Assembly (NCBI GenBank): GCA_002989075.1 | Contig: PSQN01000001.1 | Span: 1,853,153-1,917,152 of the forward strand | Source of the DNA: Arthonia radiata | Lineage: Eukaryota > Ascomycota > Arthoniomycetes > Arthoniales > Arthoniaceae | Direction: 5' to 3' | Length of the DNA stretch: 64,000 nt | In this document: positions 1-64,000 of the stretch, piece by piece | How the letters are laid out: the number at the start of each line of letters is the position of its first letter | How positions within the stretch are numbered: the first letter of the stretch is position 1 | The notes under the pieces: generated by a model | The model's database searches: none | The model's input: only the letters and a program-made list of their open reading frames with translations | Told to the model about the DNA's origin: nothing | Translations under genes and position numbers: made by a program

Positions 1-1868
1 TGCTGGAGATACTCGTGGACGCAAATGTGGCCAAGCGCTCTGGTTCGCAGCCGTCGAAAGAGAGTGGAATTCCTGATTCTTCTGAGGCCGCAGCACCATC
101 GAGTCAAGGCGTCGTGGTGCTTCCACCAGAACCTGAGCAGAGCAACAGTGAGGGCGAAGGCCACAGCGTTATTCCTCAACTAGGATCCGCCTCTCCGAAG
201 ACCATCTTGCTCATTCGCGGCTACAAAGAACTGCACAGCACTGATCAGGGACGTCTGATACTCGAAAAGCTTGTTGACATTGTGCAAAAGAAGCGCAAAG
301 CAGGCCAGCCGACGGTCATTGTTGGCGTCTCGGCATCTTCGTCCCTTACTCCGGACATCTCACACAACGCTTTAGTAGACCTCCAGAATGACGGTCAGAC
401 ATCCGTCCTTCGGACTGTGGTAGTCCTTCCAGCAATCGACAAGGGCGCCATCTTTCGAGACGGACCGAGACACATTCGGGCAGTTAACGTTAGACATATA
501 CATACCATGGTACAGCGATTGTTCAGGGGCTCAGGCATCAGCACAGAACAAGACCTTGACGGGTTTGCTTGGGAGCTGAACCAGAGCGGGATGTCAACCG
601 AGGCTTCAGCTACACTGGATTCCCAGTTGCTAGGCTTCGACGAGGTCCATCGAATTTCATTAACGGCGCTGGGCTTACAACTACAGAATCCTGCCGAGAA
701 GAACGCTTCTCACGCGGTTGCTACCGCCATGCAGATGCTCGAGAAGAGCGATGACGCAAGAAGCGAATGGGCTCACAGCGAGCAGCAAGTGCAAAAGCCA
801 GCTTCCGAGTCAAGCAAAGCCAAATCGCACACTGAAGCACGCCTGAAGAAGCTCAAGAAGCAGTGCGATCATCATGAGCGACAACTACTGAAAGGTGTTG
901 TTCACACAGAGAACATCCGAACAACCTTCGAGCACGTCCATGCGCCTGCCGAGACTGTAGAGTCGCTCAAAAACCTCACTATGCTGTCTCTGACCCGTCC
1001 AGATGCTTTTAAGTACGGTGTCCTGGCCACGGATAAGATCACTGGTTGCCTGCTCTACGGGCCGCCAGGCACCGGTAAGACGCTTCTTGCTAAGGCCGTC
1101 GCCAAGGAAAGCGGCGCTACCGTGCTCGAAGTCTCTGGCTCAGACGTCTACGACATGTATGTCGGCGAGTCTGAGAAGAATGTGCGAGCTATCTTCAGCT
1201 TGGCCAAGAAGCTCTCACCATGCGTCGTCTTCATCGATGAGGCGGATGCCATCTTTGCATCGCGTGGCTCGGGCACCAACCGCAACTCTCACCGCGAACT
1301 GATCAACCAGTTCTTGCGCGAGTGGGATGGTATGACAGACACCAATGCATTCATCATGGTGGCCACGAACCGGCCGTTCGACCTCGATGACGCTGCTCTT
1401 CGCCGGCTACCGCGCCGTCTTCTCGTCGATCTGCCCACAGAAAGGGACCGGGAAGCCATCCTCCGCATCCACCTCAAAGAAGAGGCTCTCGACGCTGCCA
1501 TCTCTATTCCCGATCTCGCCTCTCGCACTTCGCTCTATTCCGGCAGTGACCTGAAGAACATGTGCGTGGCTGCCGCGCTCAATGCGGTCAAGGAAGAGTA
1601 CGACATGGCCACGAAGCACAACGAGGAGAAAGAAGAGGAAGATCCGGCGTTCGAGTATCCTGAACGGCGCACGTTACAGCAGAGGCATTTTGAGAAGGCT
1701 ATGGAGGAGATTACGGCGAGTGTGAGCGAGGACATGAGCAGTCTGGGTGCGATTCGGAAGTTTGATGAGAAGTACGGCGATCGGAGAGGTAAGAAGAAGA
1801 GAGGTGGTTATGGGTTTACGAGCGGCGGAGAGGGTCAGCGGGAGGAGACGGCGAAGGTGAGGAGTTGA
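1..1868 (+). CDS. AAA+ ATPase, Msp1/ATAD1-like (5' partial)
   Basis: The reading frame is open to the left edge, so the N terminus is missing; the first usable codon inside the window (position 15) is GTG and is not a credible start. The C-terminal half is a complete AAA module: Walker A GPPGTGKT, Walker B VVFIDEADA, then the sensor/arginine region NRPFDLDDAALRRLPRR typical of the Msp1/ATAD1 clade. The preceding ~250 residues (KTILLIRGYKEL...) look like the degenerate AAA-like domain seen in large fungal relatives of Msp1. The end is basic (GKKKRGGYG). By family this would be a membrane-linked ATPase extracting mis-targeted tail-anchored proteins at mitochondria; the exact ortholog is uncertain. 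No intron is visible in the part present. Confidence 0.85.
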   Translation, partial: LEILVDANVAKRSGSQPSKESGIPDSSEAAAPSSQGVVVLPPEPEQSNSEGEGHSVIPQLGSASPKTILLIRGYKELHSTDQGRLILEKLVDIVQKKRKAGQPTVIVGVSASSSLTPDISHNALVDLQNDGQTSVLRTVVVLPAIDKGAIFRDGPRHIRAVNVRHIHTMVQRLFRGSGISTEQDLDGFAWELNQSGMSTEASATLDSQLLGFDEVHRISLTALGLQLQNPAEKNASHAVATAMQMLEKSDDARSEWAHSEQQVQKPASESSKAKSHTEARLKKLKKQCDHHERQLLKGVVHTENIRTTFEHVHAPAETVESLKNLTMLSLTRPDAFKYGVLATDKITGCLLYGPPGTGKTLLAKAVAKESGATVLEVSGSDVYDMYVGESEKNVRAIFSLAKKLSPCVVFIDEADAIFASRGSGTNRNSHRELINQFLREWDGMTDTNAFIMVATNRPFDLDDAALRRLPRRLLVDLPTERDREAILRIHLKEEALDAAISIPDLASRTSLYSGSDLKNMCVAAALNAVKEEYDMATKHNEEKEEEDPAFEYPERRTLQQRHFEKAMEEITASVSEDMSSLGAIRKFDEKYGDRRGKKKRGGYGFTSGGEGQREETAKVRS

Positions 1869-2592
1869 GTTGATGTGACTTGTATGATAGGTGTGGTGTC
1901 GATATAGATGAGATTAATCGCACTCATGGCGCTTTAACACCGGGCCCGGCTGTCTGTACACCTACCGAAAAGTACTATGAGCAATGCACCAGCTTTCGCA
2001 CGGGGAGTGAAGGAGTGTATGTTGCCGTTGATGGTGTCACAGGTCTCCCCGTAAACATGCGACGCTATGAGTATAATCACATGCTAGCGTATCTTGATGC
2101 TTATGACGCCGCACGCGCCAACTCCCAGTACTTTCCTGAGCAATAACAGATTCCCTTGCAATTCTCCCTACTCTCTAATCGACTCTTAGAGCGTTGACTC
2201 GAAGTTACTCCGTCATCCGAGACTTCTTCGACCATAACATTGGCCGCCTGCAGCTTGCATAATTCGTTGCGATCGGGCAACACGAATCAGGTAATGCGCC
2301 TTAGCTCCGTCGGTCAAATGCTCCATCCTTTATGCACCCTTTCACAATTCTCCAGAAAGTCACCATGTCATTTAGATATCTGAGCCGCGCCGTGTGCTCT
2401 TATAAGTAGGCTTTGATGTAACTAATGCGTTTGCCAGGAGTTGCAATCAAGAATACTCTATCATCCCTTGTATCAAAGTCCAGACCTCATCTCATCGTAG
2501 CATCTCTCCGTCCTGACTCGTCATTGGCGAATTCACTCTCAAGACATTATTTTCCTCCATTGAGACCCAGCGACATCCCAAACACACACGCC
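1869..2592. other. Intergenic region and promoter of the MDR reductase
   Basis: Between the AAA gene stop and the reductase start. It contains one 88-codon open frame (1880-2146) with no recognisable family. A TATA-like TATAAG lies at 2401-2406, about 190 bp before the favoured ATG at 2593. No RNA gene is visible. Confidence 0.5.
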
Positions 2593-3997
2593 ATGTCTAA
2601 ATCACCAGGCTTCTCGACGACCGCTCAGCCTTCAACTCCATCCAACATCCCCACCAAAATGCGTGGCTGGCAGTACGTTTCCGCCGCAAAGGGCCTCGAG
2701 AACGGCATCACGCTCAAAGACGACATCACGATCCCCACCCTCGCTGCCAACGATTCGCTCATCAAGGTCCAAGCTACCTCGCTCAATCCCGTCGACTACA
2801 AGATCCCAGAGATTCCATGGCCCGCAAGTGCCATCCTGAAGACGCCAGCGATTCCTGCCTGTGATTTTGCTGGTGTGCTCGTGAAAACGACAGACCCGGC
2901 GTTGGAGCAGTTTGTTGGCAAGCGCGTCATGGCTCACCTGAAGACGTTTATGCAGTACGGGGGATGCGCTGAGTACTGCGTTGTGAAGGGAGAAGCTGAT
3001 GTGAGTGCAGCCTCTTCCACTCTGCTGCTGCTTCCACAATGCTGTCATCGCACAAGGACTGCCTTGCTGAATATCAGGGCCCCGAGAGGCTCCAGTTTTG
3101 CTAATGAGCATGATCAATAGATCATGGAGGTACCAGCAAACGTCTCCTCAATCGACGCCTCCGCCTTCGGCACTGCAGCACTCACAGCCTACCAATCCAT
3201 AGTGATTCCACTTGGCTCCGAAGCCAACGTCAGGGGTAAGCGCATCTTCGTCAACGGCGGCTCCGGCGGCGTCGGCATCTTCTGCATCCAGATCGCCAAA
3301 GCCCTCGGTGCCGCACACGTCGGTGTGAGCTGCAGCACCGGCAACGTCAAGGCCGTGCAGGACCTGGGCGCGGACGGCGTGATTGACTACAAGGAGCAAG
3401 ATATCGGTAAGGTGTTGAAGGAGGAAGTCGCTGGTGATTTTGATGGCAAGGTGCGTTCGCCCTCTCTTATCTCTTGGACTTGCCTGTGGGAAACTGCAGA
3501 TTTCTACGTGGTTTAATGGAAGAAATTCATGCTAACCTCAAAACAGGGCTACGACCTCCTCGTCGACAACGTCGGCGTTCCCGCCCCTCTCTACAAACAA
3601 GCCGACTTCTTCCTCAAGAAAGACGGCATCTTCGCCCAGGTCGCGGCGGCCCCGAAGCTGTCCAGCATCAAGGAGTGAGTCCGAGCCTCCCCCTCCCGCT
3701 TCCTTCAAAACTGTCACGCTCCATCTCGCTTCGTCCCGTCACTAACATGCTTAAAGAACGGGCCAGCGCGCCCTGCTCCCCGCCATGCTGGGCGGCGGCA
3801 AGCGCAAGTGGAAGTTCATCGGCTGCGAGCCGAATCGCGAGCACTTCACCTCCATCCAGAAGATGATGGCGGAGGGTGAGGTCAAGGCGGTGGTTGCGAA
3901 GGTCTTTGATTTCGGGGAGGTGCCTGATGCGTATCGTCTTTTGAAGAAGGGGAGTGGTGTTGGTGGGAAAGTTGTTGTGGAGGTAAGTAAGGAGTAG
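2593..3997 (+). CDS. Zinc-free MDR reductase (quinone oxidoreductase/RTN4IP1-like)
   Basis: Four exons join cleanly in frame: 2593-3000, 3121-3450, 3547-3674, 3757-3997 (368 aa). Introns have GTGAGT/GTGCGT donors and CTAAT/CTAAC branch sites. The protein has the GroES-like N-terminal domain of medium-chain dehydrogenases (LNPVDYKIPE, then IPACDFAGVL) followed by the NADPH-binding Rossmann motif GGSGGVG. The zinc-binding cysteines of true alcohol dehydrogenases are absent, placing it in the quinone reductase/YIM1-AST1/RTN4IP1 branch: NADPH-dependent reduction of quinones or enones, substrate unknown. An in-frame ATG at 2425 would add 56 residues rich in Ser/Arg/Leu resembling a mitochondrial presequence, but it lies only ~20 bp from a TATA-like box, so I prefer 2593. 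Confidence 0.88.
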
Positions 3998-4502
3998 CCT
4001 TGAGTCATTGCTGGAGCTGTGGTAATGGACCATGGACATGGCAGTGAAGAGGCAGGCCGCGATGAGTTGAGTAAAGGCTCTCACATCGTGTCCAAGATTG
4101 CATTTTTGGCAATGGCATCATCGGCGTTGTGAATGATGGCTCTATTTCTGTACAGTATGAATGATATCCAACCACTTATCAAGATCCTTGTCCGCCTAGC
4201 TCCAATCCAGATTGTGTCCATCAGGTGATGCCCTGTCGTTCCTGTTGCGCTCTTAGGCGCACCAAATGAGTATACCGAGCTGTAAGGTCAATGCTCTGCG
4301 ACGGCTTTGTCTAAAGACCATGACAGCTTCCTTGAGCGCCCTCGAGCGTCATCTGAATGCCCGATCCAGAGCGCTGCCGCCGGCACTTCCACCAAAAAGC
4401 CATCGCCTGGCTCCCAAAAAGTATCGTATAAGGCTCTGCTGCCCGCGATATCCACATGCCATCGTCCTCAGCTTCGTCAACATCGAATTCTACCAACCCA
4501 CC
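3998..4502. other. Intergenic, convergent 3' ends
   Basis: About 500 bp between the reductase and the ABC transporter, which converge here. I see no conserved frame, RNA gene or repeat; open frames on the plus strand near 4266-4763 are mostly antisense to the transporter. Confidence 0.5.
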
Positions 4503-6685
4503 TCAACCAACCGACAACTCCTCCACCCGTCTCTTCAACTCCGGCACCCCCCTCAACAGCACCTCCAACTCCTCCCTCTCATCCTCCAACCTCAATCGCC
4601 TCTCCGCATCCAATTCCGTAAAAACATACCCGCCCTGCCCATCAAACTGCAGAATCCGCTCATGATACTTCCACAGACTCCGCCGGTGACTCACCGTCAT
4701 GAGCGTAATCCCCAGCCGCTTCGCCTCGTCGTACATCACTTTTTCGATCTCCAATGTTACTGAAGATGTACACTCATCCAGGATGGCGTATTTGGGCGCG
4801 TGGTAGAAGAGGCGTGCCATGGCTATACGCTGTTGCAATCCCCCGGAGAGGACGTCGCTCCATTCGGCCTCGGCGTCCCAGCCGCCGTCTTGTTTGGAGA
4901 CGATGTGTGCGATCTCGACGATGGAGAGAATGCGGGTGAGGTCCGCGTCTGTGGTGCCTTTGGAGCGCATGTCGCGCAGGGAGTCGGGGTAGATGACTTG
5001 CTGTCTTAGACTTCCGCGACTCAGGTACGGCCGTTGGGGTATGTAGAAGATGTCCGTGAAGGGCGGTTTGCGCACCGTGCCGCCGTAGACAGGCCAGAGA
5101 CCGCCGAGGATTCGAAAGAGAGAGGACTTCCCGCAGCCGTTCGGGCCGACGATGAGGAGGTGCTGGCCGGGCTTGACGGAGAACGAGAGTTTCTTGACGA
5201 GCACGTTACCGTTGGGGGACACGATGGGGACGTCGTGGAAGTCGATGTCGGTGCCTTCGGTCACTTCGCCGCGGCCTCTCAGCACGGCGGCGTTCTCGGC
5301 GGTGTCCGCGGAAGAGACAAGGTTCTTTTCGAAGTGGCCTGCTTGGATGTCTTCGATGACATCTAGTAATGTTGCAACGCGCGACGTGTAGCCGGCCAAC
5401 TCCGTGAGCTCCTTGTAGCTGAACATGATGCGGCCGAAGGCGTCTGAGCTGGAGAGCAGCATCCGCCGGTTCGTCACAAATGATTCGGTGCGCTCGCCCA
5501 TACTGCCTGCACCGACGCCACCGGGTAGCTTCACGAACACCGGGACCGAACACAGCATCAGCCCCAGCGCGCCCCAGAAGTACTTGATCACGAAGTCTTC
5601 CATAAAGCTGTGCCAGAATCTCCGGCGCAGGATGCGGTTGACGTGTTTGATGAGCGTGAAGTAGCCTTTGTCGAGGGTGTCTTTCTCGGCTTCGTGGCCG
5701 TAGTACAGTGCGACTTCTTCAGAGTAATCGATGAGTCTTGAATGTTGAAAGCGGAACTCGCCTTCTAGCCGCGCCTCGTCCGCGACGTATTTCCCGAATG
5801 GTGGTGTCAATGCGCGCATGACGGTTGCGCTCACCTGGACGATGAGCGACATGAAGAAAAGGCCTTCGCCGCCGACGGAGCGTGATAGGCTCCAGTTGTA
5901 TACGGCCATGTCAAGGACGGGCTTCGCGAGGTTGGAGTAAAGCTCGGCGAGGGAGTTTGAGAATTTGGCGACGTCGACAGCGATGAGCTGGTCGGCGTTC
6001 TTGATGCGGTCGTCGAGCGCGGAGAGGGCATAGAAGGTCATGTTGGAGAGGTAGCGCGTGTGGATGTGGTTGGTGAGGCGTGTGCGGTATTGGAGAGCGA
6101 GCTTGCATTGGTGGTACGACAGCTGTGAGATGTTAACGAGGTAGGATGTGCTGAGATCTAGGGAGGTTATACCATAGAGTTCGTGAAAGTAGCGGGCACG
6201 GCGACTACCATCCACCATACGAGGCCCATCAAGAAGTCCCGTCCTTTCCCTCGGACGAGATTGCTCACGAGCTTGCCATCCAGTTCCGCGACGTATAGGC
6301 TGATCAATGTCCGTAAAACCAAGAAAATACTGTGACTGATGAGAAGACGTAGCTCTTTGCTTCTCCATCCTGGTATCACTATCCGCAGCAATCGCATGAG
6401 ATTTCTGAAGAATTCGCGATTCAACTCCACCCTCTTCCGACCACCATCTTGAACATTTGCTGTGCTTCCCTGCTTTCGCACCTCAGCCTGCCGTGTTGCA
6501 GCGGCTTTCTGCTCCGATATCGCATCTCGTATTCGACTGATGAGGGCGATCAAGAGTGTGATGTAGACCGCACGGGATATTCGCGTCCGATTTGATACGT
6601 AGAGGGTTATAAGGTCATTGACCATGCGTTTTAGGGTGGATCGGGAGAATGGCGTCGCGTGAGAAGGCTTTGATTGTGCTGCCAT
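4503..6685 (-). CDS. Peroxisomal half-ABC transporter, ABCD/PXA family
   Basis: Two exons, 6685-6173 and 6122-4503, separated by a 50 nt intron (donor GTATAA, acceptor CTCACAG), give 710 aa. The N-terminal membrane domain carries the ABCD hallmarks: [24 protein letters not shown], and the EAA-like loop NADQ...[20 protein letters not shown]. The nucleotide-binding domain has Walker [10 protein letters not shown] (about residue 497), signature LSGGLQQR and Walker [10 protein letters not shown]. The family imports very-long-chain or long-chain acyl-CoA into peroxisomes for beta-oxidation as a PXA1-PXA2 heterodimer; I cannot tell from this copy alone which subunit it is. The usual LSGGEKQR signature is LSGGLQQR here. 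Length agrees with ABCD half-transporters. Confidence 0.93.
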
Positions 6686-7701
6686 AGCAAGCGTGCTCGT
6701 CTTGTATTTTTCGCAGGCTTTCTGAGAGGTCTAGAGCTCAGCCAGGTCATTGCTGGCTATTGTCGCATATACTGGACGAGACGAGACGCACATGCGATGG
6801 ATCGCGTCGGTGACATGTGAAGATCTACGCTAACTAGGATACCGTGGCGATAGTATCGATGGTATGGTCAGATTCGGGCAGGTTGTCGATGATCGTGCTT
6901 TTCCACACGCTTCGAGGCCACTCAAAGACTCTTCTTCATCACCACTCTTCCATCCTGGCACGACGTTAACATGGCCATTCAACGTGCTTCGAAAATAGCG
7001 CTTGCAAGTGGATTTCGGCATACCGCGCTCTGTGTATTAAATCAAGGCAAGGCTTTCATGGCTGAGAACAGCTACACGACTAGGGCTCACTAGACGTGAG
7101 CAGCTACGTGTTCGAGATAATCGAGTGCTTTGTCTTCAGATAAATGAAAAGCTTATGATTACGAGCTAGAGTCAGAGTCAAGAGTTCTCACCACACTCAA
7201 CGAGGAGAGTATGAATACGCTTAAGATCGACGAATTATCTGGCACCAAAGCCTGACCTGTTTCTCGGGAAGATACTCGGACTTGAGCAGACATTGACGAT
7301 TGCTCCGCTGTCTCGTTAATCAAGGCGTCCTCGTACGGTACGAGCAGCACAGCTCGGAGAGGTCGAGCCAATATCCGTTACAAGGTCTCATCTTCATCTC
7401 AAGATACGTGTTACAATCCATAGTTGCTATACCTTTCGTTCTCAGTTGAACAGTGCCAAGCACCTCTGGGAATTCTTGTACAATCTGTACTTAATGGAAT
7501 GATCTCATTTGGCATACGCCGCGAGACATGCCCGGTCGGGTCGATATCTTGAAACGAACCTCACTTCGCTCTCAGCCCCCGACAAGGTTACTCAAAGCGG
7601 TCCGTCTCCACATTTGCGACGGCCCGCTCGCGTCTCACGAAACACGTTTCACAATCCACCCTCTCTCAAAGACGCCTCGCTTGTGTGCCACGTAGACTCC
7701 T
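6686..7701. other. Intergenic, upstream of ABC transporter
   Basis: About 1 kb between the ABC transporter start and the end of the OB-fold gene. Only short minus-strand frames (for example 6830-7021 and 7159-7371) with no family resemblance. A near-repeat of CAGCTAC occurs at about 7070 and 7100, but no tRNA or Pol III layout accompanies it. Confidence 0.45.
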
Positions 7702-9453
7702 TCACTGCCTCACCCCGAGCACGCACAACCGTCCCCCCAGCTTAGTGGCCTTTGCTCCGGCCCATCCGAAGATCAAGGAGACCCGCAAGCCGCTCATTCT
7801 GCGTTCCAGATACCGTAGCCCATCTGTACTCAGGTCCGCCAGTTGTTGCTCCGAGCGCCCGAAGAGTTCGGCCCAAGCTGTTGACGAGAAGACTACCTTG
7901 CCCGGACCAACTGAGCCGGTCTCGTCGAGGAGTATGCCAAGCACTTTGGGGTTGAGGCGTAGGCCGACGGGTCGTTGACATTGCTTGCAGATTGCCAGAA
8001 GGGTATCGGCATAGACGGGTACTCCGCAGCATTCGTCGCAAAAGAGCATATTGCGCATGTGTAAAAGCGAGATGTGGAGCTCCAGTATGACGACGCTGAG
8101 GAAGCCGATAAACGTTTCTATTATCTCGTCAGATACCAGTAGCCCACATGAATGAGTTGCATACATACCATGTGGTGCAGATCTAATACTGTGGAAGTCG
8201 GTCAGTATAGAATATCGCATGAGCAGCTCAACTTACGCACAAATCATCTATGTCAGAGAGGCGGAAGAGTGCTTTCATGCCAGATTCAAGCCACTGTTCG
8301 ACGTCGAAAACTTGAACAGGTGAGCTGGTGATCAAATCAATGAAAGGTTCTGAAGACCTACCACCATCTGGAAAGGGTGGGTTGGCGTGCTGTCGCCTTG
8401 TAATGGTCTGGGTGAAAGTGCGGAGCCAGTCTGCGTCCTCGAAGACAGGATCGACGTCAATGTAGGATGCAGCCGTAAATGAGATATATGGACGACGACT
8501 CGCGTCGCACCTTGCGTTGGTGATGAGTAGCAGCGTTTGCGATGGGGTCCACGACTCAACCGAACTCAGTAACAAGGGCCCCCATATGCCTACGACAGCA
8601 TCTGCAGTGTTGTCGAACACGACTACACTCCTAGTTTCTTTCTGCTCACCTTTCTTGGTCGTGACTGCATGATGTTAGCGCGCGTTGTAGACGGAGCATA
8701 TTTGCGTAGCAAGAGCACACTCTTCTTCCTCGGACCCAAGCTTTTCACCATGACCAGTACTCGCGCGTCAGATTGCTCATGACCACCATCGATGAATGCC
8801 CGCAGCGTGAGTAGCCTGGAAAGAGCTTGCCTTGGGTTGTATTCCAGTGGGGTCTTACATAGCACACCAGTGTCGCTGTTCTCCTGGATCATGAAATAGC
8901 AGCTTCGATCACGTTCAGGAAACATACTAATGAACAACGGAGCAGATGTTACGGATAGCGAGCCATTGCCGCCTGTCGACACGTGCGAGGTCCATATGCT
9001 TACCAGTTGGCCGAGACGCAGTTTGTAGTCAATGTTCGCATACCAGAGACGGACCTGTCGATCGTGAGCATCTGATAGCGGATACAAACGGCGAAGCAGT
9101 CGAACAGTCAAAGCACCGGTGTCATCCTTGACAATGACTTTGATGCAGCCCTTGGCTGCTCGAGGAGCTTTAGCCGGCGTGGGCTGGTCATAAAAGTTGA
9201 CAACACGAGCTGTCAGATTCACGCTCTGAGGTCCGGGGATCAAAGAGCCAATGTCAGCTTCGTCGTAATCTTTCTGCGGCGTCCAGGGTTGCGGGGTTGA
9301 GTAGACGGGCAGATCACCAGTATCAGATGAGGCATCAAGTCCGACATCCACTGGAGGTGAGGATGGCGGTGCTTTGGCTGGAGATGATGGTGCTGACCTT
9401 GCTGGGGATGAGCTTGGGGGGAAGAATGCCTGTATGGAAGGATTGTTGGACAT
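7702..9453 (-). CDS. MEIOB/RPA1-like OB-fold ssDNA-binding protein
   Basis: Best model has four exons: 9453-8721, 8664-8241, 8188-8169 (20 nt micro-exon) and 8117-7702, total 530 aa, all in phase. After a Ser/Pro-rich N terminus (residues ~1-65) come OB-fold-like segments: IPGPQSVNLTARVVNFYDQ..., then SVVVFDNTADAVVGIWG..., and a C-terminal domain with a CDEC...CKQC zinc ribbon (Cys419, 422, 436, 439) as in RPA1 DBD-C. This order matches the meiosis-specific MEIOB family, an RPA1 paralog acting on ssDNA in recombination. The N-terminal FFPPSSSP could be a PIP-like or RPA-interaction motif (inference). The donor of exon 2 (GTGCGT rather than the overlapping GTAAGT) was chosen because only it keeps frame. 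A divergent fungal-specific RPA1-like protein is the alternative. Confidence 0.72.
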
Positions 9454-11878
9454 ATTGTGGCCTCGCCAGTCAGCAACTAGGGCTGACCGTACAGAGCTCG
9501 AAAGGACGACCAAAAGGACGATCAAGGTTGGGGTCAATATACGAGAGATGAGATTATGGTCACGTGTCAGCCCATCATGAGCTCCTCCAAAGGGCACTCA
9601 ACAAGCGGTCAATGTACCATCTTGTGCTGTTTGCCGGCCCTCATGCGGGTGTCAAGGCGGTGAATACTACCTCCAAGGGGTGAATGCTCCTCGCAGGTCA
9701 GCATTTCTACAGCATCATGGATGGACATGGTCTGATGGAATGTGGCTTGGCGCGGTGAATTGACCTTCAAATGCTTTCTTCTCGAACATTGATGGCCATG
9801 TGGAATGCCGCCGCCTTGCTGGGGCTCCGTTCGGGACATGCCGCCTGCTCAGCCGCACGTGTTGTAGGACCATCCCGCCGAGCGCAAGAGAATGTCTCAA
9901 GAATACGGCAAGAGCTCTGAGCTCGAGCTCTGAGTGATAGGCTGCGCAGCTTGGCGGAGACGTGGAGTAGGTTCTTCGCATTGGCGTGGCGAAAGCGAAG
10001 TCATCCACAAAGACGGGGTGACCAATTGCTCGGAGAAAGGAGTGACAATGTCTCAAGCGACCAGGAGATCAAGGCCTCAATGTGCCCCCGTGTCAGCTCG
10101 AGATACTGTAAATAGCATGCGAGGGGTCCGCTTGCGGTGAGGGAGCAAAGAGGAGGAGGATGCGAGGATACCCAGTCCACCGAGTCCGTGCGTCACACGA
10201 CTCACCACTTCCGTTAGTCCCGGTGAAGGGATGAAGGAAGCTTTGGGGACCTTTGCGAGCCAGCAAGGTGCGAGTACGTGATACGAGAAGGCATCGCTTG
10301 TGTGAAGCTCGTCAGTCGTCATATTGGCCGACTTGATGGTCTAGACAAGAGCAGGTCGCCAAGTGTGTTTTCCGGCAGCCTTGGAATAGCATCACTGCCC
10401 TGAGAGCACTCTCGCCTGCTCACCTGCAGTAGCCGACTGTCATATTCAGGAATAGCAAAAGAGCGACAACGTGGGATGATCACAAGCACAAGACCCTCTC
10501 CTGAACGCCTGCGCGCTTGTTGACGTCCTTGTCTCCTCCACGCCATAAACTTTCAGGACCAGAAAGTTGGTCAATTGTTCAGGCCGTCTCCTCGAAGCGA
10601 ACTCCATCACGGTGCATGACGAGGCAGTGCTTGACAACCGAGAACAAGATTCATGTCACGGAGAGAGGTTTTATCGCGTCGTTCGTCTCCAGATTCGCAG
10701 ACGTTGGGCGCAATCTGATGGACTCGCGTTTGCTGTTATCGGGGTGTTGCGAAATGAATTGTGGGCAGTCACATACGATGGTGCGTGTCGGTCAAACCAT
10801 CTTGATCCGGAGGTGAATGAACGTTGGGACCACGTTTTGAATCCCTGGCGGCTCGTCCAGCAAGGCTTTATTTGCTGCCTTAATATGGAAACGTGGACTG
10901 ACCAAACAAGCAGCTGGTCCGTGCACTCGAGCTGGCCAGGCCGCGCGCGTCTTCACATCGAACAAAATCGCAAGGGTTCGAGCCGAAAGAGGCGTGTCCT
11001 CTCGATATTCGCCCAAGTTAGGCAATCGTTCCGAAACGGTGCAGGCCACTTGGACGGCTAGCTGATCCGCAGAGTTACAGCCGTCTTGGATATTAGGATA
11101 GTCGGTCAGAGAATCCTTTGCAAACGTCCGGCGTAATCAGCAATTCCTCTCTCGCTCAGGACCGCGTTTGCCTTTTCCATCCCGACCGTCATTCGCTGCT
11201 GGGCTCTGGCGCTTGTTGCTCTCTCGCTTGCGGTATCCCTGGACTAGCCTGCTTAGCGCTTAAGAACAGCTGGACTATACGCAGTTGGGTTTGGCGTCAA
11301 CCGAGAGTAAGAACTCGACGTCCACATACGGACGTGACTTGTCTGGTTCATCCCCTAATTCTCTCGCTAAGCTGAGCGGACCACGAGGCTTCAGTTCCTT
11401 GATGCTCCTAACCCAAGCAGAGTTGGGCGGATGTGCGAATACGATGACAGTCACCGCCGTCCAACTCTCTCCGGCTCCCTGGTGCCGCTCAAGGGCGGGT
11501 CCAAACGCCCTTTCCCGATGCATCCACGAATCCATTGCGAGTTGGAAAAAGAGGCAGAAAGCAGTCCTGACCTTAAAGACGTCCACCTGTCCTCCTCTCT
11601 CCTCCACGTTCCGCAACTGTTCCCTTTTCCTTCTGCTTACCCACCTTCTAGCTAATAGTAATATTCCTTCTGTGATCCTTTAGCCTCTTGTTTTCTCTTA
11701 CACCACTGGTCTCACTCCCGCACAGCGTCTCACGGGAATTTTCTATCGTCTTGTCTTCAACACACTCGCTAATCGCTAATACTGTTTACGTTTCACTTAC
11801 CTCTGTCTCGACCACCAAACTACTCTCTTCCATATCTGTGATTTTCTCAAACACCAATCTTACTATTATTACGGCACC
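9454..11878. other. 2.4 kb gene-free stretch upstream of the peroxidase
   Basis: No conserved coding region. Several frames of 75-165 codons exist (longest 10567-11061 plus), without domain resemblance, splice continuity or a plausible product. From about 11600 to 11878 the plus strand becomes pyrimidine-rich (CT-rich runs), typical of a fungal core promoter and 5' leader for the peroxidase gene that follows. Confidence 0.5.
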
Positions 11879-13686
11879 ATGAAGGGTTCCGCCGTCATCG
11901 CTGCGGCGGCGTTGCTCGGCAACGTGGCTGCTTACCCTCAACTCGCTGAGAAGGTCAACCTCAACAAGCGACAAGGCAACAATGAGTGGATTGCACCTGG
12001 TCCAGGTGATGCTCGTTCTCCATGCCCAGGTACCAATACATTGTAAGAGATGTTTTCCGTTTTCATCCAAGGTTTCGAATCGTCTCGGCATACTGACACA
12101 TGTCACAGGGCCAACCACGGCTTCATTAATCGCAACGGTCGTGGTGTCACCCGCCAGCAGTACCAGCAGGGTTTCCAAGATGCCTTCGGCTTCGTCTTTG
12201 CTGTTACCGACGCTGGTGCTCAAAACGCCATCAACCAGCAGAACCGCGGCGACGGCACTTTTGACCTGGACATCCTGAACCAGGCGCACAAGATCGAGCA
12301 CGATGCCTCCTTGACTCGTAGCGACGCCAGTGGCAGCGGCAACAACTTTGACTTCAACTGTTCCGTTTGGAGCTTGTCTCGCGACTTATACGGCCCTGGT
12401 GATCACGTTGATGTTGTCGGTGCCAATACCGCACGCCTTGGCCGTATCAACGAAGCTCGTCCCGAGGACTCTGACTTCATCGAAAATGATGGTGGCTCCC
12501 TTGCAGAGGCGGGCTTCTACCTTACCACCATGGACGACCCCGCAGTAGATGGGATTTCCGCGCGTCTTGACTGGATAGATTACTGGTTCGTCAACCAGCG
12601 CCTGCCGACCGAGCTTGGCTGGGTCAAACCGACATCCATCAGCAACCAAGACTTTAACGACGTCGTTAACGCTGTGCAAGCTGCTCAGACCACTGTGCCT
12701 GCCGGCCCTGGTGCTCCCGGTTTGTGCGGGCCTGCGCCGACCACGACTTCATCAACTTCATCCACCTCATCCACGTCTACAACATCTACGACGACTTCCC
12801 AGCCTGGACCAACCGGCCCAACCGCTCCAACTGGTCCAACTGGTCCAACTGGAAACCCAGGCAGCACTGGCAACCCAGGGAGCACCGGCAATCCAGGAAG
12901 TACCGGGAACCCAGGCAACCCAGGCAACCCTGGCTCAACGAACAACCCCGGCTCAACGAACAACCCCGGATCCACGAACGTCCCCGGATCCACGAACGTC
13001 CCCGGCCCTACGAACAATCCGCCAAACCCGAACCCCACTCCCTCTGTGCCTGGCAACAGTGGCCCTGGATCGCTCCCGGCCGGCCCTACTACTTATCCGA
13101 CAGCACCGTACAACTACAACACGACAACCGCTGGTGCCGGACCTACCATCACGAACGGGCCAACGACCACTCAGAATGGAGGTCCTTCCGTGCCGGCTAG
13201 CGTCTCCTCTGCTGCGTCCACGAGTGCCACTGCCCTGGCTGGACCTCCTCCGCAAATTCCATGTGGGTACTATGTCGAGCTATCTGCCGAAGAGTGGGGT
13301 AAGTCTTTCCAGCGCAACACCTTTAGAAGCTCGAGCTAACAAGCGAAACAGCGACCGTGCAAGCCATCATAGAGGGCTATATCCGGAAAGTGAAGCAGCT
13401 CATCGACGCCTTGACTCACCTCCAAAGCTATGGTCAATTCCAGCTTCCAGGCGTTAGCGTTCCTGATCAGTTCAACGCGCCCTGGTTTGGTGGAATGTCC
13501 GGTAGCTCCGCAGGTCCATCTCAAGGTCAACCTCAGCTTCCCGGCGCCCTCAACCAGGCCGCTCCTACGAATGCTGCTGCTGCTCAAAGTAGCGTACCTC
13601 AACAAGCCGGACAACCGGCCTACAACCCTGGGTCTGGCTCGTACGGTGCGAGCTTGCCTGCTCAAAACACTTGCGCTTGCAAGTAA
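11879..13686 (+). CDS. Secreted heme-thiolate peroxidase (chloroperoxidase/UPO family) with Gly-Pro linker
   Basis: Exons 11879-12042, 12109-13298 and 13352-13686 join to 562 aa. A signal peptide (residues 1-18, ending NVAAY) is followed by a Kex2-type KR at 30-31. The peroxidase domain shows the family-2 motifs: PCP (Cys49, proximal heme ligand), ANHGFINRNG, and EHDASLTR (Glu118-His119-Asp120), then FNCSVWSLSRDLYG. Fungal relatives oxidise or halogenate substrates with H2O2 outside the cell. After the domain (~residue 262) comes a Thr/Ser run, then about 80 residues of G-x-P/GNPGST repeats (286-365), a Thr/Ser region, and a C-terminal domain beginning IPCGYYVELSAEEW and ending with CAC near the stop. 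That tail is unusual for the family, which normally ends after ~250-380 residues. It may anchor the enzyme in the wall (inference). Confidence 0.88.
12811..13020 (+). repeat. In-frame Gly-Pro/Asn-Pro-Gly-Ser-Thr tandem repeat
   Basis: Coding repeat inside the peroxidase gene: units of about 9-15 nt encoding GPT, GNPGST and NNPGST/NVPGST. The antisense strand is also open here and would encode a collagen-like chain, which is a by-product of the repeat. Such arrays tend to vary in length between strains. Confidence 0.85.
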
Positions 13687-14274
13687 ATGAAATTTGGGTA
13701 ACAAGTTAGGTCCTGGCGTTACACTCACTTCTGATTTCTGATTCACGGCCGCGACGATCTTGGCCAGGCGCGATTATACCAACGCTGCATCGAGTTGATG
13801 TCAGTTGATTTGCACAGGAGGATGTTTGGTGCATGCAGCGATACTCCGCGGCACAATAATGGAAATGTTGATTTCCTCTTTGTCATGTGTACAGAATGTA
13901 CAACGCCATCTACTGAGAGATGAGCATGAATGAAAATGGTTCAATCATTTGTTCCTGTTCCCAAAACTGAATTGAGATTGTTACAGTTGGACGCTCGGGA
14001 GATGCGACTTGATCTTGAGAAACGCAAGTAGTGGTACTCTTTAGCCGCTGGGATCGGATCACATCCCTTCAGGATGACTTGCCGCCCCAATAATGTCCGC
14101 GCCGATTAGCAGAGCCTTGGCGCAGCATTAGCAGGAATGCAAGTCTGAGTGTTCTTAGCTACGCCAGCTTCCTAGCGAGGCTGCAATACTCACAGTTGTT
14201 GACCTAATGTGACACATCTACTTTACATCTTGGGAGCTTAATTGCGAAATATACTTCCGCGGCCGGCAATCTAT
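13687..14274. other. Intergenic, peroxidase 3' flank
   Basis: About 590 bp with no conserved frame, RNA gene or repeat visible. Confidence 0.4.
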
Positions 14275-14310
14275 CCTGAGATGCGCAGTAACCCTGAGAT
14301 GCACAGTACC
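14275..14310. repeat. 18-bp tandem duplication upstream of UreG
   Basis: Two adjacent 18-bp units, CCTGAGATGCGCAGTAAC and CCTGAGATGCACAGTACC (two mismatches), about 110 bp before the UreG start codon. It may be a duplicated promoter element; no known site is recognised. Confidence 0.6.
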
Positions 14311-14419
14311 CTATCCGGAGTCCGTCCGACCGCCCCTTCATGCCCCTCAGGGCAGCTACACCTTCGTGACCTTATCTGCAATTCATCTCGACGTTGGCGT
14401 GGGATGATTATCAAGCAAC

Positions 14420-15393
14420 ATGGCTCACGCTCACGATGGCTCATCTTACACTCATGACCACGCTGGCGGCGATCATGGTCACTCGCATGAAGTCCTTGAC
14501 GGCCCTGGTTCCTACGTCCTCCGCGAAATGCCCGTAGTCGAAGGTCGCGACTGGAACGAGCGCGCTTTCACAGTCGGCATTGGCGGGTAGGTGCGTCAAC
14601 GCATAATTTCTGGACCTTTGAGAATGTCTACGGCCTGCCTCTAAGACATTCCGTCAGGACATGCCTTACCCCAGGCTCCGCGTAGTATGGGACTCTCAAA
14701 GCTAAACTGACAAACCTCGGACAGTCCTGTCGGCTCTGGCAAGACAGCACTCATGCTGGCTCTTTGTCGACGCCTCCGTGACGAGTACTCCCTCGCAGCC
14801 GTGACCAATGACATCTTCACGCGTGAAGATCGAGACTTCCTGCTCAAGCACTCTGCACTCCCCACCGAACGCCTCACTGCTATCGAAACAGGCGGCTGCC
14901 CACACGCCGCCGTGCGCGAAGATATCTCGAGCAACCTGCTTGCGCTCACGAGCCTACACAGGAGGCATCATACAGACATTCTGCTAATAGAGAGTGGAGG
15001 GGATAACTTGGCTGCAAATTACAGCCGTGAGCTGGCGGACTTCATCATCTATGTGATTGATGTGGCTGGCGGCGACAAGATACCGAGAAAAGGCGGCCCG
15101 GGTATCACGCAGAGTGATCTGCTGGTCGTGAACAAGATTGACTTGGCTGAGGCAGTAGGAGCGGATCTTGGGGTGATGGAGAGGGAGAGTGGGGTTATGA
15201 GGTGAGCTTAGATCTCGACCCTTAGGCTTGCGTACATTCCGGCTGATACATGGACAGAGAGGGAGGCCCAACGATCTTCGCGGAGGTCAAGAACGGTAAA
15301 AACGTAGAGCACATTGTACAGCTCATATTGAGCGCTTGGAAGAGCTGTGGCGCGGATGCTGCATATAGAAAGCGTATGGCGACCACGACGTGA
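14420..15393 (+). CDS. ureG: Urease accessory GTPase UreG
   Basis: Exons 14420-14586, 14725-15201 and 15258-15393 give 259 aa. The N terminus is His-rich (HAHDG...[13 protein letters not shown]), a nickel-binding feature of eukaryotic UreG. The P-loop GVG-type motif is rebuilt across intron 1 as [13 protein letters not shown]. Later motifs are [13 protein letters not shown], the metal-binding ETGGCPHAA (Cys-Pro-His), [13 protein letters not shown] and VNKIDLA. UreG uses GTP hydrolysis to deliver Ni2+ into apo-urease with UreD/UreF, so it is needed for urea use. Introns are 138 and 56 nt. No other urease gene is in the window. Confidence 0.96.
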
Positions 15394-15598
15394 TGGCGAT
15401 GGAGTTTGTCTGCGAAGAGAGGCGAAAGGAGATTTGTGCTACTGGAGAAGTATTACCAGTGTCAGCATCACTCGCGACTCTACCGAGAGCCGTTGAAGTT
15501 GGGTTTCCGGCGCTAGTACATGTGTAACACATCTAATGTACATGAGGGACGGCGATCGGCTGATCCACAGTCATGCTGCACCTCAGCATCTCTCAACC

Positions 15599-16809
15599 AT
15601 GCCTCGAATATCTTCGTCGATCCTCGGCGCATTGCTGGTGACTCGTAGTGTGATGTTTCATGAACGCATAGATACACATGCTCATTTCGTCCCTTCAGTA
15701 TGGCGAACAGCACTGGAACAGACAGGTAACGCGAGGCCAGATGGTATGCCAGCGATACCGCAATGGAGCGCAGATGAACATCTGCAGCTGATGAACGAGC
15801 TCAACATCAAGAAGAGGTAAACCTAGATTTTCAACTTCTTACGTTCAGCAAACTTCCCCCAGAACTTTATGTCAGCGTTGTCAAAAAAAGTTCGATTCTA
15901 AGCCAAATGCCGATAGCGCGGAGGCTGATGAGCAAAGTGGTACACTAATATCCCGTCTATCAGTATTCTCAGCATCACCTCGCCCGGCGTCCACCTCATA
16001 CCTAATGACAACGCTTCTGCCTCTACGCTCGCCCGGCAATGCAACGAGCACGCAGCAGAGCTCAAACGTCGTCATCCCAATCGCTTCGGCTTTTGGGCCT
16101 CCGTACCGCTTCCTGACGTCGAGGCTAGTGTCGCCGAAGCTTGCTACGCTCTCGATCATCTCGAAGCCGACGGCGTTATGTCTTGACGAACCATCACGGC
16201 CGATATCTGGGTGATGGCTCCTTTGAGTCTTTCTGGGACGAGCTTCACAAGCGTCATGCGGTGGTCTTCATCCATCCCACAACGCCTTGTACTCATCTCG
16301 CAGATGGATCTTGCCAGCCAGCTGCGCCGCTCTCAGGGCAGTACCCAAACCCCATGTTTGAGTTCATGCTCGATACGGGTCGCACATTGATCGACCTCTT
16401 CCTCTCCGGCACGATCAAGCGCCACCCCAAAATTAACTGGCTCGTCTCACATGCTGGCGGCGCCCTGCCGGTGCTGATTGAGCGCTTCACCGTCATCTCT
16501 TCGCTGCTGAACCTATCTATGGGCGGCGAAACAGCCGAGACCATCAAAGCTGAACTGCAGGAGAAATTCTACTTTGACCTCGCTGGCATGCCATATCCGG
16601 CAGCGATCAACGCGCTGCTGGAGTATGCGGATGCGAGCAGGATTACGTACGGGAGTGACTATTGCTTTACGTCGGCTGATGCGACCAGGAAGTTGGTGGC
16701 GGAGATGGAAGAGTGGCTGCCCAAGATCTGGGAGACGCAAGTGGAGAGGGATATGGTCATGCGAGGAAATGCTGAGAGCTTGCTAGATAAAAGCGATGCC
16801 AGTATGTAA
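15599..16809 (+). CDS. Amidohydrolase-2 family decarboxylase-like protein, apparent frameshift
   Basis: Exon 1 is 15599-15816; exon 2 starts 15964 after a 147 nt intron. Metal-ligand motif DTHAH (IDTHAHFVP), FGFWASVPLPD, then after ~16185 LTNHHGRYLGD, VFIHPTTP, HAGGALPVLIERF and YGSDYCF (late Asp ligand). This is the ACMSD/6-methylsalicylate decarboxylase-like amidohydrolase group, zinc-dependent decarboxylases or hydrolases of aromatic acids. The frame breaks at 16181-16183: upstream reads ...EADGVMS-stop, downstream resumes as LTNHHG one base out. The family normally reads DGV-x-x-LTN without a gap, so exactly one base seems to be missing. No intron of realistic size repairs it. It could be a sequencing indel or a genuine broken allele; the downstream part is otherwise fully conserved, suggesting error or a recent event. 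Confidence 0.75.
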
Positions 16810-17104
16810 GGCCACCAGCAGAACTGTATGTCTATAATACAGCAAAGACCCTCATTGCAAGCTCTAACAGCACGCGGCACAGCAGTCGAAGCTTTGCTCG
16901 ACATTCCTGCAAGCCCAGCTTTGCCTTTGCTCTTGCTCTTGCTCTTGCTCTTGCTCTTGCTCTTGCTCTTGCTCTTGCTCTTGCTCTTGCTCTTGCTCTT
17001 GCTCTTGCTCTTGCTCTTGCTCTTGCTCTTGCTGTAAATGGAGAGCCTTTGAGAGGGTGACTTCATACGACTATGCCGTGACTTTTGTGCCCCGGCCTTA
17101 GGCC
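16810..17104. repeat. Dispersed repeat, copy A (with expanded hexamer)
   Basis: This block begins directly after the amidohydrolase stop and is also found, without most of the hexamer, at 19533-19733. Both start with CCAGYAGAACT and share the segments around ATGTCTATAATAC and GAGAGGGTGACTT, ending at a shared GGCC. Copy A is the less mutated. No coding capacity or Pol III boxes are evident, so its nature is unknown. Confidence 0.8.
16927..17033. repeat. (TTGCTC)n hexanucleotide microsatellite
   Basis: About 17-18 perfect TTGCTC units inside repeat copy A. On both strands the array is open: Leu-rich on plus, Lys-Ser on minus. I treat these frames as artefacts. Copy B has only about 2-3 units, so the array expanded in copy A. 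Confidence 0.95.
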
Positions 17105-17657
17105 ATTATCAGGTGAATAGCAAGCTGGAGATCTCATCAGGTCGATATGCCGCTGTAGCCCAGCAGTAGAATGTAGTTGTGATAGAGTGCAGTATCCACG
17201 TCTCTTATGTTTCAGAGCAGAGTCATGTTCTTTGTCTTAACCGGAATGATTGCCGCAGACTTAATCAAGCCCGCTTGAGATCTGGTTCCTGGCGCTATCA
17301 CCACTTGGTCGATACCGAGGCCCAATCTGGAAATGTCAGCGCCAAGCCTCCCATATCCCATTGACCTTTTGCGATTTCAACTCACTCTCAACAGCGCCAT
17401 CTCTGCGACCACAGGATCGTTGGTCGTCTCATCTCACTTCAAGTGACCTCACGCTCGTTCTGACTGACACAGAAGCCACTCCATCAGCCGAAAACCGCGC
17501 GATAGTCCTCAATGGCCTAGCTCAACAACGCCTACGCCTATCTCGTCCCACTTGCAGCACCGTCCTGCACGATCCCGGTCCAACAGCGAACCAATACATT
17601 CCCCCAAAGTAACGTTCGATCGCCACTATCTCGATACCTACACCTTCAACGCCCGCA
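17105..17657. other. Intergenic, promoter of PC-esterase-like gene
   Basis: About 550 bp with only short frames and no recognisable element. Confidence 0.4.
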
Positions 17658-19193
17658 ATGGGCCCCCCACCACCTCTCGATACCATTCGGCCTCGGCCAC
17701 CGAAGCAATACCAAGATACGCCGACCACACCCAGCGCATTCCACGGCATGCCGTCGAATTATCAGCAGAAGAGCAGAGCGCCAGAGTCCGCGCCAGAGAC
17801 ACCTTCCTACTTTTCTGGCTCGACGAGTCCGCGCGGTGCATCGCCGGAATGGCGGAGTGGGAGAAGAGGAGGGAGTGGGTTTGACTTGAAGAAGCTGGGT
17901 CAGGTGGGCGCTGCGGCGCTGACATGTGTGCTCATATACTTTTTTGTGTCGAGCGTGTTTGCGCCGCAAGCGTCGAAGGGCGAGATGTTGAGTGAGGGCG
18001 TACTGTCGAAGAAGTGAGTGCGCTCGGTGACATATCTGGAAGAGTTTCGTGTTGGGGACGAAGAAGCTGACCTACGCGCAATAGTCATTTCGTTGACTAC
18101 GAGGGTGGACTCGAGTGCCGATTGTCCTCCACAGACATCTACGTGCCACCAGTATGGAACACACCACAAGCGAAGAAGAAATTTCCATTCTGCAAGAACC
18201 GCGCCAATCTGCTGAAGGCGTTGAGCGGCGGTGGGAGACACGGCTATGATATGCCTTACATGCCCATTGGTACACTACTTCTTCCCATCCCCTATAACAT
18301 CCGGCTTCCTCTTCCTTCCCGCAAAGTGCCCACGACCCGCACCTCTGCTAACACCTCCTCCTCAAGGCTGCCACTACAAATGGTACACGCCCCTCGAAAT
18401 CTGCATGCTCCTCGACCGCTTCGACGGCGTCGTCTTCATTGGCGACGAGCTCATCTCCAACCTCTACACGGCCTTCAATATCCTCCTGAGGCGGGACCTC
18501 GCCCTCGGCGCCGTGCAAGCCTGGAAGATGACGCCCCAGCAGCGCGAGGCCTGCCGCTGCGACGCCCAGTACACGAACCCCGCGTGCGCTGAGTTCTTCG
18601 TCACTTCCAACGAGGACGTGGGCGCCAGCGACGCGGACCCGACCCTCAAGAGCCCGTACGCGTGCAATAGGATTCCGCACTTCTACCTGCGGATCGCGGG
18701 GAGCCCGGCGCCGGAAGAGGAGAAGGTGCGGTTCCAGGAGCTGTTGGATAAGGATAAGCAGAGCTGGAAGCCTGTCGCGATTGTGCACTCTCTGGGGTTG
18801 TCAACGGGCATGCAGTGGCCGCAGGCGACGGATAGCATGGACGAGTGGCTCACCATCGCCGACAACTCTGGGCGGAACAGCCCCTTCCTGTGGGTAGGCC
18901 CGAATGCGGCGGGCCATTTGAAGCCGCCGGCGAAGATCATGCAGGAGGGTAATAACGCGCTTTGGCATTATAGTTTGGAGATGGGAAAGGAGGCGCAGAG
19001 GAGAGGTGTGGAGAGTTTGGAGCTGTATAACTCGACTGTGCAGGCGAATAGCTGGAATGGGGATTTGTATGGGGAGAAGGTGAGCGTGGCGCAGGCTATG
19101 ATGGTGAGTTTCAGTGGTCTTAACGGGAGGAGGGAACTGAATGCTGATCTGGGCCAGGTGATCAATTGGCTTGCCAGGCTAGAGACGACATGA
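17658..19193 (+). CDS. Type II membrane protein, PC-esterase/TBL-like
   Basis: Exons 17658-18013, 18085-18269 and 18367-19193 give 455 aa. A Pro/Ser-rich cytosolic tail is followed by one membrane segment (VGAAALTCVLIYFFVSSVF, ~residues 93-111), so the bulk should be lumenal or extracellular. The lumenal part has HFVDYEGGLECRL, GCHYKWYTP and FIGDELISNLYTAFN, an SGNH-type GD motif in the place of the GDS of plant TBL polysaccharide O-acetyltransferases, and several cysteines (CRCDAQYTNPAC). A Golgi role in glycan modification is inferred from topology and fold similarity. The catalytic Ser of GDS is Glu here, so activity is uncertain. All three exons join in phase. Confidence 0.68.
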
Positions 19194-19532
19194 GCCACGT
19201 GAACAAATTGCGCATAGGGCATCGTCTAATTGCGAGAAACAAAAAAAGAGTTGCTTCTTGCGTGAAGACAGTCATGAGCATACGACTGAGAAGGCCTGGC
19301 TATGAATCACGTCCTCAGAAGGTCAATCCTAAACAGCATCGCGAGGCGTCGGGGGACTCGATTGCAGGTGGCGTCAACATATGCCATCGTTCAATGAGAT
19401 TATAGGTGGATCACGAAATAAGCCGGTGGACTTCAATGGGCATATCCTAGATCTGTATACTTTGAACAGCAGCGAATACGACCTTACTGCATACTTGGAC
19501 CGGGCCAAGGCTAGGGAACATAAGTCGTGGCA
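19194..19532. other. Intergenic, 3' flank of PC-esterase-like gene
   Basis: About 340 bp, no gene or RNA seen. Confidence 0.4.
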
Positions 19533-19733
19533 GACTACCAGTAGAACTATATGTCTATAATACTGCAAAGACTCTCGTTACAAGCTCTAAAAGTACGCGG
19601 CAAAATAGTTAAGGCTTTACTCGATATTCCTATAAGCTCAGCTTTGCTCTTACTCTTGCTGTAAATAGAGAGGCTGGGAGAGGGTGACTTTATACGACCA
19701 TGTTATAACTTTTGCGCCCCAGCCTCGGGCCCT
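19533..19733. repeat. Dispersed repeat, copy B (RIP-like mutated)
   Basis: Aligns along its length with copy A at 16810-17104. Most visible differences are C-to-T or G-to-A, often CpA to TpA (TpG to TpA on the other strand): for example CTGTATG to CTATATG, CGACATTCC to CGATATTCC, CTGCAAGCC to CTATAAGCT. This is the signature of repeat-induced point mutation. The hexamer is reduced to TTGCTC-TTACTC-TTGCT. Confidence 0.82.
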
Positions 19734-19939
19734 GAGAGTATTTCGCAGTCTCCGCGGTACCAAGTGATATCGTGGTACGCTTATAGTTGATATGTTGCTC
19801 GATGAAGCAGAAGAAATATAGTAATGGGTTCGATCGAGCTTTTTGGATATTTCATTGCATCCTACATCCAACGTCTCGCCAGCACTTGCTACCAACGATC
19901 CGAGTATCCTCGCCCAGCTGGATCTCGCACTCGACACCC

Positions 19940-21725
19940 TCATACCGCTTTCTCCTTCCTTACAGTACTTCCACTCCACAACGACCGCAAGAGCTTCTCA
20001 CCCATTCCCCACACACTTTTGGCCACCCACCACCCCGGCTCCACCGCGTACCATACGCAATCCCACCCCCAGACCAGCCAACTCAACCAGTATACCACAA
20101 ATCTGAGCATCCAGTCGCCCGCGGTAAACTTCGGCCTTCTCCCTCTCATGAAAGTCGCGTCCACGAATTCAAACGGCAACTTTGCGCCCAAATGCTCCAT
20201 CGCAACAGCAACACCCGAGGAGAAGCCATCCTCGTGGAAGCCGTAGCGAGTCCATGCGCCTGCGTAGGAAATACCTCGTGTATTTTGGATGGACGGAAGC
20301 GCTTTCTGCGCGCTTATGATCGTTGGCGTGTACAGCGGGTGGTGGTATATGTACTTCCCTTGCACTGTTTGTGGCCTTGGCGGTTTTGGGGGGTTGAGTG
20401 TGACGAGGACGTTGGAGAAGGAAGTCGGGATATGTTGGAGTATATTCATGTTATAGGTCAGCGCTACTTTGGCGTCGTCCGTACTTGCTGAGCCGGTGCG
20501 TGATGTGGATGTGAGGAGGTTCCATGAAGACCAGACGGCTTTGCGGCGAGGGAGGAGGGATGTGTCATTATGGAGGTAAGCGACGTTCTCGGTCGTTGCG
20601 AAGTTGTTGAGGATGTTGCGCTCGGGCTCGGTGCCGCCGTCGTGAATAATGTTGGCGGCTGTGTCGCCGTGGACTGCTAGGATGACGTGGTCAAAGAGAT
20701 CTTCGGTGTCGTTTTCGAACTGGAGAATGAGCTTGTTGTTGATCTCTTCGATTCCGATGACAGGTGTCTGAAGATGTATACGGTCGTCAGGAAATTCTTG
20801 CAAGACTGCCTCAATATACTGTGCGGAGCCGCCAGGTATGGTCATCCAGTCTGGCCGGTGTGCGAAGGTGGAGAGGAGGTGATGGTTGTACATGAAGCGG
20901 ATGAGGGTGAGGGCGGGGAAGTTCAGGGTACATTGATGAGGTGGTGTTGACCAAACGGCGGCGGTCATTGGAATGATGTAGTCGTCTTTGAAGGCTTGGG
21001 AGTAGCCATTCTGGTCGCAGTAATCGCCAATAGTCTGTCCAGACTGTGGGTGCTGGATTGAGCGGTTCCGCGTGCCTTTTGCTGAGCCACCGGTTGAGCC
21101 ATTGGTATGCTCATCGCGGCCTGCTGGGTCTTCTTCGCTCTCGTCGGACTGCCGCAATAGATCGAGGGCGTATGCATTGAATCGAATGACGTCGTAAAGG
21201 AGCCGCCACATACGCGGGGAGAAGACGTTCGTCCATTGCGCAAAGACCGAGCCTAAAGATGTGCCAGCCCACTCGAATACTCCTTCATCTCTTGAAACAC
21301 CAAACGTCATCGGCGTGAGGACGGTCTTGATCTCCAGGTGTTTCAGGAAGTTGATGAAATTGGCTGTTCAGCATGCGCCTGGTCAGCTCTTTCGATTCTT
21401 CCAAATTGGAGCACGCAGGACAGACCTGCGCTGACATTTTTCAAGGCTCGTACTGACGATATGTAGCGTTGTTGTATACAATGAAGCCCGTATCCACCTC
21501 GATCTCATTGCCATTGTGACGCCATGGCACGGTATTTGTATGCCCACCAAGCACCTCGTCTGCTTCGAAGAGGTGAACCTCATGGTCGGTGCTGGTGTCT
21601 AGAGCCCATAGTGCACCCAGGCCTGACACGCCACTGCCGACAACGGCTACGCGCTTTCTGTTGGGGTCTGAACGTGCAGATGGGGAGCGTGAAGCTTCAG
21701 GCTTCATCTCGACGCCGCTCCACAT
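19940..21725 (-). CDS. FAD-dependent amine oxidase-like protein
   Basis: Exons 21725-21458 and 21363-19940 (94 nt intron, donor GTCAGT) give 563 aa. The junction rebuilds the conserved FIVYNNATYPNF. The dinucleotide-binding motif VVGSGVSGLGALWAL is near residue 30, followed by ADEVLGGHTNTV. Late motifs are NPPKPPRPQ, the FAD-proximal RGISYAGAWTRYGFHEDGFSSGVAVA, and a hydrophobic Trp-rich tail (LRFVVYWLSWLVWGW) that could attach it to a membrane. It resembles the COG2907 group of predicted NAD/FAD-binding oxidoreductases, which in bacteria sit next to cyclopropane-fatty-acid synthases; the substrate here is unknown. Confidence 0.85.
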
Positions 21726-22386
21726 CGTGGAGGTCGCTATTGCAGGCGGTCGGGAGGGGTTGAGCCGCTCTTGAACCCGAGGAGGCGCAGACGCTCAGTA
21801 TATAGAGGATGTGGGACGTCCAGGCCGAGCGAAAGCTCTAAGCGCTGTTGGAAATGCCATGGTAGTGTTTCAGTGGAGAGTCGGAGGAAAGAATGGACTC
21901 GTCAACGTCAGCATGTGAAAGATGCAGCTCGTCGGGGCTTTGGGCCGCCGTTTTCAAGGGCAAGAAGCCGCTAAAGACGCCCCTAAAGTCTCGCCCACGG
22001 CTTCGAGGATAAGGGCATCAAGCCCCCAAATGCTCGGGGTAGGTAGATCGCTCGTACGGACCTCGTGCCTGCCAAGACTGCGGCGAAATCCCGCCGCCTG
22101 TGACGCCAGCCAGTTCCCTTCTTGACCATCTCGTCCCCGTCGTCCTCAGGCAGCCCATCGCTTCTCGCTTGATCATTAACACATCTTCTAGCAGCTCATT
22201 GAGAAAGCTGTCCTACGCCGCCCCAACGTTGCTGCTGTCATTGAATTGGAGGGACACCCTTGATAACATCCGTCCGTGTTTCCTATTCTCAAAGAAAGAC
22301 GAGGACACCGACGTCTCATCACCTGAAAACACTTGAGCAACGAGTCAAGTCCTATACAAACCGCTCACCACTGCACACACTCCACC
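21726..22386. other. Divergent promoter region, amine oxidase / VTI1
   Basis: 660 bp between two divergent starts. Short frames only; no recognisable operator. Confidence 0.45.
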
Positions 22387-23141
22387 ATGTCCTCCCCACT
22401 CGACTCCTCCCCAGGCACCGAGCGCTTCGACGGCTACTCCGCCGAGCTCAACCTCGTCACCGCAGACCTCACCCAGAAACTTGACACTCTCCCCTCACTC
22501 TCCGTCGATGACCGCACCTCCACACTCTCATCATGCGATCGTCTTCTCGACGAGGCCGCCGAGCTCCTCACCAGTATGAAGATGGAGAAGGCCTCGGTCC
22601 CGCAATCCGCCAAGACGAAGGTCGCGCAACGTCTACGGAACCACGAGGGTGACGTCGATGGCTTGAAGCGGCGGCTGGCGAGTTTGAACAGCGATAAGGC
22701 CAAGTTGTTTGGGAATCGATACAGAGATGATCCAGAGGGCGGTGATGAGCAGTTGGAGCAGAGACAGCAGTTGTTGAGTGGGACGGATCGGCTGAATCGG
22801 AGTTCAGGGCGGCTGCGGGAGAGCCAGCGGGTAGCGAACGAGACGGAGCAGATCGGTGCGGGAACGCTGGCGGATTTGGCGCAGCAGCGGACGCAGCTAG
22901 AGGGGACGCGGGAGCGGTTGTTGGAGAGCGAGGGGTATACGGATAGGAGTATCAAGACGTTGAGGGGAATGGCGAGAAGGTAAGTCGATGGCGGCTCTTG
23001 GAGGCATTGAATGTTACGCGAAAAGGACGCACGCTAACGAGAAAGTCTCACAGGATGGCTACCAACCGGCTGATTACGATTGCCATCATTACGATACTGG
23101 TCATATTGATCATTGCGGTGATCGTGAGTAAGTTCAGATGA
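22387..23141 (+). CDS. VTI1: v-SNARE VTI1 (Qb-SNARE)
   Basis: Exons 22387-22979 and 23054-23141 give 226 aa. An N-terminal Habc-type helical region is followed by the Qb SNARE motif (TDRLNRSSGRLRESQRVANETEQIG, with the zero-layer Gln in the second half), then MARRMATNR and a C-terminal tail anchor (LITIAIITILVILIIAVIV). The intron falls exactly between the SNARE motif and the anchor, and carries a CTAAC branch site. VTI1 pairs with several syntaxins in Golgi, endosome and vacuole fusion. Length matches yeast Vti1 (217 aa). Confidence 0.95.
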
Positions 23142-23436
23142 TGGCGGACTATGGAGAGTGAAGTGCGGAGGCATAAAGGCCAGAAATGGCTGTCAGGCGT
23201 TAGGACTGGTGATGTACAACAGCAGACGAGCATTGAGCATTCACATACCTTGAGCCGCCGTCCAGCGATATACCTAATGAGCATAAGCTGTTGGAAGACA
23301 ACTGGTTCTCGAATTCTAGGATTGATGACAAAGCTTGGTGCTCCCGTTTTTGTAAACGCCATGCCGAAGTCTCAATTCTTCCATGCTCCGTCATGCATTC
23401 TCCTAGGATGTCTCTACGACCTCGCCGCATGACCAC

Positions 23437-25039
23437 TTAAGACCCGCCCTTCACCTTCGCTAGATAACCTGGTCCCGCATTCTCATATTCCTTCACAAAG
23501 ATGCGCTCCCGCTCCTTACTCAACCAGCCCGCCAATCTCCCTACCTCATCCCTCAACCTCCCCACAGCCGCCTGATCCATGTTCGTCTGCGCAATCAGCT
23601 CCGGCAGCGTGACCAGCAGTCGCGTCAAATGCTCCGCGCCATACACCTGACTCGGCGTTTTCCCAGCGAACATCGCGGGATCCACCACACTCCCCGCATC
23701 CTTACTCCCTTTCTTCTTCTTCGCCGGCGAAGCACCAGCCGCGCCATCCATCGACTCCAGCACCTCGAGCCACTGCTGACGCTCCAGGCGGTAGAGTAAG
23801 ATGCGTCCGAGGCAGCGGTTGAAATATTCTTCCAGGCCTTTGACCACTTCCTCCAGGATCTGCCGGTCCGTAGCGTTGACGCGCCGGCCGTTCTCTCGGG
23901 CCTGCCAGTCAGTCAAAAGGGCGGAGACGGTGGCACGGGGATGAGGAAGTGGGATCAGCTGCAGGTTCTTGGTGATGTTCTCCCAGTCGTCGACAAGAAG
24001 TGATTTGAGAGGTTCCGGGATGGGTAGAGGCAGTGTGGGTCGTGAAGTAAAGTGTTCTTCCTGTTCAGGGCGCTAGGCTGTCAGTCGGATTCTTGATGTA
24101 GAACATGTATCATCAAGGGTTCAACAAACTACTTACGGTCTCAATCGCATCATGGCCGCGTTTTCGGCCACTGATGGCGCTACTACGAGCTTCGCTGTCT
24201 CTATCGGAGCCGCCTCCCGCTGTCGATTTGCGATTCTTGTTGGCCACAGCGGACGAGGTTGAGGGTTTGGTGGATTTGCGCTTGGAAGCAGGGTCGAGCT
24301 CTTCTTTGAGAGCGTTCCGCTCGGCGATTGTGTCTTCGTTGATCGGCTTGATGCGTGATTCGATGACGGTGTCGTCCCATCTGCTCGGAATGGTCAGTGC
24401 ATGAATGGAGAAGCCCGCATGAAGTAATTGAGACAAGTCGCGCCATGAATGCCCGGCTTCGGTGTTGTCGAAATCCTTGTGGTGATGAATCATAAATGGC
24501 TCTGGGCGGTTTCTCATCAGGCGACGTGGAACGTATACTACGTGAGCAGCGAATGGCGTTGGGCGGGAGGCTGTGAGTTTGCAAGCGTTTTCACAGGCCG
24601 AGTTGATGAGTGGTGAGGTGGCAGAGATACACGCTCTTCCAGTTGCGCAGGGGTGTGAACCGCGTCAGAATACCGCATCATCTTGGGACTCGGTTGAGAG
24701 TCGCCTAGTGACTGTATTGAAGGGGAGGCGTGTCGTATGAGCGTATTTCCAAACCGCCCTTGATAGATTGATCTTTGCTTCAATGGAACTCGTCTTTTAG
24801 CGGAGCCACGGCGATATCCTTTCAGACCAGCCATAAAGCTTGAAGGGCAACAAGAAGGAGATGCGGACTTACGTGTTCTTCCAACCTTTGTAATGCACTC
24901 GATAGGTCTGCTCATTATTCTCAGTGCGTTCTTGCTTGGAGCCGACTTCCTCGATCTTGGCCTCATATAGCATAGGACCGTGGAAGCAGAACACACGGTC
25001 GCCCTTGTTGTAGAGCGGCGCTGGCACTTTGGGCGCCAT
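23437..25039 (-). CDS. EAF3: Chromatin protein EAF3/MRG15
   Basis: Exons 25039-24873, 24380-24137 and 24060-23437 give 344 aa. The N terminus is a chromo barrel domain (KGDRVFCFHGPMLYEAKI, YRVHYKGWKNTWDDTV). A basic Ser-rich linker (KRKSTKPSTSSAVANKNRKS) leads to the MRG domain (PEPLKSLLVDDWENITKN, LPHPRATVSALL, YFNRCLGRILLYRLERQQW, YGAEHLTRLLVTLPELI). EAF3 reads H3K36 methylation and belongs to NuA4 acetyltransferase and Rpd3S deacetylase complexes. Intron 1 is 492 nt, about eight times the local norm, and sits within the chromodomain. Confidence 0.93.
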
Positions 25040-25576
25040 ACTGAGATAAAATCGTCGCGGGTCAATGGATGTTATTTGCTCGAACAGAAGTACACCCAGG
25101 TGAAGGAAATTGATGGAAAGGTACAGCCGTTGATGAAGAGAAAGCAACAAGCGCCAACGACGCGTCTCTTTTGATGATTAGTTTTGCCAGGCAGTCTTCT
25201 GTGGCTCGCGCTCGGAACGACCAGTCAATGCCGTTGGTGTGAACTTTGCTCCAAAACTTGTTGCAGCCTGTTGAAATAATTAGGATGTTGTATAATGGAG
25301 TGGGAAGGAAGAAGTCTGACGGAGTCTTGACCTCGACGCGTCTCAGGGGTGAAGGAAGGTGAGAAACCATTGATGATTGCTGGCTGCACAAATGCCGCAA
25401 AGAATCGAGCAGGAGTCTTGCGATGAAATCTAGGCACAAGGGAAGTGCACGCAACTCTCTGGATGGATTTCCTTAGGCAGACGCTCTTGTTTGAACGCTT
25501 GTCACTGCTGAATTGGTTCTATGTACACTCGATTTAAATCACAACAAGATGGCTATCAGCCCAGACACGCCCCAAA
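25040..25576. other. Intergenic, EAF3 promoter
   Basis: About 540 bp between two minus-strand genes. Frames at 25062-25454 have no homology that I recognise. Confidence 0.4.
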
Positions 25577-27830
25577 TTAGGGTGTCCGCTCTGCTAGCAA
25601 TGTCCTCATGTCCTGCACGGCAGTCCTAGTGACCTTCTTGATGAGATTGCGATAGTCCGCTTCCCTGTACCTCACCCACTGGTCCATGCCTTCTTTGGAT
25701 TGCAGAGACAGTGTGTCGTACCCCTCCTTGATGAGTCGTGTGACTTCGCGCGTTCCAACATGCTTCGTACCCTTTCCGGTCTTCTCCTCCAGAAGTGTTT
25801 GGTAATGTTTCGACACTTTGATCAGCATCTCCATGCTAGGTGCTGCCGCACGCTTGGAGATGTCAAATTTCTCGCGAAATTTGTCAAGCAGGTCCCCGGA
25901 CTCGAATATCTTATAGAATAGATCATCGTACGATCTCTCGTCAGGCAGGAACGACTCTCCAGCTGAGAGTGCCAGCGCAAGCACAGCCACGAGATGGTCC
26001 GCCAGAGTCTCAACTCCAGAGAGCGACCTCAGATCCTTTGCGTACGTTGTCAGGAATCTTAGCAACCCGAGCAGCGACTTCCATAATTCTGCCCAGTGAT
26101 AGATGATACGTGCCCTTGTGCGCGTCAGGTACGAAAATGCTCGAAACATGGGTTCCAGTATCATGAGGTAAAGGTCGGTATCTAGTCTTTTCTTCAGATT
26201 GTGATTGATACCATCCACGAGCACGTCGAAGAGAACAGCGATGCGAGTTCGTTCAGCACGTGCAGCGGGCAGCAACGGCTGCCGCTGCCGACAGAGTCGG
26301 ACTCTGGTGAGCAACTCGCCATTGCACAGGCATCTTGCCACTGCGCCATCCTCCATGAGAACTCGCACGATCAGCAGAATGATCTGCGAGTAAAGAGATG
26401 CTCTTGTCGACCGATAAGCGTTCTGGACGAGGTAAGAGCTAAACGACAAAAAGTCGTCGATTGGAGCCGACTCTTTCGGATGCTCAGATGGCGGCGAAGA
26501 AAAGGTCAAGCAGAATACCTTGTTGGCGTTGACAAAGTCATACATGGCGAGTAAGATTGCCGTTTCCGGGATGGGCCTTTTCCGATCTTAGCAGAGCTCG
26601 TCTGATATTTCATCATCCTTGAGACTTACTGTGCCGCGAAAGCTACTTTCATGTCATCTTCAGAGAGCACGACCTGCTGGCTTTGATGACTACTTTTTGT
26701 TAGACGTCCGAGGCCAACCCAACTGAGAGTACCGTTTAGATCCCAGCCTTCGGGAGTATCATCCTGAATGTCAAGATAGGCGTTGCGCCCCTGTTGCAGG
26801 GTATCACTCATGCCTTCGCCAGTTCTTCTTAAGACTGCATCGTTCGCGTAGTCCTCGATGCGTAATTGATACGGGTTCTGAAACTCGAATTTGTTGTAGT
26901 TCACCAAGAGCCCCAGGAGGGCGCACGGCGCGAACATGCGGAAAGGCTCATCGGCATCTTGTATCAGCTGCGCAAGTCAGCAATGCCATCTCATGGAACC
27001 CGAGTAGTCCACGGAGATGTCCTCAACGCGTGAGACTGTTGGACCCGCATTGCGGCGGCATCTTCCAGTATCTGTGTGCTCGCGGCCAAACTCTTGCTTT
27101 TCATGGCGATAGATTTGCACATACCTTCAACAGAGCTGGGAAAAGGTCTCGGTTCACAAAATACGAGACCAGGCCCGTCTGATATGCCCCGGCCACGGCG
27201 GCGATCGCAGCCCTCACGGCCTTCCTTCGTATGTCTAACGTCCGTCCATTTTCGATGGCCGTTTCAAGAGTTTCGACGAAGCCATTCAACGCCGTATCTG
27301 CGTCCTCGAGCCCAGCAAGAACTGTAATTGTATCTGAACTGGGACTCGGATACCTCTTGCTGAGAACATTTTCCAGAAAGACGGTTAATGTCTGAGCGGT
27401 AAGCCTGGATCATTGTGCTAGAGGGACGTGATCATACATCAAGTGCATTCTCATCTGTGGGATTTTCACTGCGGTGGATATACTCAGTCGCATGGAGGAA
27501 GAGGTCTCGAGTCGGGAGCTATCCACAATTTAGCTTCTGCGACAAGCAGTCCGATTCTTCGCAACCTACGTGTTTATGCAAGAGCTCTTCGGCGCTTATT
27601 GCAAGCAGCACGCTCTTGAGGGCTTCTTGATCAGGCCGTAGCAGGAATAGAGAGTGCCAGAATCCGTCGGAGTGTTCGTATGGTTCATCCTGTCGTTGTG
27701 CTCAGCGTTGGTCTTACATTTGCGGCCGACTTGAAAAACCCACCTGGAACAAATCCTCGTAAAGGCCTACTACCTTCGGCTTGAAGACCTCTGGTCTCGC
27801 TTGCTGTGTCAGAGGCGATTGAAGATCCAT
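25577..27830 (-). CDS. ARMH3 homolog (DUF1741 armadillo-like protein)
   Basis: Six exons assemble in phase: 27830-27744, 27689-27570, 27518-27438, 27391-27125, 26967-26630, 26576-25577, total 630 aa. Family landmarks occur in order: RPEVFKPKVVGLYEDLF, DGFWHSLFLLRPDQEAL, LHATEYIHRSENPTDENALDTLTVFLENVLSKRYPS, LLGLLVNYNKFEFQNPY, AMYDFVNANKVFC and the C-terminal LDTDLYLMILEPM, HWAELWKSLLGLLRFL. Human ARMH3 (C10orf76, 689 aa) binds GBF1 and PI4KB at the Golgi; a Golgi role here is by homology. The acceptor of intron 5 (after GGAAAAG) was chosen because it alone restores the family sequence. Introns are 46-157 nt. Confidence 0.92.
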
Positions 27831-28003
27831 TGAGGATACCCAAGACTAACGAAGCGCACATCATGTTTGCGGGCGTTGACGAATGAGCAAACGCGTCTTT
27901 ACATGTGAGACGCGTCTCTGGACGCACCCCGGCAGACGTCATCGCAAAAGTTGCAACATTACGAAGAATCGCCAAAAGCACAAGGAGAGTCACAGAAGCC
28001 AGA
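27831..28003. promoter_or_regulatory. Compact divergent promoter, ARMH3 / NRK1
   Basis: Only 173 bp separate the two start codons, so the genes must share promoter DNA. No clear TATA box or known site was picked out. Confidence 0.6.
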
Positions 28004-28726
28004 ATGAGCTCAAAAGTATTGATCGTTGGATTGAGCGGTGTCTCTTCCAGTGGAAAAACCACCTTAGCCAGACTACTACGTGACGTCTTCCCCGATAGCT
28101 TCATTTTCCATCAAGACGACTTCTACTGGCCCGACAGCAAAATTCCGGTCAAAGATGGCATTCAAGATTGGGACTGTCTAGAAGCCATCGACGTGGCCAA
28201 GCTTGTGACCTGCCTCCAGCATATCAGGCAGCACGGCTCCCCCCCCTCTGACCTCAAATCGAAGGAAGACCAGAACTCTGCCGGCGACTGTGACGTGAAC
28301 CCTGAACGCATCAGGGAGTGTCAATCTCGTATACATGCCGAAGCCGGACTGCCACGCATCGCGTTCATCGATGGGTTTCTGCTGTACTCGCGCGAACTCA
28401 ACGAAGTGCGTGATCTCATCGACGTCAAGCTCTTCTTGCGAACCGACTATCAAACAGCCAAAACAAGGCGCGGAGCGAGGTCGGGTTACGTAACGATCGA
28501 AGGCTTCTGGGAAGATCCGCCCGGTTATGTGGACAAAGTTGTGTGGCCAAACTACGTTAAAGACCACGCCTTCATGTTCCATGGGGGCGATGTTGAGGGG
28601 TCTTATGATGAGGGCGTCTGTGGTGATTTTGGGATCGAGCCAGTGCCTGATGAATTGCACGACGACATGTCTTCGGTCCTTGACTGGGCATGCTCGAAAA
28701 TCCTCAAGGCAGCCACTGAGCAATGA
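28004..28726 (+). CDS. NRK1: Nicotinamide riboside kinase
   Basis: Single exon, 240 aa, starting MSSKVLIVGLSGVSSSGKTT, which contains the P-loop. Further landmarks are FHQDDFYWPD (catalytic Asp region), DWDCLEAID, IDGFLLYSREL and FLRTDYQTAKTRRGAR (lid arginines), and GYVTIEGFWEDPPGYVDKVVWPNY. NRK1 phosphorylates nicotinamide riboside (and related ribosides) to NMN for NAD salvage. An in-frame extension of 33 codons upstream is possible, but the ATG at 28004 matches the family start exactly. The stop lies 22 bp from the stop of the convergent UTP7. Confidence 0.93.
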   Translation: MSSKVLIVGLSGVSSSGKTTLARLLRDVFPDSFIFHQDDFYWPDSKIPVKDGIQDWDCLEAIDVAKLVTCLQHIRQHGSPPSDLKSKEDQNSAGDCDVNPERIRECQSRIHAEAGLPRIAFIDGFLLYSRELNEVRDLIDVKLFLRTDYQTAKTRRGARSGYVTIEGFWEDPPGYVDKVVWPNYVKDHAFMFHGGDVEGSYDEGVCGDFGIEPVPDELHDDMSSVLDWACSKILKAATEQ

Positions 28727-28748
28727 CTGGCGTCCAGTGGCGATACTA

Positions 28749-30428
28749 TTACCTGGCAAACCTTGCAAGAGCGGGACCAAATTCGACCCGTTTCTTCTCG
28801 ACCCGGTTCTTCGTGTGTTTCCTTTGCGCCTCGTAGGCTTCTTGAATCTTCAATCGCTTCTCATCGATGACGTTTTTGGAACCTCGCTTTCTCAAAAACT
28901 TGCGCAAAGCGCTATTCTTGCCACGTCCTCGATTCCTGAGTAGATCTACTCTGTCTTGAGGAATTTCATCGAGATCTTTCTCACGCTTGCGCTCCTCCGC
29001 GGATGCAAGGTCAAGGTTTCCAATGAAATTCGGATCAAGTGAGATGGTATCAGGCTGAAGCTTGTTGAGTAATCCCCGGACTTCGGCTTCTTGCCGCTGC
29101 TTGGTGTCTTCGTACGGGTTGATTTCTAAAGCGTCAAAGTTGGGCTCACCCGCTCCAGGTACGATCATGCTCGAGAAGCCTTCGTTGTGGGATACACCAA
29201 GGACGTCTTCTAACGGGCACCATCGCACGCGCTCGATGCGCTGGCCGTCACCGCCCCAAGCCATGTACGGTCGCTGGAGCTTCTCTTGATCCTCCGCTGA
29301 TTTGTCGAAAAGCCCTTGCCAGATGGAAACACGAGTGCCAAACGACACTGCTGTCAAACCTCGATCGCTAATTGCGATGTCAGACCCTGGCTGACTCAAA
29401 GAATACTTGTGGACGTCCTTGAACATGCGAAGGTCCCACAATGCCATTTTGGACTCCTGTCCTGCCGTCACCATATATTTTCCCTCTCTATCGACGGTCA
29501 AGGCTCGAACAGGACCGTTGTGCACCTTCATCTTCGCGAGATATGTGGACGAATTGGGCGACCAGAGGTCGACAGTGCCATTTTGGTGGCCAACGTGCAT
29601 CACAGCGTTGTACGGGTTTTGAGCGAAAGCAGTTGGAGCGCCTTGCCTAGTCGGCATTTCTGCGACAATCTGGCCTGTTGAAGAGTCGAGATATTTTAGC
29701 ACGCCAGCTGTGCCTATTGATGCCAACAAGAAATGATACGGCAAGAAGTCGAGGTGTGTGACGTTGAGCAACTTTTTCAAGCTGTGTATCTCAACGCCCT
29801 TGGAATCGTAAATGTACACGCATTGTCGCTGAGCAGCCGCGAAGTACTGGTTATTGTGCAGCCATTTTACATCCTTAACGGTCGCACCCAACTGGATCTC
29901 GCAGCCGAGCTTACCACTTCTCCAGTCTATGGTCGCAATGTGACCCTTTTTGCCTGCCAACAGTAGCTCCCGGCCATTGCGCGTATACTCCGCAATGTAT
30001 GGGCCCAACTCTTTCAGCTTCAACTCGAATCCTTTCTTCGCAGTCTGCGTTGGAAGTTCTTTTTGTATGTCATCTTGTCGCGCTCGCCAGGTCTTTTCGA
30101 GTTCATGCTCTGGCTCAAGTAGACCAGCTCGGTTCTCGTGAAGGATCTCGGCGTCTCGAGCTTTGAGAGTGGTGTCCTTGTATTTGGTTTCGAGAGACTT
30201 GAGATTGCTCCGGAGCTTCTTGTCCTGGACACGGCTGAGTGAGATCTCTTTACCCCTTCCATAATTTTGTTTTGCTTCCCTTGAACGTTGCTTCGCAGCG
30301 CGAATCTCCGCTTCTTTCTCCGGGTCGACGATGCCCGCAACGGTCGTTTGAGGTTTCCTTCGCCCGTTCCGTGCCTCTTGATCACGACTCGTAAGATATA
30401 CAGTCTGCTTTTTCGAGGGTGCTTCCAT
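28749..30428 (-). CDS. UTP7: U3 snoRNP protein UTP7 (WDR46)
   Basis: Single exon, 559 aa from the ATG at 30428; yeast Utp7 is 554. A basic N terminus is followed by a WD40 propeller (HIATIDWRSGKLGCEI, VKWLHNNQYFAAAQ, NPYNAVMHVGHQNGTVDLWSP, VRALTVDREGKYMVTAGQESKMALWDLR) and the BING4CT tail (RVRWCPLEDVLGVSHNEGFSSMIVPGAGEPNFDALEINPYE). The end is Arg/Lys-rich. UTP7 is part of the small-subunit processome and acts in 18S rRNA maturation in the nucleolus. The frame runs 66 codons further upstream, but family N termini support 30428. Confidence 0.95.
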   Translation of the reverse strand: MEAPSKKQTVYLTSRDQEARNGRRKPQTTVAGIVDPEKEAEIRAAKQRSREAKQNYGRGKEISLSRVQDKKLRSNLKSLETKYKDTTLKARDAEILHENRAGLLEPEHELEKTWRARQDDIQKELPTQTAKKGFELKLKELGPYIAEYTRNGRELLLAGKKGHIATIDWRSGKLGCEIQLGATVKDVKWLHNNQYFAAAQRQCVYIYDSKGVEIHSLKKLLNVTHLDFLPYHFLLASIGTAGVLKYLDSSTGQIVAEMPTRQGAPTAFAQNPYNAVMHVGHQNGTVDLWSPNSSTYLAKMKVHNGPVRALTVDREGKYMVTAGQESKMALWDLRMFKDVHKYSLSQPGSDIAISDRGLTAVSFGTRVSIWQGLFDKSAEDQEKLQRPYMAWGGDGQRIERVRWCPLEDVLGVSHNEGFSSMIVPGAGEPNFDALEINPYEDTKQRQEAEVRGLLNKLQPDTISLDPNFIGNLDLASAEERKREKDLDEIPQDRVDLLRNRGRGKNSALRKFLRKRGSKNVIDEKRLKIQEAYEAQRKHTKNRVEKKRVEFGPALARFAR

Positions 30429-30691
30429 TCCGATGTTGTTGTAAGTGCGCTGCCAGCAACACAAGAACCCAGGCGAAGAAGAAGACAGCGACATTTTCGA
30501 GGTCCAGGAACGCCATTGCGCTTTGGGCACTTCGCCAAGATTTTGGACGCTAACCTTATCGATATGCAATTTCGTCCAATTTTGAGCACAGCCGGTACCT
30601 TGTTGTTGTTCCATGCCCCCAATCATTTTATGAGAGCTCGACCATCCTGGCTTCGCTTCCTTACAGATTCAAGGCGGGCGGAACAGGCGCA
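30429..30691. promoter_or_regulatory. Divergent promoter, UTP7 / TSR1
   Basis: 263 bp between the starts of two ribosome-biogenesis genes. CCAAT-type sequences are present (CCAATTTT and CCAATCATTTT in 30575-30630). I do not see the yeast PAC or RRPE motifs in consensus form. Confidence 0.6.
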
Positions 30692-33157
30692 ATGCCCGGA
30701 ATCGTCGCGCAGCAGCCTCATCATCACAAGCCCACCACCAAGGCCACCCAAAAGCCGTTCAAGTCACGGTTCACCAGTAAAAATGAGCTCAGAGATCGCT
30801 CACGAGGGCGACTCGAGCAGTCTGAGAAAGGCGTGAGGAGAACGCAAAACCAGCACGTCATGTCAAAGCTTGACCGCAAGAACCATGCCAAGCAGATGCG
30901 CCAGCAGAAGACGCGCCAGCACGAAGACACGGCCAGTATCTTCAAGGGAAAAGATGGCGCACCAAGGGTAATCGCCGTAGTTCCACTGTGTGATGATGTT
31001 ACGGCAGACTCTGCGGTGAAGTGCTTAAACCATAGCTTAGACATTGACGAGGACGTACCGCAAGAAGGCTCTTACGTGACGAACGTCGATCGTTTTAAGA
31101 CTAAGCTACAGTACATGAACGTTCGGAAAGACCTTTCCACAGCCTTAGACGCCTGTAAGGTTGCTGACTTTGTCCTGTTCATTCTGTCTTCGTCACAGGA
31201 AGTTGATGAGGCCGGTGAGCTCATCTTACGAAGTGTTGAAAGTCAAGGCGTTTCGAATGTGTATGTCGCGGTGCATGGTCTGGACTCGATCGAAGCGCAA
31301 AAGCACCGGCAACAAACTCTTGCATCACTCAAATCGTTCATCCAGCACTTTTTCGCCTCCGTCGAACGAATATATTCCTTAAATAACCGCCAGGAAAGCC
31401 TCAATGTCGTCCGCTCTGTGTGCACGACTGTTCCGAGAGGGGTGCGTTGGCGCGAAGACCGCAGCTGGATGAATGTCGAAGAAGTGCAACGGCCTGCGGG
31501 TGCGGAGCTTGACGTTGATGGTACTGGTGAGGTGACACTTACCGGTGTGGTCAGGGGTCACAACCTCAAATCTGATCGGCTGGTCCATGTCGGCGACTGG
31601 GGCGATTTTCAGATGAGCTCCATTACTGCAGCTCCACGTGCTCAGCCTCAAAAAGGTAAAACGAACGCAATGGCCGTTGATGGTAATAGTTCCGGCGACC
31701 TTCTCGATGCGCCGTCCGTGGATCAGGACACATTGGAGAAGCTCGCACCCGAAGAAATCGTCATGGGCGATGACAACATTGCGCCTTCATTAGCATCAAC
31801 AAGTCAGAAAGGGGTTTTGTTAGATGACCAGCATTACTATTCCGGCGAAGACTCTGAAGCTGAGGAGGAGCGACCAAAGCGCTTACCCAAGGGAACTTCA
31901 AAATACCAGTCTGCATGGTATCTAGGCGACAATTCAGACTCCGGATCCGACATGGAAGACGTTGAGGACTGGGAAGTTTCGACAAGTGCACCCGCTGATG
32001 ATCCAATGGATGGCACGGAAGGTGCGGCTGGTCCAGCAACCATCAATGGTGCGGAAACCGCATCTGAGTATCCCCGGTCTGAGATGATCGACGATACCGA
32101 GCTCGACGACGACGTTGACACAGAAGAGCTAGCGGCGTATCGCTCAAAGCGGCGAAAGAATGACGCAGAAGCTGATCGAGAGTTTCCTGACGAGATCGAA
32201 CTACATCCCAATGTACTGGCGCGCGAACGGCTTGCAAAGTACCGGGGATTGAAGAGTGCGAAGGTGAGTCCGTGGGATACCGAGGAGGATCGTCCCTATC
32301 AGCCGTTGGAATGGGACAGACTGCTCGATGTCAGTGATTACAGGGGTGCAAAAAGTAAGGTGATGAGGGAGAGTCTCATTGGAGGCGTGAAGCCAGGCAC
32401 ACGCGTTTCGATGAAACTGAAGGATGTGCCGCTTTACTTGTACCAATCGTACGATCAGGCAAAGCCGCTGCCACTATTCTCATTGTTGCGACACGAGCAC
32501 AAGCGCACCTGCGTCAATGTGAGCATAACGTTGAAATCAGATGCCTCCGCACCGGTCAAGAGCAAGTCAGAGCTCATCGCTCAGATCGGACCTCGCCGCT
32601 TTGCCATCAACCCGCTTTTCAGTCAGGCCGGCAACACGCCCAACGATGTGCACAAGTTCGAGCGATACCTCCATCCTGGCCGCACCGCTGTAGCAAGCTT
32701 CATCGCGCCGCTCACCTGGGGCTCGCTTCCCGTGCTGTTCTACCAGCGCGTTACATCATCTCAAGCTGAAGGTGATGGCGGTATGGAAGTTGATTTGCAC
32801 GGCGCTCCATCACCATCGCTTCAGCTCATCGGCCATGGCACTACGCTCCCGCCGTCCACAGGCCGTATCATTGCTAAGCGAGCGCTCCTCACGGGACAGC
32901 CATACAAGATTCACAAGAAGCTAGTCACGATCCGCTACATGTTTTTCAATGCCGAAGATGTGGCATGGTTCAAGGCGCTTCCGCTGTGGACCAACAGAAG
33001 CAGGCAAGGCACCATCAAGGAGAGTTTGGGCACGCATGGCTATTTCAAGGCGGTATTTGATGGGAAGACAGGACCGATGGATGCGGTGGGTATGACGCTG
33101 TGGAAGAGGGTGTGGCCGCGCGACGCACGGCAGTTGACAGCAGGCGAGGTGGCGTGA
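30692..33157 (+). CDS. TSR1: 40S ribosome maturation factor TSR1
   Basis: Single exon, 821 aa (yeast Tsr1 788). Basic N terminus (HHHKPTTKATQKPFKSRF), GTPase-like domain (RVIAVVPLCDDVTADSAVK...), AARP2CN region, an acidic insert (residues ~380-510: EDSEAEEERPKRLPKGTSKYQSAWYL, DDTELDDDVDTEELAAYRSKRRK), and the C-terminal BMS1/TSR1 domain (EWDRLLDVSDYRGAKSKV, ERYLHPGRTAVASFIAPLTWGSLPVLFYQ, RYMFFNAEDVAWFKALPLWT, GTHGYFKAVFDG). The classical nucleotide-binding residues are lacking, as usual for TSR1. It acts on pre-40S particles. Confidence 0.96.
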   Translation: MPGIVAQQPHHHKPTTKATQKPFKSRFTSKNELRDRSRGRLEQSEKGVRRTQNQHVMSKLDRKNHAKQMRQQKTRQHEDTASIFKGKDGAPRVIAVVPLCDDVTADSAVKCLNHSLDIDEDVPQEGSYVTNVDRFKTKLQYMNVRKDLSTALDACKVADFVLFILSSSQEVDEAGELILRSVESQGVSNVYVAVHGLDSIEAQKHRQQTLASLKSFIQHFFASVERIYSLNNRQESLNVVRSVCTTVPRGVRWREDRSWMNVEEVQRPAGAELDVDGTGEVTLTGVVRGHNLKSDRLVHVGDWGDFQMSSITAAPRAQPQKGKTNAMAVDGNSSGDLLDAPSVDQDTLEKLAPEEIVMGDDNIAPSLASTSQKGVLLDDQHYYSGEDSEAEEERPKRLPKGTSKYQSAWYLGDNSDSGSDMEDVEDWEVSTSAPADDPMDGTEGAAGPATINGAETASEYPRSEMIDDTELDDDVDTEELAAYRSKRRKNDAEADREFPDEIELHPNVLARERLAKYRGLKSAKVSPWDTEEDRPYQPLEWDRLLDVSDYRGAKSKVMRESLIGGVKPGTRVSMKLKDVPLYLYQSYDQAKPLPLFSLLRHEHKRTCVNVSITLKSDASAPVKSKSELIAQIGPRRFAINPLFSQAGNTPNDVHKFERYLHPGRTAVASFIAPLTWGSLPVLFYQRVTSSQAEGDGGMEVDLHGAPSPSLQLIGHGTTLPPSTGRIIAKRALLTGQPYKIHKKLVTIRYMFFNAEDVAWFKALPLWTNRSRQGTIKESLGTHGYFKAVFDGKTGPMDAVGMTLWKRVWPRDARQLTAGEVA

Positions 33158-33355
33158 TAAGCGATCGAATGAGTCGGAGTGGTTGCTGTGCGGCCATGTC
33201 GCTGTAACAATTGAGCACAGTAGCCTATTTGTAAAAGATACGCGTGCTGATGTGCTTGATATAAAATACTCGATGCGAAAAGCAACGCTATCAGGTGGGT
33301 AATGAATGCCCTGCTTGCAACAATCTGACCAAAAATGGTGCAGAAGGGTTTGAGT

Positions 33356-33365
33356 GGACTCGAAC
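33356..33365 (-). promoter_or_regulatory. Extragenic B-box-like motif for ncRNA copy 1
   Basis: Minus-strand GTTCGAGTCC, ~60 nt beyond the 3' end of copy 1. It fits the Pol III B-box core GGTTCGANTCC, but its flanks do not form a tRNA T-arm. Confidence 0.55.
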
Positions 33366-33427
33366 ATGGCATCTCCATGTCCACGGCGTAACGTCAGCAT
33401 TGCAGCAGCGCTGAGCAAGAGCAAGAA

Positions 33428-33498
33428 GGGAGGCTCGCCGCGAGAGCGACTTACCCAGCCGCCGTCAAGCTGACAAGATGGCTTGTGTAGCTAGTCCC
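33428..33498 (-). ncRNA. Candidate Pol III structured RNA, copy 1 (weakest)
   Basis: 71 nt. Outer helix 5' GGGA / 3' TCCC (fifth pair C-C), then the A-box-like TAGCTACACAAGC, a second helix CTTGTC/GGCGAG (two G-U), and a distal hairpin GGCGGCT-loop-AGTCGCT. TATA-like CATATATTT on minus at ~33524-33533, ~26 bp upstream. The 3' flank is CTCCCTTCTTGC, so no T4 terminator; this copy may be degenerate. B-box-like motif at 33356-33365. Most similar to copy 2. Confidence 0.5.
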
Positions 33499-33682
33499 TT
33501 AAGAGTTCCTTCATGTTAATTCGAAATATATGCATAGACGCAGATGCATTCTCAAAGCAAAACAAAAAGAGCGGTGAGCGAAGAAACACGCGGCTAGAAT
33601 GCCCCAATCCGGGCTGCTTCAAAGGAAGAACCGCTTGTTCAAGATTTACCCACTAGACCATTGCTACATCAAAAAAGCAAAA

Positions 33683-33756
33683 GGAAAGGCTTGCCTGAAC
33701 AGGCAGCTTCCCAGCCGCCTTTACCAAGACAAGATGACTCTGTGTAGCTACTTTCC
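33683..33756 (-). ncRNA. Candidate Pol III structured RNA, copy 2
   Basis: 74 nt. Outer helix GGAAAG/CTTTCC; unpaired TAGCTACACAGAGTCAT; second helix CTTGTCT/AGGCAAG; distal hairpin GGCGGCT-GGGA-AGCTGCC. One C joins the second helix to the outer helix, as in most other copies. TATA box AATATATATTG on minus at 33779-33789 (24 bp upstream). The 3' end runs into TTTT and then TTTTTT. The downstream B box is weak (GGTTCTTCC at 33624-33632). The helix bases differ from copies 4, 6 and 7 but stay paired. Confidence 0.68.
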
Positions 33757-33945
33757 TGAAAGTCGATGGTGGAATCACAATATATATTGAGCACCTGCGC
33801 TTCGAGACTCGATGCACTAACCGCTGATGTCCTACAAGAGCTCATTGTTGTTAAGAAGGGCGATTTGTCCCAGGGACGCATTCAATCGTTATGCAGATTC
33901 ATTGATCATACTTCAGCAATTCAAGCTGGTCGTCTTCTACGTGGT

Positions 33946-33955
33946 GGATTCGAAC
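33946..33955 (-). promoter_or_regulatory. Extragenic B-box-like motif for ncRNA copy 3
   Basis: Minus-strand GTTCGAATCC followed by ACC, ~70 nt beyond the terminator of copy 3; near-perfect B-box core. Confidence 0.6.
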
Positions 33956-34026
33956 AATGATCACGCCAGCACCCCTCAAAAAGAGGAGCCCAACTACACT
34001 ACACCATCACGGTTCAGAAAGCAAAA

Positions 34027-34106
34027 GGGAAGGCTCGCCTTTTGCATTGGGCAGGCAGCTTGTCCAGCTGCCCGATCAGCGAGATGGTTTGATGCAGCTA
34101 CTTCCC
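34027..34106 (-). ncRNA. Candidate Pol III structured RNA, copy 3
   Basis: 80 nt. Outer helix GGGAAG/CTTCCC; TAGCTGCATCAAACCAT bulge; second helix CTCGCT/GGCGAG; distal hairpin GGCAGCT-GGACA-AGCTGCC. Terminator TTTT directly follows. TATA element weak (GATATG on minus at ~34131-34136). B-box-like motif at 33946-33955. Confidence 0.65.
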
Positions 34107-34282
34107 TGGAGGCCATGGGTGAGATTACAACATATCAAGATCATGTTGTTCTGCATCTTCTTGCATTGACCGCTCTTCCGTCCCTACGTTCCGTCCCGGC
34201 AGAAACATTGCACAAGAGCTGAGCTCCAAACATACTCGATGCACCTATATAGACTTGATACTTCTCTTTCCAGTATTCCATT

Positions 34283-34293
34283 GGACTCGAATC
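34283..34293 (-). promoter_or_regulatory. B-box-like motif downstream of ncRNA copy 4
   Basis: Minus-strand GATTCGAGTCC, ~180 nt beyond the copy 4 terminator; a weaker GCTCGATTGC lies closer, at 34415-34424. Which one (if either) is used is unknown. Confidence 0.45.
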
Positions 34294-34470
34294 CGCGGCG
34301 AGGTTCAAGTTGAGTTCGGCATGGCTGCAAGAACGATATATACCAGTCGTTGAATTTAACTGCAACATCCCCTGTAGTGATAGCCGCTCGCCGCTCACCG
34401 CTCACCCTCATCAAGCAATCGAGCAAATATCAACTGCGCTATTGACTACACCATGTAAGAGCTTCAAAAA

Positions 34471-34546
34471 GGGGAGGCAACCGTGACTCCACCAGCGTTT
34501 TCTACAAAGGCCGAAGGCGGTTGATGCGCTTGTGAAGCTACTCCCC
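34471..34546 (-). ncRNA. Candidate Pol III structured RNA, copy 4
   Basis: 76 nt. Outer helix GGGGAG/CTCCCC; TAGCTTCACAAGCGCAT bulge; second helix CAACCG/CGGTTG, with CCGCC/GGTGG as a possible third. One C bridges the helices on the 3' side. TATA box AATATATATT at 34571-34580, 25 bp upstream of the first G. Terminator TTTTT at 34466-34470. This is one of the best-formed copies. Confidence 0.72.
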
Positions 34547-34833
34547 TGACAAACATGCTTACAGGTACAGAATATATATTGAGAGTAGCTTTCTTCGAGT
34601 GACACAAAATCTCCCGCACTGCATCGCCGACAGTGAAGTAAAAAGACCACGCTATCTAATCACATCAGGTCGTAGCAACTTATAACACAGATCGTGCTCT
34701 TTTCTCGCTGGCTTATCCCGACGCCGCCTGAATCGAAGCATTGAGAGAGGAATAGTGTTGCCAGAGCGCTGCTAAGAGACGACAGAAGCGCCTTGGACGC
34801 AGACGACACGAATGAAGACCGCGACATGCAGCT

Positions 34834-34843
34834 GGATTCGAAC
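34834..34843 (-). promoter_or_regulatory. Extragenic B-box-like motif for ncRNA copy 5
   Basis: Minus-strand GTTCGAATCC followed by AGC, ~60 nt beyond the copy 5 terminator. Confidence 0.6.
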
Positions 34844-34904
34844 GAACGTGCTTCATCGAAAAGCTGTGCAACGATGAAGCAAGACGTAGCAGCAGCAGCA
34901 AAAA

Positions 34905-35007
34905 GGAGAGGCACAGCCAGTTCAGACGGCGATCTCGCCAGCCTGCGCTATCCAAAGATAGCTGGATAATCCCTGTGACTGTGATGATTGCGATGCAGCT
35001 ACTCTCC
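34905..35007 (-). ncRNA. Candidate Pol III structured RNA, copy 5
   Basis: 103 nt. Outer helix GGAGAG/CTCTCC; TAGCTGCATCGCAATCAT bulge; second helix CACAGTCA/TGGCTGTG (8 pairs, one G-U); two distal hairpins GCTATC-TTTG-GATAGC and GGCGA-GA-TCGCC. One C links the helices. TATA element ATTATAT at ~35033-35039. Terminator TTTTT at 34900-34904. Confidence 0.72.
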
Positions 35008-35265
35008 TGATAAGCTGGCAATAAAGTTGGGAATATAATGATAAGATGCGGATGGGACAAAACCTGGCTGTGGTGATGACGATCATCTGCGCGCTTTAGC
35101 TGCAAAGTCTGCGACGATATTGGTGTGCTTCATAACATGGAAGGTGTGGGTGGCCATTTGCGGGCGCTACTGTGAAGAGAAGTGTCCCAGGCACATACAG
35201 AGCATCGTAGATACGGGTACAGTAGAATACCCTACCTTACATGCTTGCGTGCTCAAGGACGCTTT

Positions 35266-35277
35266 GAGTCTCGAACC
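35266..35277 (-). promoter_or_regulatory. Extragenic B-box-like motif for ncRNA copy 6
   Basis: Minus-strand GGTTCGAGACTC, ~45 nt beyond the copy 6 3' end. Confidence 0.5.
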
Positions 35278-35321
35278 CGCGCTCGTCTAGCTCTGCCAAA
35301 AAGAGAAGGGCCGAAACAAAA

Positions 35322-35482
35322 GGGGAGGACGCAGCACGTCAGTCACCCGCCGACCCCCCCGCGCCTCTCCGCGACGAGGGATCGACTTCGACTGTCGCTA
35401 CGTTGGCGAGGTATCTGGACTCTCTATCCTTCTCAACCCAGTGGGAGCGTGCTGCGTTACTAGACCATTCAGCTACTCCCCC
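35322..35482 (-). ncRNA. Candidate Pol III structured RNA, copy 6 (long form)
   Basis: 161 nt, twice the usual size. Outer helix GGGGAG/CTCCCC; A-box-like TAGCTGAATGGTC, closest of all to a tRNA D-arm; second helix ACGCAGCACG/CGTGCTGCGT, ten perfect pairs; then a large apical domain of ~100 nt. Terminator TTTT at 35318-35321. TATA element weak (CTTATGTT at ~35508-35515). Confidence 0.65.
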
Positions 35483-35515
35483 TGGCAGGTCGGAACTATT
35501 GAACAAAACATAAGC

Positions 35516-35934
35516 CGTTTGGCTCATTTTGGAAGCAAACAAGAGAGCAGGGGAGGTGTGGTTCGAGCAAAGGCCGGACCTGCACGGGCTCATGTCGGTA
35601 TCCGATACCAACGGCGCCAGCATATATGACGAACGCCAGAGAGTAAAGCGAACGCAGCAACGCTCTAGCAACGCTCTTACAGGGAATTCCCAAGTAGGAG
35701 AAAGTACGTTTTGATGGCGTGATAAGCTTGGGCTGGGTACTCACCTGAACCACGGTGCAGCTCTTTGAAGACATGAGTCACTAGTCTGATGACCGCGGTC
35801 ACCAACACCGGAAGGACGCTAAGACAACGGGCAGCCAAGCATGTTGAACGTGCTCTTCAGTAGACGTGTGAGAAGATATAAAAGCCAGGATTCTGGCGTA
35901 AGCGAGAAGAACATTAAGCGTGATTAGTAGTGAT
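35516..35934. other. Intergenic
   Basis: About 420 bp between copy 6 and the next gene's stop. No further ncRNA copy found; a plus-strand GTGGTTCGAGC near 35560 is an isolated B-box-like match. Confidence 0.4.
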
Positions 35935-36951
35935 CTATACGTATGTTGTCGCTTGCAGATAAGCATAGCAACCTCCTTGAGGGACGAAAACCGACGGCGG
36001 TGAAATGTCGCCTGTCCAATCCCGTGGGTGCTCGTCCGTCGTGGTCCACTGCGTCGTCCACTCACCAGCCGAGTCCTTCCAGGTGGGTATGGCTGCAGTC
36101 CTAGTGTCAGACTCAGCTACTCGCAGTGGTATGTTTGTAACACTGTTTTCTTCGCTGCGCAGCAGATCGCCGAGAAACAACCTCGCCTCGCTTCCCCTGC
36201 TGTCTCGCAGCAATAGCCACCGATGCTTGGGGTCGGCCATCATGTTTGCCACCCAGTGCAGATCTTCTTCCACAACCCAGACGTCACGACGCTGGTCAGG
36301 CCGCTCGTCACTGTCTAACTCCAGTGGACTGCACATGAGACAGTCTCCCTGCAGCCAGAACATGTGCTGTCTTGAGACATCAACGGCTACGCCCCTGACT
36401 TGCATGCCCTCATCGTCCCTCGCCGTCTGTGCTCCGCAGCTCAAGGCATCACGCGCGTAGTCTGCACTGCTCTCAAGAAGCAGAGCTGGCGTCGGCGATC
36501 GGTAGCTCTGGTAGACGAGCTTGGGCGTGTCTGCCCAAGTGTCATCGCCTAAGTCGATCCGCCAAATGCGGCACCCTGCTCCATCGGTCACATACAAGGC
36601 ATCGCAGCCGACGTCGAGATCGCCTTCCTCGTCATCTGAAACCCCGGAGACAAAGCTGATTGATGTGGGCTCGCGGATGATGCCTCGAGGGACGAGTAGT
36701 CGAGTGTGCGGTCTCCCAGAGGCGAGAGCGGTCACAGTGATGACTCCAAGCGTCGGATAGGTTGCCCATAGACACAGGCGGTCCTCACCATACGCCACGG
36801 AGTGAGCCGGTGGGAGGCCGTCTTGCTGCTTGAACGCGCTGGGTATATTGGATGAAGGGCGAGTGTCGTCCCCTGCAGATCTGCTGAACAAGCTGTGATC
36901 GATTTGCAGCAGCTGTGAATGAATCGAGCGTCCAGAATCTAAGCTCGCCAT
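35935..36951 (-). CDS. Uncharacterised protein, possible beta-propeller (NHL/SMP-30-like)
   Basis: Single exon, 338 aa, starting MASLDSGRSIHSQLLQ. I do not recognise a named family. Repeating short beta-type segments suggest a propeller: DRLCLWATYPTLGVITVTAL, DALYVTDGAGCRIWRIDLGDD, VRGVAVDVSRQHMFWLQGDCLMCSPLEL, HWVANMMADPKHRWLLLRDSRGSEARLFLGDL. No signal peptide or membrane segment. It lies between the two ncRNA sub-clusters, with no evident functional link. Confidence 0.65.
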   Translation of the reverse strand: MASLDSGRSIHSQLLQIDHSLFSRSAGDDTRPSSNIPSAFKQQDGLPPAHSVAYGEDRLCLWATYPTLGVITVTALASGRPHTRLLVPRGIIREPTSISFVSGVSDDEEGDLDVGCDALYVTDGAGCRIWRIDLGDDTWADTPKLVYQSYRSPTPALLLESSADYARDALSCGAQTARDDEGMQVRGVAVDVSRQHMFWLQGDCLMCSPLELDSDERPDQRRDVWVVEEDLHWVANMMADPKHRWLLLRDSRGSEARLFLGDLLRSEENSVTNIPLRVAESDTRTAAIPTWKDSAGEWTTQWTTTDEHPRDWTGDISPPSVFVPQGGCYAYLQATTYV

Positions 36952-37814
36952 CGTCGATGCTCGAAGTGCAGTGCTACCTTGACTTCTGCGCCTTGAGCGC
37001 TAGGAAATGGTTGGTATGGAGGGCGTAGCGGTGTTTTCCCCGCAGATCAGAGGTTGCACTATAAGGAGCTCTCCTGAAAGGATTGAGGGCGCAGTGGCGG
37101 CTTCAATCAATAATCATGCAGCACTTGAGGATGACTGGTACGGTGGTGAACGCTATGATCCGTTCCGCGGAAAGATGCACCGTCCTGTGAAGAAGGGGAC
37201 ACGCATGCCTTTGTACTCCGCCCTTGCAGCACAAGAGGGTCAGCCGCAACGGCGCAGAGTCCGCGGAATGGTAAGCTAGGCGCTTGCGTGGTCGCCTTCC
37301 GAGACCGCGTGGCTGACGTCTGACCCCTGCCAAAGCTCCTCAATCGAGTCTAGATCATGTACGTTGCATGCAGAATCAGGTGGCTCGTCTGCACTCTACA
37401 TGGGTAAGGAGACAAATGAGAACGGATTGGGAGATGATGGCGACATCATGCATCTCTTTGACAAGGGGAAGACCATCAGTTGCGGTAATTTGATATCTTA
37501 TCCGTGATTGCGGACAGGGAGGGTGCTTGGGCGGCTTAAAGGGGGTTCTGAGAAGCAAGGGACAATGGAAGGGATTCTGCAGGTATGGAAGGCCTTTCGA
37601 ACAGCGCTGATGTCTATGAGCAATGTCACTCAACATTGACAAACACTCGACTTTGAGATGACAATGCTGGGGAGTAGCTTGGTTGCATAGGAATTGTTGA
37701 CAAGCGAGGTGAAGAGATGTCAGAAATGCGCCGGGAGATTGCGGACTTTAAATTCATCTCGCCCGGCCTGACTTCATCCTCGTCCCAATTAATTTGCTCG
37801 CCTGTACACATTGC
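36952..37814. other. Divergent promoter region
   Basis: About 860 bp between divergent starts. GGGGAGTAGCTT at ~37670 on plus resembles the ncRNA 5' end but lacks TATA, paired 3' strand and terminator. Nothing else found. Confidence 0.45.
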
Positions 37815-38897
37815 ATGCTCGCTAAACAACCATGGGAGATGCAACCCGATGACGAGCCCTTCCCTAACCAAGCCTCGACGGCATCCAACCGCAACGATGA
37901 CAACAATGCAAGCGAAGAGCAGGCTGCGCGCCGGCCCTCAACGCACTCGCGAACCGCCTACTTCACCACTCCAGCACCCTTGAAGCGCCTCTTCGACCGC
38001 TTTCCCCTCCGCACCTATGCGTCTAACGGTCTCCCTTTAGCTGCGAGCCAGAACAATATCCGACTGCATCAGAAAAACGTCCTCTACGTCTTTGGCGCTC
38101 CGAGTGAGCTCAGTTTGAACCCAACATGCCTACGCTACCAGACCCTCCTTCTCTTCGCCGGCATCCCCTTCGAGACCGCAACCTCCAATAACCACGCCTC
38201 ACCGGCAGGCTCACTACCTTTCCTCATTACCGCGCAAGATCCTTTCATACACACTTCGAAGACTATTCCCGCGTCCGGCCTGAAGTCCTTCGTCCGCTCA
38301 CGGAATCCACAGACTGAGATGGAGCTCGATGCAAGCCCTGTTCACCTGGCGTTGCTCGATCCGATCCGAAGGGCTTACCTTGCTGCGCTATATCTGGACG
38401 GCGAAACCTTCAAAAGTATTTGCGCGCCAATGTACGTGGATACCGTGAGTCGGAGCAGTGTAGTGAGGGCTGCGTATGTGCCACCCTTGCGAAGTGCTGC
38501 AGTGGAAGAGGTGTTGAGTACAAGGAATGAAGCTCCACCGACTGATACCGCGGAACAGCTCAAGAATTGGTGGAGCGGCAGTAGGGAGATAGATGAAGGC
38601 GCATTGTTCGAAGAGGCGCAAGAGGCGTTTCGAGCTCTCGATGCGATACTAGGTGACGCGCGTTGGTTCAGTAGAAGTAAAAGCAGCGGTACAGCAGAGG
38701 AGGCGCCAGGATGGCTGGACGCAAGCGTCTTTGCGTACACACACGTCATACTGACACTGTTCGGCGGCGGCGCTTCGGGCGCGGCGAAGGGCGCGAAGAA
38801 GCGGCGGCCGCTAGCTGCTGAGAAGATGTATCAGGCTGTCGCGAAGCACAAAGAATTGGTGGCGCATCGAGATCGCATATTGACGGCGTATGGATAG
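37815..38897 (+). CDS. Metaxin-like SAM complex subunit (SAM35-type)
   Basis: Single exon; ATG at 37815 gives 360 aa, a second in-frame ATG at 37839 gives 352. The frame opens with TTG further upstream, which I do not use. Landmarks: LKRLFDRFPLRTYASNGLP at the N-terminal domain start, NVLYVFGAPSELSLNPTCLRYQTLLLFAGIPFETATSNNHASPAGSLPFLI (thioredoxin/GST-like metaxin N-domain with its conserved Ser-Pro), then helical C-domain with AAYVPPLR and LDASVFAYTHVILTLF. Such subunits sit on the cytosolic face of the mitochondrial outer membrane and help SAM50 insert beta-barrels. SAM35 versus SAM37 is not certain from one sequence. Confidence 0.78.
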   Translation: MLAKQPWEMQPDDEPFPNQASTASNRNDDNNASEEQAARRPSTHSRTAYFTTPAPLKRLFDRFPLRTYASNGLPLAASQNNIRLHQKNVLYVFGAPSELSLNPTCLRYQTLLLFAGIPFETATSNNHASPAGSLPFLITAQDPFIHTSKTIPASGLKSFVRSRNPQTEMELDASPVHLALLDPIRRAYLAALYLDGETFKSICAPMYVDTVSRSSVVRAAYVPPLRSAAVEEVLSTRNEAPPTDTAEQLKNWWSGSREIDEGALFEEAQEAFRALDAILGDARWFSRSKSSGTAEEAPGWLDASVFAYTHVILTLFGGGASGAAKGAKKRRPLAAEKMYQAVAKHKELVAHRDRILTAYG

Positions 38898-39166
38898 ATT
38901 TGCTGATGATACCCAACTCGCATCTTTTGAATGATCTTCAGTATGTCGAGTCTCCAGGTGGTAGATGCCCATGAAGCAACATGATTTTTGCTTAACCTCT
39001 CAATGCACTCTTCAGTTGGGTCCAGCAGCTTGCAGTGACTCATATGCATCACCAGCGGATGGTGTTCGATACGGTACATTTCCGTCGATGTGAAAGCGAT
39101 GTTTCACAAGCTGTCTGGAGACTGATGACTATTGAACCTCGCGTTGAGATTGCGACGCGTGCTTAG
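38898..39166. other. Intergenic between SAM35-like gene and ncRNA copy 8
   Basis: About 270 bp, no gene found. Confidence 0.4.
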
Positions 39167-39195
39167 TATATTGTGGCCTTAAAGGGTGGCTTCCA

Positions 39196-39298
39196 AGGGA
39201 GTCTACATTACAATCATCGCAGCCGCTGTCCCGGCGGCGTAAGATGCCAGGAAGTCATAATCAACTCGTTGGTCATGGCTGTTAGGCTGCGCCTCCCT
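39196..39298 (+). ncRNA. Candidate Pol III structured RNA, copy 8
   Basis: 103 nt on plus. Outer helix AGGGAG/CTCCCT; unpaired TCTACATTACAATCAT (A-box region most divergent here); second helix CGCAGCC/GGCTGCG, seven perfect pairs; a C bridge. TATA-like AGTATATT at 39165-39172, 24 bp upstream. Terminator TTTTT at 39298-39302. B-box-like GGGTTCGAGCTC at 39359-39370, ~57 nt past the terminator. I found it from the promoter/helix layout, not from sequence similarity, which supports the model. Confidence 0.7.
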
Positions 39299-39358
39299 TT
39301 TTGTCATCTTGATGTCCATAGCAGCTTGCGAAGCAAAGCAAAGAAAAGAAAAGAGTGC

Positions 39359-39370
39359 GGGTTCGAGCTC
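39359..39370 (+). promoter_or_regulatory. Extragenic B-box-like motif for ncRNA copy 8
   Basis: GGGTTCGAGCTC ~57 nt downstream of the T-run. Confidence 0.55.
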
Positions 39371-39811
39371 GGCTGAGCGCGGTCACTCTTGCAATCGCCG
39401 CCCTGCGGCTATCCTATTGAACTTTGGAAGATACCTGGCTTTCTAATCTTGTGCAATCGATGTCTAAAAAGAAGGCCTCTTTTTACTTGCTTGATGACGG
39501 CCCGTGCAGCGATTTGAATAGACAGCACTCAGTGTGAGAGTAACGCTGCATGTATCACCATATCCGGCGTTTCTCGGCATCTGATCTCAATTTATTGTTT
39601 ACTGGAGGTGTGAGCGGCAAGGCGACACCTTTGACGTACATAGATGTGCCATCCGTAGAAAGTCTGCCGACGCATGACGGTGAAGGGCCAATGCGACAAC
39701 GATTTCTGTGTAAATGTGGAGTATCAAACCACGCTCGCCCAGAAACGTTAAAGATTGAAACCGCACAGCCAATTACCGTTTTGAAAGCATGGGCTGCTAT
39801 TGGCAATTCGT
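39371..39811. other. Intergenic between ncRNA copies 8 and 7
   Basis: About 440 bp; no coding region recognised. Confidence 0.4.
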
Positions 39812-39820
39812 TATATATAT
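39812..39820 (+). promoter_or_regulatory. TATA box of ncRNA copy 7
   Basis: TATATATAT ending 25 bp before the first base of the outer helix, the spacing also seen in copies 2, 4, 5 and 8. Confidence 0.65.
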
Positions 39821-39845
39821 TCCATATTTCAATCATTATTTGTCA

Positions 39846-39920
39846 GGGGAGTAGCTCAGCTTACCCATCACAAGGTGCCGCGGCGGCCCTAGTGGCTGCC
39901 GAATGCACTTGTACCTCCCC
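39846..39920 (+). ncRNA. Candidate Pol III structured RNA, copy 7
   Basis: 75 nt on plus. Outer helix GGGGAG/CTCCCC; A-box-like TAGCTCAGCTTACC; second helix ACAAG(G)TGC/GCACTTGT with one bulged G; distal hairpin CGGCGGCC-CTAGT-GGCTGCCG. Terminator TTTT at 39921-39924 followed by another T-run. TATA at 39812-39820; B-box-like GGGTTCGATTC at 39986-39996. tRNA-sized, but it has no T-arm inside the body and no cloverleaf. Confidence 0.74.
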
Positions 39921-39985
39921 TTTTGCATTTTTTGTACGCACTATCATTGTCAGGCAGTAATTTTTGCCATCAAGCACGAGGACAC

Positions 39986-39996
39986 GGGTTCGATTC
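39986..39996 (+). promoter_or_regulatory. Extragenic B-box-like motif for ncRNA copy 7
   Basis: GGGTTCGATTC, ~62 nt past the T-run of copy 7 and ~140 nt from its start. Confidence 0.6.
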
Positions 39997-41869
39997 ACGA
40001 ACATCCATACGACATTAAGACTCTCCTTCCCCAAGGACGGCAAACCATTGCATCTGTCAAGGGTCGAACCCCACTGTACCAGTCTGCAAACGCTATGCGA
40101 CTCTACAGCGCCTCTGCTTTGCGCTCGCGGTCTGCATGATTTGTCGGGTGCATCGATATTGCTCGTGCTGCCTTGCTTGCTCGCAAATCGTATACACGAC
40201 CAATCATGGGAACTTGACTCGGAAAAGCTAATTCATCTGCAAGCTTTTGAGAGCTGTTCTTCCATCACAACCAAAGGGCTTAAACACTCCCGGGCGAAGC
40301 GATTCCGCGGCGCTGGTCTTGCTGCAGAGCAGATACGTCTGAACCTTGTTGGCGCGCAGTTCGCCACCGAAAGCCAACCTCGTTGTCCCAGATGGCTTGT
40401 GGGTCCGGTGTCGAGAGATTCACGCATGGACCGGTGGACAAGCGGTGAGAGGAGAGAGTGAACAGAAGAAGTGCCCAACGGTGGGATGGATTACTGTTTA
40501 TGGCGCATTGGTATTGCAGTAGCTATATGAAGTATAGCGCCGACGCGTCACAACGCGTCAGTGCGCGTTGAGAGTGCGCGTCTTGAAGTGTAGCAAAAGG
40601 ACCTACAATAAGCTGGGCGCTTTCAAGCTGCGCATGGACTCAGGAGTCGGAGCCTTGGAGAAGCGCTGGTGTTCAGATGTGAATTCCAGATGAGTGATGC
40701 CGCAGTGCGAAAAAGAGCATCCTGCCCCGTCTTCAGCTGTAGGATGTCACGATGTTCATTCAACACACCGAGAGCTCAGTGTGTAGCCTGCTGGTTCTAG
40801 TCTACGGGTCTGTCAATGCGTGGTCCTTATAAACGCATCCTCTGTGTGCCATTGTCAAGAGTTTGCGAGAAGCGACGGGGCGAGATCTTATGGACTGGTT
40901 CGACCGCCACGTTGATGGAAGTATGAGACCGAGTTGCTGACCACGACATGTCTTGGTTGATACCGCCGTAAAGACATTGTGGTTTGCAGACCGTGTCTTT
41001 ACTTCCTCAGAGACCCTTCAAGCCCGCATCGCCATTCGAGCCAGATGCGCTGCTCGATCTGGGCTAAATGAATGCTGGTGAAGTGAGGGTATGCCTCAGG
41101 GGGTCGTCTTCGAAGACGCCATTCTCTCGACTGTCAGCTGTGCGTGCTGCAATGGATACTGCTCGAAAGCTACTCATTCAAAAGGCTGACTGATCCTGCC
41201 CCTGGCCGAGAATCGTTGCAAAGCATCCTGACCTTCTTGTTGTCTTGACGTGGTACGAAGTGGCAAGATATCTCAAAGTCGATCAGTATCACATCGTGCG
41301 CGGCGAAGAGATAGCCAGCTGGTCCACGTTGGATTCGAGAGTCTGTATCTGTGACCTGGTGTGCATGCCCGGGCCTGCGAGCCTGACGATTAGCGGTCAC
41401 GAGATTCATCGAGACATAGCACTCGACAATCTCCCTACCAAGGATTTGTCAGAGCATCCGCCGTCGACAAGCCAGGACTATCCTGAAGCCGCGATTGATA
41501 GGAGTCTTGCTGGAAAGGGTAAGAATTTCCCGGCGGCATTGTTTACGATCGGCGGTGAGCGCACCTTCTCGCGGAGCTCCGCCCAGCGACACCCACGTGC
41601 TACTCTCTCGGCCGGCGCAGGAGCGAGAGTCGCTCTGTTCACTCGACACCGCTCCTGCTGCTGCTGGTGTTGCTGCCTGGAATTTCATTGAGTGACGCCA
41701 TTGGTTTCAAATCTTTGTTTGTGGGCATAAATACTCTTCGCCCGCCCTTCATCTCTTTCTTCCTTCCTTCTCCCACCACCATCAAAACCCACTCTGGCTG
41801 TTCTCTTTGGTGGCTCGCTCTCTGTTCTGCTCACGACACTTTTGCTGCGCTCTCTTCCTCTTCCACGCC
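39997..41869. other. 1.9 kb intergenic stretch
   Basis: No recognised gene. At about 40544-40561 two ACGCGT (MCB-type) hexamers occur 11 bp apart. A TATA-like CATAAATAC at ~41726-41734 and a CT-rich leader (41744-41795) precede the small gene at 41870. Confidence 0.45.
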
Positions 41870-42509
41870 ATGTCTGTCCGAATCATCCCTATCGGCTCTG
41901 CCGCCTGGACCAACTTCTCAACCGCTTGGCCTCCGGCGCCCGATACCTTAGGATCAGCCGATGAAGCTGTCTGGTCGAACCTGTCAACCAAGGCGACCTT
42001 TGCTCACACCACCACCAACGGGACAGCTGAACAAGCTGCCTGCCTCCAACACACTCCTCATCGGGCCGCTGAACAAGTTGCCCGCCCAGTCACGTCAAAC
42101 CTTGCTCCTGGACTGTTCAGCGGCGCTCCGGTCGACTGTCCTCACCTCCTCTCAAGCGGCAACGTTGCCTTCGAGTACATGGGCGACCGCTACGCTCACA
42201 TGTGCGATTGGGCCAGCTGTCCTTGGGAGCGTCTTGAAGTGTTAGCGATGTGTCCCACAGCTCTGGTGAGGTTTGCTGACTCCGCTTAGCTCAAAGATGT
42301 CGAAATGCTCGAAGTGCTCGAAGATCCTTTGCAACGTCCATCTCCGGGATGCTCTCAAGGCAGCTGGGTCCACCATCCCTCATGACGTGCGCAAGAATCG
42401 CTATGTCGGTCGGAAGACTGGCGCATCTCATGGTCAGGCTGCGCGTCGACAGAGGAGGGCCGAGGCTCGTGAGGCAGCCGCAGCGACGGTTGAAGGCGAT
42501 GGCGAGTGA
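41870..42509 (+). CDS. Uncharacterised small Cys-containing protein
   Basis: I do not recognise the family. A first segment starts MSVRIIPIGSAAWTNF and contains CPHLL and MCDWASCPWERLE. It runs to a stop at 42289, but a second open segment in another frame follows at once (MSKCSKCSKILCNVHLRDALKAAG..., ending VEGDGE at 42509, Arg/Ala-rich). A 40 nt intron with donor GTGTCC near 42252 and acceptor TTAG at ~42291 would join them in phase; this is a guess. The preceding TATA-like element and long CT-rich leader look like a strong fungal core promoter, which is why I keep it as a gene. Without splicing the product is 139 aa. Confidence 0.45.
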
Positions 42510-43449
42510 GTGCATTTGTGGTTTCGAGCTGCTGAAGAAGCCGCTCGCTTGTCTCTGGCGGGCGGATAAAGGCATGATCTGTGTGTATGCCTTTCATGTA
42601 TATTTAGTTCTGTTGTGCGTCTGCTAGACGCAACTGGAATGAGCTCACCTGCCAACCCCATCACTGCGTCTCCCTCGTTTTCTTGTGATGCTTCTGAATT
42701 GTGATAGCGACAAAGCCTCTTACCAGTCCACCTTTTGCGCTGTGCAACCTCATGGGTCCTCGTTGCATCGTGCGACAGAGTGTTATTATGCTCTAAAGCT
42801 CTTAGAGTTGCAAATAGGACGCCTACACAGACATCGTAAGCTAGCCAGCTGTCGGTATTATATATATCTGCTCGAGTGCAGGCCCTTGAATACGCATAGT
42901 AGCAGCTGGATGCTCGTGACAGCACTGTAGCGAGAGCAGTCCTCGGTCTGACGCGCTTTCCGGTTGAGCATTTCAGACGAGGTTGCCGACAAGCCGGCCA
43001 CGGTGAGTCAAATACACCGTTGCCACAGCTACCTAGTGAGCTCACAACGTATCAATGAACCAAGCGGCTCTTGGATGAGCAGTGAAGCCCGTGCATGGGA
43101 TGCTCATTGTATGGCTGCTGTAGGTCGCTGAAACACTCGAGTCGACGATGACATTCGGAGCCAGTGACGAGGCTCATCTCATTTGAATACTGTGAAGAAA
43201 TGCCGAATCTGGTGCCAGTTGTGTTACTCATGATCGGAAGCGGTGCAAGAAAGATCGCGCAGAAAATTGACTGGGACGTGGGGACATCATCGAGTGGAGC
43301 ATGGTGAAGTGATGAAGAAAACTTGAAGGAGAGTGATACGCGTCTGAAGCGCTTGCGTTGCATACGTACCTACTGTACCGTTCTTAATGACTGAGGTGCG
43401 GGTGCTGCACTGCAACATGTCTGCGCACAATCCAAGTAACTTCCTTCCT
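42510..43449. other. Intergenic
   Basis: About 940 bp of short frames only. A perfect short hairpin GCGTC-TGCTA-GACGC lies near 42617-42631. Confidence 0.4.
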
Positions 43450-43959
43450 CTGCCTATCCTCTCTTGGAGGCTGAATCCTCTCTGGGAGGCTGAATCCTCT
43501 CTGGGAGGCTGAATCCTGCGCTCGAAGTCGAACACTCTGCTCGCTTCTCTTCTAGTCGTTGGGCTTTGAATGCATCTATTATATCCTCTGTCTCAATGTA
43601 GTGTTCCATCTCTTTGTCCGGCGCGGTCCAATTCACCCCAAACCCATCTCCCCCAAGTCCCGCTCAACGACCGCTAACTGTGCCCTTTTCGCTGCCTCAG
43701 CCAGCAACGTCGAGTCTCTCAAATAATTGGTGTTGCCACTACTCGTACTGCTGGTAGTGTCGATGCTGCTTGTGCTTTGTTGTCTCCTTGGGGGCTCACT
43801 TGTGAGATGCCTTTGCGACTGTGATGCGAATGCATTTGCGGGATGTACAGGGTGTTGCGACTGCGTGTGTAGTGGCGTGAGATATTGTGATGTATCGTTC
43901 GCGGCCGTGGGAGAGGGCAAAGGAGCGGCGGCGCCATGGAGAGAGGAGGATTGAGGCAT
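43450..43959 (-). CDS. Uncharacterised Ser/Thr-rich protein, possible frameshift
   Basis: Family not recognised. From 43959 on minus: MPQSSSLHGAAAPLPSP..., a Ser/Thr stretch (STSSIDTTSSTSSGNTN), then a helical region LLAEAAKRAQLAVVERDLGEMGLG ending at a stop at 43633. One base out, an acidic helical segment continues immediately: VNWTAPDKEMEHYIETEDIIDAFKAQRLEEKRAEC. The switch falls in a run of four G (plus-strand CCCC at 43636-43639), a common indel site. The 3' end runs into a 19-bp repeat. Low confidence that it is expressed. Confidence 0.35.
43462..43518. repeat. 19-bp minisatellite, three units
   Basis: Three near-identical units of CCTCTCTGGGAGGCTGAAT. As 19 is not a multiple of three, successive units read in different frames (RIQPPRED, SQRGFSLQERI on minus). 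Confidence 0.85.
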
Positions 43960-44854
43960 CGGCAGTGCGGCTGCAAGCTTTGATACTCGCTGTTGATGCC
44001 AGGTGAGGGAACGCTAAGGAATGAGGGGCGATCAGGCGTCTGAAGTGCTGGCCTTTTGAAAGTCAGATGCTGCTTTCGCCGCTCCTGCAAGGCCGTTGGG
44101 GCTGTTCCACGTACGAGGTCGTACCAGAGAGGCCCAATGTGCCGAATAAGTGTGAGGTGTAGACGAGGTCCTGAGTATAATACTGAATTTCTGGATGAAT
44201 ATAATGAATGTGTTTGATATGTATGCAGTGTAACCAGTCAGATCTGACGTATCTAGTTAAATTTCGCGGACGTGGGCGGTGACTCTGGAGTGTGTATGTC
44301 GTACAATGGCAGGTCTAGACCGATCTCTGTGCAATGCTTTCTTTGTGGACGTGAGAGGAAACGCTGAGTGAAATGGTACAATGAGAGACGAGAAGCAAAG
44401 GGCTGAAATACGGAGGGTAGCGTTAAGATAGCGATCGCGAGCGAAGGATAATGGTGGAGGCCTCGGTACATGGAGTGTGGAAATGACAGGTTGACATCCA
44501 GATCGGAACACCCGAGCAATCTCCATTGGGTTTGGCGGAATCTGGGGGACGCGTCCCGTGCTCTAGGGGCTTGAGACCCCACAAACTAGGGGCCTCGGGA
44601 CTGAAGTGGGGGTTTCTTGAGATGAGATGAAAGACAAGATGACCATCAACAAATTCATGGAGCAAGCTTGTATTCAGAAATTAGGAGTACAATTAGTGCT
44701 TCGATCCAATCATGAGGTTTCAGGTCTGATATCCATCGTGAGCCCTTGCGGCCCAGTGACGCATCACGCATTCATTATGCTTTAGAAATTGGTTTTGCCA
44801 TTCGTGGCGACATTGATGAAAGAAATCCTCCGCTGTCCCATGAACTTCTCCCTT
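43960..44854. other. Intergenic
   Basis: About 900 bp; short frames without resemblance to known proteins; no RNA gene seen. Confidence 0.4.
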
Positions 44855-47800
44855 TCAGATCATCAAGAGCGCGGCAATACCAGCTAAGCCAGCGACGGCA
44901 CGTGCAGTCGGCCTGCTGGCCGCACCAGTGTATCGAACTGGCGAGCTGGTCGGAGTCCCGACGGCGCCGGCGGCGCTTGTTGGAGCTTGTGGCTGGTTGT
45001 CGCCTATCTGGCTCACGGCACCGGCAGCACTCGTAGGCGCCTGAGGTTGATTATCAGCGATCTGACTCACTGCTCCTGCGGCGGTCGTGGGAGCCTGGGG
45101 CTGGTTGTCGGCAATTTGGGTAACGGGTGCTGCAGGCGGAGCAGTAGGAGGTGCTTGAGGCTGCTTGTCGGAGATCTGGGTTACGGGAGTAGGCATCTGG
45201 ACGGTGATGTACTGGGTAGATAGCGGTGGCTGTTGCGGAGCTGGGCATGTCGTCCCTTGAGTTACCACGCTGTATGCTGTGCTTGTGACGGGAGGCAGAG
45301 GCGGCAACGTTATCGTGGTTGTCTGTAGACACTAGGATTAGCGCAGACTTTCCACCACGCGAGAGCAAGCTAGCCATAGGGTTTGGTACGAAATCAGCTG
45401 TCATTGATTCGTTCTGCTTCTCTGGCTGGCGCGTTCCAATGAAGAGGGGATGAGATGCTAATGGACTCACCTTCTCTGCTATCTGGGTTACTAGTTGCTC
45501 TTGTGTACTAGTGATAGTCGAGACCAAAGTAGTAGGCTTGCCCGATAGAATGGTGTAATAGGTCGAGAGGACAGTCGTTGGCTTTGGTGACTCCTTCACG
45601 ATAGTCACCGTGCTCGTTTGGTACAGCCTGCAAATCGCAATGTCAGCGCGATTCACTTAGTCGTGGCGCACACATTTGGGCGCTTTGCTCTCACGAAAAC
45701 TCTCGTGACTTATAAAAACAGTTTGGCGCCAAAGCGGAAGGTTATGAACTCACGTCGTTGGCTGAAACACAGTCGTCGGCTTCTCGGAAGTGCTTTCAAA
45801 CAGTCAGTGAAGGAATTTTCCAGAAAAACTCGCGAGTCTTACGCGGTAGAGACTTCCTCCTCAGTCTTGGTGTAGATGCTGGTCAGTATCGAAGTCTTGC
45901 CTTCCAAGCTGGTCGTGTAATAGGATGTAACCGGTGTAGGAGAGATTAGAGTCTTATATACACTGATCGTTGTTGGCTGATACACCGTGGTGGTAATAGG
46001 CTTCTCAGTTATAGCTGTAGCTGTTGATACCTCCACCTTTGTGGTTGGTATGAGAGAAGTCAGGATGGTTTCCTTTCCTGAGATGGTCGTGGATATTAGC
46101 GACGTCAATGTGGTTGGAACCAGAACGGATTTCTCGGTCGTCTGCGTTTGGATATCCGTTTGGTAAGACGTGAGCGTCGTAGGCTTCACCACCTGTAAGT
46201 GAATGTAAGCGAACTCATCCCGATAATTACTAGGAGCACCAACTGTGGCTGAAACTCACAATTGACCCCTTTTCGGTCGTTGTGTAGGAAGAGGTGTAAG
46301 TAATTGGCACGGTCAGAATCTCAGTCTTCTTGACAGTGGTTGGGAGCTCCTTGGTCACATATATAGTGGACGTCGACGTGGTCGTCTCTGTGTATTTTTC
46401 AGTCTGTGTGGCTGTCTCGGATTTGACGCTTGTTGACAGAGATGTCACAGTAGTCAATTTGCCCTCTAGAGAAGTGCTGTGAAGAAGTCAGCATGCGAGC
46501 TTCATGAAGCCATGAGAGAAGTGGCCTTGGTGAGTCACGTACGTGTAGACCGAGGTGAGGACGACGGTAGTCGGGGAAGGTACTGACTTGATCTCAGTAG
46601 AGACCTGAACATCAGTTTTTGTGGAGTAGGAGGTTAAAGTGGTAGGAAGGACTATCGTAGAGCCCCTATAATTCCTGTCAGCGCTGCTCCTTGTTCATGA
46701 TTACTCGCTCGTGTAAAACTCACTCTTTCGTAGAAGTGTACGACGAGACGATCGTGATAGGCACTTGAGTTGTGATTGTCTGAGTTTTCTCCTCGGTTTT
46801 GGTCCTAAAAAATCGGAGCTATTAGCCCACTGTTTGCGTAGCAATTGCGGAGGCTTTCATTCAGTTTCCCGAGGGAGGCTTTCGCCGTTGCCGGGTAGGG
46901 CAGCTGCTTTGCAGGGGCATTGAAGCGTGCCAACAGCATAGACTTACTGGTAAGACGTTATGGTGTCGGTTTTCTCGACCTGGAAGGATAATCAGTACCG
47001 CTGAGCTGGTCGGACCGCTCAGGTTACATTGCATGCGTACCGGCGTTCCACTGATTGACGTTGTGTAGACCTGCACAAGGATGTCAGTCAGCTAGTTCAG
47101 ATGCCACATGTATTTCAAGCAGCTGTTGCCATTTGACTGCTCGAACAGCCATGCAAGATCTCCAGATGAGGGCTGTACTGACCACAGTGGTGGTATAGGG
47201 TTTAGGAGCTACATGTAAGTGTAAGTCAAAACTGGTATTACGCTTTGCTGTGAGTGCTGCTTCTGGACTTACACTCCTTGACCTCAGTGGTTGAATAATA
47301 CGACGTAACTATAAAGCGTCAGCATATCGCTGCATTCCAGAGCATGTTGCAATCATTCCCGATGGAGCAAAACCACCGGCAACAGTCATGAGCACGCTCA
47401 AGAGGCTGTACAAACCTGTGATTGGCTTCTTCTCCGTAATAGTGCTTGTGCTGTTCTCAGCTGTTGATGAAGAGTCAGCTCATGACAGGCATGCATATCA
47501 CATTCTGAAAAGGTAGCTTACATTTGGTGACGTAAACTGTTGTCGGAGAAGGTGTCACGGTCTCGGCTGCTCACCAATTAGCGATGTCATTATCTGCTGA
47601 AGCTTATGGAAATGCTCACTCTTTGTCGAGTTGCTGCCGGGGGCGGTGATGGTAACTTGGATAAGAGTTAGTCAGGAATGCTTTTGACATCTACTCCCAT
47701 TGCTAGCGCTATTGTGCGAGGCAAAGGCCGACTCGCAATGCCAGGCGCAGTAGCGTAAATGAAGTTTTGCTCACCAGTAGTAGGCTTCTCTTTGTATTCA

Positions 47801-48413
47801 GTACTCGTCAATGTCTGGTTCTTCACGTCGGTCTCCTGTGGATGCCGTTAGCTTAAATGAATCGCCATAGCTTCTGCAAAACGCACAGTTTTGAGCTCCT
47901 TCGAAGTAGTTGTTACGGTGACTGGCGGCAGGGTCTTCGTTGTTTCCTAGGTTAATGAGGTCAGTTTTGGTTATGTGGGCGCGGGCCAACAACTGCAGTA
48001 CCTTCTCTACCGTTGTGGTTTTCTGGTCCGTCAGAGTGACCTATTCTCTAATTAGCCGCTGGAAAGAGGCGCTTGCACGGTATCGCGGGCTATCGGCATC
48101 GTACCGTGTAAGTTTCCTTGTCGGTCGGGCACGTGGGCGGAGGCTGCTTGTCTGTGTAGCTCGTTGGCGGCGGCTGCTTGTCTGTGGTAGACGCAGTCGT
48201 GGGAGTATAAACTGGAGGCGGCGTGCTGTCTTTCTTGTCGGTGGTAGTGACGGTCGTCTTGTCATCGTAGCTCGTAGGAGGAGTGTACGGTGGGATTGGC
48301 GAGGAGTCCCTGTCGCCATATCCGCTCGGCGCCGGCTGATTGTATGCATCCTGCCTTGGGTTTAGGAAGCCAGCGTGCGCTGCCAGCGCGAAGGCGAAAA
48401 TTGTGTACTTCAT
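44855..48413 (-). CDS. GPI-type, PIR-like Ser/Thr-rich cell-wall protein, about 18 exons
   Basis: The first exon (from 48413) starts with a signal peptide MKYTIFAFALAAHAGFLNPRQ and a Pro/Thr-rich repeat (DKQPPPTSYTDKQPPPT). It is followed by ~15 internal exons of Thr/Ser stalk such as VTLTDQKTTTVEK, ETTKTLPPVTVTTTSKELKT, TETVTPSPTTVYVTK, VTSYYSTTEVKE, VYTTSISGTP. I checked that the first twelve join in phase with GT/AG borders. The last exon carries four repeats TQISDKQPQ, TQIADNQPQ, SQIADNQPQ, SQIGDNQPQ, close to the PIR motif QIxDGQxQ, and ends in a hydrophobic tail AVAGLAGIAALLMI like a GPI signal. PIR glutamines link proteins to beta-1,3-glucan. Probably a heavily O-glycosylated wall protein or adhesin; exact exon borders in the middle need transcripts. 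Confidence 0.75.
45005..45190 (-). repeat. In-frame PIR-like repeats
   Basis: Four units encoding (T/S)QI(S/A/G)D(K/N)QPQAP followed by an Ala/Thr/Pro spacer of 8-11 residues. The Gly of the consensus QIxDGQ is Lys or Asn in all four. Confidence 0.85.
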
Positions 48414-50925
48414 AGCGAGGGTGGTTGATGGTCAATGAGTCGCCAATGAGAGTAGCTCTGCAAGCGTGATCTTCTTAATCAAATAAGAAGATGTGATGGC
48501 TTGACGGGGAGCGAAAGAAGCTTAATGCCGTATACCTAGGAGGCGAGAAGACTGCCTGAGCTCGAGGAACGAACGAACGAGCTAGGATGCAGGTGAAGAA
48601 GAAAAGCCAGCCTCGCGAAAGTGGGAAGGAGGCTGACATCTTATTTACCTCTCACCTTGAGCGCATCGTGCAGCATGCGCGAATACCTACAGCATGTTTG
48701 CACCACTCACAGACCGCCTGCGATGGCCGAGCCGCATCCATGTGCTGAGAAAGAAGCTTGAAAAGTGGAGGCTGCTCGTATTCACGGAGCATGGATGTAG
48801 CTCCAGATGGGAGAAAGGTCCACAGAAACCCGCTGCAGCACAGACGTCATTTGCCTTTTCTGGGAGTTGACGTGAGGTACCTGCAGTAAGGTGGAATGGT
48901 CATGCCGGAAGAAGAATACGACGATGGCGGGAGGAAATATAGGCTTGGGCGTGGGTCTTGCAGCAATGGGGCCAAGCCAGCGGAGAGCGTTGGCGATGCC
49001 TCGATTGTGGTTGCCCGGCTGCCTGCCATGCTGTGGGGAGCTCGCTGCAGGCGGCGAGTAAGGCGGGGGTGAAGGAGTGAGCAATGGCCATCTCTTAGCG
49101 ATGCCTGACGCATTCGGTCAAGTGCACACAGAGGTCGAAAGACGCCCAGCCATCTAGCAAAAGTCGCGTGTATTCCATAAAGGAGCTGCACAAAAGCGAG
49201 ACGCGTTGTGTGCCTAGGTAGGTCTGCGAGGAGCATCTAAGATTGGTGATTATCTAGCTCAGGAACGAGCAAGAAAGCGTGAAGATGTCTTGCAGTGTAC
49301 CCTGCAGCATGATGCAATGTTTGGGCTTGGCAAGTCATGATCACGGTGGGCTTCTGATTCAAAGTCCAACCTGTCAAGCGATTGCGGAAGCCAACGTGCG
49401 TTATATTCCTGCCGTTCCGAGCGCCCGGAAGTAGCAGTACGTCTTGCGAAGATGAGGAGCACACCCACACCGATGCCCAAGCGTTACAAGGCCCATCTGC
49501 GCTGTTGTGCGAGGGGCCAACAGCGCTGTGCCCACCGCCTGCTTTAATCAGGTGGCAGGGATGCTGAGCAGGGAGGTGACGACTGCCGAAGAAGAGGCAA
49601 ACATCGCCAAGGGCTGGCAGAATCTTGTAGCGAGAGCGATACGAAGTGACATGCGGCATTTCTTTGCGGTCGCTTGCTGAATCACGCGTGAGGAGGAACA
49701 GACGAGTGGAGGGGATGCGGTCGTGAGGTGCGTTGCCAAGCCTCAGTGCTGCCCTGTATTTTTAGCACACGTACCTGACGCTAGGCCGGATTGGTGAGGC
49801 GTATCGATTGATCGCACACAATCTCTTCCAGCCTTGTCCTGTTTGTTTACCTGCTCTGTATCGTGCACACATCGCCCACAATTGCGTGCTGCGCTTGCTT
49901 TGCTTGCTGCAGTGCTGACTGGCAATCGCATAGATTGCTGTTGGACTACTGGGGGTCGATTACTTGATCATCGCACACCGTAACAGCCGCATGCGGCTGC
50001 TTACTTTATTGCCGGCCACCAAACCCCAGTAGGAGTAGGCTGGTCATGCTTGCGAGTCTATCACTACGCTACGACGCCAGCGCTCCGTAGCGACATCGGC
50101 CATGCGAGAGTTTGTCAGGTTGTTCCATGATCAGAGCGTTTACCAAGCACGGCAAAGGGCGTACAAGGGCGTACACGCGCATAGCATGCTTATCAACACT
50201 TCCGCGTCACTTTGCAAGGATGCTGTAGGAAAGAGGCTGGGCTTGAAGTCTGAGCAGGTCCAGAGAGCGACAGATTTGAGCAGCGTCCATACGCATCCCC
50301 CGCCCCGATTAGTCTGCGGGTTGCCCGCTTGAGCATGTGCCTTCTGTCGTTGAGCAATGGCCAAACCCAGTCAGTAGTGGTTCTCTTGATCGTCTAGCGC
50401 AAGCAACATGACCGTACTTCTGATCATTGCTTATGACATTAAACATCTACACACTACGAGATCACGCTCCATGCTGCATATCAAGGCAAATTGCCTGCCC
50501 ATAGCGTTGCTTACAAGCCGGGACCGAGTCGAGCATTTGTACTGGTAGCATCTTTCTGAACGAGGTCACGCTGATGCTGAATAGGGCGCGTTGTGAACAC
50601 TGCTCGAATGCGCAAGCTTTCCAATCAGGTGTAGAAGCTGCGCAAGACACCATCTTCCCATCCATAGTAGTATGTTTAGACCACGAACGAGTAGCTCTAT
50701 CATCGGGTTCTGAGGCTCTTCCAACGTGCATCGCAACGAGCGCTTGCTGAACCTGAAAAATCTCAAGCTTCATGGGCAACCCTGCCAATTTGTGCAAGCC
50801 GCGACGTGATGTCACGAACCGCTCTCTTCACTGTTTTGCTCAAGCTGGACGTGCTGGGCTAAGAGCTTCACGTAGACGATCGTTGTGCTCGAGGGTGCCA
50901 GCAAGCCATTTGAACCGCATTCAAT
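48414..50925. other. 2.5 kb gene-free stretch upstream of the PIR-like gene
   Basis: No supported gene. Frames of 60-140 codons on both strands lack family resemblance and splice continuity. As with the peroxidase, a long promoter region precedes a secreted wall protein. Confidence 0.45.
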
Positions 50926-51414
50926 ATGGCCATCATTCACATCGTGATGTTTGGTTTCAAAGCCGAAACCTCTCCAGAGGCTGTACGGGGCGTATGTACA
51001 TCATGCCAATTCCGCCATGCTTATCATCATCTATTATCTATGAGGCCGTTGCTGTGATTCAATCAGAGCTCAAATAATGCTGACAACGGCATGAAGGCAT
51101 GCGATAGTATGCTAGCGCTCAAAGAACGATGCGTTCACCCAACGTCCAATAAGCCCTATATCAAGTCGTCTTCTGGGGGAAAGGATAACAGCCCAGAGGG
51201 CCATCAGGTAATTGATGGTGCGAAGTGCCAACAAGTAGTCCAAGCTTATTCAAGCCAGCGCGGCATCTCACACGCCTTCGTGGTAGAGTTCGAGAACGCT
51301 GCTGACCGTGATTATTATTGCTTCAAGGATCCGGTGCATCTGGAGTTTGTGAAGGCGATTGGGCCACTGGTGCAGGATATTCAGGTCAACGATTATTCGC
51401 CGGGTGTGTATTGA
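50926..51414 (+). CDS. Stress-responsive A/B barrel (Dabb) protein
   Basis: Exons 50926-50991, 51097-51207 and 51259-51414 give 110 aa. It starts MAIIHIVMFGFKAETS, continues CDSMLALKERCVHPTSNKPYIKSSSGGKDNSPEGHQ and RGISHAFVVEFENAADRDYYCFKDPVHLEFVK, and ends DYSPGVY, the full Dabb fold of ferredoxin-like dimers. Fungal members are small cytosolic proteins of unclear or polyketide-related function. Intron 2 (51208-51258) is 51 nt, stop-free in frame, so its retention would add 17 residues; family alignment favours splicing. The stop is 15 bp from that of ISA1 on the other strand. Confidence 0.87.
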
Positions 51415-51429
51415 ACAGTGTCATGAATA

Positions 51430-52266
51430 CTAGCTGATGCTGAAGGATTCGCCACACCCGCATTGTTCCGCTACCTTTGTCAGTACGAGACATACTAGGG
51501 ACGTTCCGCCGTTAAACTTACTGATATTGGGGTTTCGGAACACGAAGCGCGCGCTCAACTTGTCTTCCAACCAATCCATCTCGCTGCCAATGATGCTGAA
51601 AAGAGCCTTGCTATCAACAAGCACCTTCACACCATCTTGCTCTACGGCCTCATCGAACAAGCCAGCCTTGTCAACGTATTCCAAGTGGTAGGCCAGGCCC
51701 GAACATCCCCTGTTCTTAACGCCCACCCTTATCATCTTCGGATCTGGCTGTTCTAGCAGGTCTTTCAGCTGCGTCACAGCTTCTGGAGTGAGCGACACTG
51801 CTGCCTTCCTTGGCCGTAACTTGCTCTTTCGTGCTGGCTTCGAGGACGAGGATGGTTTCGCTTCGGACGCTATGCTCCCTGTCGCCACGCCCGCACCGCT
51901 CGTCGGCTGTGACTTTTGCGCTTCGCCCTCTCTTTGACTGGCAGGGCCTTCTACGCCTCGTTGCGATGGAAGCGATGCCGGAATCTGCCGCGACTCCCAC
52001 TCCCGTGAATCTGCTGGGGTGTTTCCGGTCGCGATCGAGGTATCTGGTACAGCCGCATTGCGAGGTGGCGGCTCTGGATGAAGAGTCTGTGGTCGTTCAG
52101 CAGCCGCAGTAGCGAAGGCTCTTCTGCTGAAATACTGGTCCCGTTGTTGCAGCTGTAATCTTTGGAGGCAAGCTCGGCAAAGTCTTGTCTTTGGTGAGAT
52201 TGTATGAAGGCTCGTTCGCGGTGGGTGGGCTGTCCTGAGCAGGCGAGCTGGGGCCCGCAAACTCAT
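51430..52266 (-). CDS. ISA1: Mitochondrial Fe-S assembly protein ISA1
   Basis: Exons 52266-51522 and 51470-51430 give 261 aa. A long N terminus rich in Arg/Ser with no acidic residue in the first ~40 (MSLRAPARLLRTAHPPRTSLHT) is a mitochondrial presequence; a Ser/Pro linker (to ~150) precedes the A-type domain (VSLTPEAVTQLKDLLEQPDPKMIRVGVKNRGCSGLAYHLEYVD). The three Fe-S ligands are in GCSG and, across the intron, in the rebuilt NPNITEQCGCGESF. Without removing the 51 nt intron, 17 extra residues would split this motif. ISA1/ISA2 form [4Fe-4S] clusters for aconitase and lipoate/biotin synthases. Confidence 0.92.
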   Translation of the reverse strand: MSLRAPARLLRTAHPPRTSLHTISPKTRLCRACLQRLQLQQRDQYFSRRAFATAAAERPQTLHPEPPPRNAAVPDTSIATGNTPADSREWESRQIPASLPSQRGVEGPASQREGEAQKSQPTSGAGVATGSIASEAKPSSSSKPARKSKLRPRKAAVSLTPEAVTQLKDLLEQPDPKMIRVGVKNRGCSGLAYHLEYVDKAGLFDEAVEQDGVKVLVDSKALFSIIGSEMDWLEDKLSARFVFRNPNISKFNGGTSLVCLVLTKVAEQCGCGESFSIS

Positions 52267-52728
52267 ACTTGAGGATGTGGTGGTGATGAGAGAGGCTGCT
52301 GCAGATGATGTTCCAGCGTCAAGTTCTGTTTCTTTCGAACAGAAGCCCGTTCAATTATTATGATTCGGATGTAAATGATCAATAATATGAAACGAATTGC
52401 GGAGCGTAAAAGATGATGTAGTAGGCTTGGCGCAAGCACGTGATGAAGTCATTGTCAGGTCATGATGCCGACCCAATCGCATTGAAAGAGCAATCACGCA
52501 GTATGCTGATTTCGAGGTGAACTTTGCCGTGCCAGCCCTTTGCTGTCACGGTCGGCATTTCGAAGACATCATGGTCCTTGCGCAGATGCTCGATATCCTT
52601 AACGTCAATAAAACGCGCTTTCACGAATAGGAGACTAAGAACGTAATTGGATTGGCTTGACTACGTACAACGGCCTTGCGGAGCCAACTCCTAGCATCTC
52701 CCTGTCGCTTCCGACGACCGCCGTCGTC
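52267..52728. other. Intergenic, ISA1 promoter
   Basis: About 460 bp, no gene or RNA recognised. Confidence 0.4.
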
Positions 52729-54013
52729 TCAGTACTGATATGGCTGCGCCAGAACGCGTGAAACGCCTCCAATACGCTGCTCATTGGTGCGCGTATCCCC
52801 GTACCATTCCCGACCCTTTCCAGCCATGTTCTCAGTTCCCCGAGGCTGTCCTTGACTGGGCAGAGGCAACTTATACTGATAGCACGTCTCCTTTGCAGAG
52901 GTCGGGCCCTCTGCGACTTGAACGGACGACGCGAGTACAGCACTTGCGTAGCTCTCACCGGGCGAAGCCATGGACGAGGGGGGCGTTAGTAACTGGAACA
53001 GCTGCCTCTCGGGGTCGTTAATTGGGGGCTCTGTCGTTAGTGGGTCGCCGTTTCCTAGGTCACCGTCCAGGAAAGCCGAGCTGGCTTGGTGTACACGCTC
53101 CATGTGATCCGCTGCGAGAGCCTCGACCCTCCATCCTTCGCTCCTCAAGGCAGCTTTCGAGGGCATATTCAACGGTATGGCGTTGTTCCAGGACCGAAAG
53201 TCCCACTCTACGCCTGTAACCTTCTGAAAGAACTGGCGAAACGCAGCAAATGCTGTGTGGAATGTACTGCCAACTGGTGCTAATATCAGCGTGCTCGGCT
53301 TCACACGGCTAGGCTCATGCTTGTCGTAGACTGCTACGACAGCATATTGAGATGGACGTTTGGTGTTGGTCTCGTAAAGCCTCAACGCGATCTTGTCGAC
53401 ATTGGTGCCCCGTGCGTCAGGTCGGGTGAGAATGATGTGATAGGCAAACGTCGTCTCATCCTGATATACGTGGTAGTTGTTGGAGAACAGGTCTTGCTCT
53501 GCATAGGCGCAGCCAGTGAGGAAGTTCTTGACTACACGAATGGTGAGCATTGCCGTCTGGGCACAAACCAAATGGCTCTAGCGAGCGACTCACTAGGCTG
53601 CTTTGCGCTGACGTATTTCTGAGTGTCTTCTTTGACCCTCTGTACCTTCTCCTTGCGCTTCTTCTCGAGATTTGACCACGCATACGCGGCAGCACTCTTC
53701 TTCTGAGCATCCAAGAGAGAATCTTCTAGCCAGTCGTAGGAGACTATCTGCGTGCTTGGCTGCTTCGATGCGGCTTTCACTATCGACGATTATTAGTCTA
53801 TACTCAGCTTTAACAGGCCAGAGGTGCCATGCCGAGGGGATTTTGAGTGTCCCAAGCCGCTCTTGAGCACACGAGGTGGGTCACTCTAGCCGAAACGCCA
53901 CCCGAGAACTGTGCGCCATTGTACTCCACCCATCGCTTGAGATCTGCCGCAGTGCGCTTGGCACCGAAGTCACCAGTGATGCTGATCACACAACCTCGAA
54001 GCGGAGATGGCAT
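52729..54013 (-). CDS. BRCT-WGR domain protein without PARP catalytic domain
   Basis: Three exons, 54013-53833, 53779-53594 and 53531-52729, give 389 aa. Residues 1-80 form a BRCT domain (LRGCVISITGDFG, WVEYNGAQFSGGVSARVTHLVCSRAAWDTQNPL, then IVSYDWLEDSL). After a charged helix comes a WGR domain (NYHVYQDETTFAYHIILTRPDARG, KIALRLYETNTKRPSQYAVVAVYDK, FRQFFQKVTGVEWDFR). The C-terminal ~150 residues are low in motifs. BRCT-WGR is the regulatory half of PARP1-type enzymes; no ART signature follows. Intron 1 reads best with a GC donor (53 nt, GC-AG), giving NPLVKAASKQ; a GT donor at 53814 would make an unusually short 35 nt intron. Confidence 0.8.
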
Positions 54014-54257
54014 TGCTGCAATCGCAACGAGATCTACTTGAATTGAGGCTTTAGGTCCATATTCTGGGGGGTTAGAGGTCTAGGTTGTGTTAGAGCCACG
54101 CGGTGGGTCAGGACCAGTGCTGCGAGGTGAAACAGTGAGGATGGTTATGCGCCATGGCTGTACGCACTGAAGACTCGTTCCGAACGTAGAATAGCTAAGC
54201 GTGGAGCATGCAACCAGGACAGTTAACTGCGATTCTGGCCTTTGGGAATTTTCCCTG

Positions 54258-56606
54258 TCAACCTATGCTCCTCGCAGCCTCAATAAACTTCCGTATCTTC
54301 AGCGGGTCCTGTTGGCCATCTGTTTCAACTCCACTGCTCACATCAACTCCCAGAAGCTTATTTTTGGCGGCTCCAAGCTGTTCTAACTGTGCGCACACGT
54401 TATCAGGGGTTAGGCCGCCAGCCAGCATGAACCTCATTCCTGGATCTTTGCTCGTGGCGTCGACCAAAGACGCGGAGTCAAGTGTCTCACCTGAGCCACC
54501 CGCGCCGGCATCGAGTAATGGTGCTGCATGATAGCCTCGTCTTCCAAAGCCTTCGTCTCCAGGCTTGAAGCTGTGAATGACTGGCACTGGTATCAGCCCT
54601 GCCCACTCGATGGGTTCATCCCCGTGCAGCTGTACGACGTCCAGGTTCAAGACTTGCTGTCGCTCGAGCACGTAGTCCAGCGGCTGGTTGCGGAAAACGC
54701 CCACGAGCAACGCGCGGCGTTTGTTGTACAAATGATGTCGCGGCGCGAACTCAAAGTAATCTTGGGCAGTTGATGTCTCTCGTTGTGACGAAGAGTCCGG
54801 GTTGGACCGTTCGGTATTATGAACAACGTTTGAGATCGCTCTTGCATTTTCATGTGGTACAAATCGTGATCGACCTTCTACAAGAATGATACCAATGAGA
54901 TCTGCGCCAGCATCGACAGCAGCTTTGGCTGCTTCTGGCGTCCTTGTGCCACAAATCTTGATGAGCCTGCGAGGCCGATTTGAAGGTGGGTTAGGCTTTG
55001 TCGAGCTGGACAGCAGGTCTGAAACGAACTTGGCTGTATCGCTCGCTCGCATGAGGGCTTCGCCGACAAGCACAGCACCGACACCATTCTTTTGATAGGC
55101 CGCAACATCTTCCGGCCCAGATATCCCACTCAGTGCGCAGACGACGCTATCTTTCGGTGCCGTGCTCATCAGGCGGCTTGTAGTCTCTAAGTCGACGTCA
55201 AACGTGGCAAGATTGCGGTTATTGACGCCTATGACCTTCGCGTGGAGCGCAGCTGCAACGTTCATTTCCTCCGGCGTATTCACCTCAACAAGTGGCTCCA
55301 TACCGAGAGACTGCGAGTATTGGTATAAACGGCGAAGTGTTGATTCGTCTAGCATCTTAACAATGAGAAGAATGGTGTCTGCGCCAGCAAGCCTGGCTTC
55401 AAGAATCTGATACTCCTCGAATATGAATTCTTTGCGCAATACCGCAGGTCGATTGACCATACCTTCTAGACTTTGTCGTACCCAGTGAAGGTCATCTAGA
55501 GCACCTCCGAACCAGTCAGGCTCGGTGAGCACAGATATGACGCTTGCGCCAGCTTCCGCATACTTTCGTGCTTGAGCTGGCGCACATGCTTCATCTGCAA
55601 TTATGCCCTTAGAAGGCGATGCTCGCTTGATTTCGGCCATGAGTGAGAGCGGGTAGTCGGACTGTCTGAGTCTATGAGGAAAGGAGATCTGGGGAGGGGC
55701 AAGGTTGAGATCATAAATCGCTTCTAAGATTTTAGGCGTGAAGGCATACACCTGCTTCTGTTGAGAAACAAGTACCTTACGACGAGCAAAAATGTCCTCG
55801 AGGATGGATGTCTGTTTGTCTTTGGGACCGCCATTTGGCTTGCCATAATTGACATGACCATTTGTAAAGGTATCCGTGGGCACACCCTTGCTCTCAGTCT
55901 CATTCTCTTCCCAAGTCCCTCCCTGCAGCTTCAGGAAATTTTTGAGCATCACGCGACCTTCTGCCGTCAAGATACTCTCGGGATGGAACTGGCAACCCTC
56001 GACGGTATATTTCTTATGTCTAACGCCCATTATGACGAAGGTTCTTTGTGCACTTCCGAGATCACCGTTGTTGTCCTCCTTATCAACCCAAGAGCTGACC
56101 TCTAAGCAATCAGGCAAGGTCAAGTGAGTGCCAGCCAAACTGTGATATCGCGTCACTGGAAGACCTTGCGGCAGGCCCGCGTACATTCCTTTCGAGTCAT
56201 GTCGCAGGAGGCTCGTCTTGCCGTGTAGAATTTCTCCAGTAACGTCCACGAGGCCGCCAAATGCACTGTAGATGCATTGCTCGCCCATGCAGACCCCTAG
56301 AACTGGGATCTTCCCCGCGAAGTGCTTGATTGCCTCCTGCGAGACACCTGCATCTCTCTGGGGATGACCAGGACCCGGCGATATGACAAGCTGCGTCGGT
56401 TGTAATGCAACTAGCGCCTGCAAATCGATCTCGTCGTTCCGGTAGACTGTGACTTGCGCCCCTTCGAGGATGAGGTACTGATAGACATTCCAGGTGAATG
56501 AGTCGTAGTTGTCAATGAGGATGAGGTTGGACGCGGTGGGGACAGGGAGGGAAGCTGAAGGGTACTGAGGTGAGTGATCTATCAGGCTGTCTGTTGAGAC
56601 CGCCAT
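54258..56606 (-). CDS. trpC: Trifunctional tryptophan biosynthesis protein (TrpG-TrpC-TrpF)
   Basis: Single exon, 782 aa from the ATG at 56606 (the frame continues upstream, but to a GTG). Three enzymes in the standard ascomycete order. Glutamine amidotransferase of anthranilate synthase: [26 protein letters not shown], nucleophile Cys in GVCMGEQ, HPES. Indole-3-glycerol-phosphate synthase: [53 protein letters not shown]. Phosphoribosylanthranilate isomerase: [43 protein letters not shown]. Together with TrpE elsewhere these convert chorismate towards indole-glycerol phosphate. Confidence 0.97.
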
Positions 56607-57100
56607 GATAGCACAAAGACGACTAGTCACGAGGGTGTAGGATCATATTCTTAGGAGTTCGGGTTCAATCGAATCGTGGCTCGGGTGCCGTGCGGACATT
56701 TCGGGCCGAGAGGGTCGGTCACTGCATCGGTTGCCATTCTACCTCGAAGACAGCACGCCCAGAACAATCCACGAGCACCCCAGCAACAACTCGTCAAAGC
56801 GATGCATTGTATTTCTCCAGCCAGCAGCATGGTCCTTTGACCTTTTTCTTGGAAGCACAACTTCTCGCACGGTGGCAGCGCTTTCCCCTGCGATCGGACC
56901 AGGTCTTAGGCCGGCAACGGTATCTGACGCATGCATTATCAGCAGCCTCTATCTATCGTCTGGGAAGTTCTCAGACTCTTCTGCATTCCTGCATGTATAA
57001 ATGGGTATGAGAAGCTGCCTTATTATTCGGATTCTACGATCAAGTCGCCGGCTCTGAACAATCGCAGGCTGCTGACTAGAGAGCTTCGGGATGAAAGAAG
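56607..57100. promoter_or_regulatory. Divergent promoter, trpC / xanthine dehydrogenase
   Basis: 494 bp. Two overlapping GATA sites (minus CGATAGATAG, 56949-56958) lie ~145 bp before the xanthine dehydrogenase ATG. Fungal purine catabolism genes are commonly under AreA-type GATA control, so nitrogen regulation is plausible. I do not see a UaY-type CGG-N6-CCG site. Confidence 0.5.
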
Positions 57101-60100
57101 ATGGCTGAGCCGAGCATTTCCCCGAGCGCGGCCAAGAACCTTGCTCAAGTGACGGCAGACTACCACGACACCCTCGTCTTCTACCTCAATGGCACTAGAG
57201 TCAGCCTCGACACTGCTGACCCTGAAGTCACTCTTCTCGAGTATCTCAGGGGGGTTGGTCTCACTGGCACGAAGCTAGGCTGCGCAGAAGGCGGCTGTGG
57301 CGCGTGCACTGTAGTCATCTCACAGCACAACCCGACCACCGGGAAGATCTATCATGCCTCTGTGAACGCGTGCTTGGCTCCACTAGTCAGTGTAGATGGC
57401 AAGCATGTCATTACTGTCGAAGGCATCGGTAATGTCAAGAATCCACATCCAGCGCAGGAGCGCATCGCCATCGGAAATGGCAGTCAGTGTGGCTTTTGCA
57501 CCCCAGGGATTGTCATGAGCCTCTATGCGTTGTTGAGAAACCATCAAAGCCCTTCCGAAGAAGAGATAGAAGAAGCTTTCGATGGCAATCTGTGTCGCTG
57601 TACGGGATATCGACCTATTTTAGACGCTGCACAATCCTTCAAGAGTGACCGAGCGTGTATGCGATCCAAGGCCAAAGGCGGACCGGGATGTTGCATGGAA
57701 AATGGCTCCAGCCACACCACCAATGGCTGTTCGGCCAAAGAAAGCAATGTAAACGGCGACGCCGGCGGATTAGTGCAGCAGTTCGAAGCAGTCAGCTTCA
57801 AGAGCCACAATGCTGATACTGAGCTCATATTCCCACCTGCTCTGCACAAACACAAGTTCAAACCTTTAGCTTTCGGCAACAAGCGGAAACGATGGTACAG
57901 GCCTGCTACTCTGCAGCAGCTTCTCGAGATCAAGCACGCCAACCCCTCCGCGAAGCTCATTGGAGGGAGCACCGAAACGCAGATAGAGATTAAGTTCAAG
58001 GGCATGAATTACAGCGCGTCTGTCTATGCTGGTGACATCGCTGAACTGCGCCAATACCAGTTCCACGATGATTACGTTGAGATTGGTGGTAACGTGGGCC
58101 TAACAGACGTAGAGACTATCATGACGGAGGCTCTAGAGCGCTATGGCGACCAACGCGGACAGCCTTTCGCTGCAATCTCTAACCAGCTCAGATACTTTGC
58201 AGGCAGACAAATCAGAAATGTCGGAACTCCAGCAGGAAATCTGGCCACGGCTTCTCCCATTTCTGACCTCAACCCCGTATTCGTCGCTGTCAACGCAACC
58301 GTGGTGGCGAAGTCACTGAACAAGACAATCGAGTTGCCAATGTCAGAGTTTTTCAAAGCATACCGCGTGACTGCACTTCCGCCTGACGCTGTCATTGCGA
58401 GTATCCGCGTACCGGTATCCAGCGCGAAGGGTGAGTTCATGCGCGCATACAAGCAGGCTAAACGAAAGGACGATGACATCGCCCTAGTAAATGCGGCTCT
58501 GCGCATCACCCTCTCTGAGAAACATATTGTCCAGACTGTCGACCTTGTGTTTGGTGGCATGGCGCCTACGACAGTAGCTGCAAAAGGGACAAGAGCGTTC
58601 CTACAAGGCAGAATTTGGCTGCACCCTGATACCCTTGAAGGCGCAATGCATCATCTAGAAGAAGACTTTGATCTTCGTTTCGGTGTGCCCGGTGGTATGG
58701 CAACGTATCGGAAGTCTCTGGCTCTTTCGTTCTTCTATCGCTTTTATCACGAAACGATTGCCGCAATAGACGCGCCTGCCAGCGAGGCTGATCGACAGGC
58801 TCTCGAGGATCTCGAGCGCAAAATTTCGACAGGTCAGCGTGATCACGATGCAGCTTTGGACTATGAGAAGAAAGTCATAGGCAAAGAGCAGCCGCACGTT
58901 GCAGCCATGAAGCAATGCACAGGTGAGTCCGAATTAAATGGGTTGCACCGTTCGGGAGCACATGTTATGCATTGACAGAATCACCACAAAGCTGCTCGGT
59001 ACGTGATTAGCTAACACTGCAGTCAGGTGAAGCGCAATATACGGATGATCTTCCTGTGCAAAAGAACGAGCTCTATGGTGTGCTTGTATTGTCAACCAAA
59101 GCACACGCTAAGATCAAGTCCGTTGACCCATCGCCTGCATTTGACACCCCAGGCGTCGTCGAATATGTTTGTCATACCGATCTTGCGACTGCGAAAGCAA
59201 ATTCGTGGGGCGCGCCGAATTGTGACGAGCAGTTCTTTGCTATCGATGAAGTTCACACCACAGGTCAACCCATCGGTATGATCCTTGCGGACTCTGCCAA
59301 GCATGCTGAGGCCGGCGCTCGTCTCGTTCGTGTTGAGTACGAGGAGCTGCCATCCGTATTGTCAATCGAGGAGGCTATTCAGCAGGACAGTTTCTTTCCA
59401 CATTATCGCTTTATTACGAATGGCGATTCCGAGACAGCTTTCGAAGAAGCCGATTATGTCTTCAGCGGTGTCACGCGCATGGGCGGACAAGAGCACTTCT
59501 ACCTCGAGACTCAAGCTTGCGTGTGCATACCGAAGCCTGAAGACGGGGAAATGGAAGTCTGGTCCTCCACGCAAAATCCAAGCGAGACACAGGCGTATGT
59601 TGCCGCCGTTACAGGCGTAGCTGCTAACAAAGTCACGGCTAGAGTGAAGCGCATGGGAGGCGGGTTTGGAGGTAAAGAGACTCGCTCGATCCAACTTGCC
59701 GGCATCGTCGCAGTTGCTGCAAACAAGACAAAGCGCCCAGTACGTTGTATGCTCAATCGTGATGAAGACATCGCCACGTCAGGCCAGCGGCATCCTTTCT
59801 TAGCGTCCTGGAAGGTCGCCTGTACGAAAGATGGTAAGATCTTGGGCCTCGATGCTGACGTCTATTGCAATGGCGGACACACGCAAGATCTTAGTGGTGC
59901 CGTTGTTGAGCGAAGCTTGACTCATATCGATGGTGTGTACAAGATACCTAACATCCATGTTCGTGGGCGTGTTGCGAAAACAAATACCGTTAGCAACACC
60001 GCCTTCCGCGGTTTCGGCGGGCCCCAAGGTATGTTCATTGCTGAGTCGTACATGGAAGAAGTCGCAGATCACCTCGGCATCCCGGTCGAGACTCTCCGCG

Positions 60101-61287
60101 AACGTAATATGTACAAGCACAACGACATTACGCATTTCAACCAAGCGCTCCAAGACTGGCATATCCCCATCATGTGGCAGCAAGTCTTGGCCGAGTCGAT
60201 GTATCATCAGCGCAAGCGCGCGATCGAAGCCTTTAACGCGCAGCATAAATGGAAAAAGCGTGGTCTCGCGATCATTCCGACTAAGTTCGGCATTTCCTTT
60301 ACCGCGCTGTGGCTGAACCAAGCGGGCGCTCTTGTCCACGTCTACCACGACGGATCGATTCTTGTCGCACATGGTGGCACTGAGATGGGCCAAGGCCTCC
60401 ACACAAAGATGACGATGGTTGCGGCCGAAGCGCTCGGTGTGCCACTGGAGAGCGTACATATTTCCGAAACCTCCACTCAGACTGTCGCAAACACGTCTTC
60501 CACCGCGGCATCTGCTTCCTCCGATCTCAATGGTTATGCTATCTGGGATGCCTGTTCGCAGCTCAAGGAGCGCCTTGCACCGTACTATGAGAAGCATGGT
60601 GCGGATACGCCGTTGTCAAAGATAGCCCATGCCGCCTACTTTGACCGCATCAACCTCACCGCGCAAGGCTTCTACAAGACGCCTGACATTGGCTATGTCT
60701 GGGGCGAGAACAAAGGGAAGATGTTCCACTATTTCACGCAGGGCGTCGCCGCGTCCGAGGTCGAAGTGGACACCTTAACCGGGAGCTGGACATGTCTACG
60801 TACAGACATCAAGATGGACGTTGGCCGGAGCATCAACCCCGCCATCGATTACGGTCAGATCGAGGGCGCATTCGTGCAGGGCATGGGCCTGTTCACCATG
60901 GAGGAGTCGCTTTGGCTGCGGAGTACGGGTAGCATTTTCACGAAAGGGCCCGGCGCGTACAAGATACCAGGCTTCAGGGACATTCCCCAGGTATTCAACG
61001 TGAGCTTGCTGAAAGGTGTGGAATGGGAGAACTTACGGACAATTCAGAGGAGTAGGGGCGTGGGTGAGCCGCCGCTGTTCATGGGGAGCAGTGTCTTCTT
61101 TGCGATACGAGATGCGCTCAAAGCGGCGAGAAGGCAATGGGAGGGAAAGGTAGGAAAGAGTGGGGTATTGAGGTTGTGGAGTCCGGCTACGGTTGAAAGA
61201 ATCAGGTTGGCATGCAACGACCCAATTATCGAAAGGTCAAGGGTTGTGGCGAAGGAAGGAGAGAAGAGCTTCTTTGTGACGATTTGA
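57101..61287 (+). CDS. hxA: Xanthine dehydrogenase (purine hydroxylase I)
   Basis: Exons 57101-58922 and 59027-61287 give 1360 aa. Domains in order: plant-type 2Fe-2S (GCAEGGCGACTVV, Cys61/66/69), second 2Fe-2S (GSQCGFCTPGIVMSLY, NLCRCTGYRPI), FAD domain (KLIGGSTETQIEIKFKG, RQIRNVGTPAGNLATASPISDLNPVF), and two molybdenum-cofactor domains (TGEAQYTDDLPVQKNEL rebuilt across the intron, MGGQEHFYLETQ, VKRMGGGFGGKETRS, NTAFRGFGGPQGM, GGTEMGQGLHTKM, and the catalytic-Glu motif GVGEPPLF). It oxidises hypoxanthine and xanthine to urate in the cytosol with NAD+, the entry to purine use as nitrogen source. The acceptor TCAG just after another CAG was chosen because the earlier one gives a stop. Confidence 0.96.
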
Positions 61288-61740
61288 GATGACATCACGA
61301 ACGTGCCAGTGTGGTCACTTGTACTTCATACGAACTTTATGCGGAATCTATCACGATCACAATGAAACTCGTTCAAGCCGTCACTTGTTGTTCGATCAGG
61401 TTTGCACTGATCAGCAACCACCACGGACGCGTCTGACTTATTACACAATGTTGACCAAGCTTCACAGTGTGGATGAGTCTATTCAAAGTCTCGACGGCTC
61501 TGACCCTTCCCTTTTAATGCTGCAACCGGAATGTGATCCGGAACAGACTACAGCATATCTTGACTCTGTATACAAGATATCGAATGACCTCCTACATCCT
61601 CAGTTCTGCGTCACCACGTGGTGACACCATGAAACGGAAGAAATTGCTGATTAGCGTGGCACTGAGCGCGAAGACGCTCCGCGGGACACAGGTGCTATTC
61701 TGATTGGAGTTCGATTGTAAGGTAGTGGCCACGAAAATCG
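61288..61740. other. Intergenic, convergent 3' ends
   Basis: About 450 bp. It contains a perfect 16-bp palindrome around a CACGTG core at 61610-61625; otherwise nothing recognised. Confidence 0.5.
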
Positions 61741-63057
61741 CTAAGCAGCTTTGCGATCAAACTCCTGCAACTCGACTTCGGCCCGAAGATCGTCCAAAGA
61801 GGTTTGGTATGGGCGGTACATCTGCTTGGCGACGATGTCGAGCAAACGGCGCTGCATAGATTTTATATCGGTGTATCGCTCCTCAAGCCTAGCCAAAGAC
61901 TCTTGGGTAGGCGCGCTTTCGAGATAGTCAACAGGAGGTGGGACGTATTTCGCAAGTTGGGCGGTAATGGCGTGGACCTCGGAAGCTTTGAGTTGATTGC
62001 TCAATGGGGTCTGCGAGGATGTTGGTGGGGTTTGAAGTGTGGAAGAGCTGGTAACAGCCTGGAAGAACGGCTGCATCGGCGCCGCCGAGGAAGTTGGCGC
62101 CTCGGTTGCGTCGAGCTGGAGATTGGCTGCCAATGGCCCATAGGAACTGCCACTGGCCTTGCGACGTGTGTGGGGGAAGTATTCTTCATCGTCATCCGCA
62201 GAGTCAGCGACGTTCATCATGCGTGATGTTCTCTTCGAGCGTTTGCCAATAGATGACATCGGCTCGGCAGCATTATTCCGATCTGGCTGGGCATTCGCCG
62301 AAGCTGAAAGTATATCCTCAACATAGGCGGGTCGTCGTGAGGTTTTCCGGACAACCTGAGCTCCGTTGAAGACTTTTTCGTACTGATCCCTGCTCAGCAA
62401 TAGGTAATCGTCAAAAGCTTTGGGTAGAAAGCCAAGAGTTGTTGGATCGCAATCAACGTCGAGAACCGCAAATTCTGGGAGCCCAGGATTCTTCGTGATG
62501 CGAGAGGAGACTTTTAGATCCTGTGCAAGCGATCCCCAGAGTACGTACGCCCCGTTAACGATGATGGGATACAGCTTACCATCCACGTTGGCGAGAGCTG
62601 GACGTCCATAGTGACCGTGTTCACTGTCGACATTTGACTTGTCATCGAAGCGCTGCATCGTTGAGAGGGCTTCCCGACTCCAGAAATGGGGATGGTGGAC
62701 CTGGAGGACTCTGTTCGTGAGGTAACAAAAGCAAATGCTCAAGTCATCGAAGACAACGGTGTTTTTGTGTCCACCACGAACTTTAGAAGGCAGCTCAATC
62801 TCCCACTCCTCGACACCTGAGCACAACCGCTGCCCTGCTGTGAGAGTCCCCGTTTTGTCGTGAGGGCTGGCGGGGGGTAGAAGTTGGTTCGTATCCACCA
62901 TTGTCACGGTGACTTCGTTTCCCTTAGGGAAGCGAGATGCAGTGAGCTTCACAAGAGGTTTGTGAGAGGCATAATTCCACTGAAGATCGCTTCGGCGGAG
63001 CTGCAAGACCTGTCCGGCACGCTTCGTGGTGGCTTTTGGCTCTGTCTTTGAAGCCAT
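61741..63057 (-). CDS. Uncharacterised conserved-looking protein
   Basis: Single exon, 438 aa, start MASKTEPKATTKRAGQ. I do not recognise a family. The first ~220 residues look globular (LQWNYASHKPLVKLTASRFPKG, EWEIELPSKVRGGHKNTVVFDDLSICFCYLT, DLKVSSRITKNPGLPEFAVLDVDCDP). A basic/acidic segment follows (IGKRSKRTSRMMNVADSADDDEEYFPHTRRK), which could be a nuclear signal, then a Ser/Thr/Pro linker and a C-terminal coiled coil (LARLEERYTDIKSMQRRLLDIVAKQ...LDDLRAEVELQEFDRK). A chromatin or transcription role is only a guess. Confidence 0.7.
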   Translation of the reverse strand: MASKTEPKATTKRAGQVLQLRRSDLQWNYASHKPLVKLTASRFPKGNEVTVTMVDTNQLLPPASPHDKTGTLTAGQRLCSGVEEWEIELPSKVRGGHKNTVVFDDLSICFCYLTNRVLQVHHPHFWSREALSTMQRFDDKSNVDSEHGHYGRPALANVDGKLYPIIVNGAYVLWGSLAQDLKVSSRITKNPGLPEFAVLDVDCDPTTLGFLPKAFDDYLLLSRDQYEKVFNGAQVVRKTSRRPAYVEDILSASANAQPDRNNAAEPMSSIGKRSKRTSRMMNVADSADDDEEYFPHTRRKASGSSYGPLAANLQLDATEAPTSSAAPMQPFFQAVTSSSTLQTPPTSSQTPLSNQLKASEVHAITAQLAKYVPPPVDYLESAPTQESLARLEERYTDIKSMQRRLLDIVAKQMYRPYQTSLDDLRAEVELQEFDRKAA

Positions 63058-64000
63058 TCAGTGATTCGCTGTGCGTGCTTTCTATGCACCGTAGAGATGC
63101 AGCTGCTGGTGCTACACTGCTGGCACAACGTCTCGCAAATTGCATTCGCCACAATGAGAGGTGGACAACGGCCTTTTCACATACACAGCTGAGCAGTGCT
63201 AGTAAGATGATTACGCGGTTCAAGACAAGGGAACATCGGGAGCCTGGAGCGTTATTTGCTTGTCAAAACGCTCGGCTGCGTGAAGATTGAAATTTGACGC
63301 AAGAATGAATGTGTGACGCGATAATAAATTTGCGATGAGATAGTGAGTTTGACACGCGATAGCACGCGATGACACGCGACAACACGCGACCAAGGACTGT
63401 CTGCGCGTTCAAGTTGGCTTGCCAACGCGTTTCATAACGTTGAGGTATCTGTTTGCCCCTTTGGGATACTGTGCGCATCGGGCGTATCCGACGAAGCACG
63501 CTTTTACAGTACGATACATTGTACAAGCCAATTTCGCGGGAGACGCACGCAATCGAGGATAAATGCTGCTCATCTCTGTCTTGAGGTAACGCACTGGTTA
63601 GTATCACTGAACCGCCTGAACTTTTCGACCTTCATGCCACAGTCTGTGATATGACACATAGCTGAGGGCATGCTCTCGCGTTGTTGCTCTTGGACCGCCT
63701 CGGTAACGCCTCTTGATCCGCACGCTCACGTCTTGCTAAGCAAGCAAGGGCTACCTTTAGCCATATTCAGAAGTATCTATATACCTGCACCCTCCTCCCC
63801 AACCAGATACATGTCCTAGTTGGCGATATTTACGTACCCCACTGTATAGAAGTCACACATGATCGTTGGCCGTCAGAGCGAGCTTGCAGGGTTTCGGTGA
63901 ATCCTTCTAGCGGGGAGTCTGCGAGCCGCAAGAGGGTAGCGCGAGCATGATCGCATATTCGACTTGCGTCTACCGATAAGCGTAATCTATTGCGATATAG
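63058..64000. other. Intergenic to right edge
   Basis: About 940 bp without a recognised gene. Four 10-bp units (consensus NRCACGCGAY) occupy 63351-63390, roughly 300 bp upstream of the gene ending at 61741. Confidence 0.45.
63351..63390. repeat. Four 10-bp ACGCGA units in exact register
   Basis: GACACGCGAT, AGCACGCGAT, GACACGCGAC, AACACGCGAC follow one another without gaps; an isolated related GACGCGAT lies ~38 bp before. The period equals one helical turn. Confidence 0.8.

What the first reader, a model, noticed from the sequence alone, without database searches (positions are those of the whole stretch)
33428..39920. Eight-copy family of structured small RNAs with a covarying outer helix
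Eight loci share one architecture: outer helix of 6 bp (4 in copy 1), a 16-18 nt 5' single strand (starting TAGCT in seven), a second helix of 6-10 bp, an apical region, and usually a single C rejoining the outer helix. The outer helix is GGAAAG/CTTTCC (copy 2), GGGAAG/CTTCCC (3), GGGGAG/CTCCCC (4, 6, 7), GGAGAG/CTCTCC (5) and AGGGAG/CTCCCT (8): changes on one side are matched on the other. The second helices are unrelated in sequence yet all complementary. That pattern means selection on RNA structure. They are not tRNAs (no T-arm, no cloverleaf) and I know of no named family that matches.
Basis: partly seen in the sequence, partly recalled or inferred. Interest (0 to 1): 0.93.

Follow-up and report, generated by a model that had tools for sequence, protein, structure and literature searches.

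The report
Clustered fungal Pol III-type RNA genes
A stretch of what looks like a fungal chromosome carries eight related small genes that appear to make structured non-coding RNAs with a constant clamp and a variable tip; most carry promoter signals laid out like those of the yeast U6 RNA gene, and they match no family in the RNA library searched.

Summary
Eight loci (six on the - strand at 33426-35482, two on the + strand at 39195-39921) share a terminal helix (7 bp, not 6), a 16-18 nt 5' strand (TAGCT...CAT), a second helix that varies freely in sequence, and usually one C on the 3' side. Both helices covary (102 of 104 cells paired; 9 of 13 pairs changed on both sides; score 0.81 against 0.24 in shuffles). 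A covariance model trained on five copies ranks the three held-out ones first among non-training hits, with weak E-values. That is the layout of yeast SNR6 (U6). Most likely these are RNA polymerase III non-coding RNA genes: a family not in Rfam, built like Dictyostelium Class I RNAs (constant clamp and 5' motif, variable tip) but with another promoter and motif. Transcription, homologs in other fungi and function are not shown. I propose a protein-bound RNP scaffold with interchangeable tips.

The parts
33426..33500 (-). copy 1 RNA (outer helix AAGGGA.C/C.TCCCTT; terminator only TTCTT, possibly decaying)
   Evidence: in the training set of model R1
33525..33530 (-). TATA box of copy 1 (TATATT, -30)
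33356..33366 (-). B box of copy 1 (TGTTCGAGTCC)
33682..33757 (-). copy 2 RNA (AGGAAAG/CTTTCCT)
33781..33786 (-). TATA box of copy 2 (TATATA, -29)
33624..33632 (-). possible B-box remnant of copy 2 (GGTTCTTCC = consensus without GA)
   Evidence: position; reading as a remnant is inference; one search finds no B box here (best 4 mismatches)
34026..34107 (-). copy 3 RNA (AGGGAAG/CTTCCCT)
34129..34134 (-). TATA-like box of copy 3 (TATGTT, -27)
33946..33956 (-). B box of copy 3 (TGTTCGAATCC)
34470..34547 (-). copy 4 RNA (AGGGGAG/CTCCCCT)
34573..34578 (-). TATA box of copy 4 (TATATA, -31)
34283..34293 (-). B box of copy 4 (GATTCGAGTCC), 173 nt past the T-run
34904..35008 (-). copy 5 RNA (AGGAGAG/CTCTCCT)
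   Evidence: held-out hit of R1, E 0.014
35032..35037 (-). TATA box of copy 5 (TATATT, -29)
34834..34844 (-). B box of copy 5 (CGTTCGAATCC)
35321..35482 (-). copy 6 RNA (GGGGGAG/CTCCCCT; longest, divergent 5' strand)
   Evidence: held-out hit of R1 only at 35441-35482, E 0.33, not using the 3' arm given here
35507..35512 (-). TATA-like box of copy 6 (TATGTT, -30)
35267..35277 (-). B box of copy 6 (GGTTCGAGACT)
39195..39298 (+). copy 7 RNA (AAGGGAG/CTCCCTT; TCTAC in place of TAGCT)
   Evidence: held-out hit of R1, E 0.099
39167..39172 (+). TATA box of copy 7 (TATATT, -28)
39360..39370 (+). B box of copy 7 (GGTTCGAGCTC)
39845..39921 (+). copy 8 RNA (AGGGGAG/CTCCCCT; start TAGCTCAG)
39812..39817 (+). 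TATA box of copy 8 (TATATA, -33; run continues to -24)
39987..39997 (+). B box of copy 8 (GGTTCGATTCA)

Best explanation
[quoted passage not shown] TBP/TFIIIB binds the TATA box at about -30. TFIIIC is helped by the A-box-like start of the RNA (TAGCT, at +8) and by a B box lying beyond the terminator, so the B box is not part of the RNA. Transcription starts near the A of YCA|GGGGAG and stops in the T-run that closes the terminal helix, giving RNAs of about 75-165 nt with paired ends and a U tail (a La-protein site by general knowledge). The RNA has a constant platform: a 7-bp clamp, a strongly lopsided internal loop (16-18 nt holding UAGCU...CAU on one side, usually one C on the other) and the foot of helix 2. 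Above it sits a variable helix and apical region. Most likely the platform binds one shared protein and the variable part gives each RNA its own partner or target: an RNP scaffold or decoy family. Shown: sequence elements, covariation, promoter and terminator signals. Inferred: transcription, start site, protein binding, function. The confidence given is for the Pol III gene family; the scaffold role alone I put at about 0.4.
For: Covariation on both helices (same on five full-length copies). Held-out test: model R1, trained on copies 1-4 and 8, ranks copies 5, 7 and 6 first among the 12 non-training matches in 64 kb (E 0.014, 0.099, 0.33). TATAWW exact at -28 to -33 in 6 of 8 against 0.4% of 4000 random points; TATGTT in the other two. 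B box with at most 2 mismatches within 200 nt past the T-run, same strand, in 7 of 8 against 7.6% of random points; GGTTCTTCC in copy 2. A scan for TATA-like box + 7-nt helix + T4 over both strands gives 13 rows: the 9 with a B box all lie at six family loci (copies 3-8; two of the 9 are other registers at copy 3); of the 4 without, one is copy 2 and three are elsewhere; copy 1 is not listed (it lacks T4). T-stem pairs just outside the B box are near chance (10 of 21 against 7.9), so it looks conserved as a DNA signal, not as an RNA arm. A to B box distances are 127-247 bp in 7 copies; SNR6 has 202 bp, TATA at -30 and an extragenic box B downstream of the terminator (PMC9136082, passages).
Against: No expression data. 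No homolog in another genome (the 6 hits lack a helix partner), though fungal genomes are not held. Copies are paralogs, so counts are not independent and the binomial P values overstate. Minimum-energy folds lack helix 2 in copies 1 and 3 and pair part of the 5' strand in 6 of 8; energies beat mononucleotide shuffles only moderately (z -0.86 to -3.70). Held-out E-values are weak; copy 6 leads the next hit by 13.2 to 12.3 bits and is matched without its assigned 3' arm. On further pair types 11 of 500 shuffles reach the observed value. Copy 1 lacks T4 and the p7 pair; copy 2 has no intact B box; copy 6 lacks CAT; copy 7 lacks TAGCT; copy 8 lacks the first pair of helix 2. The opposite strand also reaches 2 B-box mismatches in 2 of 8. 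The A box fits a recalled consensus, by eye, only in copies 6 and 8. Nothing shows protein binding.
Confidence: 0.75

Rival explanations
1. The loci are Pol III-transcribed precursors of fungal microRNA-like RNAs (milRNAs): Dicer cuts the apical hairpins and the variable part gives different silencing targets.
For: Neurospora milR-1 to milR-4 share a T-run just downstream, the major milRNAs rely on Pol III, milR-1 depends on a TATA-like element, and a figure legend there marks TATA-like elements and putative A and B boxes at milR loci (PMC3547838, passages). Variable hairpins and T-runs fit.
Against: The conserved part here is a closing clamp and a lopsided loop, not one long duplex. milR-1 itself has no predicted A or B box. 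No RNA of the 8 has a perfect complement in the rest of the window longer than the best of its 30 shuffles.
Confidence: 0.1
2. A known class too divergent for Rfam (snoRNA, vault RNA or Y RNA of this fungus), amplified locally.
For: Vault RNAs share small gene clusters (PMC11012908, passages) and paired ends around an A box (recalled).
Against: No Rfam match even at E<=10 in 33200-40100. No box C/D pair at the ends and no 3' ACA, by eye in the sequences. A review says vault RNAs are absent in fungi. The B box lies outside the RNA.
Confidence: 0.12
3. Decayed tRNA-derived repeats (SINE-like): A and B boxes are relics and the terminal helix is an old acceptor stem.
For: TAGCT sits in tRNA register after a 7-bp helix (by eye); a tRNA-like stretch with A and B boxes follows copy 3 (33940-34013, '-', by eye); tRNA-related SINEs exist in Aspergillus fumigatus (PMC5063351, search listing and start of abstract only).
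Against: A relic would hardly keep 102 of 104 cells paired with 29 cells changed on both sides. No target-site duplications by eye. The terminator lies before the B box, unlike a SINE (recalled). Local cluster, none elsewhere in the window by the scans. No tRNA found.
Confidence: 0.05
4. The stretch is a mostly dead array: one or two live genes and drifting tandem copies, with no collective function.
For: Copy 1 (terminator, p7 mismatch) and copy 2 (no intact B box) show damage.
Against: Copies 4, 5 and 8 keep exact TATA, a full outer helix, T4 and B box with diverged tips; copies 3, 6 and 7 keep all of these but an exact TATA (3, 6) or TAGCT (7).
Confidence: 0.12

Closest known systems
Dictyostelium Class I RNAs (PMC7919456, passages)
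   Same: Short terminal stem joining the ends, conserved motif next to its 5' strand, remainder variable in sequence and structure, many genes, T-run downstream, possibly Pol III.
   Different: In D. discoideum 42-65 nt with an 11-nt motif and a DUSE element about 60 nt upstream. Here about 75-165 nt, motif TAGCT...CAT, a second helix in constant position, a TATA box near -30 and a downstream B box. Different organism group.
Yeast SNR6 (U6 snRNA gene) promoter (PMC9136082, passages)
   Same: TATA at -30, box A, extragenic box B beyond the terminator, A-B distance of the same order (127-247 against 202 bp).
   Different: The RNA is not U6: no Rfam match; eight divergent copies.
Vault RNAs (PMC11012908, passages; architecture recalled)
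   Same: Small gene cluster, paralog-specific central domain; paired ends and an A box near the 5' strand (recalled).
   Different: Vault RNA B boxes are internal (recalled); reported absent in fungi; no Rfam match.
Neurospora milR genes (PMC3547838, passages)
   Same: Fungal Pol III-dependent small RNA loci with TATA-like elements and T-run; putative A and B boxes marked at some loci.
   Different: milR-1 has no predicted A or B box; milRNAs come mostly from one hairpin arm; no constant clamp described in the passages seen.

Membership tests
Pol III genes with SNR6-type split promoter | TATA box near -30 | tested here: met
   6 of 8 exact, 2 of 8 TATGTT; null for exact 0.4%
Pol III genes with SNR6-type split promoter | T4+ terminator at the RNA 3' end | tested here: met
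   7 of 8; copy 1 has TTCTT
Pol III genes with SNR6-type split promoter | B box downstream of the terminator, same strand | tested here: met
   7 of 8 with <=2 mismatches, 5 of 8 with 1; copy 2 has GGTTCTTCC
Pol III genes with SNR6-type split promoter | A box inside the RNA | tested here: inconclusive
   TAGCT at +8 in 7 of 8; fuller fit to a recalled consensus by eye only in copies 6 and 8
Pol III genes with SNR6-type split promoter | Transcription by Pol III | not testable with these tools
   no expression or occupancy data
Dictyostelium Class I RNAs | Terminal stem, adjacent 5' motif, variable rest | tested here: met
   against PMC7919456
Dictyostelium Class I RNAs | Length 42-65 nt (D. discoideum) | tested here: not met
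   74-165 nt including the T-run; 75-162 nt to the last paired base (for 7 copies; copy 2 is 76 nt by its coordinates)
Dictyostelium Class I RNAs | DUSE about 60 nt upstream; 11-nt motif | not tested
   DUSE not searched for; the constant strand here is TAGCT...CAT
tRNA | Cloverleaf with T-arm | tested here: not met
   0 genes by ARAGORN, none by Rfam, T-stem pairs near chance
Vault RNA / Y RNA / snoRNA | Match to the family's Rfam covariance model | tested here: not met
   no match in Rfam 15
Fungal milRNA precursors | Dicer-type 20-25 nt products from one hairpin arm | not testable with these tools
   no small-RNA reads
tRNA-derived SINE | Target-site duplications, B box inside the transcript (recalled) | tested here: not met
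   no duplications by eye in 15-nt flanks; B box beyond the terminator

The most novel reading that the evidence does not exclude
A previously undescribed class of fungal Pol III non-coding RNAs: clustered, fast-diverging RNAs with a fixed clamp-and-loop platform and an interchangeable tip, driven by U6-type split promoters. It would be a fungal counterpart, arrived at independently, of Dictyostelium Class I RNAs and animal vault/Y RNAs, with one shared binding protein and copy-specific targets.
Probability: 0.5. Interest if true: 0.82.

Novelty: new variant of a known kind. Interest (0 to 1): 0.66.

Why it matters
Few Pol III non-coding RNA families beyond the housekeeping ones are known in filamentous fungi (general knowledge). 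A multi-copy family whose promoter and platform stay fixed while the tip changes suggests adaptation at the tip. It would also show the U6-type split promoter, best known from one yeast gene, used by a whole family, so A-B box spacing and B-box loss could be compared among natural paralogs.

Tried and rejected
Own genome: not held, so copies outside the window could not be counted. Homologs by DNA pattern: 0 in viral contigs, 0 in genome contigs (bacteria and archaea only). A looser TATA + start pattern gave 6 viral-contig stretches that fall into two recurring sequences, none with the helix partner within 200 nt, rejected as chance. Antisense guide: longest perfect complement of each RNA in the rest of the window is 10-14 nt against shuffle means of 11.0-12.2 and maxima of 13-15 (30 shuffles each), none above its maximum (rRNA and the rest of the genome untested). 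Free MAFFT alignment of the eight full RNAs misplaces the variable middle, so pairs were counted on arm-only rows (counted; one search was a first version, not counted) and on the five compact copies (counted). The arm-only rows were chosen by me from the visible helices, which favours pairing; slid controls and the held-out model are the checks. The five training copies were chosen for similar length. Pairwise identities come from a gap-tolerant aligner and were not used. Downstream B boxes as separate tRNA genes: rejected. A ninth copy was considered by eye at 37669 (+) and near 35760 (-): no TATA box or helix partner seen; neither is listed, and 37669 is not listed at six pairs. Papers: ten searches; judged by title and start of abstract among the rows listed (20 of 27, 20 of 288, 8 of 16, 12 of 39, all rows in the others), none describes this family; one search returned 0. 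Most subscription papers are not in that library. PMC9757828 on fungal hairpin RNAs was opened for passages and added nothing specific.
Full report
What is there. Reading the RNA-sense strand, eight loci share one plan: a 7-nt purine-rich strand (AGGGGAG and variants), TAGCT (7 of 8; TCTAC in copy 7), in all a 5' strand of 16-18 nt that ends in CAT in 7 of 8 (not copy 6), helix 2, a variable region, the other strand of helix 2, one C (in copy 8 preceded by an unpaired A), the complement of the first 7 nt, and a T-run. Copies 1-6 run on the - strand within 2.1 kb (33426-35482), just behind a TSR1 gene (30692-33157, Pfam Tsr1 domains). Copies 7 and 8 run on the + strand at 39195 and 39845, behind a gene with glutathione-transferase-like domains and a sub-threshold Tom37 match (21.8 bits, cut-off 25.1; 37794-38897). 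No listed ORF of 180 aa or more overlaps them (shorter ORFs were not examined). Pfam was run on 9 of the 29 listed ORFs.

More than chance. Exact TAGCT preceded by 7 nt that pair fully with 7 nt before a T-run occurs 6 times in the window, always at family loci; 20 dinucleotide shuffles gave 0.15 on average, at most 1. Looser rules discriminate less (8 against 2.80 with one TAGCT mismatch; 9 against 1.40 with six pairs; 41 against 33.95 with both), and copies 1 and 7 fail the strict rule. On the arm-only alignment of all eight copies 102 of 104 cells pair, 9 of 13 pairs change on both sides (1 of 500 shuffles reaches this), the covariation score is 0.813 against 0.241 in shuffles (0 of 500) and at most 0.239 with slid partners; further pair types are the weakest measure (11 of 500). 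The outer helix contributes three covarying columns, two copies changed at each, all G-C to A-U; helix 2 covaries in all six. The five compact full-length copies agree (96.9% paired, score 0.731 against 0.254).

Folding energy is less clear-cut. The minimum-energy folds form the outer helix in 8 of 8, but helix 2 only in 6 of 8 (copies 1 and 3 fold otherwise), and part of the 5' strand is drawn paired in copies 2, 3, 4, 5, 6 and 8; z-scores against mononucleotide shuffles run from -0.86 to -3.70. The case for helix 2 therefore rests on covariation, not on energy.

Held-out test. A covariance model built from copies 1-4 and 8 was run over the whole window without filters. Of 17 matches, 5 are the training copies; among the 12 others the first three are copies 5, 7 and 6 (18.5, 15.2 and 13.2 bits; E 0.014, 0.099, 0.33). 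The next is the reverse strand of copy 3 at 12.3 bits, and three of the 12 are reverse strands of training copies. Singly these E-values are weak, and copy 6 matched over 42 nt without the 3' arm I assign to it; the ranking is what membership predicts, but the margin for copy 6 is thin.

The promoter. TATAWW lies at -28 to -33 in 6 of 8 copies (0.4% of 4000 random points), and TATGTT at -30 in copy 6 and -27 in copy 3. T4 or longer ends the RNA in 7 of 8; copy 1 has TTCTT. A B box (GGTTCGANTCC with at most two mismatches) follows on the same strand in 7 of 8: 40-66 nt past the T-run in six and 173 nt in copy 4; 7.6% of random points have one within 200 nt; on the opposite strand of the same stretches 2 of 8 reach two mismatches. 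Copy 2 has no such box (best 4 mismatches) but has GGTTCTTCC, the consensus without GA, 125 nt from base 1, which I read as a damaged box. A combined scan of both strands (TATA-like box, helix, T4) returns 13 rows; the 9 rows with a B box lie at copies 3-8 only, and the 3 rows outside the family have none. Pairs of a tRNA T-stem outside the box are near chance (10 of 21 against 7.9), and no tRNA is found, so the box most likely acts as DNA. TATA at -30, box A, and a box B beyond the terminator is the layout described for yeast SNR6, with 202 bp between A and B (PMC9136082, passages); here it is 127-247 bp in seven copies.

Mechanism. I conclude, at about 0.75, that these are Pol III non-coding RNA genes under selection for RNA structure. 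What the RNAs do is inferred. The constant clamp and the lopsided loop look like a protein-binding platform and the variable tip like the copy-specific part (about 0.4). No copy shows antisense complementarity above its shuffles within the window, which weakly speaks against local guides; rRNA and the rest of the genome were not testable.

Comparison. The RNA plan is closest to Dictyostelium Class I RNAs: short stem joining the ends, conserved motif beside its 5' strand, variable remainder, T-run (PMC7919456, passages). It is not filed there: length does not fit, the constant strand differs, and the promoter here is TATA plus B box (DUSE was not searched for). It resembles a vault RNA in outline (partly recalled), but a review states that vault RNAs are absent in fungi (PMC11012908, passages) and Rfam gives no match. 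Neurospora milR loci show that fungi use Pol III for small RNA precursors, some with putative A and B boxes marked (PMC3547838, passages); that rival remains open until small-RNA reads are seen.

Organism. The assembly is not held. The TSR1 protein matches Tsr1 chains in the PDB, best 9xaa_2 at 969 bits (source organisms are not given there).

Limits. No transcripts, no homologs outside the window, eight related copies only. Copies 1 and 2 may be decaying.

Noticed in passing
33940-34013 (-): tRNA-like stretch behind copy 3, by eye: A-box-like TGGTGTAGTGTAG, an anticodon-stem-like hairpin with a TTT in the loop, a B box and acceptor-like ends, but a broken T-stem; ARAGORN does not call it.
   Followed up: partly
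33649-33661 (-): Behind copy 2 an A-box-like ATGGTCTAGTGGG stands between the terminator and the GGTTCTTCC remnant.
   Followed up: no
28749-33157: The cluster's left neighbours look like two ribosome-biogenesis genes: a BING4CT-domain protein ('-') and TSR1 ('+').
   Followed up: no
35935-36951 (-): ORF of 338 aa between the two parts of the cluster, no Pfam match at E<=0.001.
   Followed up: no
37669-37682 (+): Isolated GGGGAGTAGCTTGG start without helix partner or TATA box seen; possible relic of a copy.
   Followed up: partly
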